Assembly (NCBI GenBank): GCA_913055915.1 | Contig: CAJXKL010000007.1 | Coordinates: 1 to 64,000, forward strand | Reading direction: 5' to 3' | Length of the DNA: 64,000 nucleotides | From: an uncultured Candidatus Nemicrothrix sp. | GTDB taxonomy: Bacteria > Actinomycetota > Acidimicrobiia > Acidimicrobiales > MedAcidi-G1 | In this document: one piece after another, positions 1 to 64,000 of the stretch | Layout: each line of letters starts with the position of its first letter | Numbering within the stretch: position 1 is the first letter of the stretch | Notes under the pieces: model-generated | What the model was told of the DNA's origin: nothing | The model's input: the letters and a program-made list of their open reading frames with translations, nothing else | Database searches by the model: none | Translations under genes and position numbers: made by a program

Positions 1-510
1 CTGGAAGATCGGGTCGAAGTCGACCTGCTCACCGTGGTACTCAGCCTGCTCTGAGGCCCAGATCTCCTTCATGGCCTCGACCCGCTCACGCATCAACCCG
101 AAGCGCCTCTCATGGTCGGTGCCGTGGTTGGCCATCTCCTCAAAGCCCCAACCGGCTCCGATACCGAACAGGAACCTGCCACCCGACAACAGGTCGATAC
201 TCGTCACAAGCTTGGCGAGATGGATCGGGTCTCGCTGGACAACCAGTGCGATACCGGTGGCCAACTTCAGCTCACTCGTCACCATCGCCGCTGCGCTGAG
301 ACACACGAAGGGATCCATGGTGTCGTAGTACATCTGCGGCAGGACGGGCCCACCAGGCCAGGGAGCGGTACGGCCCACCGGAATATGGCTGTGCTCTGCC
401 AACCAGAGCGACTCAAATCCACGCTGCTCGAGGGCTACCGCCAATTCCGCAGGTGGGATCGTGTAGGAACACGGAAAGATGCTCACTCCGAGGTTCATGG
501 TGGATGACAT
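1..510 (-). CDS. LLM-class F420-dependent oxidoreductase (partial)
   Basis: This is the N-terminal 170 residues of a luciferase-like monooxygenase-fold oxidoreductase; the rest lies before base 1. Such enzymes use coenzyme F420 (or FMN) for hydride transfer. Visible family motifs are LAEHSH near residue 38, then the strand ATGIALV, then LSGGRF-FGIGAGW around residues 110-125, followed by the usual RERVEAMKEIW helix. The ATG at 510 is preferred over the internal ATG at 498 because GGAG lies five bases before it. A TAGGGT hexamer at 546-551 on this strand could be its -10. It is divergent from the TetR gene, so that regulator may control it. The F420 versus FMN choice is inferred from the actinobacterial setting. 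Confidence 0.85.
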   Translation of the reverse strand, partial: MSSTMNLGVSIFPCSYTIPPAELAVALEQRGFESLWLAEHSHIPVGRTAPWPGGPVLPQMYYDTMDPFVCLSAAAMVTSELKLATGIALVVQRDPIHLAKLVTSIDLLSGGRFLFGIGAGWGFEEMANHGTDHERRFGLMRERVEAMKEIWASEQAEYHGEQVDFDPIFQ

Positions 511-605
511 GTCAGCTCCGTTGGTCCCGGTTCGTCGAGTGGCCGACCCTAGACCCTGACGCCGGATACGACCTCATTCCTCGACTCAACCAGGGGCATT
601 CCGGC

Positions 606-639
606 TTGACCTATGGATAACAAGCGTTATCATCTGCAG
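606..639 (+). promoter_or_regulatory. Promoter with embedded operator for tetR
   Basis: TTGACC at 606-611 (-35) and TATCAT at 628-633 (-10) are separated by 16 bases. A perfect inverted repeat, GATAAC-aagc-GTTATC, occupies 616-631 between and over them. The first ATG after the -10 (640) is 6 bases downstream, which predicts a leaderless mRNA. A palindrome placed here is the classic position for TetR autorepression. Confidence 0.65.
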
Positions 640-1380
640 ATGGTTGATGTGGGGATCGGGGTTGACCCGTCACAGCGCGTGGTTTTCGACAGCGCGCCTT
701 CCCCTTTGGTCGACGCCCCTTTCGACGCCCCTTCCGGCGAGGAACTGACCGAAGTCCTGTTGCACGCCGCCGCAGAGGTGTTCGCCGAGCAGGGATATGA
801 ACGGGCCGGCGTTGCCGAGATTGCGCGGCGGGCCGGGGTCACCACAGGAGCCATCTACAGCCGCTACACCGGCAAGGCCGAGATGCTGCTGGCCGCCGTG
901 GACCTTCACGTACCCGACGAGATCCAGCAATTGCTCCGGTCGGACCACCCCGGCGAGTCGGCCACAGACGTACTGGCATCGCTCGGAGCCCACCTAGTCG
1001 ACGACCTTCCGAAGGGCTACGGCCTGTTCCTCGAAGCCATCGTTGCTGGTCGACGCGACTCTGAGTTGGCCGCAGCCATCCGCAGACGGGTCGAGGACGA
1101 GGACGCCAGGCTGGCAGAGCTCGTCGACGAGGCCACGACAGACGGAGTCTTTGACCCGGACCTCGACCGGTTCGCAACCGTCCGCCTCGCACATGCCATC
1201 GGCTTTGGAATGACCCTCACCCGCGTAATGGGCCTGGACCTACCCGAGTCCGAAACGTGGACCACGGTCATCGACAGGGTCATCGGAGCCCTCGCGGCAC
1301 CGGCTGACCAGCAAAGTTCGCCCAACGACCAGAGCAGCCCGCCATCGGGCAACCCCCGACACAGAGGAGATACAGAGTGA
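640..1380 (+). CDS. TetR/AcrR-family transcriptional regulator
   Basis: One-component repressor. The N-terminal DNA-binding helix-turn-helix spans about residues 35-83 (AAAEVFAEQGYERAG, then VAEIARRAGVTTGAIYSRY and KAEML), followed by a helical ligand-binding domain to residue 246. An upstream in-frame ATG at 613 would put the operator palindrome inside the coding region, so I take the ATG at 640, which sits 6 bases after a good -10. The stop overlaps the GTG of the diiron protein (GTGA), so the two are co-transcribed and the regulator probably controls that enzyme and perhaps the divergent oxidoreductase. The ligand is unknown. Confidence 0.88.
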   Translation: MVDVGIGVDPSQRVVFDSAPSPLVDAPFDAPSGEELTEVLLHAAAEVFAEQGYERAGVAEIARRAGVTTGAIYSRYTGKAEMLLAAVDLHVPDEIQQLLRSDHPGESATDVLASLGAHLVDDLPKGYGLFLEAIVAGRRDSELAAAIRRRVEDEDARLAELVDEATTDGVFDPDLDRFATVRLAHAIGFGMTLTRVMGLDLPESETWTTVIDRVIGALAAPADQQSSPNDQSSPPSGNPRHRGDTE

Positions 1381-2543
1381 CAACGACAGAGAACGCGCCC
1401 ACGACGGAGAACGGCCTCAGCCGGGCCTTCGACCTTGAGGCCTATGCCAACGACCCCGACCGCATTGCCGAGTACTCGGTCTGGAACCAGGACGTGACCA
1501 GCGTCATCCACACCGTCGAGGACAACGCTGACGCCATCTTCACCTGGAACTACGACAAGGGCGAGAGGGCGGCACTCGACAAGCTCTACGAGAAGGCCAA
1601 GACATCACAGTGGAACGGCCAGACCGACCTGGACTGGTCCATCGACGTGGACCCGTACAAGACCCTCGCCCCCGCAGACCCCCTCGAGGTGCAGTACTTC
1701 GCGGAGAATCCGGAGTCGCCTCTCCACAAGTTCAACGACGACGAGTGGGCGGAGGTCGGTGTCGAGTCGCTCAACTGGAGCCTGGCCCAGTTCATGCACG
1801 GTGAGCAGGGAGCCCTGCTCTGCACCGCCAAGATCGTCGAGACGGTTCCCTGGATAGATGCCAAGTACTACGCCGCGACCCAGGTGGTCGACGAGGCCCG
1901 CCACGTCGAGGTGTTCGCCCAGTACCTGGACACCAAGCTGGACGGCATCAAGTACCCCTGTAACACCCACCTGGGCCTTCTGCTCGACGACATCCTCAAT
2001 GACAGCCGTTGGGACATGACCTACCTAGGTATGCAGATAATGGTCGAGGGCCTTGCACTGGCGGCGTTCGGCTTCATGCACCAGACCATCGAGGAACCGC
2101 TCCTAAAGAAACTGCTCCGATACGTAATGAGCGACGAGGCCCGGCACGTGGCCTTTGGGGTGATCAGCCTCCAGGAGGTCTACCAGCAGCTGACGGGCGC
2201 CGAGCTCCGGGACCGCCAGGAGTTCGCCTTCGAGGCAGCCCTGCGAATGCGCGACCGCTTCATGCGACAGGAGATGTGGGAGCGCTTCGGCGTAGACGTC
2301 AAGGAGATGGTCAGGTTCCAGCTCGGCATGCCGGACGAGCTCCGGGTCTTCCAACGGCTGCTGTTCTCAAAGATCGTCCCCAACTGCAAGAAGCTGGGGT
2401 TGCTGGACGCCGGCGACGGCTGGCTGCGGGACCGCTTCACCGACATCGGCGTAATCGAGTTCGAAGACTGGGTTGACACGGGTGAGGAGTACGCCGACCT
2501 GGACGAGGTTGCAAAGGACAGAGAGGCGGCTGCTGCAAACTAG
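1377..2543 (+). CDS. Ferritin-like diiron (R2/AurF-like) oxygenase
   Basis: A 388-residue soluble protein with a ferritin-like four-helix di-iron site. The likely metal ligands are E143 (HGEQGA), E173/H176 (DEARH), E224 (VEGLALAAF) and E254/H257 (a second DEARH). Two DEARH repeats separated by about 80 residues are typical of ribonucleotide-reductase R2-like and AurF-type oxygenases. The start is GTG at 1377, overlapping the tetR stop, with AGAGGAG 7 bases upstream. Operon pairing with a TetR gene suggests a substrate-inducible oxygenase or hydroxylase of a lipid or aromatic compound. The true substrate cannot be read from sequence. Confidence 0.8.
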   Translation: MTTTENAPTTENGLSRAFDLEAYANDPDRIAEYSVWNQDVTSVIHTVEDNADAIFTWNYDKGERAALDKLYEKAKTSQWNGQTDLDWSIDVDPYKTLAPADPLEVQYFAENPESPLHKFNDDEWAEVGVESLNWSLAQFMHGEQGALLCTAKIVETVPWIDAKYYAATQVVDEARHVEVFAQYLDTKLDGIKYPCNTHLGLLLDDILNDSRWDMTYLGMQIMVEGLALAAFGFMHQTIEEPLLKKLLRYVMSDEARHVAFGVISLQEVYQQLTGAELRDRQEFAFEAALRMRDRFMRQEMWERFGVDVKEMVRFQLGMPDELRVFQRLLFSKIVPNCKKLGLLDAGDGWLRDRFTDIGVIEFEDWVDTGEEYADLDEVAKDREAAAAN

Positions 2544-2574
2544 GCAGAGATGCCAGAGAGGTGGCTGCTGCCAA

Positions 2575-2868
2575 CTAGTCGGCGGCCTGCAGGTGGTGTC
2601 TGATTACCTCGTCGATCACAAACCTCAGGAACTTCTCGGAGAACACCGGGTCGATTCCGGCGGCCTCAGCCATTGCACGCATACGGTCGACCTGCGCAGC
2701 CTCCCGCTCGGGATCAGCTGGCGGCAGGCCGACCTCGGCTTTGTAGGCACCTACCTGGCGGGTGACCCTGAAGCGTTCAGCCAGAAGGTGGATCATGGCT
2801 GCGTCGATGTTGTCGATGCTGGCCCGGTACTCGGCCAGCAACTGATCCTCGCCTGAACTGCCTGCCAT
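2575..2868 (-). CDS. Chorismate mutase, AroQ type (monofunctional)
   Basis: A 97-residue all-helical protein. It should convert chorismate to prephenate in phenylalanine/tyrosine synthesis. Recognisable AroQ features are the helix LAEYRASIDNIDAAMIHLLAER followed by R and the QVGAYKAE segment, then DPEREAAQVDRM and a C-terminal FVIDEVIRHH helix. The long ORF could start upstream at 3003, but the ATG at 2868 is chosen because GAGGAA stands 7 bases before it and the extra residues are not conserved-looking. It is divergent from the acyl-CoA synthetase gene and convergent with the diiron gene. Confidence 0.85.
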   Translation of the reverse strand: MAGSSGEDQLLAEYRASIDNIDAAMIHLLAERFRVTRQVGAYKAEVGLPPADPEREAAQVDRMRAMAEAAGIDPVFSEKFLRFVIDEVIRHHLQAAD

Positions 2869-2990
2869 GTCGTGTTCCTCTCGTGGAGACTCCAGCAGCG
2901 TAGGCGCTCCAGCCCATGCTCTAGCACTGGTTTCGACCCGACCATCGGCTACTAGTCTCTCCTGACCAGTCGTAACCGGAAGGGCAACCA

Positions 2991-4559
2991 ATGGAGATCC
3001 CACTCACCGTCGCCGACCACCTGCGGCGTGCCGGGCTCGTCTACGGCGATCGCGTCGCAATAGTCGACGAGCCGGAGCAACCCGCATCACCGCTGACCGA
3101 CCTCACATACCGACGCACCGCCGACCTGGCCCGTTCAATGGCCGTCGGGCTGGACGATCTGGGCCTGGAACTCGGCGCCCGGGTAGCAATGGTCTCCCAC
3201 AATGCTGCCCGCCTGCTCGTGTTCCTCTACGGAACGAGTGCCTTTGGCAGGGTGGGAGTTCCAATCAACTTCAGGCTGAACCGCGAAGAGGTGCAGTTCA
3301 TAGTCGACCACTCCGGCGCCGAGGTCCTGATCATGGACCCAGAGCTCGAGGCAGACCTGGGCGACATCGCGGTGAAGCACCGACTTCTGGCCGGCGAGGA
3401 GTCCGACGCTCTCTTCACCCGGGGCATGAACGAGGGTGCCGAGCCCCGCCCATGGACACCCGACGAGGGTGCAACGGCAACCATCAACTACACCAGCGGC
3501 ACGACAGCCCGCCCCAAGGGCGTGGAGATGACCCACCGGAACCTCTGGCTGAATGCAGCCGTGTTCGGATGGCACACCGGCGTCAACGACCGCGACGTCT
3601 ACCTCCACACCCTGCCGATGTTCCACTGCAACGGCTGGGGGATGCCGTATGCGGTAACGGCCATGGGTGGCCAGCACATCGTCCTGCGCAAGGTCGACGG
3701 CCCCGAGATACTGCGCCGAATCGATCACCACGGCGTAACGCTCCTGTGCGGGGCTCCGGCCGTGATCTCCGCAGTCCTCGATGCGGCAGCCGACTGGGAC
3801 GGGCCGATTCCAGGCTCGGGCACAATGCGGACCGTCGTCGCCGGCGCACCACCACCCACCAGGACCATCGAGAGGGTTGAGACCGAACTTGGCTGGGAGT
3901 TCATCCAGATCTACGGCCTCACCGAAACTGCTCCCCTCCTGACCATAAACAGGAACCGCTCCGAGTGGGACCACCTGAATGCCGGTGAACGGGCGTCAAT
4001 GCTGTCCCGGGCCGGAGCCCCGGCGCTCGGCGTGAGCATCGACACGGCACCCGATGGTGAGCTCCTTACCTGCACGAACCACGTGCTCAAGAGCTACTGG
4101 GACCAACCCGAGGAGACCGCCGCAGCCCTGGCAGATGGCTGGTTCCACACCGGAGACGGTGCGGTCATCGGTGACGACAACTACGTCACGATCACCGACC
4201 GTAAGAAGGACGTGATCATCTCGGGTGGCGAAAACGTGTCGTCCATTGAGGTAGAGGACTGTCTCTTCTCCCATCCGGCGGTCGCCGAGGTGGCCGTCAT
4301 CGGTGTTCCTGACGAAAGATGGGGAGAGACCATCAAGGCCCTGGTCGTCCTGGGCGGTGCAGGGGATCCCGGGGAACAGGGCGCCGACATCCCAGGTGAA
4401 CAGGACCTGATCCACCACTGTCGCGACAGGTTGGCACACTTCAAGTGCCCGACATCGGTCGAGTTCCGCGACGAGTTGGCGCGCACTGCCACGGGAAAGC
4501 TCCAGAAGTTCAAGCTCCGTGCCCCCTACTGGGAGGGCATGCAGAAGCAGGTGAACTAG
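2991..4559 (+). CDS. Long/medium-chain acyl-CoA synthetase (AMP-forming)
   Basis: ANL-superfamily ligase of 522 residues that adenylates a carboxylic acid and transfers it to CoA. All signature motifs are visible: P-loop YTSGTTARPKGVEMTH near residue 165, QIYGLTETAPL in the core, GWFHTGD, TDRKKDVIISGGENV with the adenylate-contacting residues, and the C-terminal catalytic lysine context TATGKLQKF. GGAAGGG precedes the ATG by 8 bases. The family includes fatty-acyl, crotonobetaine and aryl acid ligases; the short LPMFHCNGWG segment resembles fatty-acyl/methylmercaptopropionate-type synthetases, but substrate is not determinable. It sits 36 bases from the next gene. Confidence 0.92.
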   Translation: MEIPLTVADHLRRAGLVYGDRVAIVDEPEQPASPLTDLTYRRTADLARSMAVGLDDLGLELGARVAMVSHNAARLLVFLYGTSAFGRVGVPINFRLNREEVQFIVDHSGAEVLIMDPELEADLGDIAVKHRLLAGEESDALFTRGMNEGAEPRPWTPDEGATATINYTSGTTARPKGVEMTHRNLWLNAAVFGWHTGVNDRDVYLHTLPMFHCNGWGMPYAVTAMGGQHIVLRKVDGPEILRRIDHHGVTLLCGAPAVISAVLDAAADWDGPIPGSGTMRTVVAGAPPPTRTIERVETELGWEFIQIYGLTETAPLLTINRNRSEWDHLNAGERASMLSRAGAPALGVSIDTAPDGELLTCTNHVLKSYWDQPEETAAALADGWFHTGDGAVIGDDNYVTITDRKKDVIISGGENVSSIEVEDCLFSHPAVAEVAVIGVPDERWGETIKALVVLGGAGDPGEQGADIPGEQDLIHHCRDRLAHFKCPTSVEFRDELARTATGKLQKFKLRAPYWEGMQKQVN

Positions 4560-4595
4560 GAGTGCCAGATCGGCCGATGGGAGGACCGTGAGGGT

Positions 4596-5249
4596 GTGAA
4601 ACAAAGAGAACCGGAGCAGGCCGTGCCAACAGGGCGTGAGCGACTGGCCATGTGGGCCGTAAAGGCTGCACTCGCAGCCTGCCTCCTTGTCGGCCTCCTA
4701 TTTCCCGAGATCCCGGGGGTGGCGGGAAAGGGATGGCCCGAGCGGGCCGTCGGCTATCCGCTGTCGGCGCTCATCGTCCCCATGGTCTGGTGGATGACGC
4801 GTGGCCGCCGGCATCCCGACACCGCCTCAACGGACACAGCCTCGCCGTCCACCTACCCGTTCCTCGGTGACGCCCTGCTCGTGACCCCGTTCGTCCTGGA
4901 CCTGGCCGGCAACCTCGTGAACCTCTACGACACATTCGAACGGTTTGACGACATCCTCCACTTCGTGAACTGGACGTTCCTGGTGGCCGCCATGGTCCTG
5001 TTCCTGAGGTCGGCCCGGCTCGCCCGCTGGAACCTCGTGCTCCTCGGGTCCGGTTTCGGTGCACTGGCAATCGTTGCGTGGGAGGGGGTTGAGTGGATCA
5101 TCCAGGAGATGGGCACCACGGGCCTGCAACTCACCTACGACGACACCATCGGCGATCTGGTGCTCTCCTCGTCAGGCGGGGTTATCGGAGCGGCTCTGGC
5201 TGCGGTGGCCCTGACCCGCGGTGGATCTCCCGACCAGCTCTCAAGCTGA
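4596..5249 (+). CDS. YjdF/DUF2238-like integral membrane protein
   Basis: A 217-residue protein with about five or six transmembrane segments (roughly residues 18-37, 52-68, 87-104, 118-140, 146-168, 190-208). Conserved-looking charged signatures inside the membrane region are DDILHFVNW, WEGVEWIIQ and YDDTIGDLVLSSSGGVIGA. These resemble the LHF, E..EW and YxDTxxDL motifs of the DUF2238/YjdF family of unknown function. The start is GTG at 4596 with GGGAGGACC about 10 bases upstream. It follows the acyl-CoA synthetase by 36 bases and may be co-transcribed. Confidence 0.65.
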   Translation: MKQREPEQAVPTGRERLAMWAVKAALAACLLVGLLFPEIPGVAGKGWPERAVGYPLSALIVPMVWWMTRGRRHPDTASTDTASPSTYPFLGDALLVTPFVLDLAGNLVNLYDTFERFDDILHFVNWTFLVAAMVLFLRSARLARWNLVLLGSGFGALAIVAWEGVEWIIQEMGTTGLQLTYDDTIGDLVLSSSGGVIGAALAAVALTRGGSPDQLSS

Positions 5250-5257
5250 CCTTCCGA

Positions 5258-6292
5258 CTAGGTCCCCAACTCCGCGAGCGGCACACCCTCGAAGAACCTT
5301 CTGGGGTTCTCGACCACAAGCATGTCGACCTGCTCGTCGGTCACGCCATGGTCGTGCAGCATCGGCACGATCTCACGATCGAAGCGGGTGGGATCGAACA
5401 GGTCGGCAAGACGTCCAGCTGCTGCGGCGGGAAACGGTTCGCCCCTCCAGCACCAGACCGAGTCGTGGCTTACAACCAGCCGGTCACCGGCCCCGCGCCC
5501 CAGCAGGCGCACCAGCGAGGCCACCCTGTCGACATCTGGCATGAGCGTTCCGATGCCGAACCTGTCAAAGCCCAGGTAGCTGCCACCGGCCGCAATCCCC
5601 ATGTGGTAACCGGTATCGGTACTGCCGCACGAGTGCCCGATGATCACCCGGTTCGCCGGGACCCCTGCGGCAGTGAGCAGTTCCTGTTGGAGCCCCCCCA
5701 TCGTTCCCCGGTCGGTGTGTGTGGTCACCGGAGCGCCGGTCGCAACCGCCGCTTCCGCCGCCGCATTGAACACCGTCCTCTCGTAGTCGGTCATCGCCCC
5801 CGGCCCGGTCGCACACTTGATGATGCCGGGCCGTACGCCGGTGCTGCCGACACCGTCGGTCAACTCGGAGATGAACTGGTCGGCCATGACAGCGCCAACG
5901 TCCTCGAACTGGGCCTTGAAGTGCCAGTATGCGCTACCCCCCTCCTCTTCCTTGTAGAGGCCGGTGGCGCAGACGATGTTGAAACCCGTCGCCTCGGCCA
6001 CCTCGACCATCAACTCCACATCTCGCCCCAGGTCGGAAGGGCATGGGTCGAGCATCGAGGAGTACCCCAGATCCTGGAGTTGGCTGATGCGCTCCGTACA
6101 GACGTCCACCATCTCGGCCCTGTCGGGACCCGGCCGGCTTGAATGGGCCTCGAAACCCGCATAACCGATGCTGAGGTGCTCATGCATGAGCGTCCGCCCC
6201 AGGTCGGCGGTCGAGATGGGGCCCGTGACCGTCTGGACGGTGTGGCCCGGCGAATCTCCCTCCGGTGAAGCAGAACCTGCGTCGGCTGGCAT
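5258..6292 (-). CDS. Phosphotriesterase-family metal-dependent hydrolase
   Basis: Amidohydrolase-superfamily TIM barrel of 344 residues. The binuclear-metal ligands can be placed: H37 and H39 (LMHEHL), K159 (IIKCAT, the carbamylated lysine), H192 (TTHTDRG), H220 (IIGHSCG) and D277 (SHDSVW). Members hydrolyse phosphotriesters or lactones, including acyl-homoserine-lactone-type and other lactones. Neighbours are metabolic and unrelated. The ORF is open further upstream to 6373, but the first 27 residues there are low quality and the ATG at 6292 has GGAG ahead, so it is preferred. Convergent with the YjdF-like gene, separated by 8 bases. Confidence 0.88.
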   Translation of the reverse strand: MPADAGSASPEGDSPGHTVQTVTGPISTADLGRTLMHEHLSIGYAGFEAHSSRPGPDRAEMVDVCTERISQLQDLGYSSMLDPCPSDLGRDVELMVEVAEATGFNIVCATGLYKEEEGGSAYWHFKAQFEDVGAVMADQFISELTDGVGSTGVRPGIIKCATGPGAMTDYERTVFNAAAEAAVATGAPVTTHTDRGTMGGLQQELLTAAGVPANRVIIGHSCGSTDTGYHMGIAAGGSYLGFDRFGIGTLMPDVDRVASLVRLLGRGAGDRLVVSHDSVWCWRGEPFPAAAAGRLADLFDPTRFDREIVPMLHDHGVTDEQVDMLVVENPRRFFEGVPLAELGT

Positions 6293-6536
6293 GGCTCCAT
6301 GCTCCCACAGCGGCCGCACCGGACCGTTCTCCTGGAATATGTGGAAAACCCACCGCATGGAAGGGTTGTTCACCTCACTCCCACCCCCCCCTCAGCGGGT
6401 TGCCACTGTGAAGGCTGGCATCTAGCGTGGGTGCGCTGCCCAACGATGGGCGGCCATCCACGTACCTCGTCCCCATGGATCGGGCTGCACGGATGATCAA
6501 TCAGGTTGAATCGAAAAATGAATCGGAGGGGTTTAT

Positions 6537-7655
6537 ATGCAGAAGAGCAAGTTCGTAAGGCTGCTTGCACTGTTCCTGTCGATTGGTGTCATCGCCGCCG
6601 CATGCGGTAGCGACGACAGCGACGACACACCGGCTGCACCGGCCACAACGGCTGCACCGGCCACAACGGCCGCAGAGGTCGAGGTTGTGCAGGGCGGGAG
6701 CCTGCTCGACGCCGTCCAGGCACGTGGCACGCTCAATTGTGGTGTAAGCGGTAGCGCTGTGGCGTTCTCAGAAACCCAGGCCGACGGTTCGGTCACCGGT
6801 TTCGACGCCGACTACTGCCGTGCAGTGGCAGCAGCCGTCCTCGGTGACGCCAACGCCGTCATGTTCATGGCGTTGACAGCAGCAGAACGTTTCACGGCAG
6901 TTCAGACTGGCGACGTCGACGTGCTCATGCGCAACTCGACCTGGACCCAGAGCCGTGACACCGACGTGGGCATGGACTTCGGTCCCACGACCTACTACGA
7001 CGGCCAGCAGTTGATGGGCCGTGTCTCCGACGGGTTCTCCGGTACCTCAGGTATCGCCGACCTCGAAGGCGCAGTCGTGTGCACCAACGCTGGTACCACA
7101 ACCGAGAAGAACATCGCAGAGGCGACCGAACTGGCTGGCGTGAACATCACGCTCAACTCGTTCGAGACCGGTGACGAGGTCTGGCAGCAGTTCCTCGACG
7201 GCGCATGTGACATCTCCACCACCGATGGTTCCGCTCTGGTAGGCCGCAAAGTCAAGCAGCAGCCTGCCAACGAAGAGTGGGTCATCTTCCCGCCGACGCC
7301 CATCTCCAAGGAGCCCCTCGGCCCGGTTTACGGCCAGAACGACTCCGCATGGGCTGACGCCGTCAACTGGACCGTGTACGCCACGATCATCGCCGACGAG
7401 TACGGCGTCAACCAGGCAAACGTCGACAACTGGCTCAGCGAGCCGGGCGAGGTCGGCCGCCTCCTGGGTGGTGACGGTGAGTTGCAGACCACAATGGGGC
7501 TGAGCGCAGATGCGTTCTACAACGTCATCAAGCAGGTCGGCAACTACAGCGACATCTACAACTCCAACCTGAACCCCGTGGGCCTCGTCCGCGAGGGTTC
7601 AGCTAACGCCAACTGGAAGGAAGGCGGCCTCATCTACTCACCGCCTGCACGCTAA
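6537..7655 (+). CDS. aapJ: General L-amino acid ABC transporter, substrate-binding lipoprotein
   Basis: Extracytoplasmic binding protein of 372 residues for polar amino acids. A lipoprotein signal ends in the lipobox IAAAC with Cys23, followed by an acidic linker and a low-complexity AAPATT repeat before the SBP_bac_3 fold (LNCGVSGS, FDADYCRAVAAAVLGD, FMALTAAERFTAVQTGDVDVLMRNSTWT). The segment TADERF/RNSTWT-type is characteristic of AapJ/BztA/YhdW proteins. GGAGG precedes the ATG. It is the first gene of aapJQMP and is followed by two strong hairpins that should lift its mRNA level above that of the permease genes. Confidence 0.93.
   Translation: MQKSKFVRLLALFLSIGVIAAACGSDDSDDTPAAPATTAAPATTAAEVEVVQGGSLLDAVQARGTLNCGVSGSAVAFSETQADGSVTGFDADYCRAVAAAVLGDANAVMFMALTAAERFTAVQTGDVDVLMRNSTWTQSRDTDVGMDFGPTTYYDGQQLMGRVSDGFSGTSGIADLEGAVVCTNAGTTTEKNIAEATELAGVNITLNSFETGDEVWQQFLDGACDISTTDGSALVGRKVKQQPANEEWVIFPPTPISKEPLGPVYGQNDSAWADAVNWTVYATIIADEYGVNQANVDNWLSEPGEVGRLLGGDGELQTTMGLSADAFYNVIKQVGNYSDIYNSNLNPVGLVREGSANANWKEGGLIYSPPAR
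6632..6667 (+). repeat. Two perfect 18-bp tandem repeats in aapJ
   Basis: GGCTGCACCGGCCACAAC occurs at 6632-6649 and again at 6650-6667, encoding the AAPATT hexapeptide twice (plus a partial third AA). It lies in the linker between the lipidated cysteine and the binding domain, where length changes are tolerated. Confidence 0.9.
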
Positions 7656-7676
7656 GCGAGCAGTTGGGAAGTTAGA

Positions 7677-7701
7677 TGGGTAACCAGGCAACAGTTACCC
7701 A
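7677..7701 (+). terminator. Stem-loop 1 downstream of aapJ
   Basis: Perfect 8-bp inverted repeat TGGGTAAC (7677-7684) / GTTACCCA (7694-7701) with a 9-base loop, starting 21 bases after the aapJ stop codon. No T-run follows, so RNA stabilisation or attenuation is as likely as termination. Confidence 0.6.
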
Positions 7702-7726
7702 GTAGCAGTTACCTGAGATACGCGTG

Positions 7727-7775
7727 AAGGTCCCGCTGTCCGGGGGTGCATGGCACCTCCTGACAGCGGGACCTT
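7727..7775 (+). terminator. Long stem-loop 2 between aapJ and aapQ
   Basis: Left arm 7727-7740 (AAGGTCCCGCTGTC) pairs perfectly over 14 bp with 7762-7775. The 21-base loop itself contains a second hairpin (GGGGTGC ATG GCACCTC). No uridine tract follows. In the middle of an ABC operon this is best read as a partial terminator or 3'-end protector that keeps binding-protein mRNA in excess. Confidence 0.75.
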
Positions 7776-7903
7776 CCGCATACCGGGCCAGTTGCCCGCC
7801 CTGCGGCACAATTCCGGAAGAGCCGGCGCCGTGCATGTAGTTTCCAGCCAGTTCTGATCAGCAACCCGAACTCTCGCCCAGAAACCACTACCTTCCGAGA
7901 AAC

Positions 7904-9442
7904 ATGACCGCACCCACCAACCAGGCCTCAAGTACCCATGAAGCGGTATCGCAACGCGTACCACTTTGGCGGGACGCTGTGGTCGTCAAATGGATGACAC
8001 AGGTCACGCTCCTCACCCTCGTACTGGCGACACTCTGGTTCCTGGCCAGTCAAGCAGGCGACAACCTGTCGGCCCGCGACATAGATATCGGTTTCGACTT
8101 CCTAGAACGACCACCCGACATCCAACTCAGTGAGGGCATCGACACCCACCCCGCAACCGGCGGCCGTGCACTCTGGGTTGGAATGGTCAACACCCTGCGC
8201 ATGGCCGGGGCCGGAATCATCTTTGCAACGCTCCTGGGCGTAGTAGTCGGCCTCTCAAGGCTCTCCAACAACTGGCTCATCCAGCGCCTTGGAACAATCT
8301 GGGTTGAAACCCTGCGAAATGTCCCGCTGCTGGTCCAAATCATCTTCTACTCATCGGTCCTCTCGACCCTTCCCAGAGTCGGTCTGGACACCGGACCGAT
8401 CAATGGCTGGCTCCACATCTCAAATAAAGGCCTCTCAATACCCCGCATCTTCATTGCCGATGGCTTCTACCAATGGGCCGTGGTGGTGCTCCTCGGCGCG
8501 ATCGGTGCTCGCTACGTCCACAAGAGGCGTGTCCACCTCCACAACGAGACCGGTGCCAACACCTCACCAATCCTGTGGGCACTCGGAACCATCGTGGTGT
8601 TCGCCATCGTGGGGCTGTTCATCCACCCAGCCTTCAGTTTCATAGGTCCGATCATGGGTGCAATTGCAGGTCTGTTGGACAGCCTCCCGGTGATCCTCCC
8701 CCAAGTCGTGCTCTCTGCCGCTGCAATCTTTTTCGCTGCCCGCTGGATCCGAGGGTTTCTGGCTGACAGGCGCAGTGCTGTGGGCCACCTCGCTCTGTCC
8801 GACGACGACTACTTCAGGATCATCTTTGCAGCCACCGCCGCCCTAATCGCTGTTGCCATCTTGAGTATGTGGTCGGGATTCTCCTCATGGCTCATCAACA
8901 GCGGCACAGACCTCTTTGAGGTGATCGAGGACAAGTTCAACGCGGATGGTGCTGCCAGACCATTCGATGCAATGAGACCCGACATCGTTAAGCCCGGCAA
9001 GTTTGCCAACTACGGAACCAGTGGCCTGACTATCACTATCGGCTTTGCTGCCGTGTTCTTCGGTGTGGTCTTCTACACATCGGCATTTATCGGTGAAATC
9101 GTCCGCGGGGGCATTCTGGCGGTCCCGAAGGGGCAGATCGAAGCTGCCAGCGCCGTCGGCCTTTCCCGAGCACAGTCGCTGCGTCACATTGTCTTGCCCC
9201 AAGCCTTCCGCATAATCCTTCCACCTCTTGGGAACCAGTACCTAAACCTGACCAAGAACACTTCTTTGGCAATCGCCGTTGGCTATAGCGACATTGTCCA
9301 GGTCGGCCAGACCGTATACAACCAGACTGGCAAGACTCTGCCAGTAGTGGCGATCTGGATGCTGTTCTACCTCGCCTGCTCGCTGACAATCTCGGTGATA
9401 GTCAACTACTACAACGTTCGGCTGAAGTTGGTGGAGCGATGA
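7904..9442 (+). CDS. aapQ: General L-amino acid ABC transporter permease
   Basis: Inner-membrane permease of 512 residues, HisMQ/AapQ type. The first membrane segment is near residues 30-48; the transport domain begins around residue 90 (MVNTLRMAGAGIIFATLLG, WVETLRNVPLLVQI), is interrupted by a long insertion with extra membrane segments (about 185-370), and ends with the EAA loop (KGQIEAASAVGLSRAQSLR, VLPQAFRIILPPL) and QYLNLTKNTSLA. Rhizobial and E. coli homologues are nearer 400 residues, so the insertion is large. Its end overlaps aapM (ATGA). It partners AapM and AapP. Confidence 0.9.
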   Translation: MTAPTNQASSTHEAVSQRVPLWRDAVVVKWMTQVTLLTLVLATLWFLASQAGDNLSARDIDIGFDFLERPPDIQLSEGIDTHPATGGRALWVGMVNTLRMAGAGIIFATLLGVVVGLSRLSNNWLIQRLGTIWVETLRNVPLLVQIIFYSSVLSTLPRVGLDTGPINGWLHISNKGLSIPRIFIADGFYQWAVVVLLGAIGARYVHKRRVHLHNETGANTSPILWALGTIVVFAIVGLFIHPAFSFIGPIMGAIAGLLDSLPVILPQVVLSAAAIFFAARWIRGFLADRRSAVGHLALSDDDYFRIIFAATAALIAVAILSMWSGFSSWLINSGTDLFEVIEDKFNADGAARPFDAMRPDIVKPGKFANYGTSGLTITIGFAAVFFGVVFYTSAFIGEIVRGGILAVPKGQIEAASAVGLSRAQSLRHIVLPQAFRIILPPLGNQYLNLTKNTSLAIAVGYSDIVQVGQTVYNQTGKTLPVVAIWMLFYLACSLTISVIVNYYNVRLKLVER

Positions 9443-11250
9443 GTGAGTACGGCGCTGATACACCCACCATCGGTGATGTTCCAAGGATTGTTACACCCCC
9501 CGTAGAACCACACCTGCCTCCTCGACAGTGGCTCGCAAAGAACCTGTTCCCCAGCAAGCTCAACACGCTGTTGACCATTGTCGCCAGCTTGGTGATCCTC
9601 GCCATCGTCCGAGGTCTCCTTGGGTTCATCTTCAACCCAATCCGTCAGTGGAACGCCACGGCGGTGAACCTGCGCCTCATGATGACCCATGCGTATCCGG
9701 CGGACCAGTACGTCCGGGTCTGGGTTTCCGTGGCTGTCTTCTTGGTCCTGACAAGCCTCTCCCTGGTCGTGTGGCGTGTTGGATTCCGAATTCTGCTCCG
9801 CAAGCTCGCCAAGCAGGTCATTGCAGGTGGCGTGTTTGGCCTCCTTGTTTCAGTGTTGGCACCCTTCAGCACTAATGCGACGCTGATCTGGTTAGCGGTG
9901 AGTGCCGGTGTCTTGGCTATCGGACTCGGCCTTTTGCGAGCGCCCGAAGAGGCCACAATCAGCTCGCTCACCCTCGTGGTCGGTGCCAGTTCGCTTGCCG
10001 CCGCGTCCCTCTGGCTGATCCCCTACGGACGCCACAGCTTCGTCCCTGACAGGACTCCAAGGATCCTTGCAGAACCAGGAACCGTGGCTATCACGACCAA
10101 GTTGCCCTGGACGATCATGTTGGTGATCGCCGTAGCCACCTACGCCGTCGGCCGCATGCTCAGGGACCGTATTCCCACCAAGCAGGCCCAGACGGTCCTA
10201 CTTTTGACCTGGTTCCTGGCTCCACTTGCCCTCATCTACCTTGTGCTGCGCGATCCTGACTTCGACATGGCCCACGTAGTCTCCACGGATATCCCAATCT
10301 TCTTGGTGTTCGCTGCGTTGGGTTCTGCCACCCTCTTTTGGTTAACCAGGCCCGACACGGGCGAAATTGGCCGAGTCATCGCGATGGTAATCCTATTCCT
10401 GGGCTTCGGGTCCTTCCTGACTCCGATGCGAATGGTCATCCGCATACTCCTGATCCTTCTAGCGATGTTCTCCCTAGCCGCTCCTACATTCAGTGGTGAC
10501 CGCCAGACGAGGCGCCGCTACGCCACGACTTGGACAGTGGTGACCCTGTTCCTTTGTTGGCTGATAACGGCAATCAATACACCCTCCACCGTTGACGTTC
10601 CCGGAGAGTTCTTCATGGGAGGCTTCTCACTAACGCTTCTCGTGGCCTTCTTCACCCTCATCATCTCCTTCCCACTCGGCGTCGTACTGGCCTTGGCCCG
10701 AACCTCGACCATGCCTGTCTTCCGTCTGCTGGCCACCACATTTATTGAATTCGTGCGGGGCATTCCGCTTATCACGATCCTCATCTTCTTCAGTGTCATG
10801 GTCCCCCTCTTCCTGCCCGATGGAATGGACCTGCCAGAGCTCACGGCTGTCACGATCGGCTACGCCCTGTTCGCCTCCGCCTATCTGGCCGAGAACGTTC
10901 GTGGCGGCCTCCAGTCAGTCACACGTGGACAGCACGAAGCTGCAGAGGCAGTTGGTATGACCACTTCCCAAAAGACGGTCTTTATCGTCCTCCCCCAGGC
11001 TCTGCGTGTAGCGATTCCGCCCCTAGTTGGCCAGGTGATCGCAACGTTCAAAGAGACTTCGCTGCTCTACATCATCGGCCTCTACGACCTTTTGTTCGTG
11101 GCCAAGGCACTGGTACCCAACCAGACTGAGTTCATGGGCAGCACCAGAGAAAACCTGCTGTTCGTCTCGGTTATCTACTGGATAATCGCCTACAACTTGT
11201 CCAAGGCCAGCCAACGTCTGGAGCGACGTGTGGGGCTTGGTGAACGATGA
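9439..11250 (+). CDS. aapM: General L-amino acid ABC transporter permease, oversized
   Basis: A 603-residue permease whose last 210 residues are the recognisable AapM transport domain: [32 protein letters not shown], the EAA loop ([30 protein letters not shown]) and [16 protein letters not shown]. About 390 residues before this contain a series of additional hydrophobic segments (around 35-55, 90-110, 125-160, 175-200, 215-235, 260-280, 285-305, 320-335, 365-385). AapM proteins are normally under 400 residues. It starts at an ATGA overlap with aapQ. The role of the extension is unknown. Confidence 0.88.
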
Positions 11251-11287
11251 TCACAACATGGCTTCCCAGACAGGAGGACAGGACACC

Positions 11288-12094
11288 ATGAACGACATGG
11301 ATACCGATGCCAGAACAGATGCAGAACCCCCGGCTCGCTCTGAACGCGATCTGAGCAACGCCGCAGACATGATCGTCTGTGAGGAGATCTGTAAGTGGTA
11401 CGGGGACTTTCAGGCACTTGAGGGCGTCTCAGCGACCATCAAGGAACAGGAGGTCGTTGTCGTACTGGGACCATCGGGCTCTGGTAAGTCCACCTGGATC
11501 CGATGCATCAACCGGCTCGAACAGCATCAGGAGGGCAGAATCGTAGTCGACGGTGTTGAGTTGACCAATGACCTAAGAAACATCGAAAAGGTCCGTTCTG
11601 AAGTTGGAATGGTCTTCCAGCAGTTCAACTTGTTCCCCCACCTGAAAGTCCGCGACAACGTCAGCCTCGCCCCGATTTGGGTACGCAAGAAGCCCAAGGC
11701 CGAGGCCGAGGAACAGGCACAGGCCCTGTTGGAACTGGTCGGAATCCCCGAGCAGGCAGACAAGTTCCCCGGTCAGTTGTCGGGTGGTCAACAGCAGCGC
11801 GTGGCCATTGCCAGGGCCTTGGCCATGGAACCCAAGATCATGCTGTTCGATGAGCCGACATCGGCTCTCGACCCGGAGATGATCAAAGAGGTCCTCGACG
11901 TCATGAAGAACCTGGCGCTGTCAGGTATGACCATGATGGTCGTGACCCACGAGATGGGCTTTGCCAAGGAGGTGGCCGACCGGATCATCTTCATGGAGGA
12001 GGGCCAGATCGTCGAGGTCGGCACTCCCGAGCACTTCTTCACCAACCCGACCGAGGACCGCACCAAACTCTTCCTGTCGCAGATCCTGGCCTGA
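11288..12094 (+). CDS. aapP: General L-amino acid ABC transporter ATP-binding protein
   Basis: ATPase subunit of 268 residues. Walker A is [10 protein letters not shown]-loop [11 protein letters not shown], signature [15 protein letters not shown], Walker [14 protein letters not shown]-loop VVTHEMGF: the polar amino acid (GlnQ/HisP) subclass. Reading can begin at a GTG at 11228 inside aapM, but the ATG at 11288 has AGGAGG ten bases upstream (11272-11277) and gives an N-terminus with a short acidic extension before the canonical [14 protein letters not shown]. Last gene of the aap operon. Confidence 0.92.
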
Positions 12095-12157
12095 CAGGCT
12101 TGCCTAGCCTGCTTGCCTGGCCTGATCCCCTCGGGAAGGGTTCAACCCCGGAGTATC

Positions 12158-13036
12158 TCAGTCCTCACGCAGGAGCTCTATCACAGCTGAGGTGTCCCAC
12201 CGACCGTGGCCCTGCTCCTGAAGCCTGGCGTAGTTCTGGTCAGCCAACTCGGTGAACGGCAACGTGGCACCCAGCCGTTCGGCCTCGTCGAACACGATGC
12301 CGAAGTCCTTGCGCATCCAGTCGATTGCGAAACCATGGTCGAAGTGGCGCTCCAGCATCGTGCGGGCACGGTTGTCCATCTGCCATGAGCCCGATGCCCC
12401 CTTGCTGATCGCTGCCAGAACCGGTTCCAGGTCGAGACCTGCCCTGCGGGCAAAGTCAAGTGCCTCGGCCAGGCCCTGGATGAGGCCACCTATGCAGATC
12501 TGGTTGACCATCTTTGTGAGCTGCCCATGGCCTACAGGCCCCACGAGGACCGTCGCCTTTGCATAGGCGTCGATGACAGACTGGACGCTGTCGAATACCC
12601 CCGGATCGCCGCCACACATGATGCTGAGTTGCCCGTCTTCTGCCCCCGCCTGCCCGCCCGAGACCGGGGCATCCACGAAACCGACACCCACCTCGGCAGC
12701 CGCCGCGGAAACCTCCCGGGCCACCTCGGCCGAAGCAGTCGTGTGGTCAACCAGGGTCGCAGGTCTTCCAGTGCCAGCCATGCCAGCGAGCACCCCGGAG
12801 TCGCCGAAAACCACGGACCTCACATCATCGTCGTTGCCAACGCACATCATCACTACGTCTGCACCCCCGGCCGCCTCCGCCGGTGTGTCTGCCATCGCAC
12901 CACCGTGCTCCCCAACCCACGCCTCGGCCTTCGATCCCGTGCGGTTGTAGACGGTGGTCGGGTGACCTGCCGCCTGGAGGTGGCCGGCCATCGGATACCC
13001 CATCACCCCGAGCCCGACAAACGCGCACCTGGCCAT
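12158..13036 (-). CDS. 3-hydroxyisobutyrate dehydrogenase-family NAD(P)-dependent oxidoreductase
   Basis: Beta-hydroxyacid dehydrogenase of 292 residues. Rossmann motif FVGLGVMGYPMAGHL at the N-terminus; NRTGSKAE following beta 2 suggests NADP preference (R after N). The substrate-binding DAPVSGGQAGAEDGQLSIMCGG and the catalytic lysine in GQLTKMVNQI are intact. Family members oxidise 3-hydroxyisobutyrate, tartronate semialdehyde or reduce glyoxylate. The start at 13036 has AGGAG nine bases upstream; TAGGGT at 13071-13076 is a possible -10. It is convergent with aapP and divergent from the SDR gene. Confidence 0.9.
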   Translation of the reverse strand: MARCAFVGLGVMGYPMAGHLQAAGHPTTVYNRTGSKAEAWVGEHGGAMADTPAEAAGGADVVMMCVGNDDDVRSVVFGDSGVLAGMAGTGRPATLVDHTTASAEVAREVSAAAAEVGVGFVDAPVSGGQAGAEDGQLSIMCGGDPGVFDSVQSVIDAYAKATVLVGPVGHGQLTKMVNQICIGGLIQGLAEALDFARRAGLDLEPVLAAISKGASGSWQMDNRARTMLERHFDHGFAIDWMRKDFGIVFDEAERLGATLPFTELADQNYARLQEQGHGRWDTSAVIELLRED

Positions 13037-13282
13037 GTTCTGCTCTCCTACCTTCAGGACCGGACTGCCGACCCTAGTTCCCATAGCTGAGTGCCTTCCG
13101 TACCTGGGTACCTCGTCTCCTGTTCGCACCTCCCCCTCCTGACCAACGCCTTCTCTGCCATCTCCGGTTGGCCCGGGCGAGGCGACAGGTGGCAGGCTGT
13201 GCCAGCGTGCCGCCGTAGGCGTCTCAGGACCTGTCCGTGGCACCGGCCTCCAACTCCCCAACAATCAGGAGCGACATCGACA

Positions 13283-14227
13283 ATGGGTAACCTCTGTGAA
13301 GGCCGAGTAGCGGTAGTGACCGGTGCAGGCCGGGGCATCGGACGCGAACACGCGCTGCTCCTGGCTGAGAACGGTGCAAAGGTCGTGGTGAACGACCTCG
13401 GAGGCGACGCCGCCGGATCGGGCACCGACCTGTCACCGGCTCAGGAAGTCGCTGGCGAGATAGAGGCCATGGGTGGCGAGGCCGTGGTAAACGGCGCCAA
13501 CGTCGCGGACTTCGACGCCGCAGGCACCATGGTTCAACAGGCCATCGACACCTGGGGTCGCCTCGACATTCTCGTTAACAACGCCGGGATCCTCCGGGAT
13601 CGTATGGTCTTTTCGATGTCTGAATCCGACTGGGACGCCGTGATCGATGTCCACCTGAAGGGCACCTTTGCTCCCGCCCACCACGCAGCCGTCCACTGGA
13701 GGGAAAAGGCGAAGTCGGGCGACTACGCCCCGGAGGAACTGTTCGGTCGGATCATCAACACGTCCTCCCCATCCGGCATCTACGGAAACGTCGGCCAGTG
13801 CAACTACGGCGCTGCCAAGGCAGGGATCGCCGCCTTCACGGTCATCAGCGCCATGGAACTCGTCCGGTACGGGGTGACGGTGAACTGCCTGGCCCCCGGC
13901 GCATTCACCCGGATGACGTCCGGCCTGGCCGGTTGGGAGTCCATGGACGAGGAAACCAGGGAGGCCATGAGCCCCCGCTGGATAGCAGTGCCCACCGTGT
14001 GGCTCTGCAGTGAGGCCGCCCAGAACGTGACCGGCCGGGTATTTGACGTGCATGGCAGCCAACTGGGCATAGCGGAGCAGTGGCATCTCGGACCGACCGC
14101 GGTCCAGCCCGACGACCCCGCTGACTTGACTGACGTGATGGCCGGTCTCATGGCCGACGCTCAGCTCAACTCCGACATGCAGGGGATGCCGGCCGAGGGC
14201 CCGGGGCGACCAGGCCGGGGCTTGTAG
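13283..14227 (+). CDS. SDR family oxidoreductase (multifunctional-enzyme-2/HSD17B4-like)
   Basis: Short-chain dehydrogenase of 314 residues, longer than the classical 250. Cofactor motif TGAGRGIGREHALLLAENGA, then VVNDLGGD and LVNNAGILRD; catalytic Ser in NTSSPSG and Tyr/Lys in YGAAKAGI. The REHAL after the glycine motif, the DLGGD segment and the insertion before the serine (EKAKSGDYAPEELFGR) are typical of peroxisomal D-bifunctional-type 3-hydroxyacyl-CoA dehydrogenases. This fits the acyl-CoA dehydrogenase gene next door. ATG at 13283 has AGGAG about 11 bases upstream. Confidence 0.87.
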   Translation: MGNLCEGRVAVVTGAGRGIGREHALLLAENGAKVVVNDLGGDAAGSGTDLSPAQEVAGEIEAMGGEAVVNGANVADFDAAGTMVQQAIDTWGRLDILVNNAGILRDRMVFSMSESDWDAVIDVHLKGTFAPAHHAAVHWREKAKSGDYAPEELFGRIINTSSPSGIYGNVGQCNYGAAKAGIAAFTVISAMELVRYGVTVNCLAPGAFTRMTSGLAGWESMDEETREAMSPRWIAVPTVWLCSEAAQNVTGRVFDVHGSQLGIAEQWHLGPTAVQPDDPADLTDVMAGLMADAQLNSDMQGMPAEGPGRPGRGL

Positions 14228-14241
14228 GGGGCCAGCCCCCT
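14226..14241 (+). terminator. Hairpin immediately after the SDR stop codon
   Basis: AGGGGGC (14226-14232) and GCCCCCT (14235-14241) form a 7-bp inverted repeat that overlaps the stop codon, about 48 bases before the acyl-CoA dehydrogenase start. The closing two-base loop implies that 6 pairs with a 4-base loop is the realistic fold. It may modulate read-through. Confidence 0.5.
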
Positions 14242-14288
14242 GCTAGCGCCTGCCAGCAAACCCCACCAGCAGGCCATCCAGGACCACC

Positions 14289-15509
14289 ATGAGCATCGAC
14301 TTCAGCTTCACCCCTGAGCTGGAGGAACTACGCGACCGGGTACATGCCTTCGTCGACGAGGTCATTAGACCGACAGAGGTCGAGTTGGAGGAGGCCGAGG
14401 GCAGCCAGCGCCTCGACACCCTCATCTCCCTGCGGAAGCAGGCCCACAAGGCCGGCATCTGGTTGCCCCACATGCCCGAGGAATGGGGCGGCATGGACCT
14501 GGGACACGTCGAGTTGGCCATGGTTCAGGCAGAGGCCGCCCGCTCCTACTACGGACCCTGGGTCTTCAACTGCCAGGCCCCAGACGAGGGAAACATGCAC
14601 ACCCTCCTCCACTGGGCGACTGACAGCCAGAAGGAGCGCTACCTCAGGCCACTCTGCGACGGCCGAACCTGGTCGTGCTTCGCCATGACCGAACCGGAAG
14701 TGGCCGGTTCAGACCCAACCCTTATCCGAACCACCGGGTACCAGGATGGTGAGGAGTGGGTCATCAACGGTCACAAGTGGTTCATCTCAAATGCCCACAG
14801 GGCCAGTTTCGCCATCCTCATCGTCCGCACCGAGGACGACCCGGACCTTCCCCAGGCAGCCAACACGGCGTTCCTCGTCGACCTACCCCACGATGGCTGG
14901 AACGAGGTCCGCCAGATCGAGACAATGCACGGCTCCACCGGCCACTCCGAAATCCTCCTTGAGGACCTGCGGTTACATGAGTCCCAGATGCTCGGAGGTC
15001 GCGGCCAGGGGCACCTGCTCGGCCAGTACCGCCTGGGTCCGGCACGTCTGGCCCACTGCATGCGCTGGATCGCCCAGGCTGAGATGGCCCTCGACATGAT
15101 GGTTGCCCGCTCCCTCGAGCGCTTCAGCCACGGTTCGGTTCTGGCTGAGAAGCAGGGAATCCAGTGGATGATCGCCGACTCCACGATGGAGCTCTATCAG
15201 TCCAAGCTGATGGTGCTGCATGCCGCGTACAAGATCGACCGGGGTGAGGATTTCAAGTCGGAGGTCTCGATGGCCAAGCACTTCGTGGCTAACAGCCTGA
15301 ACCGCATCATCGACCGCTCGATCCAGGTGCACGGTGCCCTCGGCTACTCAACCGACACCCCCCTTGCCCACATGTACCAACACGCCCGCTGGGCACGCTT
15401 CGCAGATGGTGCCGACGAGATCCACCAAATGCGCATCGCCCAGAGAACCATCGCCGCCTACAAGGACCACGGCAGCACTGCAGCCGCCACCGGCGGACTG
15501 CCCATCTAG
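14289..15509 (+). CDS. Acyl-CoA dehydrogenase (ACAD10/11-like)
   Basis: FAD-dependent acyl-CoA dehydrogenase, 406 residues, first step of beta-oxidation. N-terminal helical domain (FTPELEELRDRVHAFVDEVI), middle beta domain with CFAMTEPEVAGSDPTLI and WFISNAH, C-terminal helical domain with QGIQWMIAD, IQVHGALGYSTDTPLAHMYQHAR and the active-site stretch ADGADEIHQM. The carboxylate base near the C-terminal end (D/E in DGADE) follows the ACAD10/11 arrangement rather than the glutamate earlier in the chain. It lies 61 bases after the SDR gene, so both probably act on the same acyl-CoA. Confidence 0.92.
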   Translation: MSIDFSFTPELEELRDRVHAFVDEVIRPTEVELEEAEGSQRLDTLISLRKQAHKAGIWLPHMPEEWGGMDLGHVELAMVQAEAARSYYGPWVFNCQAPDEGNMHTLLHWATDSQKERYLRPLCDGRTWSCFAMTEPEVAGSDPTLIRTTGYQDGEEWVINGHKWFISNAHRASFAILIVRTEDDPDLPQAANTAFLVDLPHDGWNEVRQIETMHGSTGHSEILLEDLRLHESQMLGGRGQGHLLGQYRLGPARLAHCMRWIAQAEMALDMMVARSLERFSHGSVLAEKQGIQWMIADSTMELYQSKLMVLHAAYKIDRGEDFKSEVSMAKHFVANSLNRIIDRSIQVHGALGYSTDTPLAHMYQHARWARFADGADEIHQMRIAQRTIAAYKDHGSTAAATGGLPI

Positions 15510-15583
15510 CTGAAGCGAGCCCGCCCGGTTCCTGCTACTGGGAGCAAGTTGACGTCACCTGCATGCGGGTTCGGTCCAGCCTG

Positions 15584-16498
15584 TCACCCAGCTTCCCCGC
15601 TCCCCGCCGCTCCCCTATCTTCACCACACGAGTGGCACTCCAGAGCCAGGGTCACATGGGACACCCCCAGTTCCACAAGAGACCCCTCCACCTCGGCTCC
15701 AACCAGTTGTGCATCGTGGAGGCTGTCGGCGGCAACCACCACGTGGGCACTGAGTGCAACCATCGTCGAGTCCACCGCCCACACGTGCAGGTGGTGCACG
15801 TCATCGACGCTCTCATGGGATGTCATAGCATTAGTCAACTCGTTGGTGTCGACTCCCGCAGGAGTCCCCTCCAACAGGATGTGGGTTGTCCGGCTGACGA
15901 GCCCCACACCAGACCACAGAACCAACCCTGCAATCAGGAAGGACACTGCGGGATCCACCCATGCCGCCTCCCACAACACAACAGCAAGGCCGGCGACGAG
16001 CACTCCGAAGGACCCGGCTGCATCGCTGAGGAGGTGAAGTGCCGCGCCCGAGACGTTCAGGCTCTGGTCGCCGCTGCGCTGAAGCATCCACGCGCTGCTG
16101 CCGTTCACACAGAGCCCGACAACGGCGACCGTGAACACCCCCCACCCCGAGACCTCGGGTGGGTCGCCGATACGCCGTGTGGCCTCCACCACTATCCATC
16201 CCGCAGCAGCAACAAGCAGCACCGCGTTCAGGAGGGCTGCCATCACCTCGGCCCGCCTGAGGCCGAAGCTGTACCTGTCGCTGGGCGTTCGGGCCGAGAG
16301 CGACATGGCCACCGAGGCGACAACGAGGGCAAACACGTCAGATCCCTGGTGGACGGTGTCGGCCAGCAGGGCGAGGGATCCGAACAGAAGTGCACCGACA
16401 ACCTGAACGACCAGCAGCACACCGTTTGCCACCAGCGCCAGCCTGAAGACTGGGCCGGCGCCACCATGAGCGTGTGCGTGGCCGGGCCCCTCAGCCAT
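15584..16498 (-). CDS. Cation diffusion facilitator (Zn/Cd/Co efflux) transporter
   Basis: CDF protein of 304 residues with six transmembrane helices. The tetrahedral metal site is complete: ADTVHQGSD in TM2 and HLLSDAAGS in TM5 (HxxxD pairs). The N-terminus has a short histidine cluster (HAHAHGG), and the cytoplasmic C-terminal domain shows the HHLHVWAVDS motif seen in CzcD/ZitB-type proteins. It exports divalent metal in exchange for protons. The genes on both sides are fatty-acid genes on the opposite strand, so it is a stand-alone unit. Confidence 0.92.
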   Translation of the reverse strand: MAEGPGHAHAHGGAGPVFRLALVANGVLLVVQVVGALLFGSLALLADTVHQGSDVFALVVASVAMSLSARTPSDRYSFGLRRAEVMAALLNAVLLVAAAGWIVVEATRRIGDPPEVSGWGVFTVAVVGLCVNGSSAWMLQRSGDQSLNVSGAALHLLSDAAGSFGVLVAGLAVVLWEAAWVDPAVSFLIAGLVLWSGVGLVSRTTHILLEGTPAGVDTNELTNAMTSHESVDDVHHLHVWAVDSTMVALSAHVVVAADSLHDAQLVGAEVEGSLVELGVSHVTLALECHSCGEDRGAAGSGEAG

Positions 16499-16555
16499 CC
16501 CAAGCCCCCCGAAAGTAGATGGTGGTCCACCTTCTTCTTCTCACCCGTCCAACTG

Positions 16556-16561
16556 TAGGGT
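16556..16561 (+). promoter_or_regulatory. Candidate -10 (TAGGGT) upstream of the thiolase gene
   Basis: TAGGGTTCAG at 16556-16565 recurs almost exactly upstream of the hemolysin-III gene (20817-20826). TAGGGT fits the actinobacterial -10 pattern TAnnnT. No clear -35 accompanies it. Confidence 0.4.
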
Positions 16562-16626
16562 TCAGAACAGTTTGTGGGCACCGGCATCGCCCGACCGCTC
16601 TCAACAGCCCACCCCAGGAGCAGCCA

Positions 16627-17841
16627 ATGACGAGCACAGCCTCTTCCAATAGTTCCAGTTCCTCGCGGCAGGTAGTAATCGCCGAGGCCGTCCGGACACC
16701 CATTGGCAGGCGTGGCGGTGGCCTCTCAACCTGCCACTCGGTCGACGTTCTCGGAACAGTCCAGAAGGCCCTATTCGACCGCTCGGGTGTCGACCCCCTC
16801 GAGGTTGGTCAGGTAGTGGGAGGATGCGTTGGCCAGGTCGGCATGCAGTCCATGAACGTGACCAGAACGGCATGGCTGACTGCGGGCCTGCCGATAGACG
16901 CACCTGCCACCACGGTCGACACGCAGTGTGGTTCCTCTCAACAGGCCACCAACCTGGCTTACGCGCTGGTCGCCTCCGGCACCGTCGATGTCGCCGTCGG
17001 CTGTGGGGTTGAGTTGATGAGCCGGGTCGAGTTCGGTGCCACCACCCCCAAGGATCCGGACTCCGGCCTTCCCATCAACCACAACTACTTCGAGCACCAC
17101 GAGTTCACCACCCAGTTCGAAGGCTCCGAGCGCATCGCCGACCAGTGGGAAATCACCCGCGAGGACTGCGATTCCTTCGGGAAGATGTCCCAGGACCGGG
17201 CGGCCAGGGCCTGGAGCGAGGACCGCTTCGGAACCCAGGTCGTGCCGGTGGAAGTCCCGGTTCTTGATGATGCCGGTGTGCCGACAGGTGAAACCACCAC
17301 CATCAGCCGCGACGAGGGCCTACGCGAAACCAGCATGGAGGCGCTCGCCGGCCTGCGTCCCACCGGCCGAGAGGACGGCGTGCACACCGCTGCCACCTCA
17401 TCACAGATCTCCGATGGCGCTGGAGCTCTCCTGTTGATGACCGCAGAAAAGGCCGAGGCCCTGGGTGTCACGCCAATCGCCCGCTTTGTCGACACCTGTC
17501 TGGTCGGCTCCGACCCTGCGCTCATGTTGACCGGTCCCATCGGTGCCACAGCCAAGCTTCTGGCCGACAACGCTATGACAATCGACGACATCGACGTGGT
17601 TGAGATCAACGAGGCGTTCGCCTCGGTGGTGCTTGCATGGGAAAAGGAGTTCGGGCCCGACATGGAACGGGTGAACCCCAACGGTGGCGCCATCGCTCTG
17701 GGCCATCCGCTTGGAGGGACCGGAGCCATCCTCACAACCAAGGCAGTTCATGAACTGCAGCGCACCGGAGCGGACCACGCCCTGATCACCATGTGCTGCG
17801 GCGGCGGCATAGGAACCGGAACCCTGCTGCAACGGTTGTAG
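16627..17841 (+). CDS. Acetyl-CoA acetyltransferase / 3-ketoacyl-CoA thiolase
   Basis: Thiolase of 404 residues, cleaving 3-ketoacyl-CoA or condensing acetyl-CoA. Nucleophilic cysteine in VDTQCGSSQQA (about residue 102), EINEAFAS with the conserved N, histidine in GHPLGGTGA and the second cysteine in TMCCGGGIGTG. The family's LGHPxGxTGA and CxGGGxG signatures are intact. The ORF extends upstream to 16519, but the ATG at 16627 follows AGGAG by 8 bases and gives the usual N-terminus (IAEAVRTPIGRRGGG). Probably the final step of the beta-oxidation set formed with the nearby SDR and acyl-CoA dehydrogenase. Confidence 0.92.
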   Translation: MTSTASSNSSSSSRQVVIAEAVRTPIGRRGGGLSTCHSVDVLGTVQKALFDRSGVDPLEVGQVVGGCVGQVGMQSMNVTRTAWLTAGLPIDAPATTVDTQCGSSQQATNLAYALVASGTVDVAVGCGVELMSRVEFGATTPKDPDSGLPINHNYFEHHEFTTQFEGSERIADQWEITREDCDSFGKMSQDRAARAWSEDRFGTQVVPVEVPVLDDAGVPTGETTTISRDEGLRETSMEALAGLRPTGREDGVHTAATSSQISDGAGALLLMTAEKAEALGVTPIARFVDTCLVGSDPALMLTGPIGATAKLLADNAMTIDDIDVVEINEAFASVVLAWEKEFGPDMERVNPNGGAIALGHPLGGTGAILTTKAVHELQRTGADHALITMCCGGGIGTGTLLQRL

Positions 17842-17904
17842 ACCCGTCTGATTACCAGCCGGGCATGCCCGCAGCATGCGGAGATGGCACGGGAACTTGA
17901 GGGC

Positions 17905-19017
17905 CTACTCCCCAAAGAATGCCAGGTGCTCGGCCTCCAACTGCTCTCCAGACGGAGCTACCGTCACAAATGGTCCACCCGCGACCTCTGATGAAACCAG
18001 TGCTAGGGCCATGTTCGAGCCGTGCTTCGGCGACCACACCGCTGACCGCACGGTTCCCACCTGGTCGCCTGCACCTACTGTGAAAACCGGCCACGGGTGT
18101 TCACTCGGAACAGCGAAGCGCTCACCCGACAGCAGCACCGTCACCAGGCGCCGGGCAGGGCCACGCTCACGCTCGGCCAACAGGGCCGACTTCCCAATGA
18201 AGTCATCCTCGCGGTCGAGCGAGAGGAACCGGCCCAGACCCACCTCAAGCGGCGTGGCGTCACCCCCACAGTCGCCCCCATATGAAAACAGCCCCGACTC
18301 GATGCGCTCATCGGACATTGGACCACCGGGGTGGATGCCGAAGGGCCCACCCGCAGCCCACACGGCATTCCACAGGTCGTGGCCCCGCGAACCGTCGGTG
18401 AGGAACAACTCGAACCCGCCCTGTCCGCTCCACCCAGACCGGCAGAGCACAAACGGAATCCCCTCGTGTTCCACCTCTACGAATCCGAAGAAGGGAATGT
18501 CACGCACCCACTCCCCCAACATGGCGACCACCACATCCTCGGCCCGCGGCCCCTGCACGCCCAGCGGCGACACGTCGGGCTCAAAGACCCGACAGTCCAT
18601 GCCCCGCTCGGCACCGATAGCCCGGACCCACAGCAGCAGGTCACTGTCTGCAATGGAGAACCAGAAACGGTCCTTGGCCAACTTCAGGATCATCGGGTCG
18701 TTGATCAACGTCCCCTCGTGGTCACAGATCGGCGCATAGCGCACCCGCCCAACGGCACACCCGGACATGTCGCGGGCCGACACATACTGAACCAGCTCGA
18801 AGGCGTCCGGCCCCACGACCTCAACCTGGCGCTCGCACGCCACGTCCCACAGCGACACACGCTCCACAAGCGCCTTGTACTCGGCATCGGGATCCCCGAA
18901 CGACTCCGGAAGGACCATCTTGTTGTAGACGCTCGCATGCGTCATCCCGTGTGCGGACACCGCCTCGTAGAAGGGCGACTTTCGGATCCTGGCCCCCAGG
19001 CCAATCGTGAAACTCAT
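17905..19017 (-). CDS. dmdA: DMSP demethylase-like GcvT-family methyltransferase
   Basis: A 370-residue folate-dependent GcvT-fold protein. Length and motif order match dimethylsulfoniopropionate demethylase (DmdA) rather than glycine-cleavage T protein: RKSPFYEAV, YNKMVLPESF, DVACERQVEV, ISIADSDLLLWV, FEPDVSPLGVQGP, VRDIPFFGF, RSGWSGQGGFELF, ERIESGLFSYGGD, then the C-terminal barrel (SPKHGSNMALAL). DmdA moves a methyl from DMSP to tetrahydrofolate, giving methylmercaptopropionate; relatives may act on other methylated sulfonium or amine compounds. Its ATG overlaps the choline dehydrogenase stop by one base (TGATG), so the two are translationally coupled. The exact substrate is an inference. 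Confidence 0.75.
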   Translation of the reverse strand: MSFTIGLGARIRKSPFYEAVSAHGMTHASVYNKMVLPESFGDPDAEYKALVERVSLWDVACERQVEVVGPDAFELVQYVSARDMSGCAVGRVRYAPICDHEGTLINDPMILKLAKDRFWFSIADSDLLLWVRAIGAERGMDCRVFEPDVSPLGVQGPRAEDVVVAMLGEWVRDIPFFGFVEVEHEGIPFVLCRSGWSGQGGFELFLTDGSRGHDLWNAVWAAGGPFGIHPGGPMSDERIESGLFSYGGDCGGDATPLEVGLGRFLSLDREDDFIGKSALLAERERGPARRLVTVLLSGERFAVPSEHPWPVFTVGAGDQVGTVRSAVWSPKHGSNMALALVSSEVAGGPFVTVAPSGEQLEAEHLAFFGE

Positions 19018-20687
19018 CAGTTGACCTCGCTCTCGCCGTGGCGGTACTGCGGCACCAGCGACGCCTCCAGGGGTGTGTTTCCGAGGATCAGGTCCGCGGC
19101 CTTCTCGGCAGTCATCATCACCGGAGCGTAGATGTTGCCGTTTGTAAGGGTCGGCATGACGGAGGCGTCGACCACGCGCAGCCCGTCCGTTCCGTGCACC
19201 CGCATCGACATTGGGGCCACCACGGCCATCTCGTCGGTTCCCATCCGGGCTGTACACGACGGGTGCAGCGCCGTCTCGGCGTCACGTCGCACCCAATCCA
19301 GGATCGCCTCATCGCCCTCAACCTCCGGACCCGGCGACAGTTCGCCTCCGTTGAACTCCTCAAAGGCGGGCTGTCCCATGATGTTGCGTGCCACCTCAAT
19401 GGCCTCGGTCCACTCGCGACGGTCCTCCGGAGTGGACAGGTAGTTAAACAACATTTCGGGCTTCTGGAACGGATCGCCGGACCTGATGCGCACCCGGCCC
19501 CTGCTGTTGGAGAACATGGGGCCGATGTGGAACTGGTAGCCGTGGCCGGCAGAGGGCACGGAACCGTCGTAGCGGATTGCGATCGGCAGGAAGTGGAACA
19601 TGAGGTTCGGCCAACCAACGTCCTCGTTACTGCGCAGGAAGCCACCCGCCTCGAAGTGGTTCGTGGCACCCGGACCACGCCGGAACAGCCACTGCAGGCC
19701 AACCCACGGGCGGCGCCACATGGCCAGGTACGGCGCCATGGACACCGGCTGGGTGCATGCATACTGCACGTAGGCCTCCAGGTGGTCCTGGAGGTTCTCG
19801 CCCACACCGGGTAGGTCCACCAACTGGTCGACCCCGGCGTCAGCCAGGACTGAGGCGGGCCCGATTCCTGAGAGTTGCAGCAGTTGGGGCGTGTTGATCG
19901 CCCCGCCGCAGAGGATCACCTCGGTGGCTCGCGCCACGCTGCGTGAGCGCCTCCCCCATCGCTGGTACTCCACCCCCACAGCCCGGGTGCCCTCGAACCT
20001 GACCCTCGTGGCCTGTGCCCGGGTGACCACCTCAAGGTTCGGGCGGTTCATCGCGGGGTGCAGGTAGGCCCTTGCAGCCGACAGGCGCCGACCCCTGTGA
20101 ACGTTCCGGTCAAATGCGTTGAAGCCCTCCTGTCGGTAGCCGTTCACGTCGTCGGTCAGGGGGTGGCCGGCCTGTTGGACCGCCTCGAAGAAGGCACGGA
20201 ACAGCGGACTGGTCGCGGGGCCACGCTCAAGGACCAGCGGGCCGTCGCCGCCGCGCCAGTCGTCCTCCCCTGCCAGGCAGGTCTCCATGCGCCTGAAGTA
20301 GGGAAGGCAGTGTGCATAGTCCCAGGCCTCACAGCCAGGGGTAGCCGCCCAGCGGTCGTAGTCCATCGGGTTCCCCCGTTGGAAGATCATCCCGTTGATG
20401 CTCGAGGAACCACCGAGAACCCTGCCGCGGGCGTGGTAGACCCGGCGGCCACCCATCTCTGGTTCCGGCTCAGACTCGTACTTCCAGTCGTAGAACCGGT
20501 TGCCAATGCCGAACGAGAGGGCAGCAGGCATGTGGATAAACACATCCCACCGGTAGTCGGGACGACCGGCCTCGACCACCAGCACCCGGTTCGAGGGGTC
20601 GGCACTGAGACGGCTGGCCAGGGCACAGCCGGCCGAACCCCCGCCGACGATTACAAAATCGTAGTCGTCCGGTGTCTGGCCACCCAC
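19017..20687 (-). CDS. betA: Choline dehydrogenase (GMC oxidoreductase)
   Basis: FAD-dependent GMC oxidoreductase of 556 residues, the same length as E. coli BetA. It oxidises choline to betaine aldehyde at the membrane. Visible: FAD-binding [25 protein letters not shown] signature region [14 protein letters not shown], the second signature [38 protein letters not shown], catalytic histidine in [13 protein letters not shown], and the C-terminal [14 protein letters not shown]. Start is GTG with GGAGG six bases upstream. No betaine aldehyde dehydrogenase is in the window. Coupling to the DmdA-like gene is unusual. Confidence 0.85.
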
Positions 20688-20816
20688 CTGCGAACCTCCC
20701 TCGAACAGCCGTCACGAACCCGCAGAGTCTGCCCGATCCCACAGATTGAACGCTGCAATCCACTACAGGTCCGCCGCCTACCTCGCCGATCCCCGCTGAG
20801 CCGCCTGCCCGACCCC

Positions 20817-20822
20817 TAGGGT
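20817..20822 (+). promoter_or_regulatory. Candidate -10 (TAGGGT) just before the hemolysin-III gene
   Basis: TAGGGT ends 9 bases before the GTG start at 20832, so the transcript would begin within about three bases of the start codon (near-leaderless). No Shine-Dalgarno sequence precedes the GTG. Confidence 0.45.
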
Positions 20823-20831
20823 TCAGGGTCC

Positions 20832-21497
20832 GTGAAGAAACTCTCTGAGTACCCCATACCTCCCAAGCCCCTCCTCCGGGGCGTCTCGCACCGCTCGGCG
20901 TTCACGGCGTCGCTCACCCTCGCTCCGATCATGATCGTCGTGGCACCGGGCATCTGGCCACGCTTCATCACGGCCCTCTACAGCCTCTCGATCGTGGCGC
21001 TTTTCGGGGTCTCGGCCCTCTACCACCGGATCAACTGGGGCCAGCGTGGCAGGCTCACCATGCAGCGCCTCGACCACGTGACGATCTTCGTGGCCATCGC
21101 AGCCGCCTACACGCCCGTGGCTGTCTTCGCCCTCTCCCCCTGGGCCATGAAAGTCGTGCTGCCCATGGTCTGGGGTGGCGCCCTTCTCGGCATGGCCATC
21201 CGGTTGCGCTACACCGACGCCCCGACGTCTCTGGTAGCCCTCCCCTATCTGGTCGTCGGCTGGAGTCTCCTACCCGTAGTGACCGACGCCTGGCAGAACC
21301 TGGGGGTGGCTGGATTCCTACTACTGCTGATCGGGGGTCTTCTCTACACAGCCGGCGGGATCGTGTTCGCCATCCGACGCCCCGACCCGTGGCCCGACAC
21401 CTTCGGCTTCCACGAGATCTTCCACATGCTCACGGTGGCCGCAGCAGCACTCCACTACGTGGCCTTCGCCTTCATCGTGCTTCCAAAGGCCGCCTGA
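20832..21497 (+). CDS. Hemolysin III / PAQR-family membrane protein
   Basis: A 221-residue membrane protein with seven predicted segments. Family signatures are GVSHRSAF at the first segment, SALYHR after TM2, RLDHVTIF leading to TM3, and FGFHEIFHMLTVAAAALHY near the C-terminus, giving the conserved His/Asp set thought to bind zinc in PAQR receptors and YqfA. The annotated name is historical; bacterial members affect membrane homeostasis and are rarely haemolytic. GTG start at 20832 is set by the adjacent -10 element. Confidence 0.88.
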   Translation: MKKLSEYPIPPKPLLRGVSHRSAFTASLTLAPIMIVVAPGIWPRFITALYSLSIVALFGVSALYHRINWGQRGRLTMQRLDHVTIFVAIAAAYTPVAVFALSPWAMKVVLPMVWGGALLGMAIRLRYTDAPTSLVALPYLVVGWSLLPVVTDAWQNLGVAGFLLLLIGGLLYTAGGIVFAIRRPDPWPDTFGFHEIFHMLTVAAAALHYVAFAFIVLPKAA

Positions 21498-21538
21498 CGT
21501 CCAGGTAACCGGCTGTTCAGGCCAACAGACATGTCGGG

Positions 21539-22204
21539 CTAGACAGCGCCCCGACTCCACGCCGCCACCTGCTCGGGGACATCCCTCGGGTCCATGAGCG
21601 AATCAGGCTCCGGCGCACAGGCCGCCACAACGAGGGGCAGCACGCCAGCCCAGACATCGGCATACATGTCCTCGGCATCGTCGACAGGCGGCCCGGTTCG
21701 CGCCTTCATGGAGCACTCACCAAGTGGCAGCGAGAGGACCGTCGTACCACGAACCTCCTTGTCAGTGTGGGGACGCAGCGCGGCCATCCGCCCCGGTATG
21801 ACATGGTCGGTCAGCTGGTCGAGTGCCGACACCTTCTCATCCCAGTCGGTGACCTCGGTCGCCGTTCCGAATACCACCACGGACCGGTAGTTCATGGAAT
21901 GGTGCATGGCCGAGCGTGCCAGGACCAGGCCGTCGAGCAGGGTCACAGTTACACACACCTCGACCCCCGACTTGGCCGTGCGTAGCAGCCGGCTGGCTGG
22001 CGAGCCGTGCAGGAGCAGTTGGTCGTCCTGACGTGCGTAGAGCATCGGTATCACGACCGGATGGGCCGCCTCACCCTCACCAGCCACGAGGCCGACGTGG
22101 GCGATCAAGCCCTCGTCCAGGACGGCTTCGATCGCTGACCGGTCAGTTACCCCGCGTTCCGGAACGCGGCTGATCTGCGTCCTACTCCCCGCTGGATCAC
22201 CCAC
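21539..22204 (-). CDS. Pyridoxamine 5'-phosphate oxidase-like FMN-binding protein
   Basis: A 221-residue split-barrel flavoprotein of the NimA/PNPOx-like group. Recognisable segments are AHVGLVAGEGEAAHPVVIPMLYARQDDQLLLHGS (reading across strands 1-3), CVTVTLLDGLVLARS and MNYRSVVVFGTATEV. GTG start at 22204 has AGGAGG about six bases upstream. Substrate unknown; relatives act on nitroimidazoles, haem or F420. It sits 27 bases downstream of the NYN gene on the same strand, so the pair could be one unit. Confidence 0.82.
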   Translation of the reverse strand: MGDPAGSRTQISRVPERGVTDRSAIEAVLDEGLIAHVGLVAGEGEAAHPVVIPMLYARQDDQLLLHGSPASRLLRTAKSGVEVCVTVTLLDGLVLARSAMHHSMNYRSVVVFGTATEVTDWDEKVSALDQLTDHVIPGRMAALRPHTDKEVRGTTVLSLPLGECSMKARTGPPVDDAEDMYADVWAGVLPLVVAACAPEPDSLMDPRDVPEQVAAWSRGAV

Positions 22205-22231
22205 CAGGACCTCCTGAAAACCCGTTCTCTG

Positions 22232-23269
22232 CTACTTGGGCGACGAGAGAACGTAGTCGCCACGCTTGTCGTCCCATGCCATCGCTACCAGGTCCCTGGC
22301 AGCGGCAGCCTTGCAGAACTGCAGGAACCCACTGTAGCCAAGGGCCCGTTCGCTGAAGCCCTCATCTCGCCTACGCAGCTCCGTCTTGAGGCCCGACATG
22401 GCAACACCCTTCGTTCGGCCACCGCTCGCATCGGCGACTGCCGCCGCCAGTTGGTCAAAAGCCGCCTGAGCGGGCCCGTCACCGGTGACAAGGTCAACCT
22501 CGGGGTCCCTCTTGGCTCCCACCAACTCCACGACACGGCGGTCGGCCAGGTGGCGCAGCAACTCGGTGAATCCGCGGAATCCGTGGTCCGATTCGGTGAA
22601 GGTGGGGTCGATACGCAGGATCGCCCGCTTCAGGGTCGAGGCGCGGACATCCTCGTGTGAGCCCTGCATCCCGGCCAGCGTGGAGATCACCAGCTCGTCG
22701 AGGCTGGGATCCTCGGCTTGTGAGGCATCCTCGGCCGATGTTTCGGCCTTCGAGCCACCCTTCCGGCTCGCTTCACGGCTGGCCTCAACACCCTCAAGGC
22801 GGTCGTAGAACAGGAACTCGTCACAGGCGGGTGGCAGCAGGTTCGAGGTGGAATCACGCACGCCAATGCCGATCACCCGGCGGTCCAACTCGCGCAACTT
22901 CTGCACGAGCGGCGTGAAGTCGCTGTCACCGGTGCACAGCACGAAGGTGGTCACGTAGTCACGCTCAAAGGCCAGCTCGAGCGCGTCGACGACCATCTTG
23001 ATATCAGCGGCGTTCTTGCGGGACGCGCCCATGCGCTGGGGAATCTCCACCAACTCGACCTGGTGGCGAGTGAGGTCACGGCGGTCCTCGTCGAAGCCGG
23101 ACCAGTCGGCGTAGGCCCGCCGGTAGACGACTCGCCCCCTCTCGGCCATGGCACGTGCGATCGGGGCGAAGTCGAAGCGCTTCAGGCCAAGGCTCTCACG
23201 CGCTCCGATGGCAAGGTTCTCGTAGTCGAGGAACAGGCCCATCCGTTCTTCGTTTGCGTCGGTTCTCAT
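22232..23269 (-). CDS. NYN-domain RNase-like protein with OST-HTH (LOTUS) domains
   Basis: A 345-residue protein. Residues about 10-160 form an NYN/LabA-type PIN-fold domain with the acidic catalytic set: D15 (FLDYENL), NAADIKMVVDALE near residue 90 and TGDSDFTPLV near residue 118. After a Ser/Glu/Lys-rich linker (about 160-185) the remainder holds two copies of the OST-HTH/LOTUS winged-helix fold: LKRAILRIDPTFTESDHGFRGFTELL and LKTELRRRDEGFSERALGYSGFLQFC, each followed by a short VVELV/LVAMAW strand. The domain pair is expected to bind RNA, with the NYN domain as a ribonuclease. Biological role unknown. Confidence 0.85.
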   Translation of the reverse strand: MRTDANEERMGLFLDYENLAIGARESLGLKRFDFAPIARAMAERGRVVYRRAYADWSGFDEDRRDLTRHQVELVEIPQRMGASRKNAADIKMVVDALELAFERDYVTTFVLCTGDSDFTPLVQKLRELDRRVIGIGVRDSTSNLLPPACDEFLFYDRLEGVEASREASRKGGSKAETSAEDASQAEDPSLDELVISTLAGMQGSHEDVRASTLKRAILRIDPTFTESDHGFRGFTELLRHLADRRVVELVGAKRDPEVDLVTGDGPAQAAFDQLAAAVADASGGRTKGVAMSGLKTELRRRDEGFSERALGYSGFLQFCKAAAARDLVAMAWDDKRGDYVLSSPK

Positions 23270-23336
23270 GGAAACAGTGTGCCCGCACTATCACCAGAAC
23301 CGCGGACAGCCATGTTCTGACCTGCTGAGAACAGTC

Positions 23337-23678
23337 TCAGAGGCAGGGCCTGAATGCCTCGATAAAGCCGGTCGCACGTGGATCCCCGGCAACCCCGCCA
23401 CCCATCTGGTTCATCACGTAGGCGAAGCCGACACTGCTGTCCAGGTCGTCGAAGGCGATCGAGCCACCGGCACCGGGGGCCCGTAGGACTCACCGGTCAG
23501 CATCGGGTTGACCTCCATGTCACGCATGAACCCCAGGCCCCCCACACGTCGACAACGGGAACACCATCCACGTAGGCGCAACAGGTCGCACCCACCTCGT
23601 CCAGTTCCTCGAAGTTGAGTCGAAAAGCGTCGGAAACGGCCTCATAGCCAGCCGGCGTGTACCCCTGTCATCGTGCAT
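23337..23678 (-). pseudogene. Serine beta-lactamase/EstB-like esterase pseudogene
   Basis: Three conserved pieces of a class C beta-lactamase-family hydrolase remain in order on the minus strand but in broken frames. Piece 1 (about 23560-23670) reads TPAGYEAVSDAFRLNFEEL then VGATCCAYVDGVPVVDVWG, the normal N-terminus. Piece 2 reads GLGFMRDME in another frame, and after a single-base frameshift piece 3 reads GAGGSIAFDD, VGFAYVMNQMGGG and DPRATGFIEAF, ending in TGA at 23337. The SxxK and YxN catalytic region, roughly 250 codons, is missing between pieces 1 and 2. Clearly non-functional. Confidence 0.82.
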
Positions 23679-23807
23679 CCCTGCGGCAGTTGCGCCGAGG
23701 CGCTGTCTCGAGAACGCGAACCTATCCAGCCCCCACCACCCACGCCAAGATCTGGCATCCCGGGCCGATACCTGGCATCACCCTGCCGGTACCCTTCCTT
23801 GATCAGG

Positions 23808-23826
23808 GTGCAGCCGCCGGCTGCGC
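23808..23826 (+). other. Hairpin upstream of threonine aldolase
   Basis: GTGCAGCC (23808-23815) and GGCTGCGC (23819-23826) form an 8-bp stem (one G-U pair) with a 3-base loop, 27 bases before the aldolase start. GGCATC also occurs twice about 20 bases apart just upstream (near 23755 and 23774). It could be a terminator or a leader structure. Confidence 0.4.
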
Positions 23827-23853
23827 CTACCTGACCAGGGGGATCGTCTCGCA

Positions 23854-24882
23854 ATGACCAGTGAAGGGCAACTACAGGCCGACTTTCGCAGCGACACCGT
23901 CACAAGGGCCACCCCCGGGATGCGTGCAGCAATCGCTGATGCGCCTGTCGGCGATGACGTCTACGGCGAGGATCCATCAGTCAACGCCCTGCAGGACCGG
24001 ATGGCCGAGTTGACCGGCAAGGAGGCCGCCCTCTTCTTCCCCGCCGGAACCCAGAGCAACCTCGCAGCGGTCCTGAGCCACTGCCAGCGCGGCGACGAGT
24101 ACATCATCGGACGCAACTACCACATCCTCACTGACGAGGTGTCGGGCACGGCCGCCCTCGGTGGTGCGGCTCCTTGGCCGATCGAGGTCGACGGGAACGG
24201 TTCGCTCACCGCCGAAGCGGTTCGCGGAGCCGTCAAGGAGCCCGACCAGCACCACCCGGTCACCCGACTGCTCTGTCTGGAGAACACCGTCCACGGCTCC
24301 GCCCAGACTGTGGAACTGGTCAATGACCTGGCAGCGGCAGCCCGCGACTGCGGCCTCGCTGTCCACCTTGACGGTGCCCGCCTGTTCAACGCCGCCGTGG
24401 CCCTCGACGTGCCGGTAGCCGACATCATCGTGAATGTCGACACAGCCTCGATCTGCCTCTCAAAGGGACTCGGTGCACCCATGGGTGCGATGCTCGTAGG
24501 CGACGGTGGGTCAATCGCACGTGCCTTCCGCATGCGCAAGATGCTCGGCGGCGGCATGCGACAGGTGGGCCATATGGCTGCTGCCTGCACGTACGCCCTC
24601 GACAACCACGTGGGCCGGCTCGTCAAGGACCACCAGAACGCCGCCCTCATTGCCAACGGGTTCCGCCAGGTTGAGGGCCTCGGGGTCGCGCAGGCGACCA
24701 ACATGGTCTGGATGACACCACCCGCCGAGTACCACGACGCCCTGGCAGCCCATCTGGCTGCTGACGGCCTTCTGCTGTGGCCATGGAAGCCGACCATGCG
24801 TATCGTCACCCACCTCGACGTCGACGCTGAGCAGGCCCAACTGCTCGTCGACTCGGTGCAGAGTTTCTTCAGTCAGATCTGA
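23854..24882 (+). CDS. ltaE: Low-specificity L-threonine aldolase
   Basis: PLP fold-type I enzyme of 342 residues that cleaves L-threonine/allo-threonine to glycine and acetaldehyde. Start of the mature fold FRSDTVTRATPGMRAA, GDDVYGEDPSVNALQ, FFPAGTQSNLAA, ENTVHG, LDGARLFNAAV with the PLP-contacting Asp, and the Schiff-base lysine in CLSKGLGAPMG. All are canonical. It is the first of three co-directional genes (15 and 36 base gaps) with an SDR and a DAO-type FAD oxidase, suggesting amino-acid or methylamine catabolism that produces glycine. Confidence 0.92.
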   Translation: MTSEGQLQADFRSDTVTRATPGMRAAIADAPVGDDVYGEDPSVNALQDRMAELTGKEAALFFPAGTQSNLAAVLSHCQRGDEYIIGRNYHILTDEVSGTAALGGAAPWPIEVDGNGSLTAEAVRGAVKEPDQHHPVTRLLCLENTVHGSAQTVELVNDLAAAARDCGLAVHLDGARLFNAAVALDVPVADIIVNVDTASICLSKGLGAPMGAMLVGDGGSIARAFRMRKMLGGGMRQVGHMAAACTYALDNHVGRLVKDHQNAALIANGFRQVEGLGVAQATNMVWMTPPAEYHDALAAHLAADGLLLWPWKPTMRIVTHLDVDAEQAQLLVDSVQSFFSQI

Positions 24883-24897
24883 GAGGAAGGCAACGCA

Positions 24898-25704
24898 ATG
24901 GGCGGCACACACGCAGGACAGGTGGTTGTGGTCACCGGAGCAGGCAGGGGAATCGGTCGGGCCATCGCCGAACGGTTCGCCGGCGCAGGTGCCAGCGTCG
25001 TCGTGAACGACATCGACGCCGAGGTGGTGAACGAGGTGGTCGACCAGATCACCACCGCCGGCGGCACCGCTACCTCTGCCGTTGCCGACGTTTCTGACAG
25101 CTCTCAGGTGGCGACCATCTTCGACACGGCGCTCGATACCTACGGAACGGTCGAGGTGCTGGTCAACAACGCCGGCATCGTGAGCCCGATGCTCCACTTC
25201 TTCGAGGCCAACGAGGCGTGGTGGCGGCGCATCATCGACGTGAACCTGACCGGACACTTCCTCTGCTCTCACCGTGCGGCGCGCATCATGGCCGACAAGG
25301 GCGCCGGGGTGATTATCAACATGTCGTCCGGCGGTGCCACCCGGGCCCACAGGGCGTTCAGCGCCTACGACGCCTCCAAGGGTGGAATCGAGGCGCTGAC
25401 CCGTGCGATGGCACTGGACCTGGGGCCATACGGAATCCGGGTGTTCGCCCTCGTGCCTGGAGCGATCGACACCGTCGGAATGTCCGACGAGGAAACGGCA
25501 CTCCGGGGCGAGAACATCCCCCTGGGCCGGCCCGGGTACCCCGATGACATGGCAGGCCCTGCCCTGTTTCTGGCCTCCGACGACGCCCGTTACATGACCG
25601 GAGACGTCCTCAAGGTCGACGGAGGGATGCTCGCCCAGCAGCGTTCTGCCACCGTCGACATCATGCCGCCCAGCGACTTTCCCGACCTGGCCGACCTGGA
25701 CTGA
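24898..25704 (+). CDS. SDR family oxidoreductase
   Basis: Classical short-chain dehydrogenase of 268 residues. NAD(P) motif TGAGRGIGRAIAERFAG, acidic residue after beta 2 (VVNDID) favouring NAD, LVNNAGIVSP, catalytic Ser in NMSSGGATR, Tyr/Lys in YDASKGGIEAL, and the C-terminal DVLKVDGG. GAGGAAGG precedes the ATG by 7 bases. It is in the ltaE operon, so its substrate is probably a hydroxy acid or aldehyde related to that pathway, but nothing in the sequence fixes it. Confidence 0.9.
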   Translation: MGGTHAGQVVVVTGAGRGIGRAIAERFAGAGASVVVNDIDAEVVNEVVDQITTAGGTATSAVADVSDSSQVATIFDTALDTYGTVEVLVNNAGIVSPMLHFFEANEAWWRRIIDVNLTGHFLCSHRAARIMADKGAGVIINMSSGGATRAHRAFSAYDASKGGIEALTRAMALDLGPYGIRVFALVPGAIDTVGMSDEETALRGENIPLGRPGYPDDMAGPALFLASDDARYMTGDVLKVDGGMLAQQRSATVDIMPPSDFPDLADLD

Positions 25705-25740
25705 CGCCAGCGCACGAACAGACTAGGTAGGTCCCGGACA

Positions 25741-26928
25741 GTGATGCCAGCAGACCACTTCGACACCGTCATTATCGGTGGTGCCGTGATCGGCAGCGCA
25801 ATCGCCTACTTCCTCTCGGACAACCCCGATTACACCGGCACGATCCTCGTGGTTGAACCGGATCCGACCTACGAGCTGTCCTCCACAACCCTGTCGTGTG
25901 CGAGCATCCGACACCAGTTCTCGAACCCGGTGAACGTGGAGTTGTCGCTCTTTGGCACCGAGTTCCTCGCCGACTTCCACAACCGGGTCGAGGTCGGGGG
26001 CAACTCGCCAGACCTGTGCTTCAGGGACACCGGTTACCTGTTCCTGTCAACCGACTCAGGGTGGGCAACGCTTGAAGCCAGCCACAGAACCCAGACCGAA
26101 TGCGGCGCCGACATCACCTTGATGGACCGTGAGCAGCTCGGTCACCGGTTTCCCTACCTGGCCGTCGACGATCTCGCCGGAGGGAGCATCGGTGTCGCCG
26201 GAGAGGGGACCTTCGACGCCTTCGCCCTCATGTGGGGGCTCCGGCAGTGCGCCCGCCGCAACGGAGCCGAGTACGCGACTGACAGGGCCGTGGGCCTGCA
26301 GGTCGAGGACAACCGCGTCGTGTCCGTACAGCTCGAGAGCGGGCGCACAGTTGGCTGCAACCACGCTGTGAATGCCGCCGGCCCACGCTCCGCCGCTATT
26401 GCCGAGATGGCAGGAATTGAGCTGCCTGTCGAGCCCCGAAACCGGTCCGTGTTCGTGTTCGACGCTGCCGAGCCAGCCGAGCGCAACCTGCCGATGATCG
26501 TGGACCCGTCAGGGATCTACGTGAGATCCGAACCGCCCCACTTCATCGCCGGGGCCCCGCCCACAGACGACATGGCCGTCGACCCCGATGACCTGACGGT
26601 CGTACACGAGGAATTCCGGGACCTGATCTGGCCCGTACTAGTCCAGCGGATACCCAGCTTCGACCGCCTGAAGGTCAAGCACTCCTGGGCCGGCCACTAC
26701 GCCTACAACACCCTCGACCAGAACGCCATCGTCGGTCCCGCCCAACCAGTTGAGAACCTCATCCTCGCCAACGGGTTCAGTGGGCACGGGCTGCAACAGG
26801 CCCCCGGGGTGGGTCGGGCCGTGGCCGAAAAGCTCACGTACGGCGAGTACACCAGCATTGACCTCAACCAACTGGGCTACGCCCGCGTCGTCGCCGGCGA
26901 ACCTTTCCCGGAGTCGGCAATCATCTGA
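25741..26928 (+). CDS. FAD-dependent oxidoreductase, DAO family (sarcosine/dimethylglycine oxidase-like)
   Basis: A 395-residue D-amino-acid-oxidase-fold flavoprotein. N-terminal dinucleotide motif IIGGAVIGSAIAYFL (a variant in which the middle glycine is alanine), VEPDP, SSTTLSCASIRHQFS, FAD-binding second half HAVNAAGPRSAAIAEMAG, and C-terminal WAGHYAYNTLDQNAIVG plus LANGFSGHGLQQAPGVGRAVAE. This fits the FOXRED1/sarcosine oxidase subgroup that oxidises N-methylated or secondary amino acids. GTG (25741) and ATG (25744) are adjacent possible starts. The neighbouring threonine aldolase handles glycine, the expected end product of such demethylation. Confidence 0.87.
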   Translation: MMPADHFDTVIIGGAVIGSAIAYFLSDNPDYTGTILVVEPDPTYELSSTTLSCASIRHQFSNPVNVELSLFGTEFLADFHNRVEVGGNSPDLCFRDTGYLFLSTDSGWATLEASHRTQTECGADITLMDREQLGHRFPYLAVDDLAGGSIGVAGEGTFDAFALMWGLRQCARRNGAEYATDRAVGLQVEDNRVVSVQLESGRTVGCNHAVNAAGPRSAAIAEMAGIELPVEPRNRSVFVFDAAEPAERNLPMIVDPSGIYVRSEPPHFIAGAPPTDDMAVDPDDLTVVHEEFRDLIWPVLVQRIPSFDRLKVKHSWAGHYAYNTLDQNAIVGPAQPVENLILANGFSGHGLQQAPGVGRAVAEKLTYGEYTSIDLNQLGYARVVAGEPFPESAII

Positions 26929-26955
26929 ACCCGACCACCCCTGGCGACCGCCTGC

Positions 26956-27720
26956 TCAGGTCTCGCCGAGGTAGGCAGCCCTCATCTCGGGGTTGGCCAG
27001 CAGAGACTCAGCAGAGTCGTCCAGCACAACCATGCCGGTCTGGAGCACCCAACCGCGGTCAGCGATGGACAGGGCCATGTTGGCGTTCTGCTCAACCATG
27101 AACACCGCCATCCCCTCCTCGTTGATCTGCTGGATGAGGTCGAAGTTCTGCTGCACGAGGGCAGGAGCCAGGCCCATCGACGGCTCGTCCATCAACAGGA
27201 CCGTCGGCCTCGACATCAGAGCACGCCCAATGGCGACCATCTGCTGTTCACCACCGGAGAGGGTTCCGGCCTTCTGGGAGAGCCGCTCCTCAACCCGGGG
27301 AAAGAGTTCGAACACGTGCTGAAGGTCGGCCTCGATCCCGTCCCTGTCGCTGCGCAGGTAGGCGCCCAGAACGAGGTTCTCCTTGACGGTGAGCCTCTTG
27401 AACAGGCGACGATTCTCGGGAACCATCGTCACACCGTTCTCGACCCGGTAGCTGATGGGCTTGTTGTTGACCACCTCGCCGTTGAGTACCACGTCCCCTG
27501 AGGTCGGTACGACCATTCCCAGAAGCGTCTTGAGCGTGGTCGTCTTGCCACTGGCGTTTCCACCCAACAGGCACACGAGCTCGCCCGGGTAGATAGCCAG
27601 GTTCACGTCCTTGAGGATGTGGACGGCGCCGTAGTGGGTGTTCACGTCGCGGAACTCAAGCAGCGCCACGCGGTCGCCGTTACCGATCGGGGCCATGGTG
27701 GAATCGCCTCCCGCGCTCAT
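26956..27720 (-). CDS. livF: Branched-chain amino acid-type ABC transporter ATP-binding protein
   Basis: A 254-residue ATPase: Walker A LGGNASGKTTTLK (N in place of the common P-N-G order), Q-loop MVPENRRLFKRLTV, signature LSGGEQQMVAIGRALM, Walker B VLLMDEPSMGLAPA, H-loop-equivalent FMVEQNANMAL. Those final two motifs are LivF-specific. The ATG at 27720 overlaps the livG stop (ATGA), so upstream ORF sequence is discarded. Last gene of livHMGF. Substrates may be branched-chain amino acids, short amides, urea or other small molecules. Confidence 0.92.
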   Translation of the reverse strand: MSAGGDSTMAPIGNGDRVALLEFRDVNTHYGAVHILKDVNLAIYPGELVCLLGGNASGKTTTLKTLLGMVVPTSGDVVLNGEVVNNKPISYRVENGVTMVPENRRLFKRLTVKENLVLGAYLRSDRDGIEADLQHVFELFPRVEERLSQKAGTLSGGEQQMVAIGRALMSRPTVLLMDEPSMGLAPALVQQNFDLIQQINEEGMAVFMVEQNANMALSIADRGWVLQTGMVVLDDSAESLLANPEMRAAYLGET

Positions 27721-28505
27721 GCCTGATCCTCCGCCGGGCGTCCCAGGTAGGCCTCGACCACATCGGGGTTGGTCGACACCTCGTCGTAGGATCCCTGGGC
27801 GATCGGAACGCCGTGATCCAGCACGACAACCCGGTCCGAGACATCTCTGACCACGCGCATGTCGTGTTCGATCATGACAATCGTGAAACCCCATTCGGAC
27901 CGGAGGCGTCCGATGAGTGCCGTCAACTCGGCGGTCTCCATGGGGTTCATTCCGGCAACCGGCTCGTCGAGCAGCATCAGGCGGGGCTGGGTAGCCATGG
28001 CCCGTGCAACCTCAAGGCGCCTCCTGTTGGCGTACGAGAGCACGAAGGCGGGCTGGTCGTATCGGTAGCCGACGAGGCGGGAACCAAAGAAGGCAAGGAC
28101 CTCCTTGGCCCGCTCCTCAATCTCCCGTTCCTCCTTCTTGAACGCCGACGTCTGGAGGAGGGCTCCAAGGACCAGCTGCGAGGTTCGGCAGTGCTGGGCG
28201 ACCATGATGTTTTCGAGCACGGTCATGTTGGGAAACAGCCGCACGTTCTGGAACGTACGTGCAATTCCCAGGCCGGTCACCTGGTGAGGGTCAAGGCCCA
28301 GGATCGACTCGCCGTCAAACAGGATATCTCCCTCAGTCGGGTCCACAAGACCGGTGATGGCATTGAAGAACGTGGTCTTGCCAGCACCGTTGGGACCGAT
28401 CACGCTGACGATCTCCCCCTCGTCGACGTGGAAGTTGAGGCCCGACAGGGCATCAAGGCCACCGAACGTGATCTTCAGGTCACGAATCTCCATGAGATGG
28501 CTCAT
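27717..28505 (-). CDS. livG: Branched-chain amino acid-type ABC transporter ATP-binding protein
   Basis: A 262-residue ATPase with Walker A GPNGAGKTTFFNAITG, Q-loop IARTFQNVRLFPNMTV, signature LSYANRRRLEVARAMA, Walker B LMLLDEPVAGMNP and H-loop IEHDM. The YANRR signature in place of LSGGQ-type is normal for LivG. ATGA overlaps join it to livM upstream and livF downstream. An internal ATG four codons in is an alternative start. Confidence 0.93.
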   Translation of the reverse strand: MSHLMEIRDLKITFGGLDALSGLNFHVDEGEIVSVIGPNGAGKTTFFNAITGLVDPTEGDILFDGESILGLDPHQVTGLGIARTFQNVRLFPNMTVLENIMVAQHCRTSQLVLGALLQTSAFKKEEREIEERAKEVLAFFGSRLVGYRYDQPAFVLSYANRRRLEVARAMATQPRLMLLDEPVAGMNPMETAELTALIGRLRSEWGFTIVMIEHDMRVVRDVSDRVVVLDHGVPIAQGSYDEVSTNPDVVEAYLGRPAEDQA

Positions 28506-30364
28506 GCTCCGCTCCCCTCGTGTCCCTCGGCTCCGCTGGCTTCAGCTGCATGCAGCTCTTCCTCGTGCTCCTCGCCCTCGTGCTCCTCGCCCTTCAGCCA
28601 GACATCCTGGAGGAACTCCTCCTGATGGAGTTCCTGGCTGCGCCGGGCGCTCGGGACAAGGCCCTCTGGCCGCTGGAGCATCATGAATACCAGCAGGGCG
28701 CCGTAGATCAACAACTTGAACGACTGGAACTCGTGGAGCAGGCCGGGCTGCCTGGGCCCACCAAGGACGCCGATCAGCACGAACGAACCCACGAGTACAC
28801 CTGCGATATTGCCCATTCCACCCACGATCACGACAACCAGGATGATTATCGAGACAAGGATCATAAAGCTGTTCGGGAACACCGAACCGACCTTTGCCAC
28901 GAGGATCGCACCACTGAACGAGGCCAGCACGGCGCCCACAACGAAAGCCAGAAGCTTGGCGTTGACGGTGTTGATCCCCATCGCCTCGGCGACCTTCTCG
29001 TCCTCGCGGATTGCCATCCAGGCCCTCCCGAGACGTGACGCCTGAAGGCGCCAGGATATGTAGATGGCTAGTGCGCAGAACACCAGCACCAGGTAGAACA
29101 CCGACCTCGGGTCGGTGCCCTTGATTGTCACAAACCCCAGATCTACGCCGGGAACGTTGGTAATCCCCTGCGCACCGCCGAAGTAGGGCTTCAACCAGTC
29201 GGACATGAACAGCAGGCGGATGATCTCACCGAAGCCGAGGGTCACGATCGCCAGGTAGTCGCCGCGCATCCTGATCACGGGCGCACCGATTATCAGGCCA
29301 ACCAGGCCGGCAAAGACGACGACGATCACGAGGGTGATGGCGAAGTGCATTTCCGGGGCGAAGAACGGAGAGTCGGGCGATGTCAACACGGCCGTCGTGT
29401 AGCCACCGACGGCGAAGAAGGCCACGTACCCGAGATCGAGGATTCCGGCAAGGCCGACCACGATGTTGAGACCCAGGGCCAACAGCAGGAACAACCCGAC
29501 GTTCGCCAGCAGTTCGTTCATGATCGTGCCCAGGAACAGGGGCAGGATGATGGTCAGGAGGGCTACAAGCAGGAAGAGGATCATGGATGCCCGCTTGCGC
29601 TCGGGGCCCTGCAGTTCGCCGTAATTGGCCTTTGCGGCCTTGAACCTGCCCCTGGTCAGCATCGACACGACCCCGATGATGACCACCAGAACGATCGACC
29701 AGACAACGGTGACCCCGCCCCGGTTGGCGTAGATGGAGTCTGTCAGGGATTGCAGGCCGAACCCCTCAGAAAGGTCTGCGATTGCCCCCTCCAGTACAGC
29801 GATACCAAGCAGGCCGAAGGCGCCATAGGACACGACCCGTCTGACACCGGCTGGAATCACATGAATCGATGAGCCCAGCAGGCCAAGGACGCTGCACGCA
29901 GCGATCCACGCCACGACCCCGAAACCGAGACCACGCCCGTAGTTGAGCAACTCCAGAAGTTGCGGACTCCAGTTGACCAGCGGGTCACGGAGGTTGAAGG
30001 TGTCGAGGGCGACTATGAACACGGCCATACCGAAACCGCCGAGCAGGCCTGTCAGGGCACCGGCCAGGAGGTCGCGGCCTCCGGGCTCAGGCGATTCCAC
30101 ACCCTCCAGCTCGACGTGCCTGGACACTACGAATCCCAGCACCAGGGGAATCCAGAGCAACGACAGGTAACCGAGGCTCAGGACAGGATGGATGAGGATG
30201 CGCCGGTCCAGTCCAACCGGCATGCCGATCAACGACACCAGGACAAGAGCAAGGGTGCAGAGACCGCCCCACTTGCCAACATTTCGCCAGTCCTGGTCGG
30301 CCACGGGAGCGCGGTAACCGGACCTGGAAGACGGTGCGGACGAAGAGGTCATGGTGGCGCTCAT
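28502..30364 (-). CDS. livM: Branched-chain amino acid-type ABC transporter permease, extended
   Basis: A 620-residue permease. Residues from about 270 onward are the LivM core (LGLNIVVGLAGILDLGYVAFFAVGGYTTAVL, VIRMRGDYLAIVTLGFGEIIRL, GRAWMAIREDEKVAEAMGIN, VVVGGMGNIAGVLVG). About 260 residues before that contain six or so further membrane segments. The last 40 residues are a Glu/His-rich hydrophilic tail (GEEHEGEEHEEELHAAE). Ordinary LivM proteins are 300-425 residues. It overlaps livH by four bases and livG by four bases. Confidence 0.9.
   Translation of the reverse strand: MSATMTSSSAPSSRSGYRAPVADQDWRNVGKWGGLCTLALVLVSLIGMPVGLDRRILIHPVLSLGYLSLLWIPLVLGFVVSRHVELEGVESPEPGGRDLLAGALTGLLGGFGMAVFIVALDTFNLRDPLVNWSPQLLELLNYGRGLGFGVVAWIAACSVLGLLGSSIHVIPAGVRRVVSYGAFGLLGIAVLEGAIADLSEGFGLQSLTDSIYANRGGVTVVWSIVLVVIIGVVSMLTRGRFKAAKANYGELQGPERKRASMILFLLVALLTIILPLFLGTIMNELLANVGLFLLLALGLNIVVGLAGILDLGYVAFFAVGGYTTAVLTSPDSPFFAPEMHFAITLVIVVVFAGLVGLIIGAPVIRMRGDYLAIVTLGFGEIIRLLFMSDWLKPYFGGAQGITNVPGVDLGFVTIKGTDPRSVFYLVLVFCALAIYISWRLQASRLGRAWMAIREDEKVAEAMGINTVNAKLLAFVVGAVLASFSGAILVAKVGSVFPNSFMILVSIIILVVVIVGGMGNIAGVLVGSFVLIGVLGGPRQPGLLHEFQSFKLLIYGALLVFMMLQRPEGLVPSARRSQELHQEEFLQDVWLKGEEHEGEEHEEELHAAEASGAEGHEGSGA
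28562..28591 (-). repeat. Perfect 15-bp tandem duplication in the livM tail
   Basis: CTCGTGCTCCTCGCC is present at 28562-28576 and again at 28577-28591 (plus strand). On the coding strand it encodes GEEHE twice and enlarges the His/Glu-rich C-terminal tail of LivM. Confidence 0.9.
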
Positions 30365-31488
30365 GCCCTGTCCTCGGCCGAGAGTTGCTCACCGAACAGG
30401 CCGGACGGCTTGAACAGGAGCACCAACACCAGCACGGTGAACGCCACAGCGTCCTTCAGCTGGGACACGCCGGGAACCCCGAGCGGCTCGAGGATCACCA
30501 GCGGAGCGATCGATTCAGCTGACCCCAGGGAGATTCCACCGATCATGGCGCCGGGCAGGTTTCCGATGCCGCCGACGACAGCTGCCGTGAAGGCCTTGAT
30601 GCCGGGCAGGAAGCCGGTCATGTGGGTGACGCTGCGGAACAGCAAACCCCAGAGGATTCCAGCGATCCCGGCCATGGCCCCACCGACGGCGAAGGTGGTG
30701 ACGATCGTGCGGTTCACGTTGATGCCCATGAGGGCGGCGATCTCTTTGTCCTCGGCCACGGCTCGCATCGCCTTGCCGGTCCTGGTGCGTTCAACCAGGT
30801 ACCAGAGGCCCGCCATGGACATGGCTGCCACGAGCAGCACAAGCAACTTCGTGCCGGCAATCTCGAAGGTCAGGATGGACCTCTGCTTGGATAGCCACTG
30901 TGGCAGCTGCGGGTAACTCTTGGTTGAAGGCCCGAATACACCCATGACCGCATTCTGGATGAAGAAGGAAACGCCAATGGAGGTGATGAGGGGAATGAGA
31001 CGTGGTGACTCCCGCAGCGGACGGTATGCGACCCGTTCCATCAGAACAGCTGTGAGCGTGGAGACCATAATCGCAAGGACGATGATGATGACGAGGGACA
31101 GGAGGAAATTGCTCTCCCATAGGCCGTTGGCCGAGAACTTGTCGGATGCAATGAACCCCGTCATGGCTCCGGCCATGAAGACCTCGCCGTGGGCGAAGTT
31201 GATGAAACCCAGTACCCCGTAGACCATTGAGTAGCCGAGGGCGATGAGCCCGTACATGGCGCCCTGCGAGAGCCCGGACATGAGCAGGCCCTTGAACTGG
31301 TCCCCCGTCAGGCCCACGGCGTCGGGGTTACGCCACCGGGCGAAGGGATTGTCAGGCGCAACCTGTTGGGCAATGAACGCCAGAACGCCGATGACGATCA
31401 GGCTCACGAGGAAGATCCTTATGAGGGTGAGGAACCTGTCGACCTTGGAAACCTGACGGGCCGACTTCCTCTCGATCGTCGCTGTCAA
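30361..31488 (-). CDS. livH: Branched-chain amino acid-type ABC transporter permease
   Basis: A 375-residue permease. After an N-terminal membrane anchor (about residues 22-42) the core shows LSQGAMYGLIALGYSMVYGVLGFINFAHGE, RPLRESPRLIPLITSIGVSFF, GKAMRAVAEDKEIAALMGINVNR, and FTAAVVGGIGNLPGAMIGG, all LivH hallmarks. The ORF has no ATG or GTG in a sensible place; TTG at 31488 with AGGGGG about nine bases upstream is the best start. No binding-protein gene lies beside the cluster, so the substrate must be judged from elsewhere in the genome. Confidence 0.88.
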   Translation of the reverse strand: MTATIERKSARQVSKVDRFLTLIRIFLVSLIVIGVLAFIAQQVAPDNPFARWRNPDAVGLTGDQFKGLLMSGLSQGAMYGLIALGYSMVYGVLGFINFAHGEVFMAGAMTGFIASDKFSANGLWESNFLLSLVIIIVLAIMVSTLTAVLMERVAYRPLRESPRLIPLITSIGVSFFIQNAVMGVFGPSTKSYPQLPQWLSKQRSILTFEIAGTKLLVLLVAAMSMAGLWYLVERTRTGKAMRAVAEDKEIAALMGINVNRTIVTTFAVGGAMAGIAGILWGLLFRSVTHMTGFLPGIKAFTAAVVGGIGNLPGAMIGGISLGSAESIAPLVILEPLGVPGVSQLKDAVAFTVLVLVLLFKPSGLFGEQLSAEDRA

Positions 31489-31700
31489 CCAAGTACCCCC
31501 TTCAAAGTGACAAGTAGTCCCATCAGGGCCCCGGCCGACTACACAATCGTCGCCGCGCACCAGAGGGGCACGATCACAGACGACTGGTGGGCAGACCCCC
31601 TGATGCTGCGAGAGGCACCGTAGCGCGCCCGAGCCGGTGGTCCAACACCCTGACACGCCCCATCATCCCTGCCTGAACTACCACGGATAACATCCCGGAC
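31489..31700. other. Divergent intergenic region livH / aminotransferase-like operon
   Basis: This 212-base spacer must contain both promoters. On the plus strand TAACAT at 31688-31693 ends 7 bases before the ATG at 31701, predicting a leaderless message. On the minus strand only the livH ribosome-binding site is evident. No recognisable riboswitch or repeat was found. Confidence 0.45.
31688..31693 (+). promoter_or_regulatory. -10 element for a leaderless aminotransferase-like transcript
   Basis: TAACAT followed by 7 bases and then ATG (31701), with no Shine-Dalgarno sequence. The spacing places the transcription start on or next to the A of ATG. Confidence 0.5.
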
Positions 31701-32639
31701 ATGATGCAGAGCGACCTGCCGGTCAGTGGCCGCAGCACCCATCAGGCACTTCCAGATCCGCGAAACGCCACCGTCCAGATCTACATCAACGGCATCTTCC
31801 ATCCCAGGCCTGAGGCGAAGGTCTCGGTGTTTGACAGCGGCTTTCTGGTGGGCGACGGGGTCTGGGAGGGAATCCGGCTCCACAATGGCTGCTTCGCCTT
31901 CATCGATCGCCACCTGGATCGCCTCTTTGCCGGGCTGGCTGCAATCGACCTCGACATGAGGATGACCCGTGCCGAAGTCACCGATGCGCTCAGGTCCACC
32001 ATCGATCAAAACGACATGCACGACTCGGTGCACGTGCGCCTGATGGTCACGAGGGGCGACAAGACAACGCCCTCCCAGCATCCGACCAACGTCATTGACG
32101 GACCCAACGTCGTCATCATCGCCGAGCACAAGACTGCCGACCCGGCCGTGTCCGATCAGGGGGTCTCACTGTTCACGGCGACCGTCCGCCGACCACCACC
32201 CGACACCCTCGACCAGCGCCTCAACTCACACTCCAAGCTGCACGAGGTGATCGCCCTGATCCAGGCGACGCGGGCCGGAGCCGACGAGGCACTCATGCTG
32301 GACCCCACGGGAGCAGTCGCCACCTGCAATGCCACCAACTTCTTCGTGGTCAGGTCAGGTGAACTCTGGACCTCGACCGGCCACTACAACCTGCACGGCA
32401 TCACCCGCGCCGTGGTTCTCGAGGAGGCGGCAGCAGCGGGCATCGCCACTAGGGAGCAGCCCTTCTCCCTGACCGACGTCTACTCAGCCGACGAGGCCTT
32501 CGTCACCGGAACATTTGGTGGCCTGACCCCTGTCTCCGAGGTCGACGGGCGCACCATCGGTACCGGAACCCGTGGCCCGGTGACCTCACGCCTGAACGAC
32601 CTCTACCGCAGGGCAGTGGCCGCCTCGGTAGGGCTGTGA
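31701..32639 (+). CDS. Class IV aminotransferase-like protein (BCAT/DAAT fold), atypical active site
   Basis: A 312-residue member of the class IV (ilvE/D-amino acid aminotransferase) fold: VSVFDSGFLVGDGVWEGIR, IDRHLDRLFAGL, HVRLMVTRG, DEALMLDPTGAV, HGITRAVVLEEA and TGTFGGLTPVSEVDG. In the segment where these enzymes carry the PLP lysine followed by xxNYLxN, I read LNSHSKLHEVIAL. By my alignment Asn175 occupies the lysine position and Lys179 lies four residues later. The glutamate of the usual SExxxxNIF motif is Cys209 (TCNATNFF). It may be altered in chemistry. It is 13 bases upstream of a sulfotransferase-like gene; plants have a fusion of the two domains. Confidence 0.85.
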   Translation: MMQSDLPVSGRSTHQALPDPRNATVQIYINGIFHPRPEAKVSVFDSGFLVGDGVWEGIRLHNGCFAFIDRHLDRLFAGLAAIDLDMRMTRAEVTDALRSTIDQNDMHDSVHVRLMVTRGDKTTPSQHPTNVIDGPNVVIIAEHKTADPAVSDQGVSLFTATVRRPPPDTLDQRLNSHSKLHEVIALIQATRAGADEALMLDPTGAVATCNATNFFVVRSGELWTSTGHYNLHGITRAVVLEEAAAAGIATREQPFSLTDVYSADEAFVTGTFGGLTPVSEVDGRTIGTGTRGPVTSRLNDLYRRAVAASVGL

Positions 32640-32652
32640 ACCAGACGGCGCC

Positions 32653-33372
32653 GTGACGCTACGCATCAACTGCTGGTCGGGGCCGAGGAACATCTCCACG
32701 GCCCTCATGTACTCCTTCAGGCAACGATCCGACACGCTCGTATTCGATGAGCCCATCTACGCCCATTACCTGAGGGCCAGCGGAAGGGAGCATCCGGGCC
32801 GGGCGGAGACCCTCGCCAGTCAGGACCCCGATGGCGATGCCGTGGTTCGCAACCTGATCCTCGGCCCCCACCCCAGCCCAATCGTCTTCCTCAAGATGAT
32901 GAGCCACCACCTCATTGACCTGGACACGACATTCCTCCGCAGATGCCGAAACATCCTCCTGATACGCGACCCACACCACGTGCTGCGCTCGCTGAGCGTA
33001 AACATCCCCGATGTCAACCTCGGCGACACGGGCCTTGAATCCCAGATCGACCTTCTGGACTCGATCCTCAACGCGGACGGAGACCCGATCGTCGTGGACT
33101 CTGCAGCGCTGCTTGCCGATCCTGAGGGCATGCTCCGAAAGATGTGCTCGGTGCTGGAGATCAGTTTCGAGGACGCCATGTTGTCGTGGCCATCGGGGCC
33201 CAAGCCCGAGGACGGGACATGGGCGGTCCACTGGTATGCGAATGCCCACGCCTCCACCGGATTCCTTGCCGGGATTCCGAGCAACGACCCCCTACCCACC
33301 CACCTGGGACCCGTACTGGAAGCAGCCCGACCCCTCTACGAGAGGCTCCTGGAACACTCCCTTTCCCCCTGA
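32653..33372 (+). CDS. Sulfotransferase-like P-loop protein
   Basis: A 239-residue protein starting at GTG. The N-terminal INCWSGPRNISTALMYSF is a PAPS-binding-type loop (WSGPRNxST), followed by VFDEPIYAHYLR, the helix FLKMMSHHL, ILLIRDPHHVLRSL (3'-phosphate-binding-type Arg/Ser strand) and WPSGPKPEDGTWAVHWYANAHASTGF. The same string of motifs occurs in the N-terminal half of plant branched-chain-aminotransferase-like proteins, whose C-terminal half matches the preceding gene. No biochemical activity is known to me. It lies between the aminotransferase-like gene and the selenoprotein gene. Confidence 0.78.
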   Translation: MTLRINCWSGPRNISTALMYSFRQRSDTLVFDEPIYAHYLRASGREHPGRAETLASQDPDGDAVVRNLILGPHPSPIVFLKMMSHHLIDLDTTFLRRCRNILLIRDPHHVLRSLSVNIPDVNLGDTGLESQIDLLDSILNADGDPIVVDSAALLADPEGMLRKMCSVLEISFEDAMLSWPSGPKPEDGTWAVHWYANAHASTGFLAGIPSNDPLPTHLGPVLEAARPLYERLLEHSLSP

Positions 33373-33400
33373 CCCGCCGAGGTCACGCTGGTAGGTGGCC

Positions 33401-33982
33401 ATGCGCGAGACTCGTTCCATGGCCTGGATTGAGACGGTTCCGGACGGTGAATGGGAGTCAGGTGGAGGACACCTCGCCGATATGTATGGCAGGGTCGTCG
33501 ACCCGGAGAACGGACGGGTCGACCATGTCATGGCCGTCCACTCACTCAACCCACAGAGCCTCGCCGCCCACCAGGGCCTCTACGAGTCGGCAATGGCCGG
33601 GACAGCTTCACTACGCAAGGTCGAGAGGGAGATGATCGCCCTGGTCGTCAGCGTCCAGAATGAGTGCCACTACTGAACAACCCACCACCGGCGCGGTCTG
33701 CGCCGACTGCTTCGCGACGACGACCTGGCTGCCGCCATCGAGTCCAATTGGACCACGGCGGACATCTCACCAGAGCGGCGGGCAATGCTCGAGATGGCTG
33801 CAAAGTTGACACGGGCACCGGGAGCCATGCTCGAATCCGATGTCAGCCAACTCCGCGACGTCGGGTTCAGCGACCGCGACATCCTCGACATCGTCGAGGT
33901 GACCGCCTACTACGCCTACGCCAACCGGATCGTCGACGGCCTCGGCGTGGGGCTCGAGGCCTGGATCCCAGAGGGCTCCTGA
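33401..33982 (+). CDS. Selenocysteine-containing peroxidase-related (AhpD/CMD-like) protein
   Basis: One 193-residue reading frame interrupted only by TGA at 33674-33676 (codon 92). Upstream reads AWIETVP, DHVMAVHSLNPQSLAAH and EREMIALVVSVQNECHY; downstream continues in the same frame as TTHHRRGLRRLLRDDDLAA, MLEMAAKLTRAPGAM, VGFSDRDILDIVEVTAYYAYANRIVDGLG. This is the whole peroxidase-related enzyme family (AhpD fold) whose active site is NxCxYCxxHH. Here the second cysteine is UGA, giving C89-x-x-U92, with H95/H96 following. A SECIS-like hairpin follows the UGA. An ordinary gene caller would report two broken genes. Expected role: thiol peroxidase or redox partner. Third gene of an operon with the aminotransferase-like and sulfotransferase-like genes. 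Confidence 0.85.
33689..33705 (+). ncRNA. Bacterial SECIS-like element
   Basis: Twelve bases after the UGA a perfect 6-bp stem CGGCGC (33689-33694) / GCGCCG (33700-33705) closes a GGUCU loop (33695-33699). Loop G-G-U lies 18 bases after the UGA, inside the window required for SelB-dependent recoding, and the string GGTCTGC equals the apical part of the E. coli fdhF SECIS. Confidence 0.8.
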
Positions 33983-33991
33983 ACACGATTC

Positions 33992-34858
33992 CTAGAGAAC
34001 GGTCCCCAGGTCCTGCTGCTCAGCATTCGTGAGGGCCATCACTGCAGCCGCAATATCCTGTGACGCGATACCCACCGACTTGAAGAGGGTGAAGGGCTGG
34101 CCCGATGGTGCCACCCGCCCACCGATCAGGTCAGCCATGTCCGCATCGGGTTCACGGTCCACCCTCAACAGGTCTCCAGCCTCAACGGCAGCGGCCTCCC
34201 GGTCGTCGACGACCACAAACGCCTGCTCGACCACCTCGCCCGGGATCTCGACCATCTCCGGGGTGAAGGCGCCGACAGCGTTGACGTGCGTGCCCGGCCT
34301 CAGGGAGGAGGAATCGAACAAGGGGGCCCTGGATGGCGTAGCGGTACTCACCACGTCTGCCCTGGCCACCGCCTCGTCTGCATCAGGCACGACCTGCCCT
34401 CCGACCGAGTCGGCCAGGGCCCTGGCCGAAGCCTCGGTACGACTCCAGACGAGCACCTCCCGGATGGGCCGTACCGCCCGAACGGCAGCCACCTGGTCCG
34501 CAGCCATCGCCCCCGCTCCGAGCATGGCAAGAACACAGGCATCCGGGGCGGCCATCCTGTCCGTGGCCAGCCCCGGTGCCGCCGCTGTGCGTATCGCCGA
34601 GAGCGTGGGGCCGTCGACCAGCCCGAGCGGGTGTCCCGACTCGTCAAACACGGCGACGATTCCGGCAGGGTCCCCGGGAACCGATGAGACCACCTTCACC
34701 CCTGTGTACGAGTCAAGGCGCCCGGGCATGAACAGGGAGACCCCGAGGAGCATCCGGTTCGGCGCCTCGCGGTCACCCCCGAAGGCATGGACCATCGACT
34801 CGATGGCATCTGACATCGGCAGTGCGGCACGCACCTCATCCGGGTTCAGGTAGCGCAT
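33992..34858 (-). CDS. Ornithine cyclodeaminase/mu-crystallin-family reductase (probable delta-1-pyrroline-2-carboxylate reductase)
   Basis: A 288-residue NAD(P)-binding protein: MRYLNPDEVRAALPMSDAIESM at the start, GVKVVSSVPGDPAG, GPTLSAIRTAAAPGLAT, cofactor loop LAMLGAGAMAADQV, SRTEASARALADS, VSTATPSRAPLFDSSSLRPGTHVNAVGAF, and the C-terminal TLFKSVGIASQDIAAA. Family members include ornithine cyclodeaminase, ketimine reductase and Pyr2C reductase. Here it directly follows (2-base gap) the two aconitase-X genes, the arrangement known for cis-3-hydroxy-L-proline catabolism, so the reductase that turns delta-1-pyrroline-2-carboxylate into L-proline is the best guess. Confidence 0.82.
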   Translation of the reverse strand: MRYLNPDEVRAALPMSDAIESMVHAFGGDREAPNRMLLGVSLFMPGRLDSYTGVKVVSSVPGDPAGIVAVFDESGHPLGLVDGPTLSAIRTAAAPGLATDRMAAPDACVLAMLGAGAMAADQVAAVRAVRPIREVLVWSRTEASARALADSVGGQVVPDADEAVARADVVSTATPSRAPLFDSSSLRPGTHVNAVGAFTPEMVEIPGEVVEQAFVVVDDREAAAVEAGDLLRVDREPDADMADLIGGRVAPSGQPFTLFKSVGIASQDIAAAVMALTNAEQQDLGTVL

Positions 34859-34860
34859 TG

Positions 34861-35313
34861 TCAGCCTCCGGTCGTGTTGTCCGGATCGTCGTCGACGGAC
34901 CCGGATTGTCGGTGCAACGACCCATCCTCCCCCACGGCCACCGTCTCACCCGTCACCAGGGACGAATAGGTGGCCTCGTCGAGTACAACGACGGGCAGCG
35001 ACCGCCCGTACAACTCGCCGGCCACTATCGACCCGAGGGAGAGGATCTCGTCTGGTTCCAGGACGAGTATCGCCTCTGGGGCCGAGCCGCTTCGGATGGC
35101 CTCGAGGAGCACCGAACTGGAGGAACTGGATCCACGCCCCGAGGGCATGGCAATGACCCGCCCGGAGACCGTGCAGCCGTGCTGCGGATGGTGGTGGTCG
35201 ACTATCTCCCCCGTTCGGGGATCGACACCACCCCAGAAGCTGAGGGATTCATCGAGGCAGAGCACCTCTCCTGAAGCCGAGCCAGCCACCAACACAACCG
35301 GTTGTTCAGACAC
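34861..35313 (-). CDS. Aconitase X swivel (small) subunit
   Basis: A 150-residue DUF126-type swivelling-domain protein. Motifs: SFWGGVDPRTGEIVDHHHPQHG, VSGRVIAMPSGRGSSSSSSVLLEAI, ILVLEPDEILSLGSIVAGELYGRSLPVV. Serine-rich GRGSSSSSS is the phosphate/carboxylate-binding loop of the swivel. GTG at 35313 overlaps the end of the large-subunit gene by eight bases. With the large subunit it forms a heteromeric AcnX hydro-lyase (type II); type I enzymes have both domains in one chain. Confidence 0.82.
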   Translation of the reverse strand: MSEQPVVLVAGSASGEVLCLDESLSFWGGVDPRTGEIVDHHHPQHGCTVSGRVIAMPSGRGSSSSSSVLLEAIRSGSAPEAILVLEPDEILSLGSIVAGELYGRSLPVVVLDEATYSSLVTGETVAVGEDGSLHRQSGSVDDDPDNTTGG

Positions 35314-36568
35314 CTGACCACACCCTCTCATCGAGAAGCACCTTGCCGGCCACGGCCGACTCGACGCACTCGGAGGTACCGGCGAACACGACATCGACAC
35401 CCAGGTTGCCCGGTGCGTACCAGGCCCATTTGGCAGAGTCCGTCATCGCCGTGCCCGTCGTGTCAGCAAGTATCGCTGACACGTAGGTGCAGGTGTCGAC
35501 CACAAGGGCCACACCGGCGGACCGCAGCAGGTCGGCCCATCCCCGAAGCTCCAACTCAGCGAGAACCGAGCGGCCCGTTGAAACGTAGAAGTCCACGTCG
35601 GGGTGGACCCGCCTACCCGTCAGGAGGGCCACAACGACCTGGAACTCGTCGATCGAGTAGTGGGGTGTTCCGAGGCAGACGCTTGACAGCGCTGACCCAG
35701 AGACAGTGCAGAGCTGGTCGCGAGAAGCCCGCAGGTCGCTGGTTCTCACCTCCACGACCTCATGTGGATCCCTCCCACCCATGGCCGATTCGAGGGTTGG
35801 CGCCTCCGGTGTGCTGCCAACGGCGTGGAACATCCCGATGCTGCCGGCCGTTGCCGCACCTGCACCCAGGGCCCTCAGTCTCACCTCGCTGAGGGCCGTC
35901 GGCAGGCCTTCGATCACGGGAACCCGGGAACCCGATGCTGCTCCGACAACCGTCCCGAGCAGCGGATACACCTGGTCCAGGTCGAGCAGGTCGGGCGACA
36001 CGTCAAGGAGTCGAAAGAGGACTGTGGCACGACGGTTATCATCGAGGTGCAGGCCGGCGGCAGGTACCCGGCCCGTGATGGCGGCGGAGATGTCGATCAG
36101 GTCGCCGTAGCGGGCGGTGCGGGCACCCAGCACCGAGTTGGCAAAGACGATGGCATTCGACTCGGCCCAGGCCACCTGTTCGCCAAACGACGGGCGATTC
36201 TCCAGGTGGTACGGCGCACACGTCCATGTCGGCTGACAGCCCATCTCCTCGTACATCCCGGCCATCCGCCGAGCAGCCTCACCCTCAGCCTCATCCCCGC
36301 GGTACAGCTCGGGATGCAACAGGTCCAGAGAGGACACGTTGAGCGTGGTTGGTACGGCGACCGAGGCACCGCCCTCGACGAGGCGCCCGGCAAAGTCCAG
36401 CCCCGACTGCCCGTGGTAGAGACACGAATCAACGTGGGCGCCCGTGATGTCGAGCAGGTGGTCGACCCCCATCGATTCAGCCAGGCGCACGACGATACGC
36501 ATGGCCAACTGGGCAGCCGGGCCGGCATCTCCGGCTAGCCGTTGCCTGTCCTCGACGCTCAGGTCCAC
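35306..36568 (-). CDS. Aconitase X catalytic (large) subunit, probable cis-3-hydroxy-L-proline dehydratase
   Basis: A 420-residue DUF521 AcnX protein. Conserved runs: LDITGAHVDSCLYHGQSGLDFAGRLV, VPTTLNVSSLDLLHPELY, PTWTCAPYHLENRPSFGEQVAWAESNAIVFANSVLGART, AAITGRVPAAGLHLDDNRRA, PVIEGLP, CLGTPHYSIDEF, VDTCTYVSAI. Characterised AcnX proteins are cis-3-hydroxy-L-proline dehydratases in bacteria and mevalonate-5-phosphate dehydratases in archaea. The adjacent OCD-family reductase supports the hydroxyproline role. GTG at 36568 is chosen because TACGCT lies six bases upstream, a leaderless -10; reading upstream to 36625 is possible but poor. Confidence 0.85.
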   Translation of the reverse strand: MDLSVEDRQRLAGDAGPAAQLAMRIVVRLAESMGVDHLLDITGAHVDSCLYHGQSGLDFAGRLVEGGASVAVPTTLNVSSLDLLHPELYRGDEAEGEAARRMAGMYEEMGCQPTWTCAPYHLENRPSFGEQVAWAESNAIVFANSVLGARTARYGDLIDISAAITGRVPAAGLHLDDNRRATVLFRLLDVSPDLLDLDQVYPLLGTVVGAASGSRVPVIEGLPTALSEVRLRALGAGAATAGSIGMFHAVGSTPEAPTLESAMGGRDPHEVVEVRTSDLRASRDQLCTVSGSALSSVCLGTPHYSIDEFQVVVALLTGRRVHPDVDFYVSTGRSVLAELELRGWADLLRSAGVALVVDTCTYVSAILADTTGTAMTDSAKWAWYAPGNLGVDVVFAGTSECVESAVAGKVLLDERVWSGV

Positions 36569-36574
36569 CCGTTG

Positions 36575-36580
36575 AGCGTA
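36575..36580 (-). promoter_or_regulatory. -10 element for a leaderless aconitase X transcript
   Basis: On the minus strand TACGCT is followed by six bases and GTG (36568). No Shine-Dalgarno sequence precedes that GTG. Confidence 0.45.
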
Positions 36581-36631
36581 GGTCCTGGGTGACCACCGAC
36601 CCCAACCACCGCGTGGCGGCACCAACCAGCC

Positions 36632-37042
36632 CTAGTGGTCTCCGGGCAGCGTCTCGATGGTCGTGTCCAGGTTGTGGTAGTCGCCGGCCTCGTCTCCAAA
36701 GAGCGCCAGGCCCGTTGTCAGCCCTGTCGGCTGGTCGAGGGTGCCGGCCGCGATCGACAACCTGGACGCCTTGTCATCGGCCCTCCAGAACAGGGTCGAA
36801 CCACACCGGTTGCAGAACCCGTACTGCACCGTGTCGGTCGGGTGGTACCAGGTGAGGGTCTCATCGGCATCGAACTCGACCTCACCCAGATTGGCGTCGG
36901 TGCCTGCCATGAAGTGGCCGGTGATCCTCCGGCACGGCTCACAGTGACAGTTGATGACCTCCCGGAGGGGGCCCTTCACCCGGTAGCGGACACCACCACA
37001 GTGGCAACCGCCGGAAGCACCCGCTGGCGAAGGATCGTTCAT
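36632..37042 (-). CDS. GFA/CENP-V (Mss4-like) zinc-binding family protein
   Basis: A 136-residue protein with the GFA zinc sites: GGCHCGGVRYRV at the N-terminus, NCHCEPCRRITG near residue 32 and FCNRCGSTLFW near residue 76. These give the CxC, CHCxxC and CxxCG ligand sets. Founding members are glutathione-dependent formaldehyde-activating enzymes, but most are uncharacterised and actinobacteria usually lack glutathione, so the literal name should not be taken as function. Twenty-three bases downstream of the ATG-proximal end lies the PPDK terminus region; the gene stands alone between the AcnX operon and ppdK on the same strand. Confidence 0.88.
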   Translation of the reverse strand: MNDPSPAGASGGCHCGGVRYRVKGPLREVINCHCEPCRRITGHFMAGTDANLGEVEFDADETLTWYHPTDTVQYGFCNRCGSTLFWRADDKASRLSIAAGTLDQPTGLTTGLALFGDEAGDYHNLDTTIETLPGDH

Positions 37043-37065
37043 CTGCCGATCCTGTCACAGTCGGT

Positions 37066-39720
37066 CTAGTCCCTGGCGAGCACGGCGTGGGCGGCCGCCA
37101 GGCGTGTCGCGGGCAGGCGGGCGGGTGAGCACGACAGGTAGTCCACCCCAGCGGCCAGCAGGCGTGGAATCGAGAGCGGATCGCCAGCGTGCTCGCCGCA
37201 GACCCCGACCTTGAGGTCCGGGCGGGCTCTCCGCCCGCGAATTACGGCCAGGTCGACGAGCTCCCCCACGGCCGCTTCATCGAAGTGTTCAAAGGGATTG
37301 TGGTCGAGCAGCCCACGGTCCAGATAGAGGTCCATGAACCGGCCCCCGACATCGTCGCGGGAAAAGCCGAAGGTCAGCTGGGTCAGGTCGTTGCTGCCAA
37401 CTGAGAAGAAGTCAGCGTGCACCGCCAGGTCACCGGCTAGAAGGGCCGCCCTGGGGGTCTCGATCATGGTGCCAACCCGGGGTGGCTCACCCATTCCGAC
37501 ATCTACTGCCGCCTCCCTGACCCAGCCCACGGCTAGGGCCAACTCTGGGCCGGAGACCGTCAGCGGGATCATGACCTCGACCAGGGGGTTTCCTCCGGCC
37601 GCACGTCGGGTCATTACCGCTGAGAACAGGGCCGTCGCCTGCATCCTGTAGAGGCCGGGACGGAGGTGCGCAAGCCGTACTCCCCGGGTTCCCATCATCG
37701 GGTTGACCTCGGTCCAGTAGCGGGCCGACTTGAGCAGCGCCTGTCCCTCCGGGTCAAGTTCACCCCTCGCCTCGGCGACCACCAGGTCTCCGATATCCGG
37801 AAGGAACTCATGCAGGGGCGGGTCCAGGAGCCTCACCGTCACCGGCAGGCCATCCATCGCCTCGAGGATGCCCTCGAAGTCCGCCTGCTGGACAGCTCCA
37901 AGCTGTTCCAGGGCATCTGCTTCGACCTCGGCGGTCTCGGCCAGGATCATCGCCCTGACGAGGGACAGCCGGTCGGAGCTGAGGAACATGTGCTCCGTTC
38001 GACACAGGCCGATGCCGACAGCACCGGCCTCTCGGGCAGCTGCTGCGTCCTCAGCTGTATCCGCGTTCGCCCTGACCCCGAGGGTTCCGGAGGCGATCTC
38101 GTCGGCCCAGTCCAGGATCGAGTCCAACTCGGGCGGCACCACCGACTCGACGACTCCCCGGTCACCCAGGGTCACCGAACCGGTGGTTCCGTCAATTGAG
38201 ATCGTGTCACCCTCGGACACGACGATGTCTCCGACGCGGAAATGGTCGTCTGCGACCTCGACCTGAACGGCACCGCAGACACAGGGAGTTCCCCACCCGC
38301 GTGCGACGACGGCAGCGTGACTGACCAGGCCGCCATGGGAGGTCAGGATTCCCTCGACGACCGCCATGGCCGCCACATCGTCAGGTGAGGTCGCCCGCCT
38401 CACGAGGATCACCTGTTCACCACGGTCCACCGCATCGATTGCGCCCTCGGTGGTCATGTAGGCGCGCCCGACCGCTGCTCCGGGAGATGCCCCGAGCCCG
38501 TGGGCGACCTCGGGGATGTCTGTCTCTGCGAAACCCACGTGCAGCACCTGTGACAGGTGGTCGGAGGTGATACGGACAACCGCCTCGTCCCTCGTGAGAG
38601 CGACACCCGGATCCTCCACAAGTTGGCTGGCGATCCGGAGAGCAGCGGCACCGGTGCGCTTGCCGACACGACACTGGAGGATGTGCAGGTGGCCCTGCTC
38701 AACGGTGAACTCGACATCGCACATGTCCCGGTAATGACCCTCCAGCAGTTCAAGTGCCCGGTCCAGCTCAGCGCCCTGCTCGGGCATGAGCCTGCTGAAA
38801 TCGGCAATCGGGAGGGTCGAGTGGGTACCCGACACGACGTCCTCTCCCTGGGCATTCGGGAGGTAGTCGCCGGTGGGATGGTCGTCGCCGGTTGCCGGAT
38901 CACGCGTGAACACGACGCCACTACCCGAGGAATCATCACGGTTGCCAAAGACCATGGCCTGGATGGTGCATGCCGTTCCGATGTCTCCGTCGATGCCCTC
39001 GTGTCTCCTGTACTCGACTGCCCGCTCACCCATCCAGGAGTCGAACACGGCCGCGACCGCTGTACGCAGTTGTTCGAACGGGTCGTCGGGAAGAGTCGCC
39101 CCGGGGTGGTCCGTCACGATCTGGTGCAGGTCGGCGATCAGGTCTGAGAGGGCTCCGGGGTCCAGGTCGGACTCGTGGCCGACACCGGCCTTCCTGACAG
39201 CCGATGCCACCACCTCAGGGAGGTCGGAGATGACACCCAGGACTACCGCGGCATAGGACTGTATGAACCGGCGATGGGAGTCGAGGGCGAAGCGTTCGTC
39301 GGTGGCTGCGGCCAGGCCCCTTGCCGTCTCGTCGTTGAGGCCCAGGTTCAGGACGGTGTCCATCATTCCCGGCATGGAGACTGCCGCCCCTGACCTGACG
39401 CTCAGCAGCAGGGGGTTGCCGGGGTCCCCCAGACGGCGTCCAGTGCGTTGCTCAAGGCCTGCCACTGCCACACGAAGACCCTCGTCCAGGTCGAGTGGCC
39501 AGCCCTTCGACAGGTATGCACGGCACACCTCGGTGGTGATCGTGAAGGCAGGTGGCACCGGGAGCGAGAGCGTCGTGGCCATGTCAGCCAGCGAAGCGCC
39601 CTTGCCACCCAGAAGAGCCCTCTTGCCGTCGGGCGCAAGGCTGTCGGCCTCGTCGATGAACACGATTGACGGTGCCACAGTGCCGCCTGGGTCGCCGTTG
39701 GCAGACCCACCTTCGCCCAT
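37066..39720 (-). CDS. ppdK: Pyruvate, phosphate dikinase
   Basis: An 884-residue enzyme interconverting pyruvate + ATP + Pi and PEP + AMP + PPi. N-terminal ATP-grasp domain (LGGKGASLADM, VPPAFTIT, RSGAAVSMPGMMDTVLNLGLND, GSGVVFTRDPATG), central phosphohistidine domain with the swivelling histidine in GGLVSHAAVVARGWGTPCV, and C-terminal PEP/pyruvate barrel (GIGLCRTEHMF, NPMMGTRGVRL, FFSVGSNDLTQLTFGFSRDD, CGEHAGDP). The ORF reads upstream through the tRNA gene, so the true start is ATG 39720, seven bases from a TACGTT -10 with no ribosome-binding site. Supports C3/C4 balance with PEP carboxylase further along. Confidence 0.94.
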   Translation of the reverse strand: MGEGGSANGDPGGTVAPSIVFIDEADSLAPDGKRALLGGKGASLADMATTLSLPVPPAFTITTEVCRAYLSKGWPLDLDEGLRVAVAGLEQRTGRRLGDPGNPLLLSVRSGAAVSMPGMMDTVLNLGLNDETARGLAAATDERFALDSHRRFIQSYAAVVLGVISDLPEVVASAVRKAGVGHESDLDPGALSDLIADLHQIVTDHPGATLPDDPFEQLRTAVAAVFDSWMGERAVEYRRHEGIDGDIGTACTIQAMVFGNRDDSSGSGVVFTRDPATGDDHPTGDYLPNAQGEDVVSGTHSTLPIADFSRLMPEQGAELDRALELLEGHYRDMCDVEFTVEQGHLHILQCRVGKRTGAAALRIASQLVEDPGVALTRDEAVVRITSDHLSQVLHVGFAETDIPEVAHGLGASPGAAVGRAYMTTEGAIDAVDRGEQVILVRRATSPDDVAAMAVVEGILTSHGGLVSHAAVVARGWGTPCVCGAVQVEVADDHFRVGDIVVSEGDTISIDGTTGSVTLGDRGVVESVVPPELDSILDWADEIASGTLGVRANADTAEDAAAAREAGAVGIGLCRTEHMFLSSDRLSLVRAMILAETAEVEADALEQLGAVQQADFEGILEAMDGLPVTVRLLDPPLHEFLPDIGDLVVAEARGELDPEGQALLKSARYWTEVNPMMGTRGVRLAHLRPGLYRMQATALFSAVMTRRAAGGNPLVEVMIPLTVSGPELALAVGWVREAAVDVGMGEPPRVGTMIETPRAALLAGDLAVHADFFSVGSNDLTQLTFGFSRDDVGGRFMDLYLDRGLLDHNPFEHFDEAAVGELVDLAVIRGRRARPDLKVGVCGEHAGDPLSIPRLLAAGVDYLSCSPARLPATRLAAAHAVLARD

Positions 39721-39727
39721 GCGGCGG

Positions 39728-39733
39728 AACGTA
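39728..39733 (-). promoter_or_regulatory. -10 element for a leaderless ppdK transcript
   Basis: TACGTT on the minus strand, seven bases before the ATG at 39720 and located between the tRNA-Leu gene and ppdK. Confidence 0.5.
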
Positions 39734-39768
39734 GCAGACCAGTACCGGGGTCGGTGGCCTCGAGGCAG

Positions 39769-39854
39769 TGCCCGGGGAGTGACTCGAACACTCACGCCGT
39801 CGAAACGGCGGCGGGTTTTAAGCCCGCTGCGTCTACCAGTTCCGCCACCCGGGC
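39769..39854 (-). tRNA. tRNA-Leu (anticodon TAA)
   Basis: Class II tRNA of 86 bases. Acceptor arms GCCCGGG / CCCGGGC pair perfectly with A as discriminator; anticodon stem GCGGG-CTTAAAA-CCCGC gives anticodon TAA; a long variable arm GCCGT-TTC-ACGGC-type hairpin and T-arm GAGTG-TTCGAGT-CACTC are present. The 3' CCA is not encoded. It reads UUA/UUG leucine codons. Confidence 0.95.
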
Positions 39855-39915
39855 GTGCCACCAACGCTACACACAGCGAGAGCTGCCGGCCCATGAGACG
39901 GCGCCACTGGCCTGA

Positions 39916-40218
39916 TCAGGCTGCCAGGGCCGGGCCCTCGACCGCCAGCCACAGGGCTGACCGGACCGTGTCGGCCCGACCGTTGTCGAGGCGGTTCGCG
40001 GCGACGATACCCTCGATCATGTCGGCAACCACAGCCACCCAGGGGCGCCCCTTGAGCACCACCGCCACCGTGGACGACTGCTCCCTCCGCCGAATGGACC
40101 TCTGGACATCGGCGATTCCCGGAGGGCTCCTGAAGGTGGGCACCTGGAGCCCGCAGAGCCTTGCTGCCCTGCCCAGTGAACGGGCTGCCTCTGCAAACCT
40201 GAGTGTCGTCGCATCCAT
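39916..40218 (-). CDS. Small protein of unknown function
   Basis: I do not recognise this 100-residue protein. It is soluble, basic in the first half (RFAEAARSLGRAARLCG, FRSPPGIADVQRSIRRREQ) and has a hydrophobic strand-helix pair (STVAVVLKGRPWVAVVADMIEGIVAANRLD). The pattern of a conserved SPPG, a V-rich strand and the final RSALWLAVEG looks like a small actinobacterial conserved protein, not a random ORF. ATG 40218 is preferred because the divergent nuclease gene begins at 40257. GATACT lies eight bases upstream, compatible with leaderless expression. Confidence 0.6.
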   Translation of the reverse strand: MDATTLRFAEAARSLGRAARLCGLQVPTFRSPPGIADVQRSIRRREQSSTVAVVLKGRPWVAVVADMIEGIVAANRLDNGRADTVRSALWLAVEGPALAA

Positions 40219-40256
40219 CGCCCACGAGTATCCCAGACACCTGTGACAATGCCCGT

Positions 40257-41189
40257 GTGGATGATGAACTGAACCCCGCCCAACTGGACGTGGTGGAACA
40301 ACTGGGTGCACAGATTAAGGACCGACCGGTATTCGCCGACGATCTCCGCCACCACCTCCGCGCCGCGCTCGAAACCGCAGCAGCACCCCACCTCGACATC
40401 CTTCCCGAGGGCACGGACCTGTTCCTCAACAAACATCGTCTGGCCCAGGTTCACGGCTGCGAGACCCTGCTCATTGCAGACGAGGCCGAGGAGTTCGAAT
40501 GGAAGGTACCGATCGCACGGGGAACAATCGTCCACAAGGCGGTCGAGCTGGCCGTGAACTGGCGCAGGGAGATTGAACCTCCGACCATTGTCGATGAGGC
40601 CCTCGCCCGCTTCGAACAGGACTCGGACAGCCTCGGCCACTGGCTGCGCGGCTGTGGTGAGGCCGAACGGGCCGAACTGCGTTCAGAGTCCCTCGACTCC
40701 TTTACCAAGTACCTCGAGTGCTGGCCTCCCCTCAAGCCGGCATGGAGGCCTGTCACCGAGAGCCGCCTGAGGGCCGAACTGTGCGACGGCCGCCTGATCC
40801 TGGCCGGCAAGGTCGACCTCACGCTCGGTGCCGCACAGGGGCAACGGGCCGGCAAGGTCCTCGTCGACTTCAAGACAGGGGGATTCGCCCCCGTCCACCG
40901 CGAGGACCTGCGGTTCTACGCCCTGGTCGAAGCTCTGCGCATCGGGGTTCCACCGCGCCTGTTGGCCTCCTACTACCTGGATCAGGCGCACTTCGCACCC
41001 GAGGTTGTCACCGAGGACACCCTGATGGCAACGGTCGCCAGGATCGCCGACGGGGTCGGCAGGCTCACCTCGCTCCTGCACGGTGACCGCTCCCCCGGCA
41101 AGCTGGTCGGACCGGCCTGTCGGTGGTGTCCGGTCATCGACACCTGCCACGAGGGAACCATGCACCTCGGGGAACTCGACGGCCGCTGA
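40257..41189 (+). CDS. PD-(D/E)XK nuclease (RecB/Cas4-like, probable Fe-S cluster)
   Basis: A 310-residue protein of the RecB-type nuclease superfamily. Catalytic motifs: H93 (ARGTIVHKAVELA), D187 (LAGKVDLTL), D204 and K206 (VLVDFKTG) and a RxxxY helix (REDLRFYALVEAL). Cys68 (HGCETLL) before the core plus C288, C291 and C297 (CRWCPVIDTC) at the C-terminus give the one-plus-three cysteine pattern of AddB/Cas4 4Fe-4S nucleases. No helicase, CRISPR or recombination genes adjoin it. GTG 40257 follows GACAAT by six bases (leaderless); upstream in-frame ATG 40203 would overlap the divergent gene. Confidence 0.8.
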   Translation: MDDELNPAQLDVVEQLGAQIKDRPVFADDLRHHLRAALETAAAPHLDILPEGTDLFLNKHRLAQVHGCETLLIADEAEEFEWKVPIARGTIVHKAVELAVNWRREIEPPTIVDEALARFEQDSDSLGHWLRGCGEAERAELRSESLDSFTKYLECWPPLKPAWRPVTESRLRAELCDGRLILAGKVDLTLGAAQGQRAGKVLVDFKTGGFAPVHREDLRFYALVEALRIGVPPRLLASYYLDQAHFAPEVVTEDTLMATVARIADGVGRLTSLLHGDRSPGKLVGPACRWCPVIDTCHEGTMHLGELDGR

Positions 41190-41203
41190 GCAGTACCTTC
41201 TGG

Positions 41204-42451
41204 TCAGCCGCTGTCGAGGCGCTGCAACCGACCGGTGCCGAACAGGACCAGGCCGCCGATGACCATGAGCAGACCCCCGATTGTCACCACCGGCCTCGGC
41301 CCGAATGCCGAGATGAGCCAACCCATGGCGAGGTTCGCAAACGGAGTGGTACCGAGGACTCCCATCAGGTAGATCGCCATGACCCGCCCGCGGATGGCGT
41401 CATCCACCTGCAGTTGCACAGACGAGTTCAGGTTCGAGGCCGACGTCAGGTGCATGGCACCGATGGCCCCCAGAGCCAGGAAGCCCACCCAGAACACCGG
41501 CGCCAACCCGAACAGCATCACCGCCAGGCCAAAGCCCACCGTGGCCGCCAGTTGCAGGCGGGACCGTCGAACCCGGCCCAACTCGCCGGCGACCAGGGGT
41601 GCTGCCATTACAGCACCCAGGCCCTGGGCTGATCCAAGCACGCCGAACCAGAACGGCGACACCTCAAAGACCTCCTCGGCAAACACCACCAGTTGTGTGA
41701 CAATCGGGTTGGAGATCGTGGCGATGAGGGTCACCGTCATGATGGCCGCCCTGATGCCGGGAGAAGCAGCCACGTAGCGGATCGATTCCCGGTAGTCGGC
41801 CAGAATCGCCCTTCCCTCCGTTGTGCCTGCACCCGGGGGCCCCGATGGCCTGCGGAGGTCGGCCCTGTCCATCATTCCCAGGGCCACGATCACCGGCCCG
41901 TTCAGCACAACTGCCAGGAGCAGCGCCCATCCGGGGCCGGCCAGGCCGATCACCAGCCCACCGATTGCGGGACCAAGGGTGCGGGCGGCGTTGAACTGCG
42001 TGGAGTTGAGCGTTACGGCATTGCGGAGGTGGCGTCGCGGAACACACTCAGACACGAATGCCTGCCAGATGGGCAGCCTCAACCCGGCGACAGCTCCCCG
42101 CATGAAGAACATGCCGACCCACACCCACGGGCTTCCAACACCGACCGCCCAGGCCACGACCATCAGCGAGGAAACCGCTGCCGAGGCGGCGCTTGCCCAC
42201 AGCAGGGCATTACGGCGATCCAGGTTGTCGGACATGTGGCCCGCCACCGGGTTGACCAGCAGCATCGGAATGAATGAAGCGAACCCGGCTGCGCCGATCC
42301 AGGCGGCGGATCCGGTCATCTGGAAGATCACGTAGTAGGTGGCGACGAACTGGACCCACCTCCCGTTGTTGGAGATCAGGCCGCCGATCCAGAAGAGCCG
42401 GTAGTTGCGCACACGAAGGGCGGGGAACCTCCCCATGGCGACCGGGTCCAT
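41204..42451 (-). CDS. Major facilitator superfamily transporter (EntS-like, MFS_3)
   Basis: A 415-residue, 12-helix permease. N-terminal FPALRVRNYRLFWIGGLISNNGRWVQFVATYYVIFQMTGSAAWIGA-type opening is characteristic of the MFS_3/EntS group; the loop motif GHMSDNLDRRNALL follows TM2 and LRNAVTLNSTQFNAARTLGPAIGG marks TM5-6. Such proteins export siderophores or drugs. ATG 42451 lies seven bases from TAGGGT (42459-42464), a clean leaderless arrangement; the ORF upstream to 42508 is rejected. Confidence 0.9.
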   Translation of the reverse strand: MDPVAMGRFPALRVRNYRLFWIGGLISNNGRWVQFVATYYVIFQMTGSAAWIGAAGFASFIPMLLVNPVAGHMSDNLDRRNALLWASAASAAVSSLMVVAWAVGVGSPWVWVGMFFMRGAVAGLRLPIWQAFVSECVPRRHLRNAVTLNSTQFNAARTLGPAIGGLVIGLAGPGWALLLAVVLNGPVIVALGMMDRADLRRPSGPPGAGTTEGRAILADYRESIRYVAASPGIRAAIMTVTLIATISNPIVTQLVVFAEEVFEVSPFWFGVLGSAQGLGAVMAAPLVAGELGRVRRSRLQLAATVGFGLAVMLFGLAPVFWVGFLALGAIGAMHLTSASNLNSSVQLQVDDAIRGRVMAIYLMGVLGTTPFANLAMGWLISAFGPRPVVTIGGLLMVIGGLVLFGTGRLQRLDSG

Positions 42452-42458
42452 CGCAGCG

Positions 42459-42464
42459 ACCCTA
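42459..42464 (-). promoter_or_regulatory. -10 element (TAGGGT) for leaderless MFS gene
   Basis: TAGGGT on the minus strand, seven bases before ATG 42451. It is the clearest of several TAGGGT elements in the window. Confidence 0.55.
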
Positions 42465-42516
42465 CCGACGCCCCCCGGCGTGCCGGGAAGCGGAGACCCG
42501 TGCCACAATGCTGACC

Positions 42517-43290
42517 ATGAGCGTGCTTGAGACCGACCAGCGTGGCCGGGTAGCCGTCCTCACCTTCAATGACCCTGATCGACGCAATGTCGTCTCCGAG
42601 GAGATGAACACCGCGCTGCTGGCGGCATTCGACGACATGGAGGCCGACAAGGATGTCGGCGCTGTCGTCCTCACCGGTTCCGGAAGGGCGTTCTGTGCAG
42701 GTGCGGTGCTCGACAACCTGCTGTCTGCCGGCGAGGCCGACCCCGATGGTGGTGGCGACCTGCCCGACATCTACAGCGGCTTCCTCCGGGTCGCCCACTC
42801 GACGCTACCAACCGTCGCAGCAGTAAACGGGGCCGCCGTGGGCGCAGGGATGAACATGGTCCTGGCCTGCGACCTAGTGGTCGCCGCCCAGTCAGCACGC
42901 TTTGACACCAGGTTCCTGTCCATTGGCCTACACCCAGGTGGAGGACACACCTGGCGCCTGCGCAACATCACCAACCTGCAGACGGCCAAGGCGATGGTGC
43001 TGTTCAAACAGGTGCTCAGTGGCGAGGAGGCCGCCGCTCGAGGGGTCGCCTGGGAGTGCGTGGACGACTCCGACCTTGTCGATGCCGCCGTCGGATACGC
43101 CGAACTGGCGGCCTCACAGCCAGAGGAACTGGTGGCGAGGACCAAGGCGACCCTGCACTCGACCGCTGCCGTCACTGCTTCTGAGGATTCCGTCAAGTTG
43201 GAGATCGGCCCTCAGGTCTGGTCGATGCACCAACCAGCGTTCGTGGAGATGGTCGAGGGTCTGAAGTCGCGCATCTCCAGCAAGCCCTGA
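42517..43290 (+). CDS. Enoyl-CoA hydratase/isomerase family protein
   Basis: A crotonase-fold protein of 257 residues. Motifs: VAVLTFNDPDRRNVVSEEM, GSGRAFCAGAVLDNL (oxyanion-hole region), AVNGAAVGAGMNMVLACDLVVA, FLSIGLHPGGGHTWRL. The two catalytic glutamates of classical enoyl-CoA hydratase are not obvious in GAAVGAGM and GLHPGGG, so another crotonase reaction is possible. CACAAT ends seven bases before ATG 42517, whereas an in-frame ATG at 42508 is inside that element. Divergent from the MFS gene with a 65-base spacer. Confidence 0.85.
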   Translation: MSVLETDQRGRVAVLTFNDPDRRNVVSEEMNTALLAAFDDMEADKDVGAVVLTGSGRAFCAGAVLDNLLSAGEADPDGGGDLPDIYSGFLRVAHSTLPTVAAVNGAAVGAGMNMVLACDLVVAAQSARFDTRFLSIGLHPGGGHTWRLRNITNLQTAKAMVLFKQVLSGEEAAARGVAWECVDDSDLVDAAVGYAELAASQPEELVARTKATLHSTAAVTASEDSVKLEIGPQVWSMHQPAFVEMVEGLKSRISSKP

Positions 43291-43311
43291 TCCTGTTCCG
43301 TGTTCAGCCGG

Positions 43312-43920
43312 TCAGTCCAGCCAAGCCCTCTGCAGTTCCACGGACCTGGCACTCCACTCCTCGGCGGTGATGGCGTACCTGAGGTGGTCCTCCCAGACCC
43401 CGTCAATCTCCAGATAGCGCTCGGCCAGGCCCTCACAACGCAGGCCGACCTTGTCCACGACCCTCCGCGACGCCACGTTGCGGGGGACAATCGCCACCTG
43501 CATGCGATGCAGGTCCAACTGCTCGAACGCGAACCTGAAGAGCACCACAAGGGCCTCCGGGGTGTAGCCGCACCCGGCGCGCTGCTCGTCTATCCAGTAG
43601 CCGACGTGCGCGCTGTGGAAGGCGCCACGCACGACGTTTGAGAGGTTCATCTCCCCCATCAGAACATCACCCAGGAAGACCCCGAATCCCCACCCCGTGC
43701 CGAGCTGACGCTCCCTGCGTCGTGCTCCACATCTCGAAGAGAATGCCTGACGGTCCTCTGCCGGGTCAGGCTGCCCCGGGGTTCGCCGTGGTTCCCATGT
43801 GGCAAGCCATTCCCTGTTGTGCCGCCTGACCACCTGCCATGTCTCGAAGTCCTCTGGCTGGATCGGTCTCAGGGTCACCCGCCTGCCGTGCAGCAGCGGG
43901 GTATCGCTCACGTCACCCAC
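43312..43920 (-). CDS. GNAT acetyltransferase, RimJ/RimL type
   Basis: A 202-residue N-acetyltransferase: RRVTLRPIQPEDFETW at the N-terminus, GYWIDEQRAGCGYTPEALVVLFRFAFEQLDLHRMQVAI in the acetyl-CoA binding region and NVASRRVVDKVGLRCEGLAERYLEIDGVWEDHLRYAI. The order matches ribosomal-protein-alanine acetyltransferases. GTG at 43920 with GGGGGAG eight bases upstream overlaps the ppx stop, so it is last in the seven-gene minus-strand operon. Target unknown. Confidence 0.87.
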   Translation of the reverse strand: MGDVSDTPLLHGRRVTLRPIQPEDFETWQVVRRHNREWLATWEPRRTPGQPDPAEDRQAFSSRCGARRRERQLGTGWGFGVFLGDVLMGEMNLSNVVRGAFHSAHVGYWIDEQRAGCGYTPEALVVLFRFAFEQLDLHRMQVAIVPRNVASRRVVDKVGLRCEGLAERYLEIDGVWEDHLRYAITAEEWSARSVELQRAWLD

Positions 43921-44842
43921 CGTCGCCACTCCCCCCGGAAGCCAGGTCGGCGACAATTCCATCCAGGATGTCGGACTCGGAGACGAGACATTCGTCGAAC
44001 CCGAGTTGGCGCATCACCTTCACCAGGATCGAGAGGCCTGCGACGATCACGTCGGCGCGATCCTCTTCCATACCGGGGTTCTGGATACGCTCTGAGCGGT
44101 TCTCGGTCGCAAGGGTCCTGAACACGTCCTCGACGGCGGCCTTGCTGATCCGGAAGTGGTGGATCTCGTCGCGGTCGTATTCTGCCAGGCCCAGCTCTAC
44201 TGCGGCTGCGGTCGAGACCGTTCCGGCGAGCCCCACGAGCGTTCGCACCTCCGACACGGTGGGCACCTCGCGGACGACGTCGTCGATGTGGGAACCCACC
44301 ACGGACAGGCATGCCAGGAGTTCCTCCGGCAGTGGAGGGTCCGTGGCGATCCACTTCTCGGACAGCCTGACGCAGCCGACATTGCACGAGAGGGCCCCCT
44401 CGACCTGGCTCGAACCCACGACAAACTCCGTGGACCCACCCCCGATGTCGAGGATGAGGAACGGGCCGTCATTCGGATCAAGTTCGGCGGTGGCGCCGGC
44501 AAATGAGAGCCGACCCTCGTCCATTCCGCTGAGCAGTTCGGGGCGCACGCCGAGGGCCTTCTCCGCAGCGTCGAAGAACTCGTCGCAGTTCACGGAGTCC
44601 CTTGCGGCCGACGTGGCTGTGGCCCTGACCTTCTGTACGCCGTACCGGTCCAGCAGCACCCTGAACTCCAAGAGGGCCTGCACGACACGTTCTATCGCCT
44701 CAGGTGCAAGCCGGCCCGTCGAGGCGACACCATCGCCGAGGCGGGTGATACGCATGATTCGCTCGATGCTCTGGTGGCCGTCGCTGATGAGCATGCGTGT
44801 CGAGTTGGTGCCGCAGTCAACGGCGGCCACGAGGTCAGCCAT
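43913..44842 (-). CDS. ppx: Exopolyphosphatase/guanosine pentaphosphate phosphatase (Ppx/GppA)
   Basis: A 309-residue member of the actin-like ASKHA fold: AAVDCGTNSTRMLISD (phosphate 1), ATATSAARDSVN, ILDIGGGSTEFVVG (phosphate 2) and LVGLAGTVSTAAAVEL. It is the short single-domain Ppx1 form common in actinobacteria. It hydrolyses polyphosphate or pppGpp. It overlaps DUF501 upstream by eight bases and the acetyltransferase downstream, the standard DUF501-ppx pairing. Confidence 0.93.
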   Translation of the reverse strand: MADLVAAVDCGTNSTRMLISDGHQSIERIMRITRLGDGVASTGRLAPEAIERVVQALLEFRVLLDRYGVQKVRATATSAARDSVNCDEFFDAAEKALGVRPELLSGMDEGRLSFAGATAELDPNDGPFLILDIGGGSTEFVVGSSQVEGALSCNVGCVRLSEKWIATDPPLPEELLACLSVVGSHIDDVVREVPTVSEVRTLVGLAGTVSTAAAVELGLAEYDRDEIHHFRISKAAVEDVFRTLATENRSERIQNPGMEEDRADVIVAGLSILVKVMRQLGFDECLVSESDILDGIVADLASGGSGDGG

Positions 44843-45341
44843 CGCCGGGCTCTCCCGGTTCGGACAGCCGCTCGTGCACCCAACGGCCCACCGGGTCGTC
44901 TCCCCCTGCCAGGAACCAGGCGTAGTGGGCGTGCAGGCACTTCACGCCCTTCCTGGTTCCACCCACCCCTGCCGATGGACGTGGCCCGACGTGGCCTTCT
45001 GGAATCTCGGCATCACGTTCGGCCGCGTACCTGTCATGGGTATCAGCCAGTTCAACCGGATCACAGGCTGCCTCAGCATCACGCACTCCACCCGTGGACT
45101 CCAGGGTCCCTACACGCGAACGCAGCTCACCACCCACCAGCCAGTAGAGGGTCGGCATCGGCCGCCCGCTGTCAAGAAGGGGGTGGTTGCGGATGACAAC
45201 CGGCTGACCGGCATCGTCACGTACGACAACCTCGAATCGCCCACCCGGTGTCCGTCCCAGGAGTTCGGCGACGAGTTCCTTGTCGGCCTCGGTCGGTCCG
45301 GTGATATGCACGGGATCAGGATCCGGTGGTGCTCTGGCCAC
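44835..45341 (-). CDS. DUF501 family protein
   Basis: A 168-residue soluble protein of unknown function, almost always next to ppx and the eno-ftsB pair in actinobacteria. Family features here: LLGRTPGGRFEVVVRDDAGQPVVIRNHPLLDSGRPMPTLYWLVG, VGTLESTGGVRDAEAAC, RYAAERDAEIPEGHVGPRPSAGVGGTRKGVKCLHAHYAWFLAGGDDPVGRWV. GTG start, three bases after coxG. Here it is separated from eno-ftsB by about 12.5 kb, unlike in typical relatives. Confidence 0.9.
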   Translation of the reverse strand: MARAPPDPDPVHITGPTEADKELVAELLGRTPGGRFEVVVRDDAGQPVVIRNHPLLDSGRPMPTLYWLVGGELRSRVGTLESTGGVRDAEAACDPVELADTHDRYAAERDAEIPEGHVGPRPSAGVGGTRKGVKCLHAHYAWFLAGGDDPVGRWVHERLSEPGEPGDG

Positions 45342-45344
45342 GCA

Positions 45345-45986
45345 CTAAACGACGAGCAGGACCACGACCACGACGACTACTGCAGCCACTACCAGTGGGA
45401 GCAGGCGCTTGACCACGGACGCTCCAGCGGCATCGAGGAGGTCCAGCGCCTCGGCCTCGGGGGCGTCTACGACACGTACCCTCTCAACCTCGTCAGGAGC
45501 CTCGATGACGTGCTGCACGACCTCATCGGCAGCCTCGGGAGCGTCATCGGCAATCAACTCACTCAGGTTGTCAGCGAACTGGCTCATCAGCTTTCGACTG
45601 ACATCGGCCATCACACCTCGGCCGAACTGGGCGACCTTGCCCGTCACCTTCAGGTCGGTTGCGACCTCAACCCTTGTTCCGCCTTCGACTTCCTCGAGCT
45701 GTGCCGTGATGTCGGCGGCGGCGTTGCCTGCTCCCCTGGTATCGCGACCCTCAGCTCTCAGGACGGCCCTGTAGGAGGCATCATCGCGCTCTACGAAGGA
45801 GGCTGCACCCTTGTACTGGGCTGTGATCGGGCCCACCTTTATCTTGACGATCCCACGGAACTCATCGCCCTCGACCTCCTGGAGCTGGGCTCCGGGAAGG
45901 CAGGGGGCAATCCGCTCAACGTCGGTGAGCACCGCCCAGACCTGTCCGATAGGGGCGTCAACCTCAAACTCGTTGTTCAACTCCAC
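45345..45986 (-). CDS. coxG: CoxG-like SRPBCC carbon monoxide dehydrogenase accessory protein
   Basis: A 213-residue protein: an SRPBCC/START-like domain (residues 1-150: FEVDAPIGQVWAVLTDVERIAPCLPGAQL, GIVKIKVGPITAQYKGAASF, DLKVTGKVAQFGRGVMADVSRKLMSQFADNL), an acidic linker, and a C-terminal membrane anchor (LLPLVVAAVVVVVVVLLVV). CoxG is needed for membrane association of aerobic CO dehydrogenase-like enzymes. GTG start overlaps the MobA-like gene by ten bases. Fits xdhC, mobA-like and the coxSM/DE genes found in the window. Confidence 0.88.
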   Translation of the reverse strand: MELNNEFEVDAPIGQVWAVLTDVERIAPCLPGAQLQEVEGDEFRGIVKIKVGPITAQYKGAASFVERDDASYRAVLRAEGRDTRGAGNAAADITAQLEEVEGGTRVEVATDLKVTGKVAQFGRGVMADVSRKLMSQFADNLSELIADDAPEAADEVVQHVIEAPDEVERVRVVDAPEAEALDLLDAAGASVVKRLLPLVVAAVVVVVVVLLVV

Positions 45987-46534
45987 CTGTCGAGATCCTC
46001 CACTGTGTCGATGTCAACGGCCTGACCTTCGCACGCTACTTCCACGACCAGCGATGGCCTACTAGCCAGAAGCGACCTGGCACCTCCGTCGCCGCTGACA
46101 GGTAGTTCGGGCCAGAGCCTCCGTGCAACCTTGACCGGTGGTCGCCGCTCCCCTCCGAAGGTTGCCGTCACGAGGTCACCAGGGTCATCGGCGACCGCCC
46201 GCCAGGCAGAGGTGGGCACCATCGGCGTGTCGGCGAGGCCCAACACGATGGCGTCGTGGCCGACCCGGGTGGCATGGACAAGTGCTACCTGCACCGACCC
46301 CGCCTGGCCGGAGGCCCAGTCGTCGTTTCTCAGGAGGGTCGCACCCTCGGGAAGCAGATGGCTGAGATCCACTGCACCGCCGACAACTATCAACTCGTCG
46401 AGGCCTGCAGCATCGGCTACCCCGATGCTCCATGTGACCAGCGGGCGACCACGGAACTCGGCCAGCAACTTGTGGTCTGATCCGGTCCAGCGGGTTCCAC
46501 CCCCTGCTGCCAGGATCACAGCGGCGATGCTCAC
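45977..46534 (-). CDS. MobA-like nucleotidyltransferase (molybdenum cofactor cytidylyltransferase-like)
   Basis: A 185-residue Rossmann-like nucleotidyltransferase: AAVILAAGGGTRWTGSDHKLLAEFRGRPL (nucleotide-binding loop with the conserved K), RNDDWASGQAGSVQVAL, VLGLADTPMVP. The family (MocA/MobA-like) attaches CMP or GMP to molybdopterin for xanthine-dehydrogenase-type enzymes. GGAGG lies just before the GTG start. It sits between xdhC and coxG, consistent with cofactor delivery to a CO-dehydrogenase-type enzyme. Confidence 0.88.
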   Translation of the reverse strand: MSIAAVILAAGGGTRWTGSDHKLLAEFRGRPLVTWSIGVADAAGLDELIVVGGAVDLSHLLPEGATLLRNDDWASGQAGSVQVALVHATRVGHDAIVLGLADTPMVPTSAWRAVADDPGDLVTATFGGERRPPVKVARRLWPELPVSGDGGARSLLASRPSLVVEVACEGQAVDIDTVEDLDRWS

Positions 46535-46550
46535 ACCGCCTCCACCCGGC

Positions 46551-47663
46551 TCAATCGTGGATGGGGCCGTCGATTGCCGACAGCGCCCGAGTTGAGCGGC
46601 GGGTGCGCAGGGCGATTATCTCGGACATGATCGAGATGGCCGTCTCCTCAGGTGTACGGGCTCCGATATCGAGGCCGATGGGCGAACGCAGCCGCGCCAC
46701 CCCGGCATCGTCGACGCCGGCCTCCGTCAGTCGTTCCAGGCGGTTCTCATGGGTGCGGCGGGAACCCATCACCCCGATGTAGCCGACCTCTGTCTCGAGT
46801 GCTGAGACGATGGCCGGCACATCGAACTTGTTGTCATGGGTGAGGACGCAGACAGCGTCGCGGGGCCCCAGACCGGACCCGACCTGATCGAGCAGTCGGT
46901 TGGGCCAGTCGACAACCACCTCGTCGGCAAGGGGGAACCGCTTCTTGGTTGCGAAGACCTCCCGTGCATCACAGACGGTCACCCGGTAGCCGAGAACCTT
47001 GGAGACGCGTACCAGCGATGCGGTGAAGTCGACCGCACCGAAGATCAGCATCTGCGGTGGCGGGGCGAACGACTCGACGAACACCTGCACGGCCTCCTCA
47101 CGGGCCTCACCGTGCTCGCCGTAGTGGCGCACGCCGCTCCTGCCCGCTGCCAACTCTCCGAGGGCGTCCCGGGCTGCCACCCTGTCGAGGCCAGCCTCAC
47201 CCAGGGTTCCGTCGACCTGGTCGGCCACCTCGTCGCCGGGTCGAACGAGCAACTTGGATCCGGTTCCGGGGCCTTCAACAACCGTTACCAACGAACAGGG
47301 CGAATCGTGCTCCCAGAGCGACTCCAGGCTGTCAAGGGCCGTCCAGGTTGAGTCATCGACCGCCTCGAGGAACAGGTGGATTGTTCCACCACATGTCAAC
47401 CCGACAGCGAAGGCCTCATCGTCGCTGTAGCCGAAGGTGACCATGCGCCCCTCGCCCGCTGTGAGAACCTCGAGGGCGGCGGTGACGACTGCACCCTCGA
47501 CACAACCACCCGACACCGATCCGGCCACCTCACCGTCTTCGGTGATGGCCATCGCCGCTCCCGGGAGGCGGGGGCCTGAGCCCTCCAGGTCGACAACGCG
47601 TGCCAGCGCCACACGTCTGCCCTGGCTGTGCCAACGCTGCAGATCACCAATAATTTCCCGCAT
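46551..47663 (-). CDS. xdhC: XdhC/CoxI family molybdenum-enzyme maturation factor
   Basis: A 370-residue protein. N-terminal XdhC domain: RVALARVVDLEGSGPRLPGAAMAI, GSVSGGCVEGAVV, VGLTCGGTIHLFLE (the conserved CGGxI). C-terminal Rossmann domain: PQMLIFGAVDFTASLVRVSKVLGY, DAREVFATKKRFPLADEVV, VCVLTHDNKFDVPAIVSAL, YIGVMGSRRTHENRL, SPIGLDIGARTPEETAISIMSEI. XdhC inserts sulfurated Mo cofactor into the apoenzyme. It belongs to the same operon as mobA-like and coxG. Confidence 0.92.
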   Translation of the reverse strand: MREIIGDLQRWHSQGRRVALARVVDLEGSGPRLPGAAMAITEDGEVAGSVSGGCVEGAVVTAALEVLTAGEGRMVTFGYSDDEAFAVGLTCGGTIHLFLEAVDDSTWTALDSLESLWEHDSPCSLVTVVEGPGTGSKLLVRPGDEVADQVDGTLGEAGLDRVAARDALGELAAGRSGVRHYGEHGEAREEAVQVFVESFAPPPQMLIFGAVDFTASLVRVSKVLGYRVTVCDAREVFATKKRFPLADEVVVDWPNRLLDQVGSGLGPRDAVCVLTHDNKFDVPAIVSALETEVGYIGVMGSRRTHENRLERLTEAGVDDAGVARLRSPIGLDIGARTPEETAISIMSEIIALRTRRSTRALSAIDGPIHD

Positions 47664-47712
47664 ACAACCAAGAGGTTAGAGCCTGCCCCTCCGGGTGACC
47701 CAATGCACGGGC

Positions 47713-48660
47713 TCAGGCAGTGTCCCTGGCGGCGATCGCGGCCGCAACAACCACGACGTTGTCGGCCATCCGTGCCGACGCAGCATCGATCATGCGGCCG
47801 TCCAACTGGGCCGCTCCCCTGCCTTCGGCCTCAGCCTCGGCCAACGCCGCCAGGATCCGACCGGCCCGCTCAACCTCTTCCTCAAGCGGAGAAAAGACCT
47901 CATTGGCCAGATCAACCTGTGACGGGTGGATGGCCCACTTGCCCTCGTATCCGAGTGCCGCAGCGCGCCTGGCGCCGAACATGAAGCCGTCAGGGTCGTT
48001 GAAGTCACCATAGGGACCATCGATCGGCCGAAGCCCGTACGCCCTGCATGCAACAAGCATCCGGGACAGGGCGGCCTGCCACTGGTCGCCGGGGTAGTCA
48101 GGATTGAGACCACCGATGCTGGTGGTCCTGGCGCGGCAACTGGCCGCGTAGTCGGCCACCCCGAAGTGCATGGCCTCGAGCCGACTGCTGGAAGTGGCAA
48201 TGGCCTCGACGTTGGCCATGCCGAGCGTGGTCTCGATGAGCACCTCTATGCCTATCCGATGCGTCAGCCCCATTGCCGTCTCGATCTGGGTCACCATGGC
48301 GTCGACCATGTAGACGTCTGCGGGCACACCCACCTTGGGGATCATGATCGTGTCGAGGTGCTGACCGGCCTGTTCAACGACATCAACGACATCGCGGTAC
48401 ATGTAGTGGGTGTCGATGCCGTTGATCCGCACCGAGATCGTCTTGCCGAGGCCGCTCCAGTCGATGTCGCCGAGTGCTTCGATGACTCCGGTACGTGCCG
48501 TGTCTTTATCACCAGCGGATACGGCGTCTTCAAGATCCAGAAATACGCAGTCGGCCCCGCTGGCTGCGGCCTTCTCGAACATGCCCGGGTTGGAACCGGG
48601 AACGGCCAACTCGCTGCGCTGCAGGCGCTGGCGGACTGTCGGGTAACGGGTGTGGCTCAC
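47713..48660 (-). CDS. HpcH/HpaI aldolase/CitE-like lyase (malyl-CoA lyase-type)
   Basis: A 315-residue TIM barrel: RSELAVPGSNPGMFEKAAASGADCVFLDLEDAV, VRINGIDTHYMYRDV, IMIPKVGVPADVYMVD, IEVLIETTLGMANVEAIATSSSRLEAMHFGVADYAAS, GYEGKWAIHPSQVDLANEVFSP. The DLED and ET-G metal/CoA motifs suit the Mcl-type L-malyl-CoA/beta-methylmalyl-CoA lyase group. GTG start with GGGAG upstream. First gene of the seven-gene operon; its product glyoxylate/acetyl-CoA chemistry would pair with PPDK and PEP carboxylase nearby. Confidence 0.88.
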   Translation of the reverse strand: MSHTRYPTVRQRLQRSELAVPGSNPGMFEKAAASGADCVFLDLEDAVSAGDKDTARTGVIEALGDIDWSGLGKTISVRINGIDTHYMYRDVVDVVEQAGQHLDTIMIPKVGVPADVYMVDAMVTQIETAMGLTHRIGIEVLIETTLGMANVEAIATSSSRLEAMHFGVADYAASCRARTTSIGGLNPDYPGDQWQAALSRMLVACRAYGLRPIDGPYGDFNDPDGFMFGARRAAALGYEGKWAIHPSQVDLANEVFSPLEEEVERAGRILAALAEAEAEGRGAAQLDGRMIDAASARMADNVVVVAAAIAARDTA

Positions 48661-48809
48661 TGTTTCTCCCTCTTACCTGGGGGATATTGGGCCGACCGAG
48701 ATGAATGTTGGCGGTAGGTTACGGCCCCTCCTGGAAAACCGGAAGGCCTGTCACCATCCTTTCTAGTCCGGGTAACACCGAATGGGAGATCCAACGAGGT
48801 TTCGTATAG

Positions 48810-51521
48810 ATGCAACAACCCCCCACCCACGAGACGACCGATGCCGAGTTGCGCTACGACATCAGGCGCCTCGGCAACCAACTCGGCGACACGCTCGTCC
48901 GACAGCACGGCCGTGACCTTCTTGACAGCGTGGAGCGCGTGCGGGCCCTCGCTCGCCGGGTGCGTCAGGATGCCGACGGCACCAACGTCTCACGTGAGCT
49001 CGCTGACCTGCTCGGCAGTGCCGACAATGACGAAGCCATCCTGCTGGTTCGGGCCTTCACCGTCTACTTCCACCTCGCCAACGTGGCCGAACAGGTTCAC
49101 CGCATCGAGGACCTGAACACCGGCGCAGGTGGTGTCGAAAAGCACTTCGACGAGACAATCCGGTCCCTCGTCGAAGCTGGTGTCCACCCGTCGGAAATCT
49201 CCGATCTGGTCAATCGAACCGAGTTGCGACCCGTGTTCACGGCGCACCCGACCGAGGCATCACGCCGGTCGATCCTCGGAAAGCTGGCAATGATCGCCGA
49301 CCACCTCGAGGGCCGCAGCGAGCACCGTAGGACCGAGTCCGACAGGCAGCGCATCGACCGTCGGATCGAAGAGCTGATCGAGGCCATCTGGCAGACCGAC
49401 GAGATCCGACAGGAGAGGCCCGACCCTTTCGACGAGGCCCTATCGGTTCTGTTCTACCTCGACCAGACGGTTCGCGAGGCCGTGCCCGACCTGCTCGACG
49501 ACATGGCCACCGCCCTCAATGCCATCGGAGGGCAGATGGAGGTAGGCCACTCCCCCATCAGGTTCGGCACCTGGGTGGGTGGCGACAGGGACGGCAACCC
49601 CAACGTGTCACCCGAAATGACCGAGGCGGTCCTAGGGCTCCAGCGCCAGCGTGCACTTGACCTGCTCATGGCAGCGGTCGTCGACCTTGGTGGCGACCTG
49701 AGCGTGAGCACCAGGGTTCAGGGAATCTCCGATGAGTTGTCGGCAGCGGTCCGTGAGGACAGCGCCCTGATCCCCGGGCAGGTGCCCGCACACGGCGACA
49801 GCGAGCCGTACAGGGCACGGTGCGCCGCCATCGGCCACCGGCTGGCGGACACCGCCAGGACCCCACCCGGCCCCGCTGCATACGACAGCCCGGCCGAACT
49901 TGACGCAGACCTCGCCGTCATGGACACCTCGCTCCGCTCCAACGGCGGTGCCCTGTTGGCCGACGGCCACCTCTCCCGGGTTCGACGAACCCTCGCCGCT
50001 GTCGGATTCCACATGGCCACGCTCGATATCCGCGAACACACCGACCGGCACCACGAGACCCTCGCCCGACTGTTCTCCGCTGTCGGGGTCGACTACGTGA
50101 GCGCCTCACCAGCGGAGCGAACCAGCATGCTGGCCGCCGAGTTGGAGAGCAGGCGTCCTCTCGCCCCACCCCACCAGGAAGATCCCGGTGATGCCTTGGC
50201 CCTGTTCCGCACCCTGCGGTCGATTCTGGACCGCGACGGCAACGAGGTCATCGAGAGTTACATCATCTCGATGACGCGTGGAGTCGACGACGTCCTGGCA
50301 CCCGTCCTGTTGGCCCGCGAGGTGGGCCTTGTCGACCTTGGCCATGACATCGCACGCCTGGGCTTTGTCCCTCTCTTCGAGACAATCGAGGACCTGAAAT
50401 CCATCGGGCCGGTACTGCGCTCCCTGCTGGAGGTCGGCCCCTACCGACGCCTCGTCGAACTGCGGGGCGACACACAGGAGGTGATGGTCGGATACTCCGA
50501 CTCGAACAAAGACGGGGGCATTACAACCTCACAGTGGGAGATCCACAAGGCCCTCCGGCAGATCCGTAAGGTGTCGGCCAAGACCGGGGTGAAGATCCGC
50601 GTGTTCCACGGCCGGGGTGGGACCATCGGCAGAGGTGGTGGGCCCACCCATGCGTCGATTCTGAGCCAGCCCAGTGGCGTACTCGACGGGCAGGTCAAGT
50701 TCACCGAGCAGGGCGAGGTGATTGCCGACAAGTACGCCCTTCCCGAGATCGCCAACCGGAACCTGAACCTGGCGCTTGCCGCCCTGACAGAAAGCTCGCT
50801 CGCGCACCGTACGCCACGCCACGACGACGCCACCGTCGCCCGCTGGTATGGGGTGATGGACAACGTCTCGGAAACCGCCTACAACGCGTACCGGGACTTC
50901 ATCGATGCACCCGGCCTGGTCGAGTACTTCACCGACTCGACCCCTGTCGAGGAACTGAGCTCGATGAACATCGGTTCAAGGCCGTCGCGTCGCTCATCGG
51001 CGATAACCGGCATCGACGGCCTACGTGCCATCCCATGGGTCTTCGGGTGGACCCAGTCCCGTCAGATCATCCCCGGTTGGTTCGGTGCCGGTTCAGGCCT
51101 CGAAGCCTCTCGCATTGCCGGACACGGCGATGACCTTTCCGACATGTACCGGAGTTGGAACTTCTTTCGAACCTTCATTTCCAGCGTCGAGATGACGCTC
51201 GCCAAGACCGACCTTGCAATCGCACGCCACTACGTAGAGCGCCTTGTGGACCCCGACCTCCACCCGCTACTGGACCTGGTGGCAGCGGAGCATGACCGCA
51301 CCGCCGAACAGGTGGCCCTGATCACCGGCTCCGATCTGCTCGACGACAAACCACTCCTGCGTCGAACCCTTGAGGTCCGCGACACCTACCTGGATCCCCT
51401 GAACGTCCTACAGGTGGAGTTGCTCGCCCGCTTCCGACAGGGTGACGACTCCCCCGAAGCCCACAGGGCCCTCCTGTTGACGATCAACGGGATAGCAGCA
51501 GGCCTGCGCAACACCGGCTAG
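48810..51521 (+). CDS. ppc: Phosphoenolpyruvate carboxylase
   Basis: A 903-residue enzyme forming oxaloacetate from PEP and bicarbonate. Signature regions: catalytic His146 in FTAHPTEASRRSILGK, WVGGDRDGNPNVS, VMVGYSDSNKDGG, FHGRGGTIGRGGGPTH and the C-terminal RNTG end. Length and motif order are standard. Convergent with coxE. Together with PPDK and the CitE-like lyase it supplies anaplerotic C4 acids. Confidence 0.95.
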   Translation: MQQPPTHETTDAELRYDIRRLGNQLGDTLVRQHGRDLLDSVERVRALARRVRQDADGTNVSRELADLLGSADNDEAILLVRAFTVYFHLANVAEQVHRIEDLNTGAGGVEKHFDETIRSLVEAGVHPSEISDLVNRTELRPVFTAHPTEASRRSILGKLAMIADHLEGRSEHRRTESDRQRIDRRIEELIEAIWQTDEIRQERPDPFDEALSVLFYLDQTVREAVPDLLDDMATALNAIGGQMEVGHSPIRFGTWVGGDRDGNPNVSPEMTEAVLGLQRQRALDLLMAAVVDLGGDLSVSTRVQGISDELSAAVREDSALIPGQVPAHGDSEPYRARCAAIGHRLADTARTPPGPAAYDSPAELDADLAVMDTSLRSNGGALLADGHLSRVRRTLAAVGFHMATLDIREHTDRHHETLARLFSAVGVDYVSASPAERTSMLAAELESRRPLAPPHQEDPGDALALFRTLRSILDRDGNEVIESYIISMTRGVDDVLAPVLLAREVGLVDLGHDIARLGFVPLFETIEDLKSIGPVLRSLLEVGPYRRLVELRGDTQEVMVGYSDSNKDGGITTSQWEIHKALRQIRKVSAKTGVKIRVFHGRGGTIGRGGGPTHASILSQPSGVLDGQVKFTEQGEVIADKYALPEIANRNLNLALAALTESSLAHRTPRHDDATVARWYGVMDNVSETAYNAYRDFIDAPGLVEYFTDSTPVEELSSMNIGSRPSRRSSAITGIDGLRAIPWVFGWTQSRQIIPGWFGAGSGLEASRIAGHGDDLSDMYRSWNFFRTFISSVEMTLAKTDLAIARHYVERLVDPDLHPLLDLVAAEHDRTAEQVALITGSDLLDDKPLLRRTLEVRDTYLDPLNVLQVELLARFRQGDDSPEAHRALLLTINGIAAGLRNTG

Positions 51522-51605
51522 GCCGACACTGGCCAACGCCACGTTGAGATGGGAACCGGCTGTGTCCGGCAGCGCAGCGATTTACGAAGGATGAGCAGAC
51601 GTCAG

Positions 51606-51645
51606 GCGTAGCCGGATCCCAGTCAGAACGAGATCGGGGCTACGC
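51606..51645. terminator. Convergent inverted repeat between ppc and coxE
   Basis: GCGTAGCC (51606-51613) and GGCTACGC (51638-51645) form an 8-bp stem with an inner GATC repeat; the second arm runs into the last coxE codons. It could terminate transcription in both directions. Confidence 0.4.
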
Positions 51646-52755
51646 GTCGATGGCTTCAGCCAGGGCCTTCAGGGAGTTGAGGCTGTGCCCCTCGAGGAAC
51701 CTGTCGACGTGGGGCAGGGCAGCCGCCATTCCACGTGCCAGGGGCTCGTAGCCGGGCGAGGCCTTCAGCGGGTTCACCCAGACCACCTGGTGGGTGACCC
51801 TCGCCAGCCTCGCCATCTGCTCCTCCATGAGCTCGGGCTCCCCGCGGTCCCAACCGTCGGACAACACGACGATGGTCGCACCCCGGGCCATGCCTCGCAC
51901 ACCCCATGAGTCGTTGAACTCCTTCAACCCGTCACCCAGCCGTGTTCCACCAGACCAGTCGGTGACGGTGAGCGCTGCCGCTGAAAGGGCGGCATCGGGA
52001 TCACGGGTGGACAGTTCGCGGGTGAGGCGGGTCAGGCGGGTTCCGAGGGCGAAGGCCTCGACGTCGCGACGGCCGACCATTGCGGCGTGCACGAAGCGGA
52101 CGAGCGCACGCGCGTAGGGCTCCATCGAACCGCTCACGTCCAGCAGCAGAACCAGCCGGCGTGGCCGGTCCCCGGCTTCGGTGAACACCCGACACATCGG
52201 CTCTCCGCCGGTGCGTAGCGCCTCGCGCACGGTTCGACGAAGGTCGGGACGCCCTCGTCGGGCAGATGGCCTCCGGCGCCTGCAGGGTCGGAGGGAACCA
52301 CCTATACGCATTCGCATGATGAGGTCATACAGCTCGTCAAGTTCGTCGTCGGTGCACTGCGCAAAGTCCCTTGCGCCCAGAACCTCGGCCCTGGAGTAGC
52401 GCACGCTGATGACGTCACGGTCTGCATCCGTTTCGTCGTCGGCCTCGTCCGCAGCAGGTGCCTCGTCCAGCAGCAGGGTGAGCGAGGTCGGGTCCGTGGC
52501 TGTCCCGAGATCCACGATGCCCCCCAGCCAATGGAAGCGGAACACCTCGTCGTAGATGGCGATGTCCTCGGGCCGGGTGAGAAGGGTCGCCCTGCCCGAC
52601 CAGTAGACCCCGCTGTGGGTGTCAGCCCCCACTTCGGCCAGGGCACGTCCGAAATCCAGGGTGCTGCCGACAGGCACCGGCAGGCCAGCTGCGCGAAGTG
52701 CCGTCACGAAGTTGACCATGTGTCGGTCAAGCGTCCGCTCGACCGTGGCCTCCAT
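51640..52755 (-). CDS. coxE: VWA-domain protein, CoxE-like
   Basis: A 371-residue protein of the CoxE family, partner of a MoxR ATPase in maturation of CO-dehydrogenase-type molybdenum enzymes. A MIDAS motif DVSGSM is at residues 206-211, with TDWSGGTRLGDGL and LSDGWDRGEP completing the metal site. The N-terminal half has HMVNFVTALRAAGLPVPVGSTLDFGRAL. ATG 52755 lies four bases past the coxD stop; the ORF's upstream extension belongs to coxD. Confidence 0.88.
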   Translation of the reverse strand: MEATVERTLDRHMVNFVTALRAAGLPVPVGSTLDFGRALAEVGADTHSGVYWSGRATLLTRPEDIAIYDEVFRFHWLGGIVDLGTATDPTSLTLLLDEAPAADEADDETDADRDVISVRYSRAEVLGARDFAQCTDDELDELYDLIMRMRIGGSLRPCRRRRPSARRGRPDLRRTVREALRTGGEPMCRVFTEAGDRPRRLVLLLDVSGSMEPYARALVRFVHAAMVGRRDVEAFALGTRLTRLTRELSTRDPDAALSAAALTVTDWSGGTRLGDGLKEFNDSWGVRGMARGATIVVLSDGWDRGEPELMEEQMARLARVTHQVVWVNPLKASPGYEPLARGMAAALPHVDRFLEGHSLNSLKALAEAIDA

Positions 52756-52759
52756 CTGG

Positions 52760-53671
52760 TCAGGCCCCGCGTGCTGAGGTGAGCAGGTCGCCAAACCCCC
52801 GGGAACGGACCCGACCCTGGTCTTCGCGGTACTTGAGGAGCGTTCCGATGGTGGTGTCGATGGCCGCAGCATCGAGGTCGTCGACCCCGACCAGCACCAG
52901 CGCCTCTGCCCAATCGAGGCTCTCTGCCACACCCGGCGGCTTGTAGAGGCCCATCTCCCTCAACTGGGCTGCCACGAGCGCCACATCCCTGGCAAGCGAG
53001 ATGGGAACGTGTGGTGCCCTGACCTTCAGGATCTCGACCTCACGGTCGACGCCGGGGTGCTCGACCCAGTGGTAGATGCAGCGGCGCTTGAGCGCATCGT
53101 GCACGTCGCGTGTGCGGTTGGAGGTAATCACCACCACCGGCGGAACCACAGCCGTAAACGTTCCAAGCTCTGGAATCGTTACCGCGTAGTCGGAGAGGAT
53201 CTCGAGAAGGAACGCCTCGAACTCGTCATCGGCCCTGTCGACCTCGTCGATGAGCAGGACCGGTGGTGGCCCATCGGTCGTGGCCAGTGCCCGGAGCAGG
53301 GGACGGCGCACGAGGAAGCGCTCCTGGTAGAGCTCATCTTCGAGGTCGCTGACATCTGCCCCTGAGGCTGTTCCGGCAGCTTCGGCTGCACGCAGGTGGA
53401 GGAGTTGCCTTGCGTAGTCCCACTCGTAGACCGCCTGGGCGGAGTCGAGGCCCTCGTAGCACTGCAGGCGTATCAACTCGCCGCCTGACCATGTGGCGAG
53501 GGCCTTTCCCACCTCTGTCTTGCCGACCCCGGCCTCACCCTCGAGCAGCAGCGGGCGCTGCAACCTGAGAGCCAGGAAGATCGCCGTAGCCAGACCCTCG
53601 TCAGCCAGGTACTCCCGGCCTGCCAGTGCCTCGACCACATCGTCGACGGCTGCTACATCGTGAACGCCCAT
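52760..53671 (-). CDS. coxD: MoxR-family AAA+ ATPase, CoxD-like
   Basis: A 303-residue MoxR ATPase. Walker A GEAGVGKTE (residues 45-53), Walker B VLLIDEVDRADDEFE, sensor 1 VVITSNRTRDVHDALKRRCIYHWVEHP, and the C-terminal lid. CoxD with CoxE reorganises the copper-molybdenum active site of form I CO dehydrogenase. RBS not obvious. TAGCCT lies about 24 bases upstream. Operon-linked to coxE; separated from coxM by 68 bases with no coxL between. Confidence 0.92.
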   Translation of the reverse strand: MGVHDVAAVDDVVEALAGREYLADEGLATAIFLALRLQRPLLLEGEAGVGKTEVGKALATWSGGELIRLQCYEGLDSAQAVYEWDYARQLLHLRAAEAAGTASGADVSDLEDELYQERFLVRRPLLRALATTDGPPPVLLIDEVDRADDEFEAFLLEILSDYAVTIPELGTFTAVVPPVVVITSNRTRDVHDALKRRCIYHWVEHPGVDREVEILKVRAPHVPISLARDVALVAAQLREMGLYKPPGVAESLDWAEALVLVGVDDLDAAAIDTTIGTLLKYREDQGRVRSRGFGDLLTSARGA

Positions 53672-53739
53672 AACGTCAGGCTAGCGAAGCGTGGACCTGC
53701 AGCACTTGCGGGCAGCCGGGCTACCGCAACAGGTTCGGG

Positions 53740-54560
53740 TCAGCGACCCGACTCTTCGAGCCCGCGTCGGGTGAGAACCCGGGCAAGGTGGCAGCGGTAG
53801 TCGACAGAGGCGTTCAGGTCGGCCGTGGGCTCGAGCCCGTCGGCAGCCAGTGCTGCGGCATCTTCGGCCGACGCCCCTGAGGTGACTGCCGCCTCGACGC
53901 CAGCGGCCCGAACTGGGCGGGCATCCATGTTGACGAGACCCACACCGCAGGTTCCGCCGTCGACGACGACGGCTGCGCCGACGATCGCCCAGTCCTGGGC
54001 ACGGCGGTTGAACTTCTGGAAGGACCAGGTTGCGTCCGGCCTCCTGGGGATGCGTACCTCGGTGAGCATCTCGTCATCGGCAATGGCTATCTCGAGGAAG
54101 CCGGTGAAGAAGTCGTCTGCCTGGACCTCGCGGCTGCCACCCGGCCCGCTGACCACCAGGCTGCCCCGCAGGGCGATGACGGTGGCGGGAAGGTCCGATG
54201 CGGGATCTCCGTGTGCCAGCGAGCCACCGAGGGTCCCCCTGTGGCGTACCTGTGGGTCTCCCACCCTGGAGGTGGCGGCAGCAAGGAGCCCCGCCTCGGT
54301 GTTCACCAGGTCGCTGAGCTCGACGTCGCGGTGGCGCGTGAGGGCTCCGATGGCAATGTGGTCACCGTCTTCGCGAATATAGGAGAGGTCGGACAGCCGG
54401 CCTACATCGATGACCATGGAAGGCGCAGCCAGCCGGTACTTCATGAGCGGGAGCAGGGAGTGACCGCCGGCCAACAGCTTTGCCTCGTCGCCGTGCTCTG
54501 CGAGCAGGGTCAGGGCATGGTCGACCGATTCGGCCCTCTCGTAGTCGAATGCAACCGGGA

Positions 54561-54564
<4 letters not shown>
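53740..54564 (-). CDS. coxM: FAD-binding (medium) subunit of a CO dehydrogenase/xanthine dehydrogenase-type enzyme
   Basis: A 274-residue FAD-binding PCMH/CODH medium subunit: AGGHSLLPLMKYRLA (FAD pyrophosphate loop), GALTRHRDVELSD, RHRGTLGGSLAHGDPASDLPATVIAL, QKFNRRAQDWAIVGAAV. It passes electrons from the Fe-S subunit to quinone or another acceptor. Overlaps coxS by four bases (ATGA). Confidence 0.9.
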
Positions 54565-55022
<458 letters not shown>

Positions 55023-55122
55023 CGGTGCTCTCCTCTCATCTCATAGTTTGGATCCGTCGACCGTCGGTCGAAGCGTTGCGACGGTGCGTGACTCTAGCCC
55101 CGGGGTGCCTTCTGGTCGGCAT

Positions 55123-55917
55123 TCACGGAGCCAGCCGCATCAGTGCCCTCAGCGCTGACAGGCCACCGACCACAGTCATCGCGACGAGCGCCACAAGGCC
55201 CGGCCAGGTCAGGTCCCATGACATCTCGCCGACAAAACCCTGGCGTGAGAGTCGCATCACGTTCGTGAGCGGGTTCAGGCGTGCAGCGTCGTGCAGCCAA
55301 CCGTCCAGGAAATCGATGGGCACCTGCCCGATGGACAGGAACATGCTGGAAAAACCGATCACCTGGACGATCATCATCGAACGTAGGGACCGGAGCCGGT
55401 AGGCGACCGTTAGGCCCATCAGGCAGAAGACGACCGCCATTCCAGCCGTTGCCACGTACAGGCTGACGAGCCCGGGGATCCCGCCGGGCAACTCCAGGCC
55501 ACCCAGAGCAGCCACACCGAGGACGCCGGTTGTCGGAATGATCGAGCGCACGGCGCTGTAGCCGATGGTTCCTACGAGAATCGGAAGGCGGCTGCCCGGA
55601 ATCAGGAGCAGGCGGTCGAAGAAACCGTTCTCCAGGTCGTCGGCGGCTGACATCGCTCCACCTACGCCGGCAAATACGGCGCCCTGAAGAGCCGCATACG
55701 GAGCCATCCAGTTGAAGACGTTGGAGGTGCCGTAGCCCTCGATCCGGGTCAGCGAGCTGAACGCCCCGGTGAAGCTGACCACGAAGAAGACCGGCATTAC
55801 GACGGTCGGAATAAGGAGCACGGGGCGCGCCCGGAGGCGCTGGAGGCCCCGTACACATATTGCGAGGCTCACGTTCCAGCCGTGGCCGGCACCGGTGGCG
55901 ACGGTTGCAATGTTCAT
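55123..55917 (-). CDS. ABC-2 type exporter permease
   Basis: A 264-residue DrrB-type permease with six membrane segments (about 28-48, 65-85, 107-130, 143-165, 171-190, 230-250). Motifs typical of ABC-2 permeases are ENGFFDRLLLIPGSRLPILVG and LNPLTNVMRLSRQGF. The ATG at 55917 overlaps the preceding permease gene (ATGA). Forms a transporter with the other permease and the DrrA-type ATPase; substrate likely a lipid or drug. Confidence 0.88.
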   Translation of the reverse strand: MNIATVATGAGHGWNVSLAICVRGLQRLRARPVLLIPTVVMPVFFVVSFTGAFSSLTRIEGYGTSNVFNWMAPYAALQGAVFAGVGGAMSAADDLENGFFDRLLLIPGSRLPILVGTIGYSAVRSIIPTTGVLGVAALGGLELPGGIPGLVSLYVATAGMAVVFCLMGLTVAYRLRSLRSMMIVQVIGFSSMFLSIGQVPIDFLDGWLHDAARLNPLTNVMRLSRQGFVGEMSWDLTWPGLVALVAMTVVGGLSALRALMRLAP

Positions 55918-56714
55918 GGTGTCGCCAACCTCCGATTCAGCGCCACGACAGCAGCCGAGATCGATACAGCTGCCAGGACGGCGGGCAGGCCAAGGGCCTG
56001 GAGGGCATCTGCCGACGACCAGCCGTTGATGACCAGCCGGCGGACAGGGTTGATGATCCAAGACAGCGGGTTGTTCTCGGCCACCACCTTGAACCATCCG
56101 CTCATGAGGTTTGTCGGGAAGAAGGCCGAACTCATGAAGATGGATACGAAGATGAGCGGGAACGTTGCACCGACCGCCTCCTGGGAACCGGTCCGAAACG
56201 CCATCACCTGTGCAAGGCCACCTATGACGAGAACCAGCAGGGCCGCCACCACCACGAGCACCAGCATCGCGCCCAGGCCGCCGGCCACCTGGGCGCCGAA
56301 CACCAGGAACAGGGCCAGGATCACGATTGTCTTCACCGAAGCCACGACGGCTGCCCCGGCCAGGCGTCCGAGGAGAATCGGCCAGCGGGCGACCGGTGAT
56401 GCCAACAGGCGGTCCAGGAACCCGTTTTCTATGTCGAGGGCCAACTCGGAACCGGCTGCCGTGGCTCCGAACGAGACCGCCTGGACAATGCAGGCCGGAA
56501 GGATGAAGTCCAGGAACGAGTCGACCTCGGGGAACCCCGGCATGTCGAGGACCCGGCTGAACTGCTTGGTGTAGACCGCTGCCAACAGCAGTGGAAAGAT
56601 GAGCCCCGGCATGACCGAGAGCAGTTGCCGCCTCTCACCCACCACGGACCGACGTGTCAACTCCCACGTCTGGGAGCCGGCGGTCAGGACTCCCGACATT
56701 CCCGAGCCTGTCAC
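55914..56714 (-). CDS. ABC-2 type exporter permease
   Basis: A 266-residue permease, clearly a paralogue partner of the preceding one: ENGFLDRLLASPVARWPILLGR and NNPLSWIINPVRRLVI, plus a FFPTNLMSGWFKV segment before the last helices. GTG start overlaps the ATPase stop (GTGA). Two different permeases suggest a heterodimer. Confidence 0.88.
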   Translation of the reverse strand: MTGSGMSGVLTAGSQTWELTRRSVVGERRQLLSVMPGLIFPLLLAAVYTKQFSRVLDMPGFPEVDSFLDFILPACIVQAVSFGATAAGSELALDIENGFLDRLLASPVARWPILLGRLAGAAVVASVKTIVILALFLVFGAQVAGGLGAMLVLVVVAALLVLVIGGLAQVMAFRTGSQEAVGATFPLIFVSIFMSSAFFPTNLMSGWFKVVAENNPLSWIINPVRRLVINGWSSADALQALGLPAVLAAVSISAAVVALNRRLATP

Positions 56715-57661
56715 TGCTCGTCTCCAGAGCCCTCCAGGCGACGTCCTGTGGCATGTGCAAATACGTCGTCGAGGCTGGGAGCGTCCAACTCCAGGTGGAT
56801 AACCGTCACCCCGGCCGTGTCCAGCGCCCGGACCACAGCGGCTACCCGGGTGGCACCCTCGGTCAGGCCGATGGCGACGCGTCCCCCCCTGGATGGCCGC
56901 TCCTCGCCGAAGCCCGTCATGACGTCTCGGGTTGTCGCCACATGCTCCTGGTCGATCTCGACCCGGAGCGTCGGCGCACCCACGGTTGCCTTGAGTTCGG
57001 TGGGTGTCCCCTCGCGTACCAGCCTGCCCGCGTCGATGATGGCGACCCGACCCGCCAACTGGTCGGCCTCCTCAAGGTACTGCGTGGTGAGGAAGACCGT
57101 TGTTCCCAACTCTGCGTTGAGGCGCCTGACCTCCTCCCAGAGTGCCTGACGGCTGGTCGGGTCCAGCCCCGTGGTCGGCTCGTCAAGGAACAGGATCTGC
57201 GGCTCGTGCACGAGTGAGAGTGCAAGGTCGAGGCGCCTCCTCATCCCACCCGAGTAGGTTCCGACCCGCCTGTCGGCCGCAGCTGTCAGGCCGACCCTCT
57301 CGAGCAGTTCCGGGCCTCGCATCCGGATAACCGAGCGTGGTATACCGTGCAAGACGGCCTGCAGGCGAATCAACTCGTTGCCTGTCATGAGAGGATCGAT
57401 GGCAGCATCCTGGAGGGCCACGCCTATCAACCTCCGGATGTCACCGGCCTGGGTCCTGACATCGCAGCCGCCCACCCTGGCCGAACCGGACGTGGGATGG
57501 AGCAGGGTCGTCAGCATCCTGACGACGGTGGACTTGCCGGCTCCGTTGGGGCCGAGGAATCCGAAGACCTCACCCTCGTCGACGCTCAGGTCCACGCCAT
57601 CGACGGCGACGACGGCGCCGAAATGCCTGACGAGACCCGATGCCTCGATAACGACCGTCAT
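56711..57661 (-). CDS. DrrA-family ABC exporter ATP-binding protein
   Basis: A 316-residue ATPase: Walker A GPNGAGKST, Q-loop VALQDAAIDPLMTG, signature YSGGMRRRLDLALSL, Walker B ILFLDEPTTGLDP, H-loop LTTQYLEEADQL, then the C-terminal DrrA-specific regulatory tail (SLDDVFAHATGRRLEG). DrrA-type pumps export daunorubicin, antibiotics or, in actinobacteria, lipids. First of a three-gene operon separated from ftsB by a 160-base spacer containing a palindrome. Confidence 0.92.
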   Translation of the reverse strand: MTVVIEASGLVRHFGAVVAVDGVDLSVDEGEVFGFLGPNGAGKSTVVRMLTTLLHPTSGSARVGGCDVRTQAGDIRRLIGVALQDAAIDPLMTGNELIRLQAVLHGIPRSVIRMRGPELLERVGLTAAADRRVGTYSGGMRRRLDLALSLVHEPQILFLDEPTTGLDPTSRQALWEEVRRLNAELGTTVFLTTQYLEEADQLAGRVAIIDAGRLVREGTPTELKATVGAPTLRVEIDQEHVATTRDVMTGFGEERPSRGGRVAIGLTEGATRVAAVVRALDTAGVTVIHLELDAPSLDDVFAHATGRRLEGSGDEQ

Positions 57662-57760
57662 GTTCTCACCGCCACGGAACCTCGTTTACCTAGATCTACC
57701 TTCGTCGGTTCACGTGGCCACAACCGCATGCCGCCGACTGCCAACGAAGGGGAACACCGA

Positions 57761-57774
57761 CGACGCTAGCGTCG
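57761..57774. promoter_or_regulatory. 14-bp palindrome between ftsB and the DrrA operon
   Basis: CGACGCTAGCGTCG is a perfect palindrome in the 160-base region 57662-57821, the only long gap in this minus-strand stretch. It may be an operator of the exporter operon or part of an ftsB terminator. Confidence 0.4.
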
Positions 57775-57821
57775 ACACCTACCCGGGCCTGAGTCCGGCC
57801 GAAACCCCGGCGGATGACGGA

Positions 57822-60878
<3,057 letters not shown>

Positions 60879-60884
60879 GACCGG

Positions 60885-61772
60885 TCAGGAACCTCCGCCG
60901 ACCCCATCAGGGGATGCCGGGCCGGCTGGCGGTACGACCCGTCCGACAGCGTTGTCCCACGTGCCGTACCGAGGGTCGACTGAGATGTCACGGGTGAGTG
61001 TGGCCATATGGAGGATCACGCCCGGGAGGCGCTCTCCGAGGGTGTCGAACGGAGCAGGGTCGACGACACCCGGCTGATCGATGCGGATCACATGGAACCC
61101 AAACTGGCTGGGCACCGGACCCACCAGGTCGTCTCCCTCACTCAGAGCACCGAGTACCGCCCGCTCATAGGTCGGCACGAATGACCCGATCGGCGCACAG
61201 CCCAACTCGCCACCCCTGACGGCCGAGCCGGGGTCCTGGGAGAGTTCACCTGCCAGGTCGGCGAAGTCCTCGCCAGACCCGAGGCGATCCAGAATTGCCG
61301 AGGCTTCACCCTCGCCTGAGACCAGAATGTGGCTGGTGCACAGGTCGTGGCCGACAACTCCTGATCCGGCTTCGTATGCGGCCTTCACGGCATCGCCGCC
61401 TGCAACAACCATGTCCAGAGCAGCCTGCCAGCGCATGAGCGTTGACAGGACCGGCACCTCGGGGTCGAGTCCGGCAACGATCAGCCTGTCGCGTGCCGCA
61501 TCAAGGTCCTCGGTGCCCGCCTCGAGGCCGTGCTCGGCCAACATGTCGATAACAGCCTCGTAGCGGACCATCTGGTCGAGCACCTCGACAACACCATCGG
61601 TGCTCATGGTGGTGTCCACCGAACCGGGTCCGTAGCTGTCCTCGACCAGCTGGGTCAACGCCGCGCGGTCGATGGTCGTGGCACCCACCTCGAGGGCAAC
61701 CTCGGATGCACCGCAGGCAGCGGCGACCATGGCGGTCACGAGCACCAGCGGGGTCAGTCGGGAGAGGAACAT
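60885..61772 (-). CDS. Peptidylprolyl isomerase lipoprotein (SurA/PrsA-like)
   Basis: A 295-residue secreted foldase. Lipobox VAAAC with Cys20, an N-terminal helical SurA_N-like region, and a parvulin rotamase domain (CTSHILVSGEGEASAILDRLGSGEDFADLAGELSQDPGSAVRGGELG, then FVPTYERAVLGALSEGDDLVGPVPSQFGFHVIRI). The ATG at 61772 overlaps the mfd stop (TGATG). Compared with the mycobacterial order, it replaces LpqU between mfd and eno. Confidence 0.9.
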   Translation of the reverse strand: MFLSRLTPLVLVTAMVAAACGASEVALEVGATTIDRAALTQLVEDSYGPGSVDTTMSTDGVVEVLDQMVRYEAVIDMLAEHGLEAGTEDLDAARDRLIVAGLDPEVPVLSTLMRWQAALDMVVAGGDAVKAAYEAGSGVVGHDLCTSHILVSGEGEASAILDRLGSGEDFADLAGELSQDPGSAVRGGELGCAPIGSFVPTYERAVLGALSEGDDLVGPVPSQFGFHVIRIDQPGVVDPAPFDTLGERLPGVILHMATLTRDISVDPRYGTWDNAVGRVVPPAGPASPDGVGGGS

Positions 61773-64000
61773 CAAGAGCCCGCAATGCTAGGGGACGTCC
61801 CGCCCTGTTCGACAGACCCGGCCGCAACGGGGATGAGGTCCTCAATCATCGTCGCCAGGTCACCCACCAGGTCGTCGCCGTCGACCGGCAGGATCAACTG
61901 CCTCGGCCCCTCCTTGTAGATGGCATACCGGTAGAGGCGAGCCAGGCGCGTCTGGCGGCTCAACGGCAGCACAACAGGTGAGCAGCGGGCCACCCGTTCG
62001 GGCCCGCCGAGACCCGGGCCACGCCCCACTGCCACCTCGGTCATGCCTCTCTCCACACAGAGCGCCCGGAGGCGACCCACGGCGATGAGGGCCTCGGCTG
62101 GGGGCGGCAGGGGCCCGTAGCGGTCCTCCCACTCGGACCGCACGGCATCGACGTTGGCGGCATCGGGGGTTGTGCCGGCGGCAGCCAGCTTCCTGTAGGC
62201 CTCGAGGCGCAGGTCACTGCGTGACACATAGTCCTCGGGCAGGTGGGCGTCGACTGGCACCTCGACCCTGATCTCGGCGGGGGCCTCGAGAACCCTGCCG
62301 GCCAGTTCGTCGACGGCCTCGGTGACCATCTGGCAGTAGAGGTCGTAGCCGACAGCTGCCACGTGGCCGCTCTGGCCGGTTCCCAACAGGTTGCCGGCAC
62401 CCCTGATCTCGAGGTCGCGCATGGCAATACGGAACCCGGACCCCAGGTCGGTCGTCTCACCGATGGTTCTGAGGCGTTCGTAGGCCTCCTCGCTGAGGGG
62501 CCTGTCCGGCGGGGTGAACAGGTAGGCGTAGGCACGCTGCCCGGCCCGACCGACCCGACCGCGCAGCTGGTGCATCTGCCCGAGGCCGAGTAGGTCGGCC
62601 CTGTCCACGACAAGGGTGTTCACGGTCGGCATGTCGATGCCGGACTCGATGATCGTCGTGCAGACCAGCACGTCGTAGCGGCCCTCCCAGAAGTCCATCA
62701 CGATGTTCTCGAGACTCACCTCGTCCATCTGCCCGTGGGCGACCGCCACCCTGGCCTCTGGTACCAGCTCGCGGACTCCACCGGCTATCTGGTCGATGTC
62801 GTAGACACGGTTGTGGACGAAGAAGACCTGCCCGTCGCGAAGTAGTTCCCGGCGGATGGCCTCGGCCACGGCCCTCTCGTCGTATCCGCCCACGTAGGTG
62901 AGGATCGGCTGCCGGTCGGCCGGCGGCGTGTTGAGGAGGCTCAGGTCGCGGATGCCGGTGAGGGACATCTCGAGCGTACGCGGAATGGGCGTGGCCGTGA
63001 GGGTCAGCACGTCGACGTCTGACCGGAGGGCCTTGATGCTCTCCTTGTGGCTCACCCCGAAGTGCTGCTCCTCGTCAATCACCAACAGGCCCAGGTTCTT
63101 GAAGACGATGTCATCTGAGAGAAGCCGGTGGGTGCCGATCACGACGTCGATGGACCCGTCAGCCAGGCCCTCGGCGACACGCCTCGCCTCGGCCGGCGTC
63201 AGGAACCTGCTCAACACCTCGACCCTCACCGGGTACGGCGCGTAGCGGTCCCGGAAGGTCTGGCCGTGCTGCTGGGCGAGCAGGGTCGTAGGTACGAGGA
63301 TCGCCGCCTGACGACCGTCCTGTACCGCCTTGAAGGCCGCCCGTACCGCCACCTCGGTCTTGCCGAATCCGACGTCGCCGCACACCAGACGATCCATGGG
63401 CAGAGACCGTTCCATGTCGGCCTTGACGTCCTCGATTGCTCCGAGTTGGTCGGCTGTCTCCTGGTAGGGGAAGGACTGTTCCAGCTCGCGCTGCCACGGG
63501 GTGTCGGCGGCAAAGGCGTGGCCCGCAGCGGCAACACGCTGTTGGTACAACAGCACCAGTTCCTGGGCGATCTCGGCGACTGCTGAACGCACCTTCGACT
63601 TGGCCTTCTGCCAGTCGGATCCACCCATCCGGCTAAGGCTCGGCTTCTCACCGCCAGTATGTGGGCGGATCACGTCGATCTGGTCAGTGGGCAGGTATAG
63701 GCGGTCGTCGCCCCTGTACTCGAGCAGCAGGTAGTCCCGTTCGACGCCACCCAGGGTGCGGGTCACGAGGCCAGCGAACCTGGCGACGCCATGGTGTTCG
63801 TGGACGACGTGGTCACCCGGGGACAGGTCCTCGAAGACGCGAACAGCTGCTGTTCGCCTGGGTTTCGTTCGACGACGGGTCCGCCGACGTCCCGTTATCT
63901 CGGCCTCGGTAACGACCGCCAGCCCCGAGGACGCCAGCACGAAGCCCCGCTCGAGTGGCGCCACGACTAGGTGGGCTCCACCAGCCAGGGGGCCGGTGTC
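61772..64000 (-). CDS. mfd: Transcription-repair coupling factor Mfd (partial)
   Basis: The reading frame continues to the window edge, so only the C-terminal 742 residues are seen. RNAP-interacting domain (FEDLSPGDHVVHEHHGVARFAGL), RecG-like helicase motifs (VCGDVGFGKTEVAVRAAFKA, VVIGTHRLL, LVIDEEQHFGVSHKE, LTLTATPIPRTL, TTIIESGIDMPTVNTLVVDRAD, QLRGRVGRAGQRAYAY) and the C-terminal TRCF domain. It removes stalled RNA polymerase and recruits UvrA. First of an overlapping mfd-PPIase-mazG-eno-ftsB run. Confidence 0.96.
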   Translation of the reverse strand, partial: DTGPLAGGAHLVVAPLERGFVLASSGLAVVTEAEITGRRRTRRRTKPRRTAAVRVFEDLSPGDHVVHEHHGVARFAGLVTRTLGGVERDYLLLEYRGDDRLYLPTDQIDVIRPHTGGEKPSLSRMGGSDWQKAKSKVRSAVAEIAQELVLLYQQRVAAAGHAFAADTPWQRELEQSFPYQETADQLGAIEDVKADMERSLPMDRLVCGDVGFGKTEVAVRAAFKAVQDGRQAAILVPTTLLAQQHGQTFRDRYAPYPVRVEVLSRFLTPAEARRVAEGLADGSIDVVIGTHRLLSDDIVFKNLGLLVIDEEQHFGVSHKESIKALRSDVDVLTLTATPIPRTLEMSLTGIRDLSLLNTPPADRQPILTYVGGYDERAVAEAIRRELLRDGQVFFVHNRVYDIDQIAGGVRELVPEARVAVAHGQMDEVSLENIVMDFWEGRYDVLVCTTIIESGIDMPTVNTLVVDRADLLGLGQMHQLRGRVGRAGQRAYAYLFTPPDRPLSEEAYERLRTIGETTDLGSGFRIAMRDLEIRGAGNLLGTGQSGHVAAVGYDLYCQMVTEAVDELAGRVLEAPAEIRVEVPVDAHLPEDYVSRSDLRLEAYRKLAAAGTTPDAANVDAVRSEWEDRYGPLPPPAEALIAVGRLRALCVERGMTEVAVGRGPGLGGPERVARCSPVVLPLSRQTRLARLYRYAIYKEGPRQLILPVDGDDLVGDLATMIEDLIPVAAGSVEQGGTSPSIAGS

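Follow-up and report, generated by a model that had tools for sequence, protein, structure and literature searches.

A lysine-less aminotransferase relative paired with a PAPS-type sulfotransferase, and a neighbouring AhpD-like selenoprotein, in Acidimicrobiia

Three genes in one interval

Three consecutive genes on the plus strand of the window (the whole stretch of 64,000 nucleotides analysed here) encode a class IV aminotransferase-like protein, a PAPS-type sulfotransferase and an AhpD-like selenoprotein, which raises the question of whether they constitute a single pathway or two units that have come to lie side by side. The original prediction favoured the former, namely, an uncharacterised sulfur/amine pathway with its own redox protein, transcribed from one leaderless promoter. 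We consider it more probable, at roughly 60%, that the interval comprises two units, a conserved aminotransferase-like/sulfotransferase pair and a separate selenoprotein neighbour. The window belongs to a 2.1-Mb draft genome that is 94% complete, and its named relatives are metagenome bins of Acidimicrobiia, many of them marine. The first gene, AT (31701-32639, +), encodes 312 aa, and the second, ST (32653-33372, +), starts with GTG and encodes a 239-aa member of Sulfotransfer_5; the AhpD-like CxxU selenoprotein occupies 33419-33982 (+). Profile matches indicate that all three frames are real, lie on the plus strand and have the identities first described. The 13-base gap between AT and ST is likewise as predicted, whereas the second gap, given as 28 bases, holds only if the selenoprotein starts at 33401. 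Its homologues begin at the conserved ATG at 33419 (MAWIET...), making a gap of 46 more likely. An Rfam search of the three-gene unit gave no relevant match.

AT lacks the catalytic lysine of its class

AT matches PF01063 (1.8e-41, gathering score passed) and shares family and fold with the class IV branched-chain and D-amino acid aminotransferases (e.g. PDB 5cm0). In this class, a lysine forms the Schiff base with PLP and a glutamate contacts PLP N1. Both residues are present in these enzymes, but both are replaced in AT: Asn175 aligns with the catalytic Lys of the branched-chain aminotransferase 5cm0 and Thr208 with the Glu of its SEG motif. The active site had been predicted to be non-standard, and the alignment and the homologues bear this out, adding the loss of Glu to that of Lys. 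AT is 54% identical to an aminotransferase-like protein from Variovorax paradoxus (7z79; 9j32 is its N174K mutant), in which Asn likewise takes the place of Lys (N174, corresponding to Asn175 of AT) and Glu is absent from the PLP-N1 position; a literature search on 7z79 yielded nothing useful. Foldseek matched the AT model to 9j32 at 5.7e-29, the model being of low confidence (pLDDT 67) and serving only for naming the relatives of AT. Asn occupies the Lys position in all N-type homologues, including plasmid-borne proteobacterial ones, within the motif N-x-H-S-[KR]. In five loci of other families (L152-L156), where the gene order is ST-AT, the lost Lys is replaced by His and Glu is kept. Judged by sequence, these His-type, Glu-retaining proteins are a second subtype of the pair.

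The loss of both Lys and Glu throughout the N-type family could mean that AT is a pseudo-aminotransferase that partners ST by binding a ligand or in a regulatory role, without catalysis. This is unlikely, however, because invariance extends to many further residues of the fold and the H-type retains Glu, which suggests retained chemistry. Counting against the preferred reading of AT-ST as a joint system, none of the proteobacterial Lys-less relatives examined has an ST next to it, implying that AT can act without ST. In this respect, the plasmid-borne proteobacterial relatives examined, a set that does not include the Variovorax gene itself, differ from AT. Several of these plasmid genes (L097, L102, L103, L126 and L127) lie beside or near a gene of the chloride-channel family, often together with an amino-acid ABC transporter and a ProC-like reductase.

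ST has the fold and motifs of a PAPS-type sulfotransferase

The description of ST as a PAPS-loop sulfotransferase-like protein is upheld by its family, predicted fold and motifs. It matches PF19798 (Sulfotransfer_5) at 3.7e-49, and its predicted fold (model pLDDT 76) is that of a PAPS sulfotransferase, closest to 4gox (Z 14.0, 209 residues, rmsd 3.8) and then to 4gbm (Z 13.3). A phmmer search of PDB with the single ST sequence returned chance matches only, and a profile of the family was needed to find 4gox (2e-5). The nearest solved folds, 4gox (olefin synthase), 4gbm (CurM) and human TPST, have in common with ST the fold, the P-loop and the R...S motif; however, ST is only ~15% identical to the solved sulfotransferases and, unlike them, is tied to an AT-like partner gene. 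The P-loop WSGPRNxST (P11-R12-N13-x-S15-T16) and the R105...S113 motif are invariant in an alignment of 15 sequences, and both are retained in the sequences of distant loci. ST thus appears to carry the 5'-phosphosulfate loop and the 3'-phosphate motif of PAPS sulfotransferases. The genome also encodes an APS kinase (G000:C17:45609-46064), as would be required for PAPS supply. The ST relatives found on plasmids are only distantly similar, and the one whose surroundings were inspected, from Dolichospermum, has no AT neighbour. A TGA seemingly located inside ST of two genomes (G149 and G084) proved to be an ordinary stop. In one further genome (G145, L107 1572-3902, -), a sulfatase-like gene follows ST by ~40 bases on the same strand; such a neighbour of a sulfotransferase might be a clue that the substrate is sulfated.

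The third gene encodes a selenoprotein of a known kind

The third protein matches TIGR01926 at 2.5e-42 (144.7 bits versus a cut-off of 81.8). Its frame contains a UGA (33674..33676, +) read as Sec in a Cys-x-x-Sec motif (ECHYUTTHH), and a bacterial SECIS-type hairpin, CGGCGC-GGUCU-GCGCCG (33689..33705, +), starts 12 nt past the UGA. The same frame with an in-frame TGA is found in 27 out of 198 genomes of the order, at 57-99% identity, and the TGA is conserved in 34 distinct sequences. Across these 34 sequences the hairpin covaries: 93.6% of cells are paired, four of the six pairs are changed on both sides and the GGUCU loop is invariant, and no shuffled or slid version equals it. Contig C5 of the genome carries tRNA-Sec (anticodon TCA), SelA and SelB in close proximity. 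SelA is present in all 27 genomes with TGA-containing AhpD versus 118 of the 198 overall, although related genomes are not independent and this test is indicative. Sec incorporation at the UGA is therefore well supported by the CxxU motif, the SECIS element and the Sec machinery, in agreement with the predicted Sec-dependent thiol-type protein. A pseudogene, with the UGA acting as a plain stop or arising from a sequencing error, can be practically dismissed as an explanation: the conserved TGA, the covarying hairpin and the Sec machinery contradict it, and we found no point in its favour. The protein is probably a thiol peroxidase or a disulfide-reducing enzyme. Knowledge of AhpD-like CxxU selenoproteins goes back to 2005, and they are described in the Sargasso Sea and GOS surveys (PMC1088965, PMC2398784). 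Like the protein of the window, they are of the COG2128/TIGR01926 type, marine, and have CxxU with a SECIS element directly after the UGA; nothing essential differs, and only the placement behind AT-ST is particular to the window. In two loci, the Sec form is accompanied in tandem by an AhpD paralogue (L054 979-1422 and L062 2159-2587) in which SGYW replaces CHYU and both active-site thiol positions are lost.

AT and ST form a conserved pair

AT and ST are adjacent on the same strand in 61 distinct loci (67 were listed, six of them fetched twice), which were sampled by ST similarity, so that AT without ST, as in proteobacteria, is not counted among them. The median gap is ~26 nt; nearly all gaps are shorter than 120 bases and five are between 350 and 2800. 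Among the 67 listed loci, 62 have the order AT-ST and 5 the order ST-AT, and both orders occur across the phylum. The distance matrices of the two proteins are correlated (Mantel r 0.79; 0/2000 permutations). Moreover, AT is found near every ST homologue of at least ~39% identity whose surroundings are readable. In 15 phylum-wide loci from other families and classes, the pair stands alone, without the genes that surround it in the window, and the unit of conservation is therefore AT-ST, an uncharacterised two-protein system. To this extent, the original view of an uncharacterised unit is borne out, and our literature search found no function for the AT-ST pair. In plants, branched-chain-aminotransferase-like proteins carry a fused sulfotransferase-like domain, presumably with the two domains in the ST-AT order; a literature search for them by locus name returned nothing useful.

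The selenoprotein is probably a separate neighbour

Does the selenoprotein belong to this unit? The window and ten relatives (L078-L084, L086, L087 and L090) carry the complete trio, down to ~65% ST identity, so AhpD is far from being absent beside the pair in all close relatives. Furthermore, AT-ST and Sec-containing AhpD co-occur in 18 genomes of the order sample versus ~3 expected. Both observations favour one sulfur/amine pathway of three genes, the redox protein being specific to it, and the co-occurrence leaves room for a functional link, although shared ancestry could explain it. By contrast, AhpD is missing beside AT-ST in 6 out of 16 close relatives (L085, L088, L089 and L091-L093), where aconitase X directly follows ST; a TGA-containing AhpD orthologue is present elsewhere in five of these six genomes, and the search of the sixth found none. 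Other genera of the family have AhpD and aconitase X arranged tail to tail, with AT-ST at a different location. The trio is thus limited to one marine lineage, and AhpD does not adjoin AT-ST in other genera or classes. An early impression that the adjacency is confined to one genus was overturned by a wider survey of genome contigs.

The upstream regions point in the same direction. A -10 element, TAACAT (31688..31693, +), is located 7 nt before the start codon of AT, as in a leaderless promoter, and TANNNT is found 5-8 nt upstream of the AT start in 35 out of 39 homologues (shuffled mean 1.35, maximum 6). A sigma-70 scan detected no promoter, and the leaderless TANNNT type emerged from comparison of the homologues. 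AhpD, in turn, is preceded by the -10-like GAGACT (33407..33412, +), 6 nt before its conserved start. The looser pattern NANNNT occurs 5-8 nt upstream of the AhpD start in 28 of 36 homologues (shuffled mean 8, maximum 14), and GAGACT is also present in genomes that have AhpD away from AT-ST; the relocated gene keeps its TGA, hairpin and promoter-like element. AhpD is thus likely to have a candidate leaderless promoter of its own. The promoter predicted upstream of AT therefore stands, but its sharing by all three genes is doubtful, as the upstream sequence suggests a separate start site for AhpD. Given its limitation to one lineage, its absence beside AT-ST in six of 16 close relatives, its relocation and its own promoter-like element, we regard a single three-gene pathway with its own redox protein as improbable. 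In the preferred two-unit reading, AT and ST would be transcribed together from the leaderless promoter upstream of AT, and the selenoprotein would be part of the same catabolic island rather than a fixed part of AT-ST.

An amino-acid catabolism island surrounds the genes

The trio is surrounded by a divergent branched-chain-type ABC transporter, LivF-LivG-LivM-LivH (26956..31656, -; ORFs named from sequence), on the side of AT, an OCD/mu-crystallin family reductase (33992..34858, -; PF02423, 2.1e-43), a two-subunit aconitase X (34861..36625, -; PF01989 and PF04412, overlapping frames 34861-35400 and 35306-36625), an FAD oxidoreductase, an SDR and a threonine-aldolase-like protein. The order of the Liv genes is conserved in relatives, which add a TPP enzyme, PutA and a Liv-type binding protein to the island. 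In one relative (G149), a single 24-kb contig contains aconitase X, OCD, AhpD, SDR, the TPP enzyme, Liv genes, the start of PutA and AT-ST. The best NCBIfam model for the OCD gene is pyrroline-2-carboxylate reductase, with a score under the cut-off of that model, and the two separate aconitase X subunits score 392 and 153.7 bits against a 700-bit cut-off set for the fused enzyme. Proline-type catabolism is a sensible guess for the island, and stays a guess because the models score below their equivalog cut-offs. In proteobacteria, the neighbourhood of the Lys-less AT includes amino-acid ABC transporters and, in several cases, imine reductases of the ProC or OCD type, which independently hints at similar metabolism. 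Since AT-ST outside the order is without proline-type neighbours, its link to the island may be lineage-specific. Elsewhere in the window, a tRNA-Leu (39768-39854, -) overlaps the upstream end of a long PPDK frame (37066-39894), the real start of which is probably downstream of the listed ATG, and ARAGORN reports a tRNA-like gene with undetermined anticodon at 14190-14285, probably spurious or degenerate.

Possible function of the pair

As a tentative proposal, with the odds somewhat against it, ST would sulfate a hydroxylated metabolite of the amino-acid type, which AT, lacking Lys, would bind or process by chemistry other than ordinary transamination, the pathway being tied in this lineage to the import and breakdown of proline-like compounds.

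A more specific mechanism, sulfation-activated elimination, is less likely. Here, ST would convert a hydroxyl of an amino-acid-like substrate to a sulfate ester, from which the Lys-less AT would expel sulfate via PLP/PMP in a ColD-like manner, a nearby His serving as acid/base. The OLS and CurM sulfotransferases, which are the nearest solved folds to ST, sulfate a hydroxyl ahead of elimination, although the substrate cannot be carried over from fold similarity. The ST-AT type has His at 175 and keeps Glu, consistent with such a mechanism; in the type found in the window, however, Glu is lost as well (Thr208), which would weaken the use of PLP. The idea was inspired by ColD, which lacks Lys yet performs elimination and belongs to another aminotransferase fold class. 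ColD (GDP-4-keto-6-deoxymannose 3-dehydratase) is an aminotransferase relative in which Lys is replaced by His, as in the ST-AT loci, and it catalyses C-O elimination (PMC8987622). Its substrate is a sugar, and the analogy is mechanistic only. We accordingly give little credence to AT-ST being a two-enzyme sulfate-activation module, in which a hydroxylated amino acid would receive a sulfate leaving group from ST and lose it again through a PLP/PMP enzyme that has no lysine.

Implications

The novelty of the locus lies in the AT-ST pair; the selenoprotein is of a known kind and provides a clear AhpD-like CxxU example with a covarying SECIS element. AT-ST is a widely conserved pair worth study, and it is directly testable because structures exist of a close relative of AT (7z79) and of its N-to-K mutant (9j32). 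If the sulfate-activation idea were true, sulfate-activated elimination would be a new chemistry for the class IV fold, distributed across a bacterial phylum and possibly in plants.

Follow-up and report, generated by a model that had tools for sequence, protein, structure and literature searches.

A predicted selenocysteine-containing AhpD-like protein with a conserved SECIS-type hairpin in an uncultured Candidatus Nemicrothrix sp.

Results

Gene, reading frame and genomic context

In the window (the whole 64,000-nt stretch analysed), a + strand frame (33401–33982) is closed by a terminal TGA (33980–33982) and has a single internal stop, TGA 33674–33676, which corresponds to residue 92 when counted from 33401 (the residue numbering used below unless stated). 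In the conventional ORF list, a 93-aa ORF stops at this TGA, in keeping with an earlier sequence-only reading, which had expected conventional annotation to record truncated genes here; annotation truncated or split at this codon is indeed likely. When the TGA is read through, the protein matches TIGR01926 (peroxid_rel; AhpD fold, CMD family) with 144.7 bits over residues 34–183, above the curated NCBIfam cut-off of 81.8 bits, and PF02627 (CMD domain) with 47.7 bits. Among solved homologues, phmmer returned 3c1l (2.2e-30) and also 2pfx, and the product is predicted to adopt the AhpD fold.

Profile match and homologue alignment delimit the coding sequence of the putative TIGR01926 selenoprotein as 33419–33982 (+). 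ATG 33419 (MAWIETVP) is most likely the true start, since a start codon is aligned here in 91 of 94 homologues extending this far (82 ATG, 9 GTG); few homologue start codons align further upstream, where ATG 33401 or GTG 33395 could also serve. The single frame proposed by the sequence-only reading, interrupted by TGA 33674 alone, stands, while its start at 33401 gives way to ATG 33419, from which the product is 187 aa long with selenocysteine (Sec) at residue 86.

Upstream on the same strand are genes for a class IV aminotransferase and a Sulfotransfer_5 protein. Each was found in 19 of 80 flanked loci, so only some of the group share this linkage, and it offers no clear clue to function. A two-subunit aconitase X (34861–36625, -), comprising AcnX swivel and large AcnX components that overlap as listed ORFs, is adjoined by an ornithine cyclodeaminase/mu-crystallin gene. 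Further along, a tRNA-Leu (UAA) gene (39768–39854, -) lies within the longest open frame of a PPDK gene (37066–39894), the start of which is therefore probably further downstream than that frame implies.

Conservation of the in-frame TGA

TGA 33674–33676 (+) lies within the sequence ECHY[U]TTHH, where the CxxC motif has its second Cys, and homologue codons identify it as a candidate Sec codon at the second (reactive) position of CxxU. The frame and the TIGR01926 match thus agree with the placement first proposed from the sequence alone. A codon-usage scan of the whole window for TGA codons with same-frame coding signal on both sides gave only four (33674, 24880, 25702 and 60887 on the - strand). 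Of these, 33674 falls within one domain, unlike the other three, which resemble boundaries between successive genes and were rejected as internal Sec codons. At 33674 the coding signal runs on past the TGA and the frame holds no other disruption, as had been claimed.

Homologues were collected from 41 related genomes and from a scan of genome contigs, the sample keeping only the 80 best loci of one scan, together with relatives. TGA was present in all 100 loci covering this codon (51–99% identity). After further members of the class had been added and duplicates removed, the expanded set held 112 sequences. Of these, 106 are non-redundant close homologues (≥51% identity), and all 106 have TGA at the codon, as do all five members of a divergent CxxU group; the one remaining sequence, a distant homologue, has TGT. 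Among the more distant homologues read at this codon, 13 have TGC or TGT. A TGA shared at one position by 100/100 loci and by 106/106 close homologues excludes chance. TGA alternating with TGC/TGT at one codon among homologues is the classic Sec/Cys pairing, and the alignment proposed in the sequence-only reading as a check gave just this pattern, with U in the close homologues and C in more distant ones. Scattered frameshifts in close relatives, which that reading had named as evidence to the contrary, were not seen; the homologues carry a clean TGA.

Most close homologues are from Acidimicrobiia; a few come from MAGs that carry the label Acidobacteria, Planctomycetota or Anaerolineae. In this sample, which covers the top 80 loci of one scan and relatives, none of the close homologues is of the Cys form, and rare Cys forms may exist in the clade beyond it. 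A search of phage records turned up no relative. At one locus in another genome (L156; G010:C39), GCC (Ala) replaces Sec/Cys, which suggests a paralogue without the reactive residue.

A SECIS-type hairpin downstream of the TGA

A bacterial SECIS-type hairpin (CGGCGC-GGUCU-GCGCCG; 33689–33705, +) was identified from its fold, a match to E. coli fdhF and synonymous conservation. It has a 6-bp stem and a 5-nt loop (GGUCU) that begins 18 nt after the UGA, and it agrees with published bSECIS constraints (PMC13188914). The 51-nt segment bearing it has a folding energy of -12.9 kcal/mol, which is unexceptional when compared with shuffled sequences (z = -0.27), so the case for a SECIS rests on synonymous conservation and on the fdhF match.

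Synonymous entropy was calculated for 54 testable conserved columns, those for which four or more synonymous codons exist. Its four lowest values fall on consecutive codons 97–100, which cover the 5′ stem and the loop. The loop sequence GGTCT is present in 96 of 104 distinct sequences, and its Gly codon is GGT in 102/105, compared with 19% GGT at other Gly codons. Leu is encoded by CTG (103/111) and Arg by CGC (100/106). The inner three stem pairs are kept in nearly all sequences, with more variation in the outer pairs, and the few sequences with another loop, mainly from the divergent CxxU group, have GATCT. The GGTCT loop is absent from Cys-type homologues. These data are strong evidence that the hairpin is under selection at synonymous sites, and the gene offers a clear example of a SECIS hairpin that shows itself solely through synonymous constraint on codons following a UGA.

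The E. coli fdhF SECIS (read directly from NC_000913.3) likewise has GGUCU starting 18 nt past the UGA, although its stem sequence differs. The likeness covers the loop and its distance from the UGA, and the lower part of the fdhF stem has no established equivalent here. A search of the genome for the pattern TGA-N18-GGTCTG gave 29 matches, vs 12 for a reversed control, and none of the other matches within the window is selenoprotein-like. An Rfam scan of the gene region gave no relevant match.

Selenocysteine machinery in the genome

The source genome (G000; 2.1 Mb in 41 contigs, 93.66% complete) carries selA, selB, selD and a tRNA-Sec (selC), each scoring above the curated cut-off of its own family. 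Absence of these genes, which the sequence-only reading had named as a ground for rejecting its proposal, can therefore be set aside. The tRNA-Sec, with a UCA anticodon, scores 67.5 bits and is on contig 5 (G000:C5:85914-86005); selA and selB, which adjoin each other, lie ~13 kb from it on this contig. An ARAGORN tRNA call within the window (14190–14285) was rejected as a tRNA-Sec, having the anticodon ‘gg’ and no Rfam match. selD (G000:C24:9663-10583, -; locus L117) is itself a selenoprotein gene, with the motif GAG-UGA-GCK (GAGUGCK), and an aminotransferase class V/cysteine-desulfurase-like frame is found directly upstream of it on the same strand.

Within the class, 198 genomes were compared. 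A close TGA orthologue occurs in 24 of them, and each of the 24 carries selA. Any TGA relative is present in 58 of the 198, and selA was found in 52 of these 58, the remaining six being incomplete assemblies (63–78% complete). The association between TGA relative and selA over the 198 genomes gives a Fisher p of 1e-5, a value that ignores phylogenetic relatedness. In one relative (G016; 85% complete) the TGA gene is present and neither selA nor an above-cut-off tRNA-Sec was found; as selA and tRNA-Sec are close together in relatives, this is probably an assembly gap.

Discussion

Reading of the TGA

It is nearly certain that TGA 33674 is read as Sec, giving a Sec-containing TIGR01926 AhpD-like peroxidase-related protein, as judged from the gene, its homologues and the genome that carries it. 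Among other explanations, readthrough in which misreading or a suppressor inserts Cys or Trp at the UGA, with no Sec involved, is the least improbable, though still very unlikely. Homologues do have Cys at this position, and readthrough alone could restore an enzyme. However, UGA is used here for ordinary termination too, not least at the end of this very gene, the genome has a complete Sec system, and the strong synonymous constraint on the hairpin loop would be needless for simple readthrough.

Considerably less probable again is that UGA acts as a real stop, leaving a pseudogene or only a truncated protein of ~87–93 aa. Beyond the standard code, in which UGA means stop, nothing specific speaks for this explanation, while in all homologues the protein is conserved past the TGA to the C-terminus, coding signal continues downstream of it, other disruptions are lacking and the supposed stop coincides with the catalytic residue. 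Least probable of all, and implausible given the clean TGA of the homologues, is that sequencing or assembly errors turned a TGC/TGT in the gene of an ordinary Cys-type enzyme into TGA: Cys-type homologues with these codons do exist, but the identical TGA recurs in 106 non-redundant close homologues, drawn from numerous assemblies and samples, and the conserved SECIS-type hairpin is missing from the Cys genes.

Under the preferred reading, as selenocysteine, SelB carrying the Sec-loaded tRNA (UCA) would bind the hairpin just past the UGA and Sec would be inserted instead of termination. Actual insertion of Sec is a prediction from these genomic features.

Predicted active site and mechanism

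The redox motif C-H-Y-U-T-T-H-H (33665–33688, +) was examined in the 111 TGA-type sequences. It starts with the putative resolving Cys (codon 33665–33667), followed by Tyr and then Sec, with the proposed relay His the second of the HH pair. Y91, U92 and H96 are found in 111/111 sequences, as is Glu77, 12 residues ahead of the Cys; C89 is found in 110, the remaining sequence being unreadable (X) at this position. In M. tuberculosis AhpD the relay comprises Glu118, Cys130, His132, Cys133 and His137 (PMC3141380). By spacing, these map to Glu77, Cys89, Tyr91, Sec92 and His96, so that all five positions of a Glu-Cys-(His/Tyr)-Cys/Sec-His relay are occupied at the M. tuberculosis spacing and Sec92 takes the place of Cys133, with Cys there and Sec here. 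His132 of AhpD corresponds to Tyr in the query, as also in P. aeruginosa PA0269 (PMC3141380).

The chemistry is most likely a peroxide or disulfide reductase cycle via a Cys-Sec selenenylsulfide. Sec would probably reduce peroxide or a disulfide partner, the upstream C89 could then act as resolving residue to form a selenenylsulfide with Sec, and Glu77, Tyr91 and His96 may assist the Sec chemistry. A peroxidase/reductase role is suggested here by membership of the fold family only.

Relationship to known families

AhpD-like CxxU selenoproteins are documented in a 2005 report on the Sargasso Sea (PMC1088965) and in the 2008 GOS survey (PMC2398784), and a 2026 review has an entry for an AhpD-like protein (TIGR01926, CxxU; example MCB9421940.1; PMC13188914). 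These sources bear out the statement in the sequence-only reading that such proteins exist among marine selenoproteins. The gene described here has the same NCBIfam family and motif as the catalogued AhpD-like selenoprotein family, with no difference emerging from a comparison by listed family and motif, and it is a well-supported further member. As the family is already catalogued, what the gene adds concerns taxonomy and annotation, not concepts: standard gene calling likely records this selenoprotein as truncated or split across a large marine Acidimicrobiia group. More tentatively, the close-homologue clade of TIGR01926 might be obligately Sec-containing and perhaps help to maintain Sec decoding in these marine actinobacteria, a possibility that we consider less likely to hold than to fail.

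Cys-type TIGR01926-like proteins with solved structures (3c1l, Mlr4105; 2pfx; 2oyo; 2prr) are homologous to the query over about 150 residues and have Cys where the query has Sec. In alignments, 3c1l and 2pfx have the same Glu...Cys-x-Tyr-Cys-x-x-x-His layout, but they are without the R-G-L segment that bears the hairpin loop in the query gene. NF041238 (AhpD_rel_CFYUT (seleno)protein, ‘hypothetical protein 1’) is a related AhpD-type CxxU family that is longer (357 positions), and the query scores 45 bits against it (cut-off 175) and so falls outside that family. Assignment to classical AhpD was similarly rejected (TIGR00777, 15.9 vs a cut-off of 191.95).

A second, divergent AhpD-like CxxU group (loci L139, L141-L144, L157, L158 and L161) has the motif CxYUxxAH and is ~34–40% identical to the query; following its UGA, GATCT or GACCT stands where the main type has GGTCT. 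Genomes of ~1 Mb from a single genus of the class carry this group, which in other genomes accompanies the main type.

Follow-up and report, generated by a model that had tools for sequence, protein, structure and literature searches.

A predicted bacterial SECIS element in the CxxU-type AhpD-like selenoprotein gene of an uncultured member of the Acidimicrobiales

An in-frame UGA in an AhpD-like gene of an uncultured Candidatus Nemicrothrix sp. is followed by a hairpin that is almost certainly a genuine, canonical bacterial SECIS placing selenocysteine (Sec) in the encoded protein. The gene was found in the window, i.e., the whole stretch of 64,000 nt that was analyzed (contig CAJXKL010000007.1 of assembly GCA_913055915.1). 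In the proposed mechanism, SelB with Sec-tRNA-Sec(UCA) would bind the GGU loop downstream of the UGA, and the SelB-bound tRNA would deliver selenocysteine at the UGA in place of termination. In the AhpD-like product, Sec would thereby stand where CxxC proteins normally have their second Cys. We infer both SelB binding and the actual insertion of Sec from the sequence features described here. The gene, its hairpin, and its neighbors are arranged as follows.

31701..32639, plus strand: class IV aminotransferase (branched-chain/D-amino acid type), upstream, by domain and profile matches
32653..33372, plus strand: sulfotransferase-domain protein (PF19798), upstream, 46 nt before the selenoprotein start
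33419..33982, plus strand: AhpD-like selenoprotein gene (CMD domain, TIGR01926), by read-through ORF and profile matches
33674..33676, plus strand: UGA in frame, predicted to encode selenocysteine at the final position of the redox motif CHYU (CxxU)
33677..33688, plus strand: spacer of 12 nt separating the UGA from the predicted SECIS stem
33689..33705, plus strand: predicted bacterial SECIS hairpin, by fold, covariation, and invariant loop
33992-36625, minus strand: ornithine cyclodeaminase/Pyr2C-reductase-like gene, aconitase X swivel, and aconitase X, convergent, downstream

The gene start (ATG, 33419) was picked by an MxWI motif conserved among relatives. The frame around the UGA is open from 33395 to the stop TGA at 33980-33982, which gives a product of 187 aa if the UGA is read as Sec. 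In a profile search, the read-through product matched PF02627 (CMD domain) with an E-value of 1.6e-12, and it scored 144.7 bits against TIGR01926 (peroxidase-related enzyme; cut-off 81.8), a model matched by 36 of 36 members of A2 (E <= 0.001). An alignment with the solved Cys homologs PDB 3c1l and 2pfx places the UGA at the second Cys of their CxxC, and the active-site motif of the read-through product is E-x11-C-H-Y-U-x3-H. We take its spacing, E-x11-C-x2-U-x3-H, to be that of the catalytic Glu-Cys-Cys-His of AhpD. The AlphaFold model, obtained with 36 sequences, reached a mean pLDDT of 95.2, and its top PDB match was the AhpD-core protein 2prr (E 1.5e-10, TM 0.86). The product is predicted to be mostly helical with a CMD fold, and we infer that it acts as a thiol/selenol peroxidase or as a disulfide reductase. 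A second Sec in the motif (UxxU) was ruled out. Two TGA codons were present in seven family genomes, and in the six where the position was read (L040-L044 and L047) the extra TGA preceded the start and was 84 codons away from the motif. The mechanical ORF list cuts the gene in two at the UGA, so that the whole subfamily risks annotation as truncated.

The host genome, assembled to 2.1 Mb in 41 contigs and 94% complete, decodes Sec, as judged by the presence of selA, selB, tRNA-Sec, and selD. On contig C5, selB scored 268 bits against a cut-off of 242 and has selA next to it; the same contig carries a tRNA-Sec with the anticodon TCA (67.5 bits). selD reached 361 bits. A second AhpD-type gene in the same genome belongs to NF041238 and has its UGA at CFYU (266 bits, cut-off 175). 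The selD of this genome (L018) likewise contains an in-frame UGA, located at GAG-U-GCK and followed by strong hairpins. ARAGORN also reported a tRNA-like gene with an incompletely assigned two-base anticodon (gg) at 14190-14285 on the minus strand of the window. While the frame would be open whatever residue the UGA encodes, recoding without selenium, either genome-wide as Trp or Cys or by SECIS-independent read-through, is extremely improbable, as the AhpD-like gene and both upstream neighbors terminate in TGA, the UGA stands at a Cys position in a genome with Sec machinery, and the loop of the hairpin is under selection.

The hairpin consists of a perfect 6-bp stem (CGGCGC at 33689-33694 paired with GCGCCG at 33700-33705) and the loop GGUCU at 33695-33699, which begins 18 nt past the UGA. 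This geometry had been described in the first-pass annotation and was confirmed in the window sequence. The bSECIS constraints used here, taken from the legend of Fig 2 in PMC13188914, call for a loop of 3-9 nt with an upper stem of 4-16 bp, G in the first two loop positions (usually G[G/U]), 16-37 nt from Sec-UGA to loop, and an MFE of <= -7.5 kcal/mol. The respective values for the hairpin are 5 nt and 6 bp, GGUCU, 18 nt, and -12.2 kcal/mol for a 40-nt stretch. Across the window, a loose bSECIS rule was satisfied at 541 of 848 plus-strand UGAs. Of these 848 UGAs, 10 had a hairpin with 6 bp or more and a loop starting in GGU 16-37 nt away, as did 10 of the 981 UGAs on the minus strand. The combination of exactly 18-nt spacing with a 5-nt loop occurred at 2 of the 848 plus-strand UGAs. 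Compared with dinucleotide shuffles, the folding z-scores of three stretches were -1.62, -0.19, and 0.22. The folding energy in the single sequence is ordinary for its composition (not significant) and no proof of a SECIS. A scan of the window with Rfam at gathering thresholds gave 0 matches, and the SECIS is thus without Rfam support. The initial argument that such a GC-rich hairpin is improbable was therefore overstated from the single sequence, given the ordinary z-scores and the ten comparable plus-strand UGAs. The hairpin stands above chance because it is conserved across relatives.

The full-length gene (46 copies) occurred in 45 of 48 family genomes, with UGA in 45 of 45. Among the other three genomes, two were without a match and one held a 26-residue fragment and a weak hit. 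Order-wide, 57 of 298 genomes matched (E 1e-20), 48 of them with the UGA and 9 with a stop-free homolog only. At a selA threshold of E 0.001, selA was matched in 48 of 48 UGA-gene carriers vs 137 of 250 non-carriers in the order (Fisher p 8e-12, relatedness ignored). In genome_contigs, 99 stretches encode relatives, and the UGA was present in 80/80 of the best 80 of 99, including L185, which contains Ns. Most of these best 80 of 99 loci were labelled Acidimicrobiales or other actinobacterial names, and a few Acidobacteria, Planctomycetota, Thermoanaerobaculia, or Anaerolineae. A Cys version occurred neither among the 45 full-length family orthologs nor among the best 80 of 99 genome_contigs loci. 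The family, order, and genome_contigs sets overlap, and their counts are phylogenetically non-independent. The UGA was also present in L093. L113 and L094 proved to be CMD paralogs with SGYW and CDYA at the motif, respectively, and L095, L114, and L124 were left out of all sequence counts.

Alternatively, an ordinary Cys gene might have acquired the UGA through a nonsense mutation or a sequencing error (TGY to TGA), with the hairpin present by chance. This reading is in line with Cys codons being one base away from UGA and with the hairpin alone not being rare in a GC-rich window. It is hardly credible when the same UGA recurs in every full-length family ortholog and in all of the best 80 of 99 loci, across many assemblies, with an intact reading frame downstream and a covarying stem. 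The objection of the first-pass annotation to a simple nonsense mutation is thus supported.

The GGTCT loop was invariant in 73 of 73 distinct 45-nt rows of A1. In these 73 rows, 91.8% of the cells of the 6-bp stem were paired, and double-sided changes occurred in 5 of 6 stem pairs. None of the shuffles (0/500) reached any of the five measures, and slid controls were all lower. Replacements included C-G to U-A at the pair adjoining the loop (L037), G-C to A-U (L046, L087, and L098), and G-C to C-G (L102). Both the compensatory stem changes and the conserved loop that had been proposed as checks were therefore found in the relatives, and together they support the reading of the hairpin as a SECIS. 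The outermost stem pair was not conserved, being unpaired in 24 of 73 rows, which leaves a conserved core of 4-5 bp. In the g3 clade the stem measures only 4-5 bp, and L092 folds at -6.9 kcal/mol, just under the strength of the published -7.5 threshold. When 1253 hairpin positions were compared over 195 nt in 81 of the 82 genes, two registers of this hairpin were the top two in conservation, with 99 and 95% of rows, respectively. Of the 81 Sec genes, 77 formed 4 bp or more at the fixed register, vs 0 of 14 Cys homologs.

Conserved nucleotides may also reflect protein constraint on RRGLRR or codon bias instead of RNA structure, as HHxRGLR is nearly invariant at the protein level and 4 of 6 stem pairs link first and second codon positions. 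However, synonymous sites are strongly restricted. The Gly codon of the loop was GGT in 82 of 82 distinct UGA genes, whereas other Gly codons in those genes were GGT in 122 of 825, and codons +5 to +8 past the UGA showed very little synonymous variation in the same 82 genes. Third positions also take part in the covariation of the stem pairs (A-U, U-A, and C-G replacements), and RRGLRR is dispensable in Cys homologs, which have HGAxLR or similar. Protein constraint or codon bias is thus a very improbable source of the pattern, and a selected RNA element, i.e., the predicted SECIS, remains the preferred reading.

Within the best 80 of 99 loci, the loop was GGTCT in 78 of 80. The exceptions, L206 with the loop GGGCT and L207 (Anaerolineae, 51% identical) with another hairpin further on, stay in the count of 80. 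L111 and L112, two remote relatives (41 and 38% identity), kept GGUCU on a wholly different stem, which speaks in favor of a SECIS. A UGA at the motif was also observed in remoter TIGR01926-type homologs of the same phylum at 35-46% identity (L214, L215, L216, L218, L220, L221, and L222). The remoter UGA homologs (about 35-46% identity) carry other, quite different predicted hairpins downstream, which suggests turnover of the SECIS, and the UGA is hence more widely shared than this hairpin. Relatives with the UGA and no conserved stem-loop, which had been named as evidence against a SECIS, are absent within the subfamily but do occur at these lower identities and in L207.

Among 54 loci with full flanks, the aminotransferase was found near the UGA gene in 15 and the sulfotransferase in 14, while AcnX was located within 3 kb in 23. 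The idea that a conserved operon might point to the function was dropped at these frequencies, and no substrate can be named from such loose co-occurrence. The aconitase X in the window (33992-36625, minus strand) is of the cis-3-hydroxy-L-proline dehydratase type. Directly upstream of the UGA gene, a Cys-less CMD paralog (SGYW) was observed at 211-831 on the minus strand of L113 and upstream of 2983 in L143; it may be a partner that is degenerate or has a structural role. Among the best 80 of 99 loci, 14 have the UGA gene head-to-head with an AhpD-type, NF041238-like UGA gene (CFYU, about 371-376 aa) at a distance of about 50-60 nt. These loci, drawn from L130-L209, are L141, L146, L148, L149, L152, L156, L161, L164, L171, L172, L178, L179, L190, and L192. 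By its sequence, this arrangement is a conserved divergent pair of two predicted selenoprotein genes.

The AhpD-like CxxU selenoprotein is an already known kind, as it is listed in three publications. The Sargasso Sea paper (PMC1088965) gives AhpD-like (27 sequences) and CMD-domain (4) selenoproteins, both CxxU, the GOS paper (PMC2398784) lists AhpD-like 1 and 2, both CxxU, and a 2026 review (PMC13188914) has an AhpD-like protein, TIGR01926, CxxU, among its selenoproteins. By its description in the review, the latter shares the NCBIfam model, CxxU, one Sec, and UGA with a bacterial SECIS with the gene reported here, and no difference was found at this level. A literature search for selenoprotein together with Acidimicrobi found no paper on selenoproteins, as judged by titles and the start of abstracts; the detailed Acidimicrobiales member set is an addition. 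NF041238 (AhpD_rel_CFYUT), which corresponds to 'hypothetical protein 1' of the Sargasso Sea paper, has the AhpD core, CxxU, and UGA in common with the present gene but is longer (about 360-376 aa), reads CFYU instead of CHYU, and has another hairpin. Against its model the AhpD-like product scored 45 bits, below the curated cut-off of 175. The Cys-type TIGR01926 proteins (PDB 3c1l, 2pfx, 2prr, and 6k40) have the same fold and CxxC position and differ by CxxC in place of CxxU and, in 14 Cys genes, by the absence of the hairpin at its register. The SECIS of E. coli fdhF (NC_000913, UGA codon 140) has the same GGUCU loop, 18-nt distance, and GGUCUGC heptamer, the shared heptamer having been claimed at first pass and confirmed in NC_000913, whereas its stem is longer with internal mismatches and its protein is unrelated.

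The subfamily reads HHRRGLRR where Cys relatives read HGAxLR or similar. As the HHRRGLRR codons carry the hairpin, a commitment of the subfamily to Sec may have resulted, and the head-to-head pairing suggests a selenium-dependent two-enzyme redox module. The wider proposal that the SECIS remodeled the active-site surroundings of the protein and locked the subfamily into Sec, and that the paired genes form such a module, is tentative and on balance rather doubtful. For the order, the predicted SECIS means that an AhpD-type selenoenzyme would be encoded by marine Acidimicrobiales, whose genes would provide a large, well-conserved natural set of fdhF-like SECIS loops with compensatory stems, useful for testing SelB recognition.
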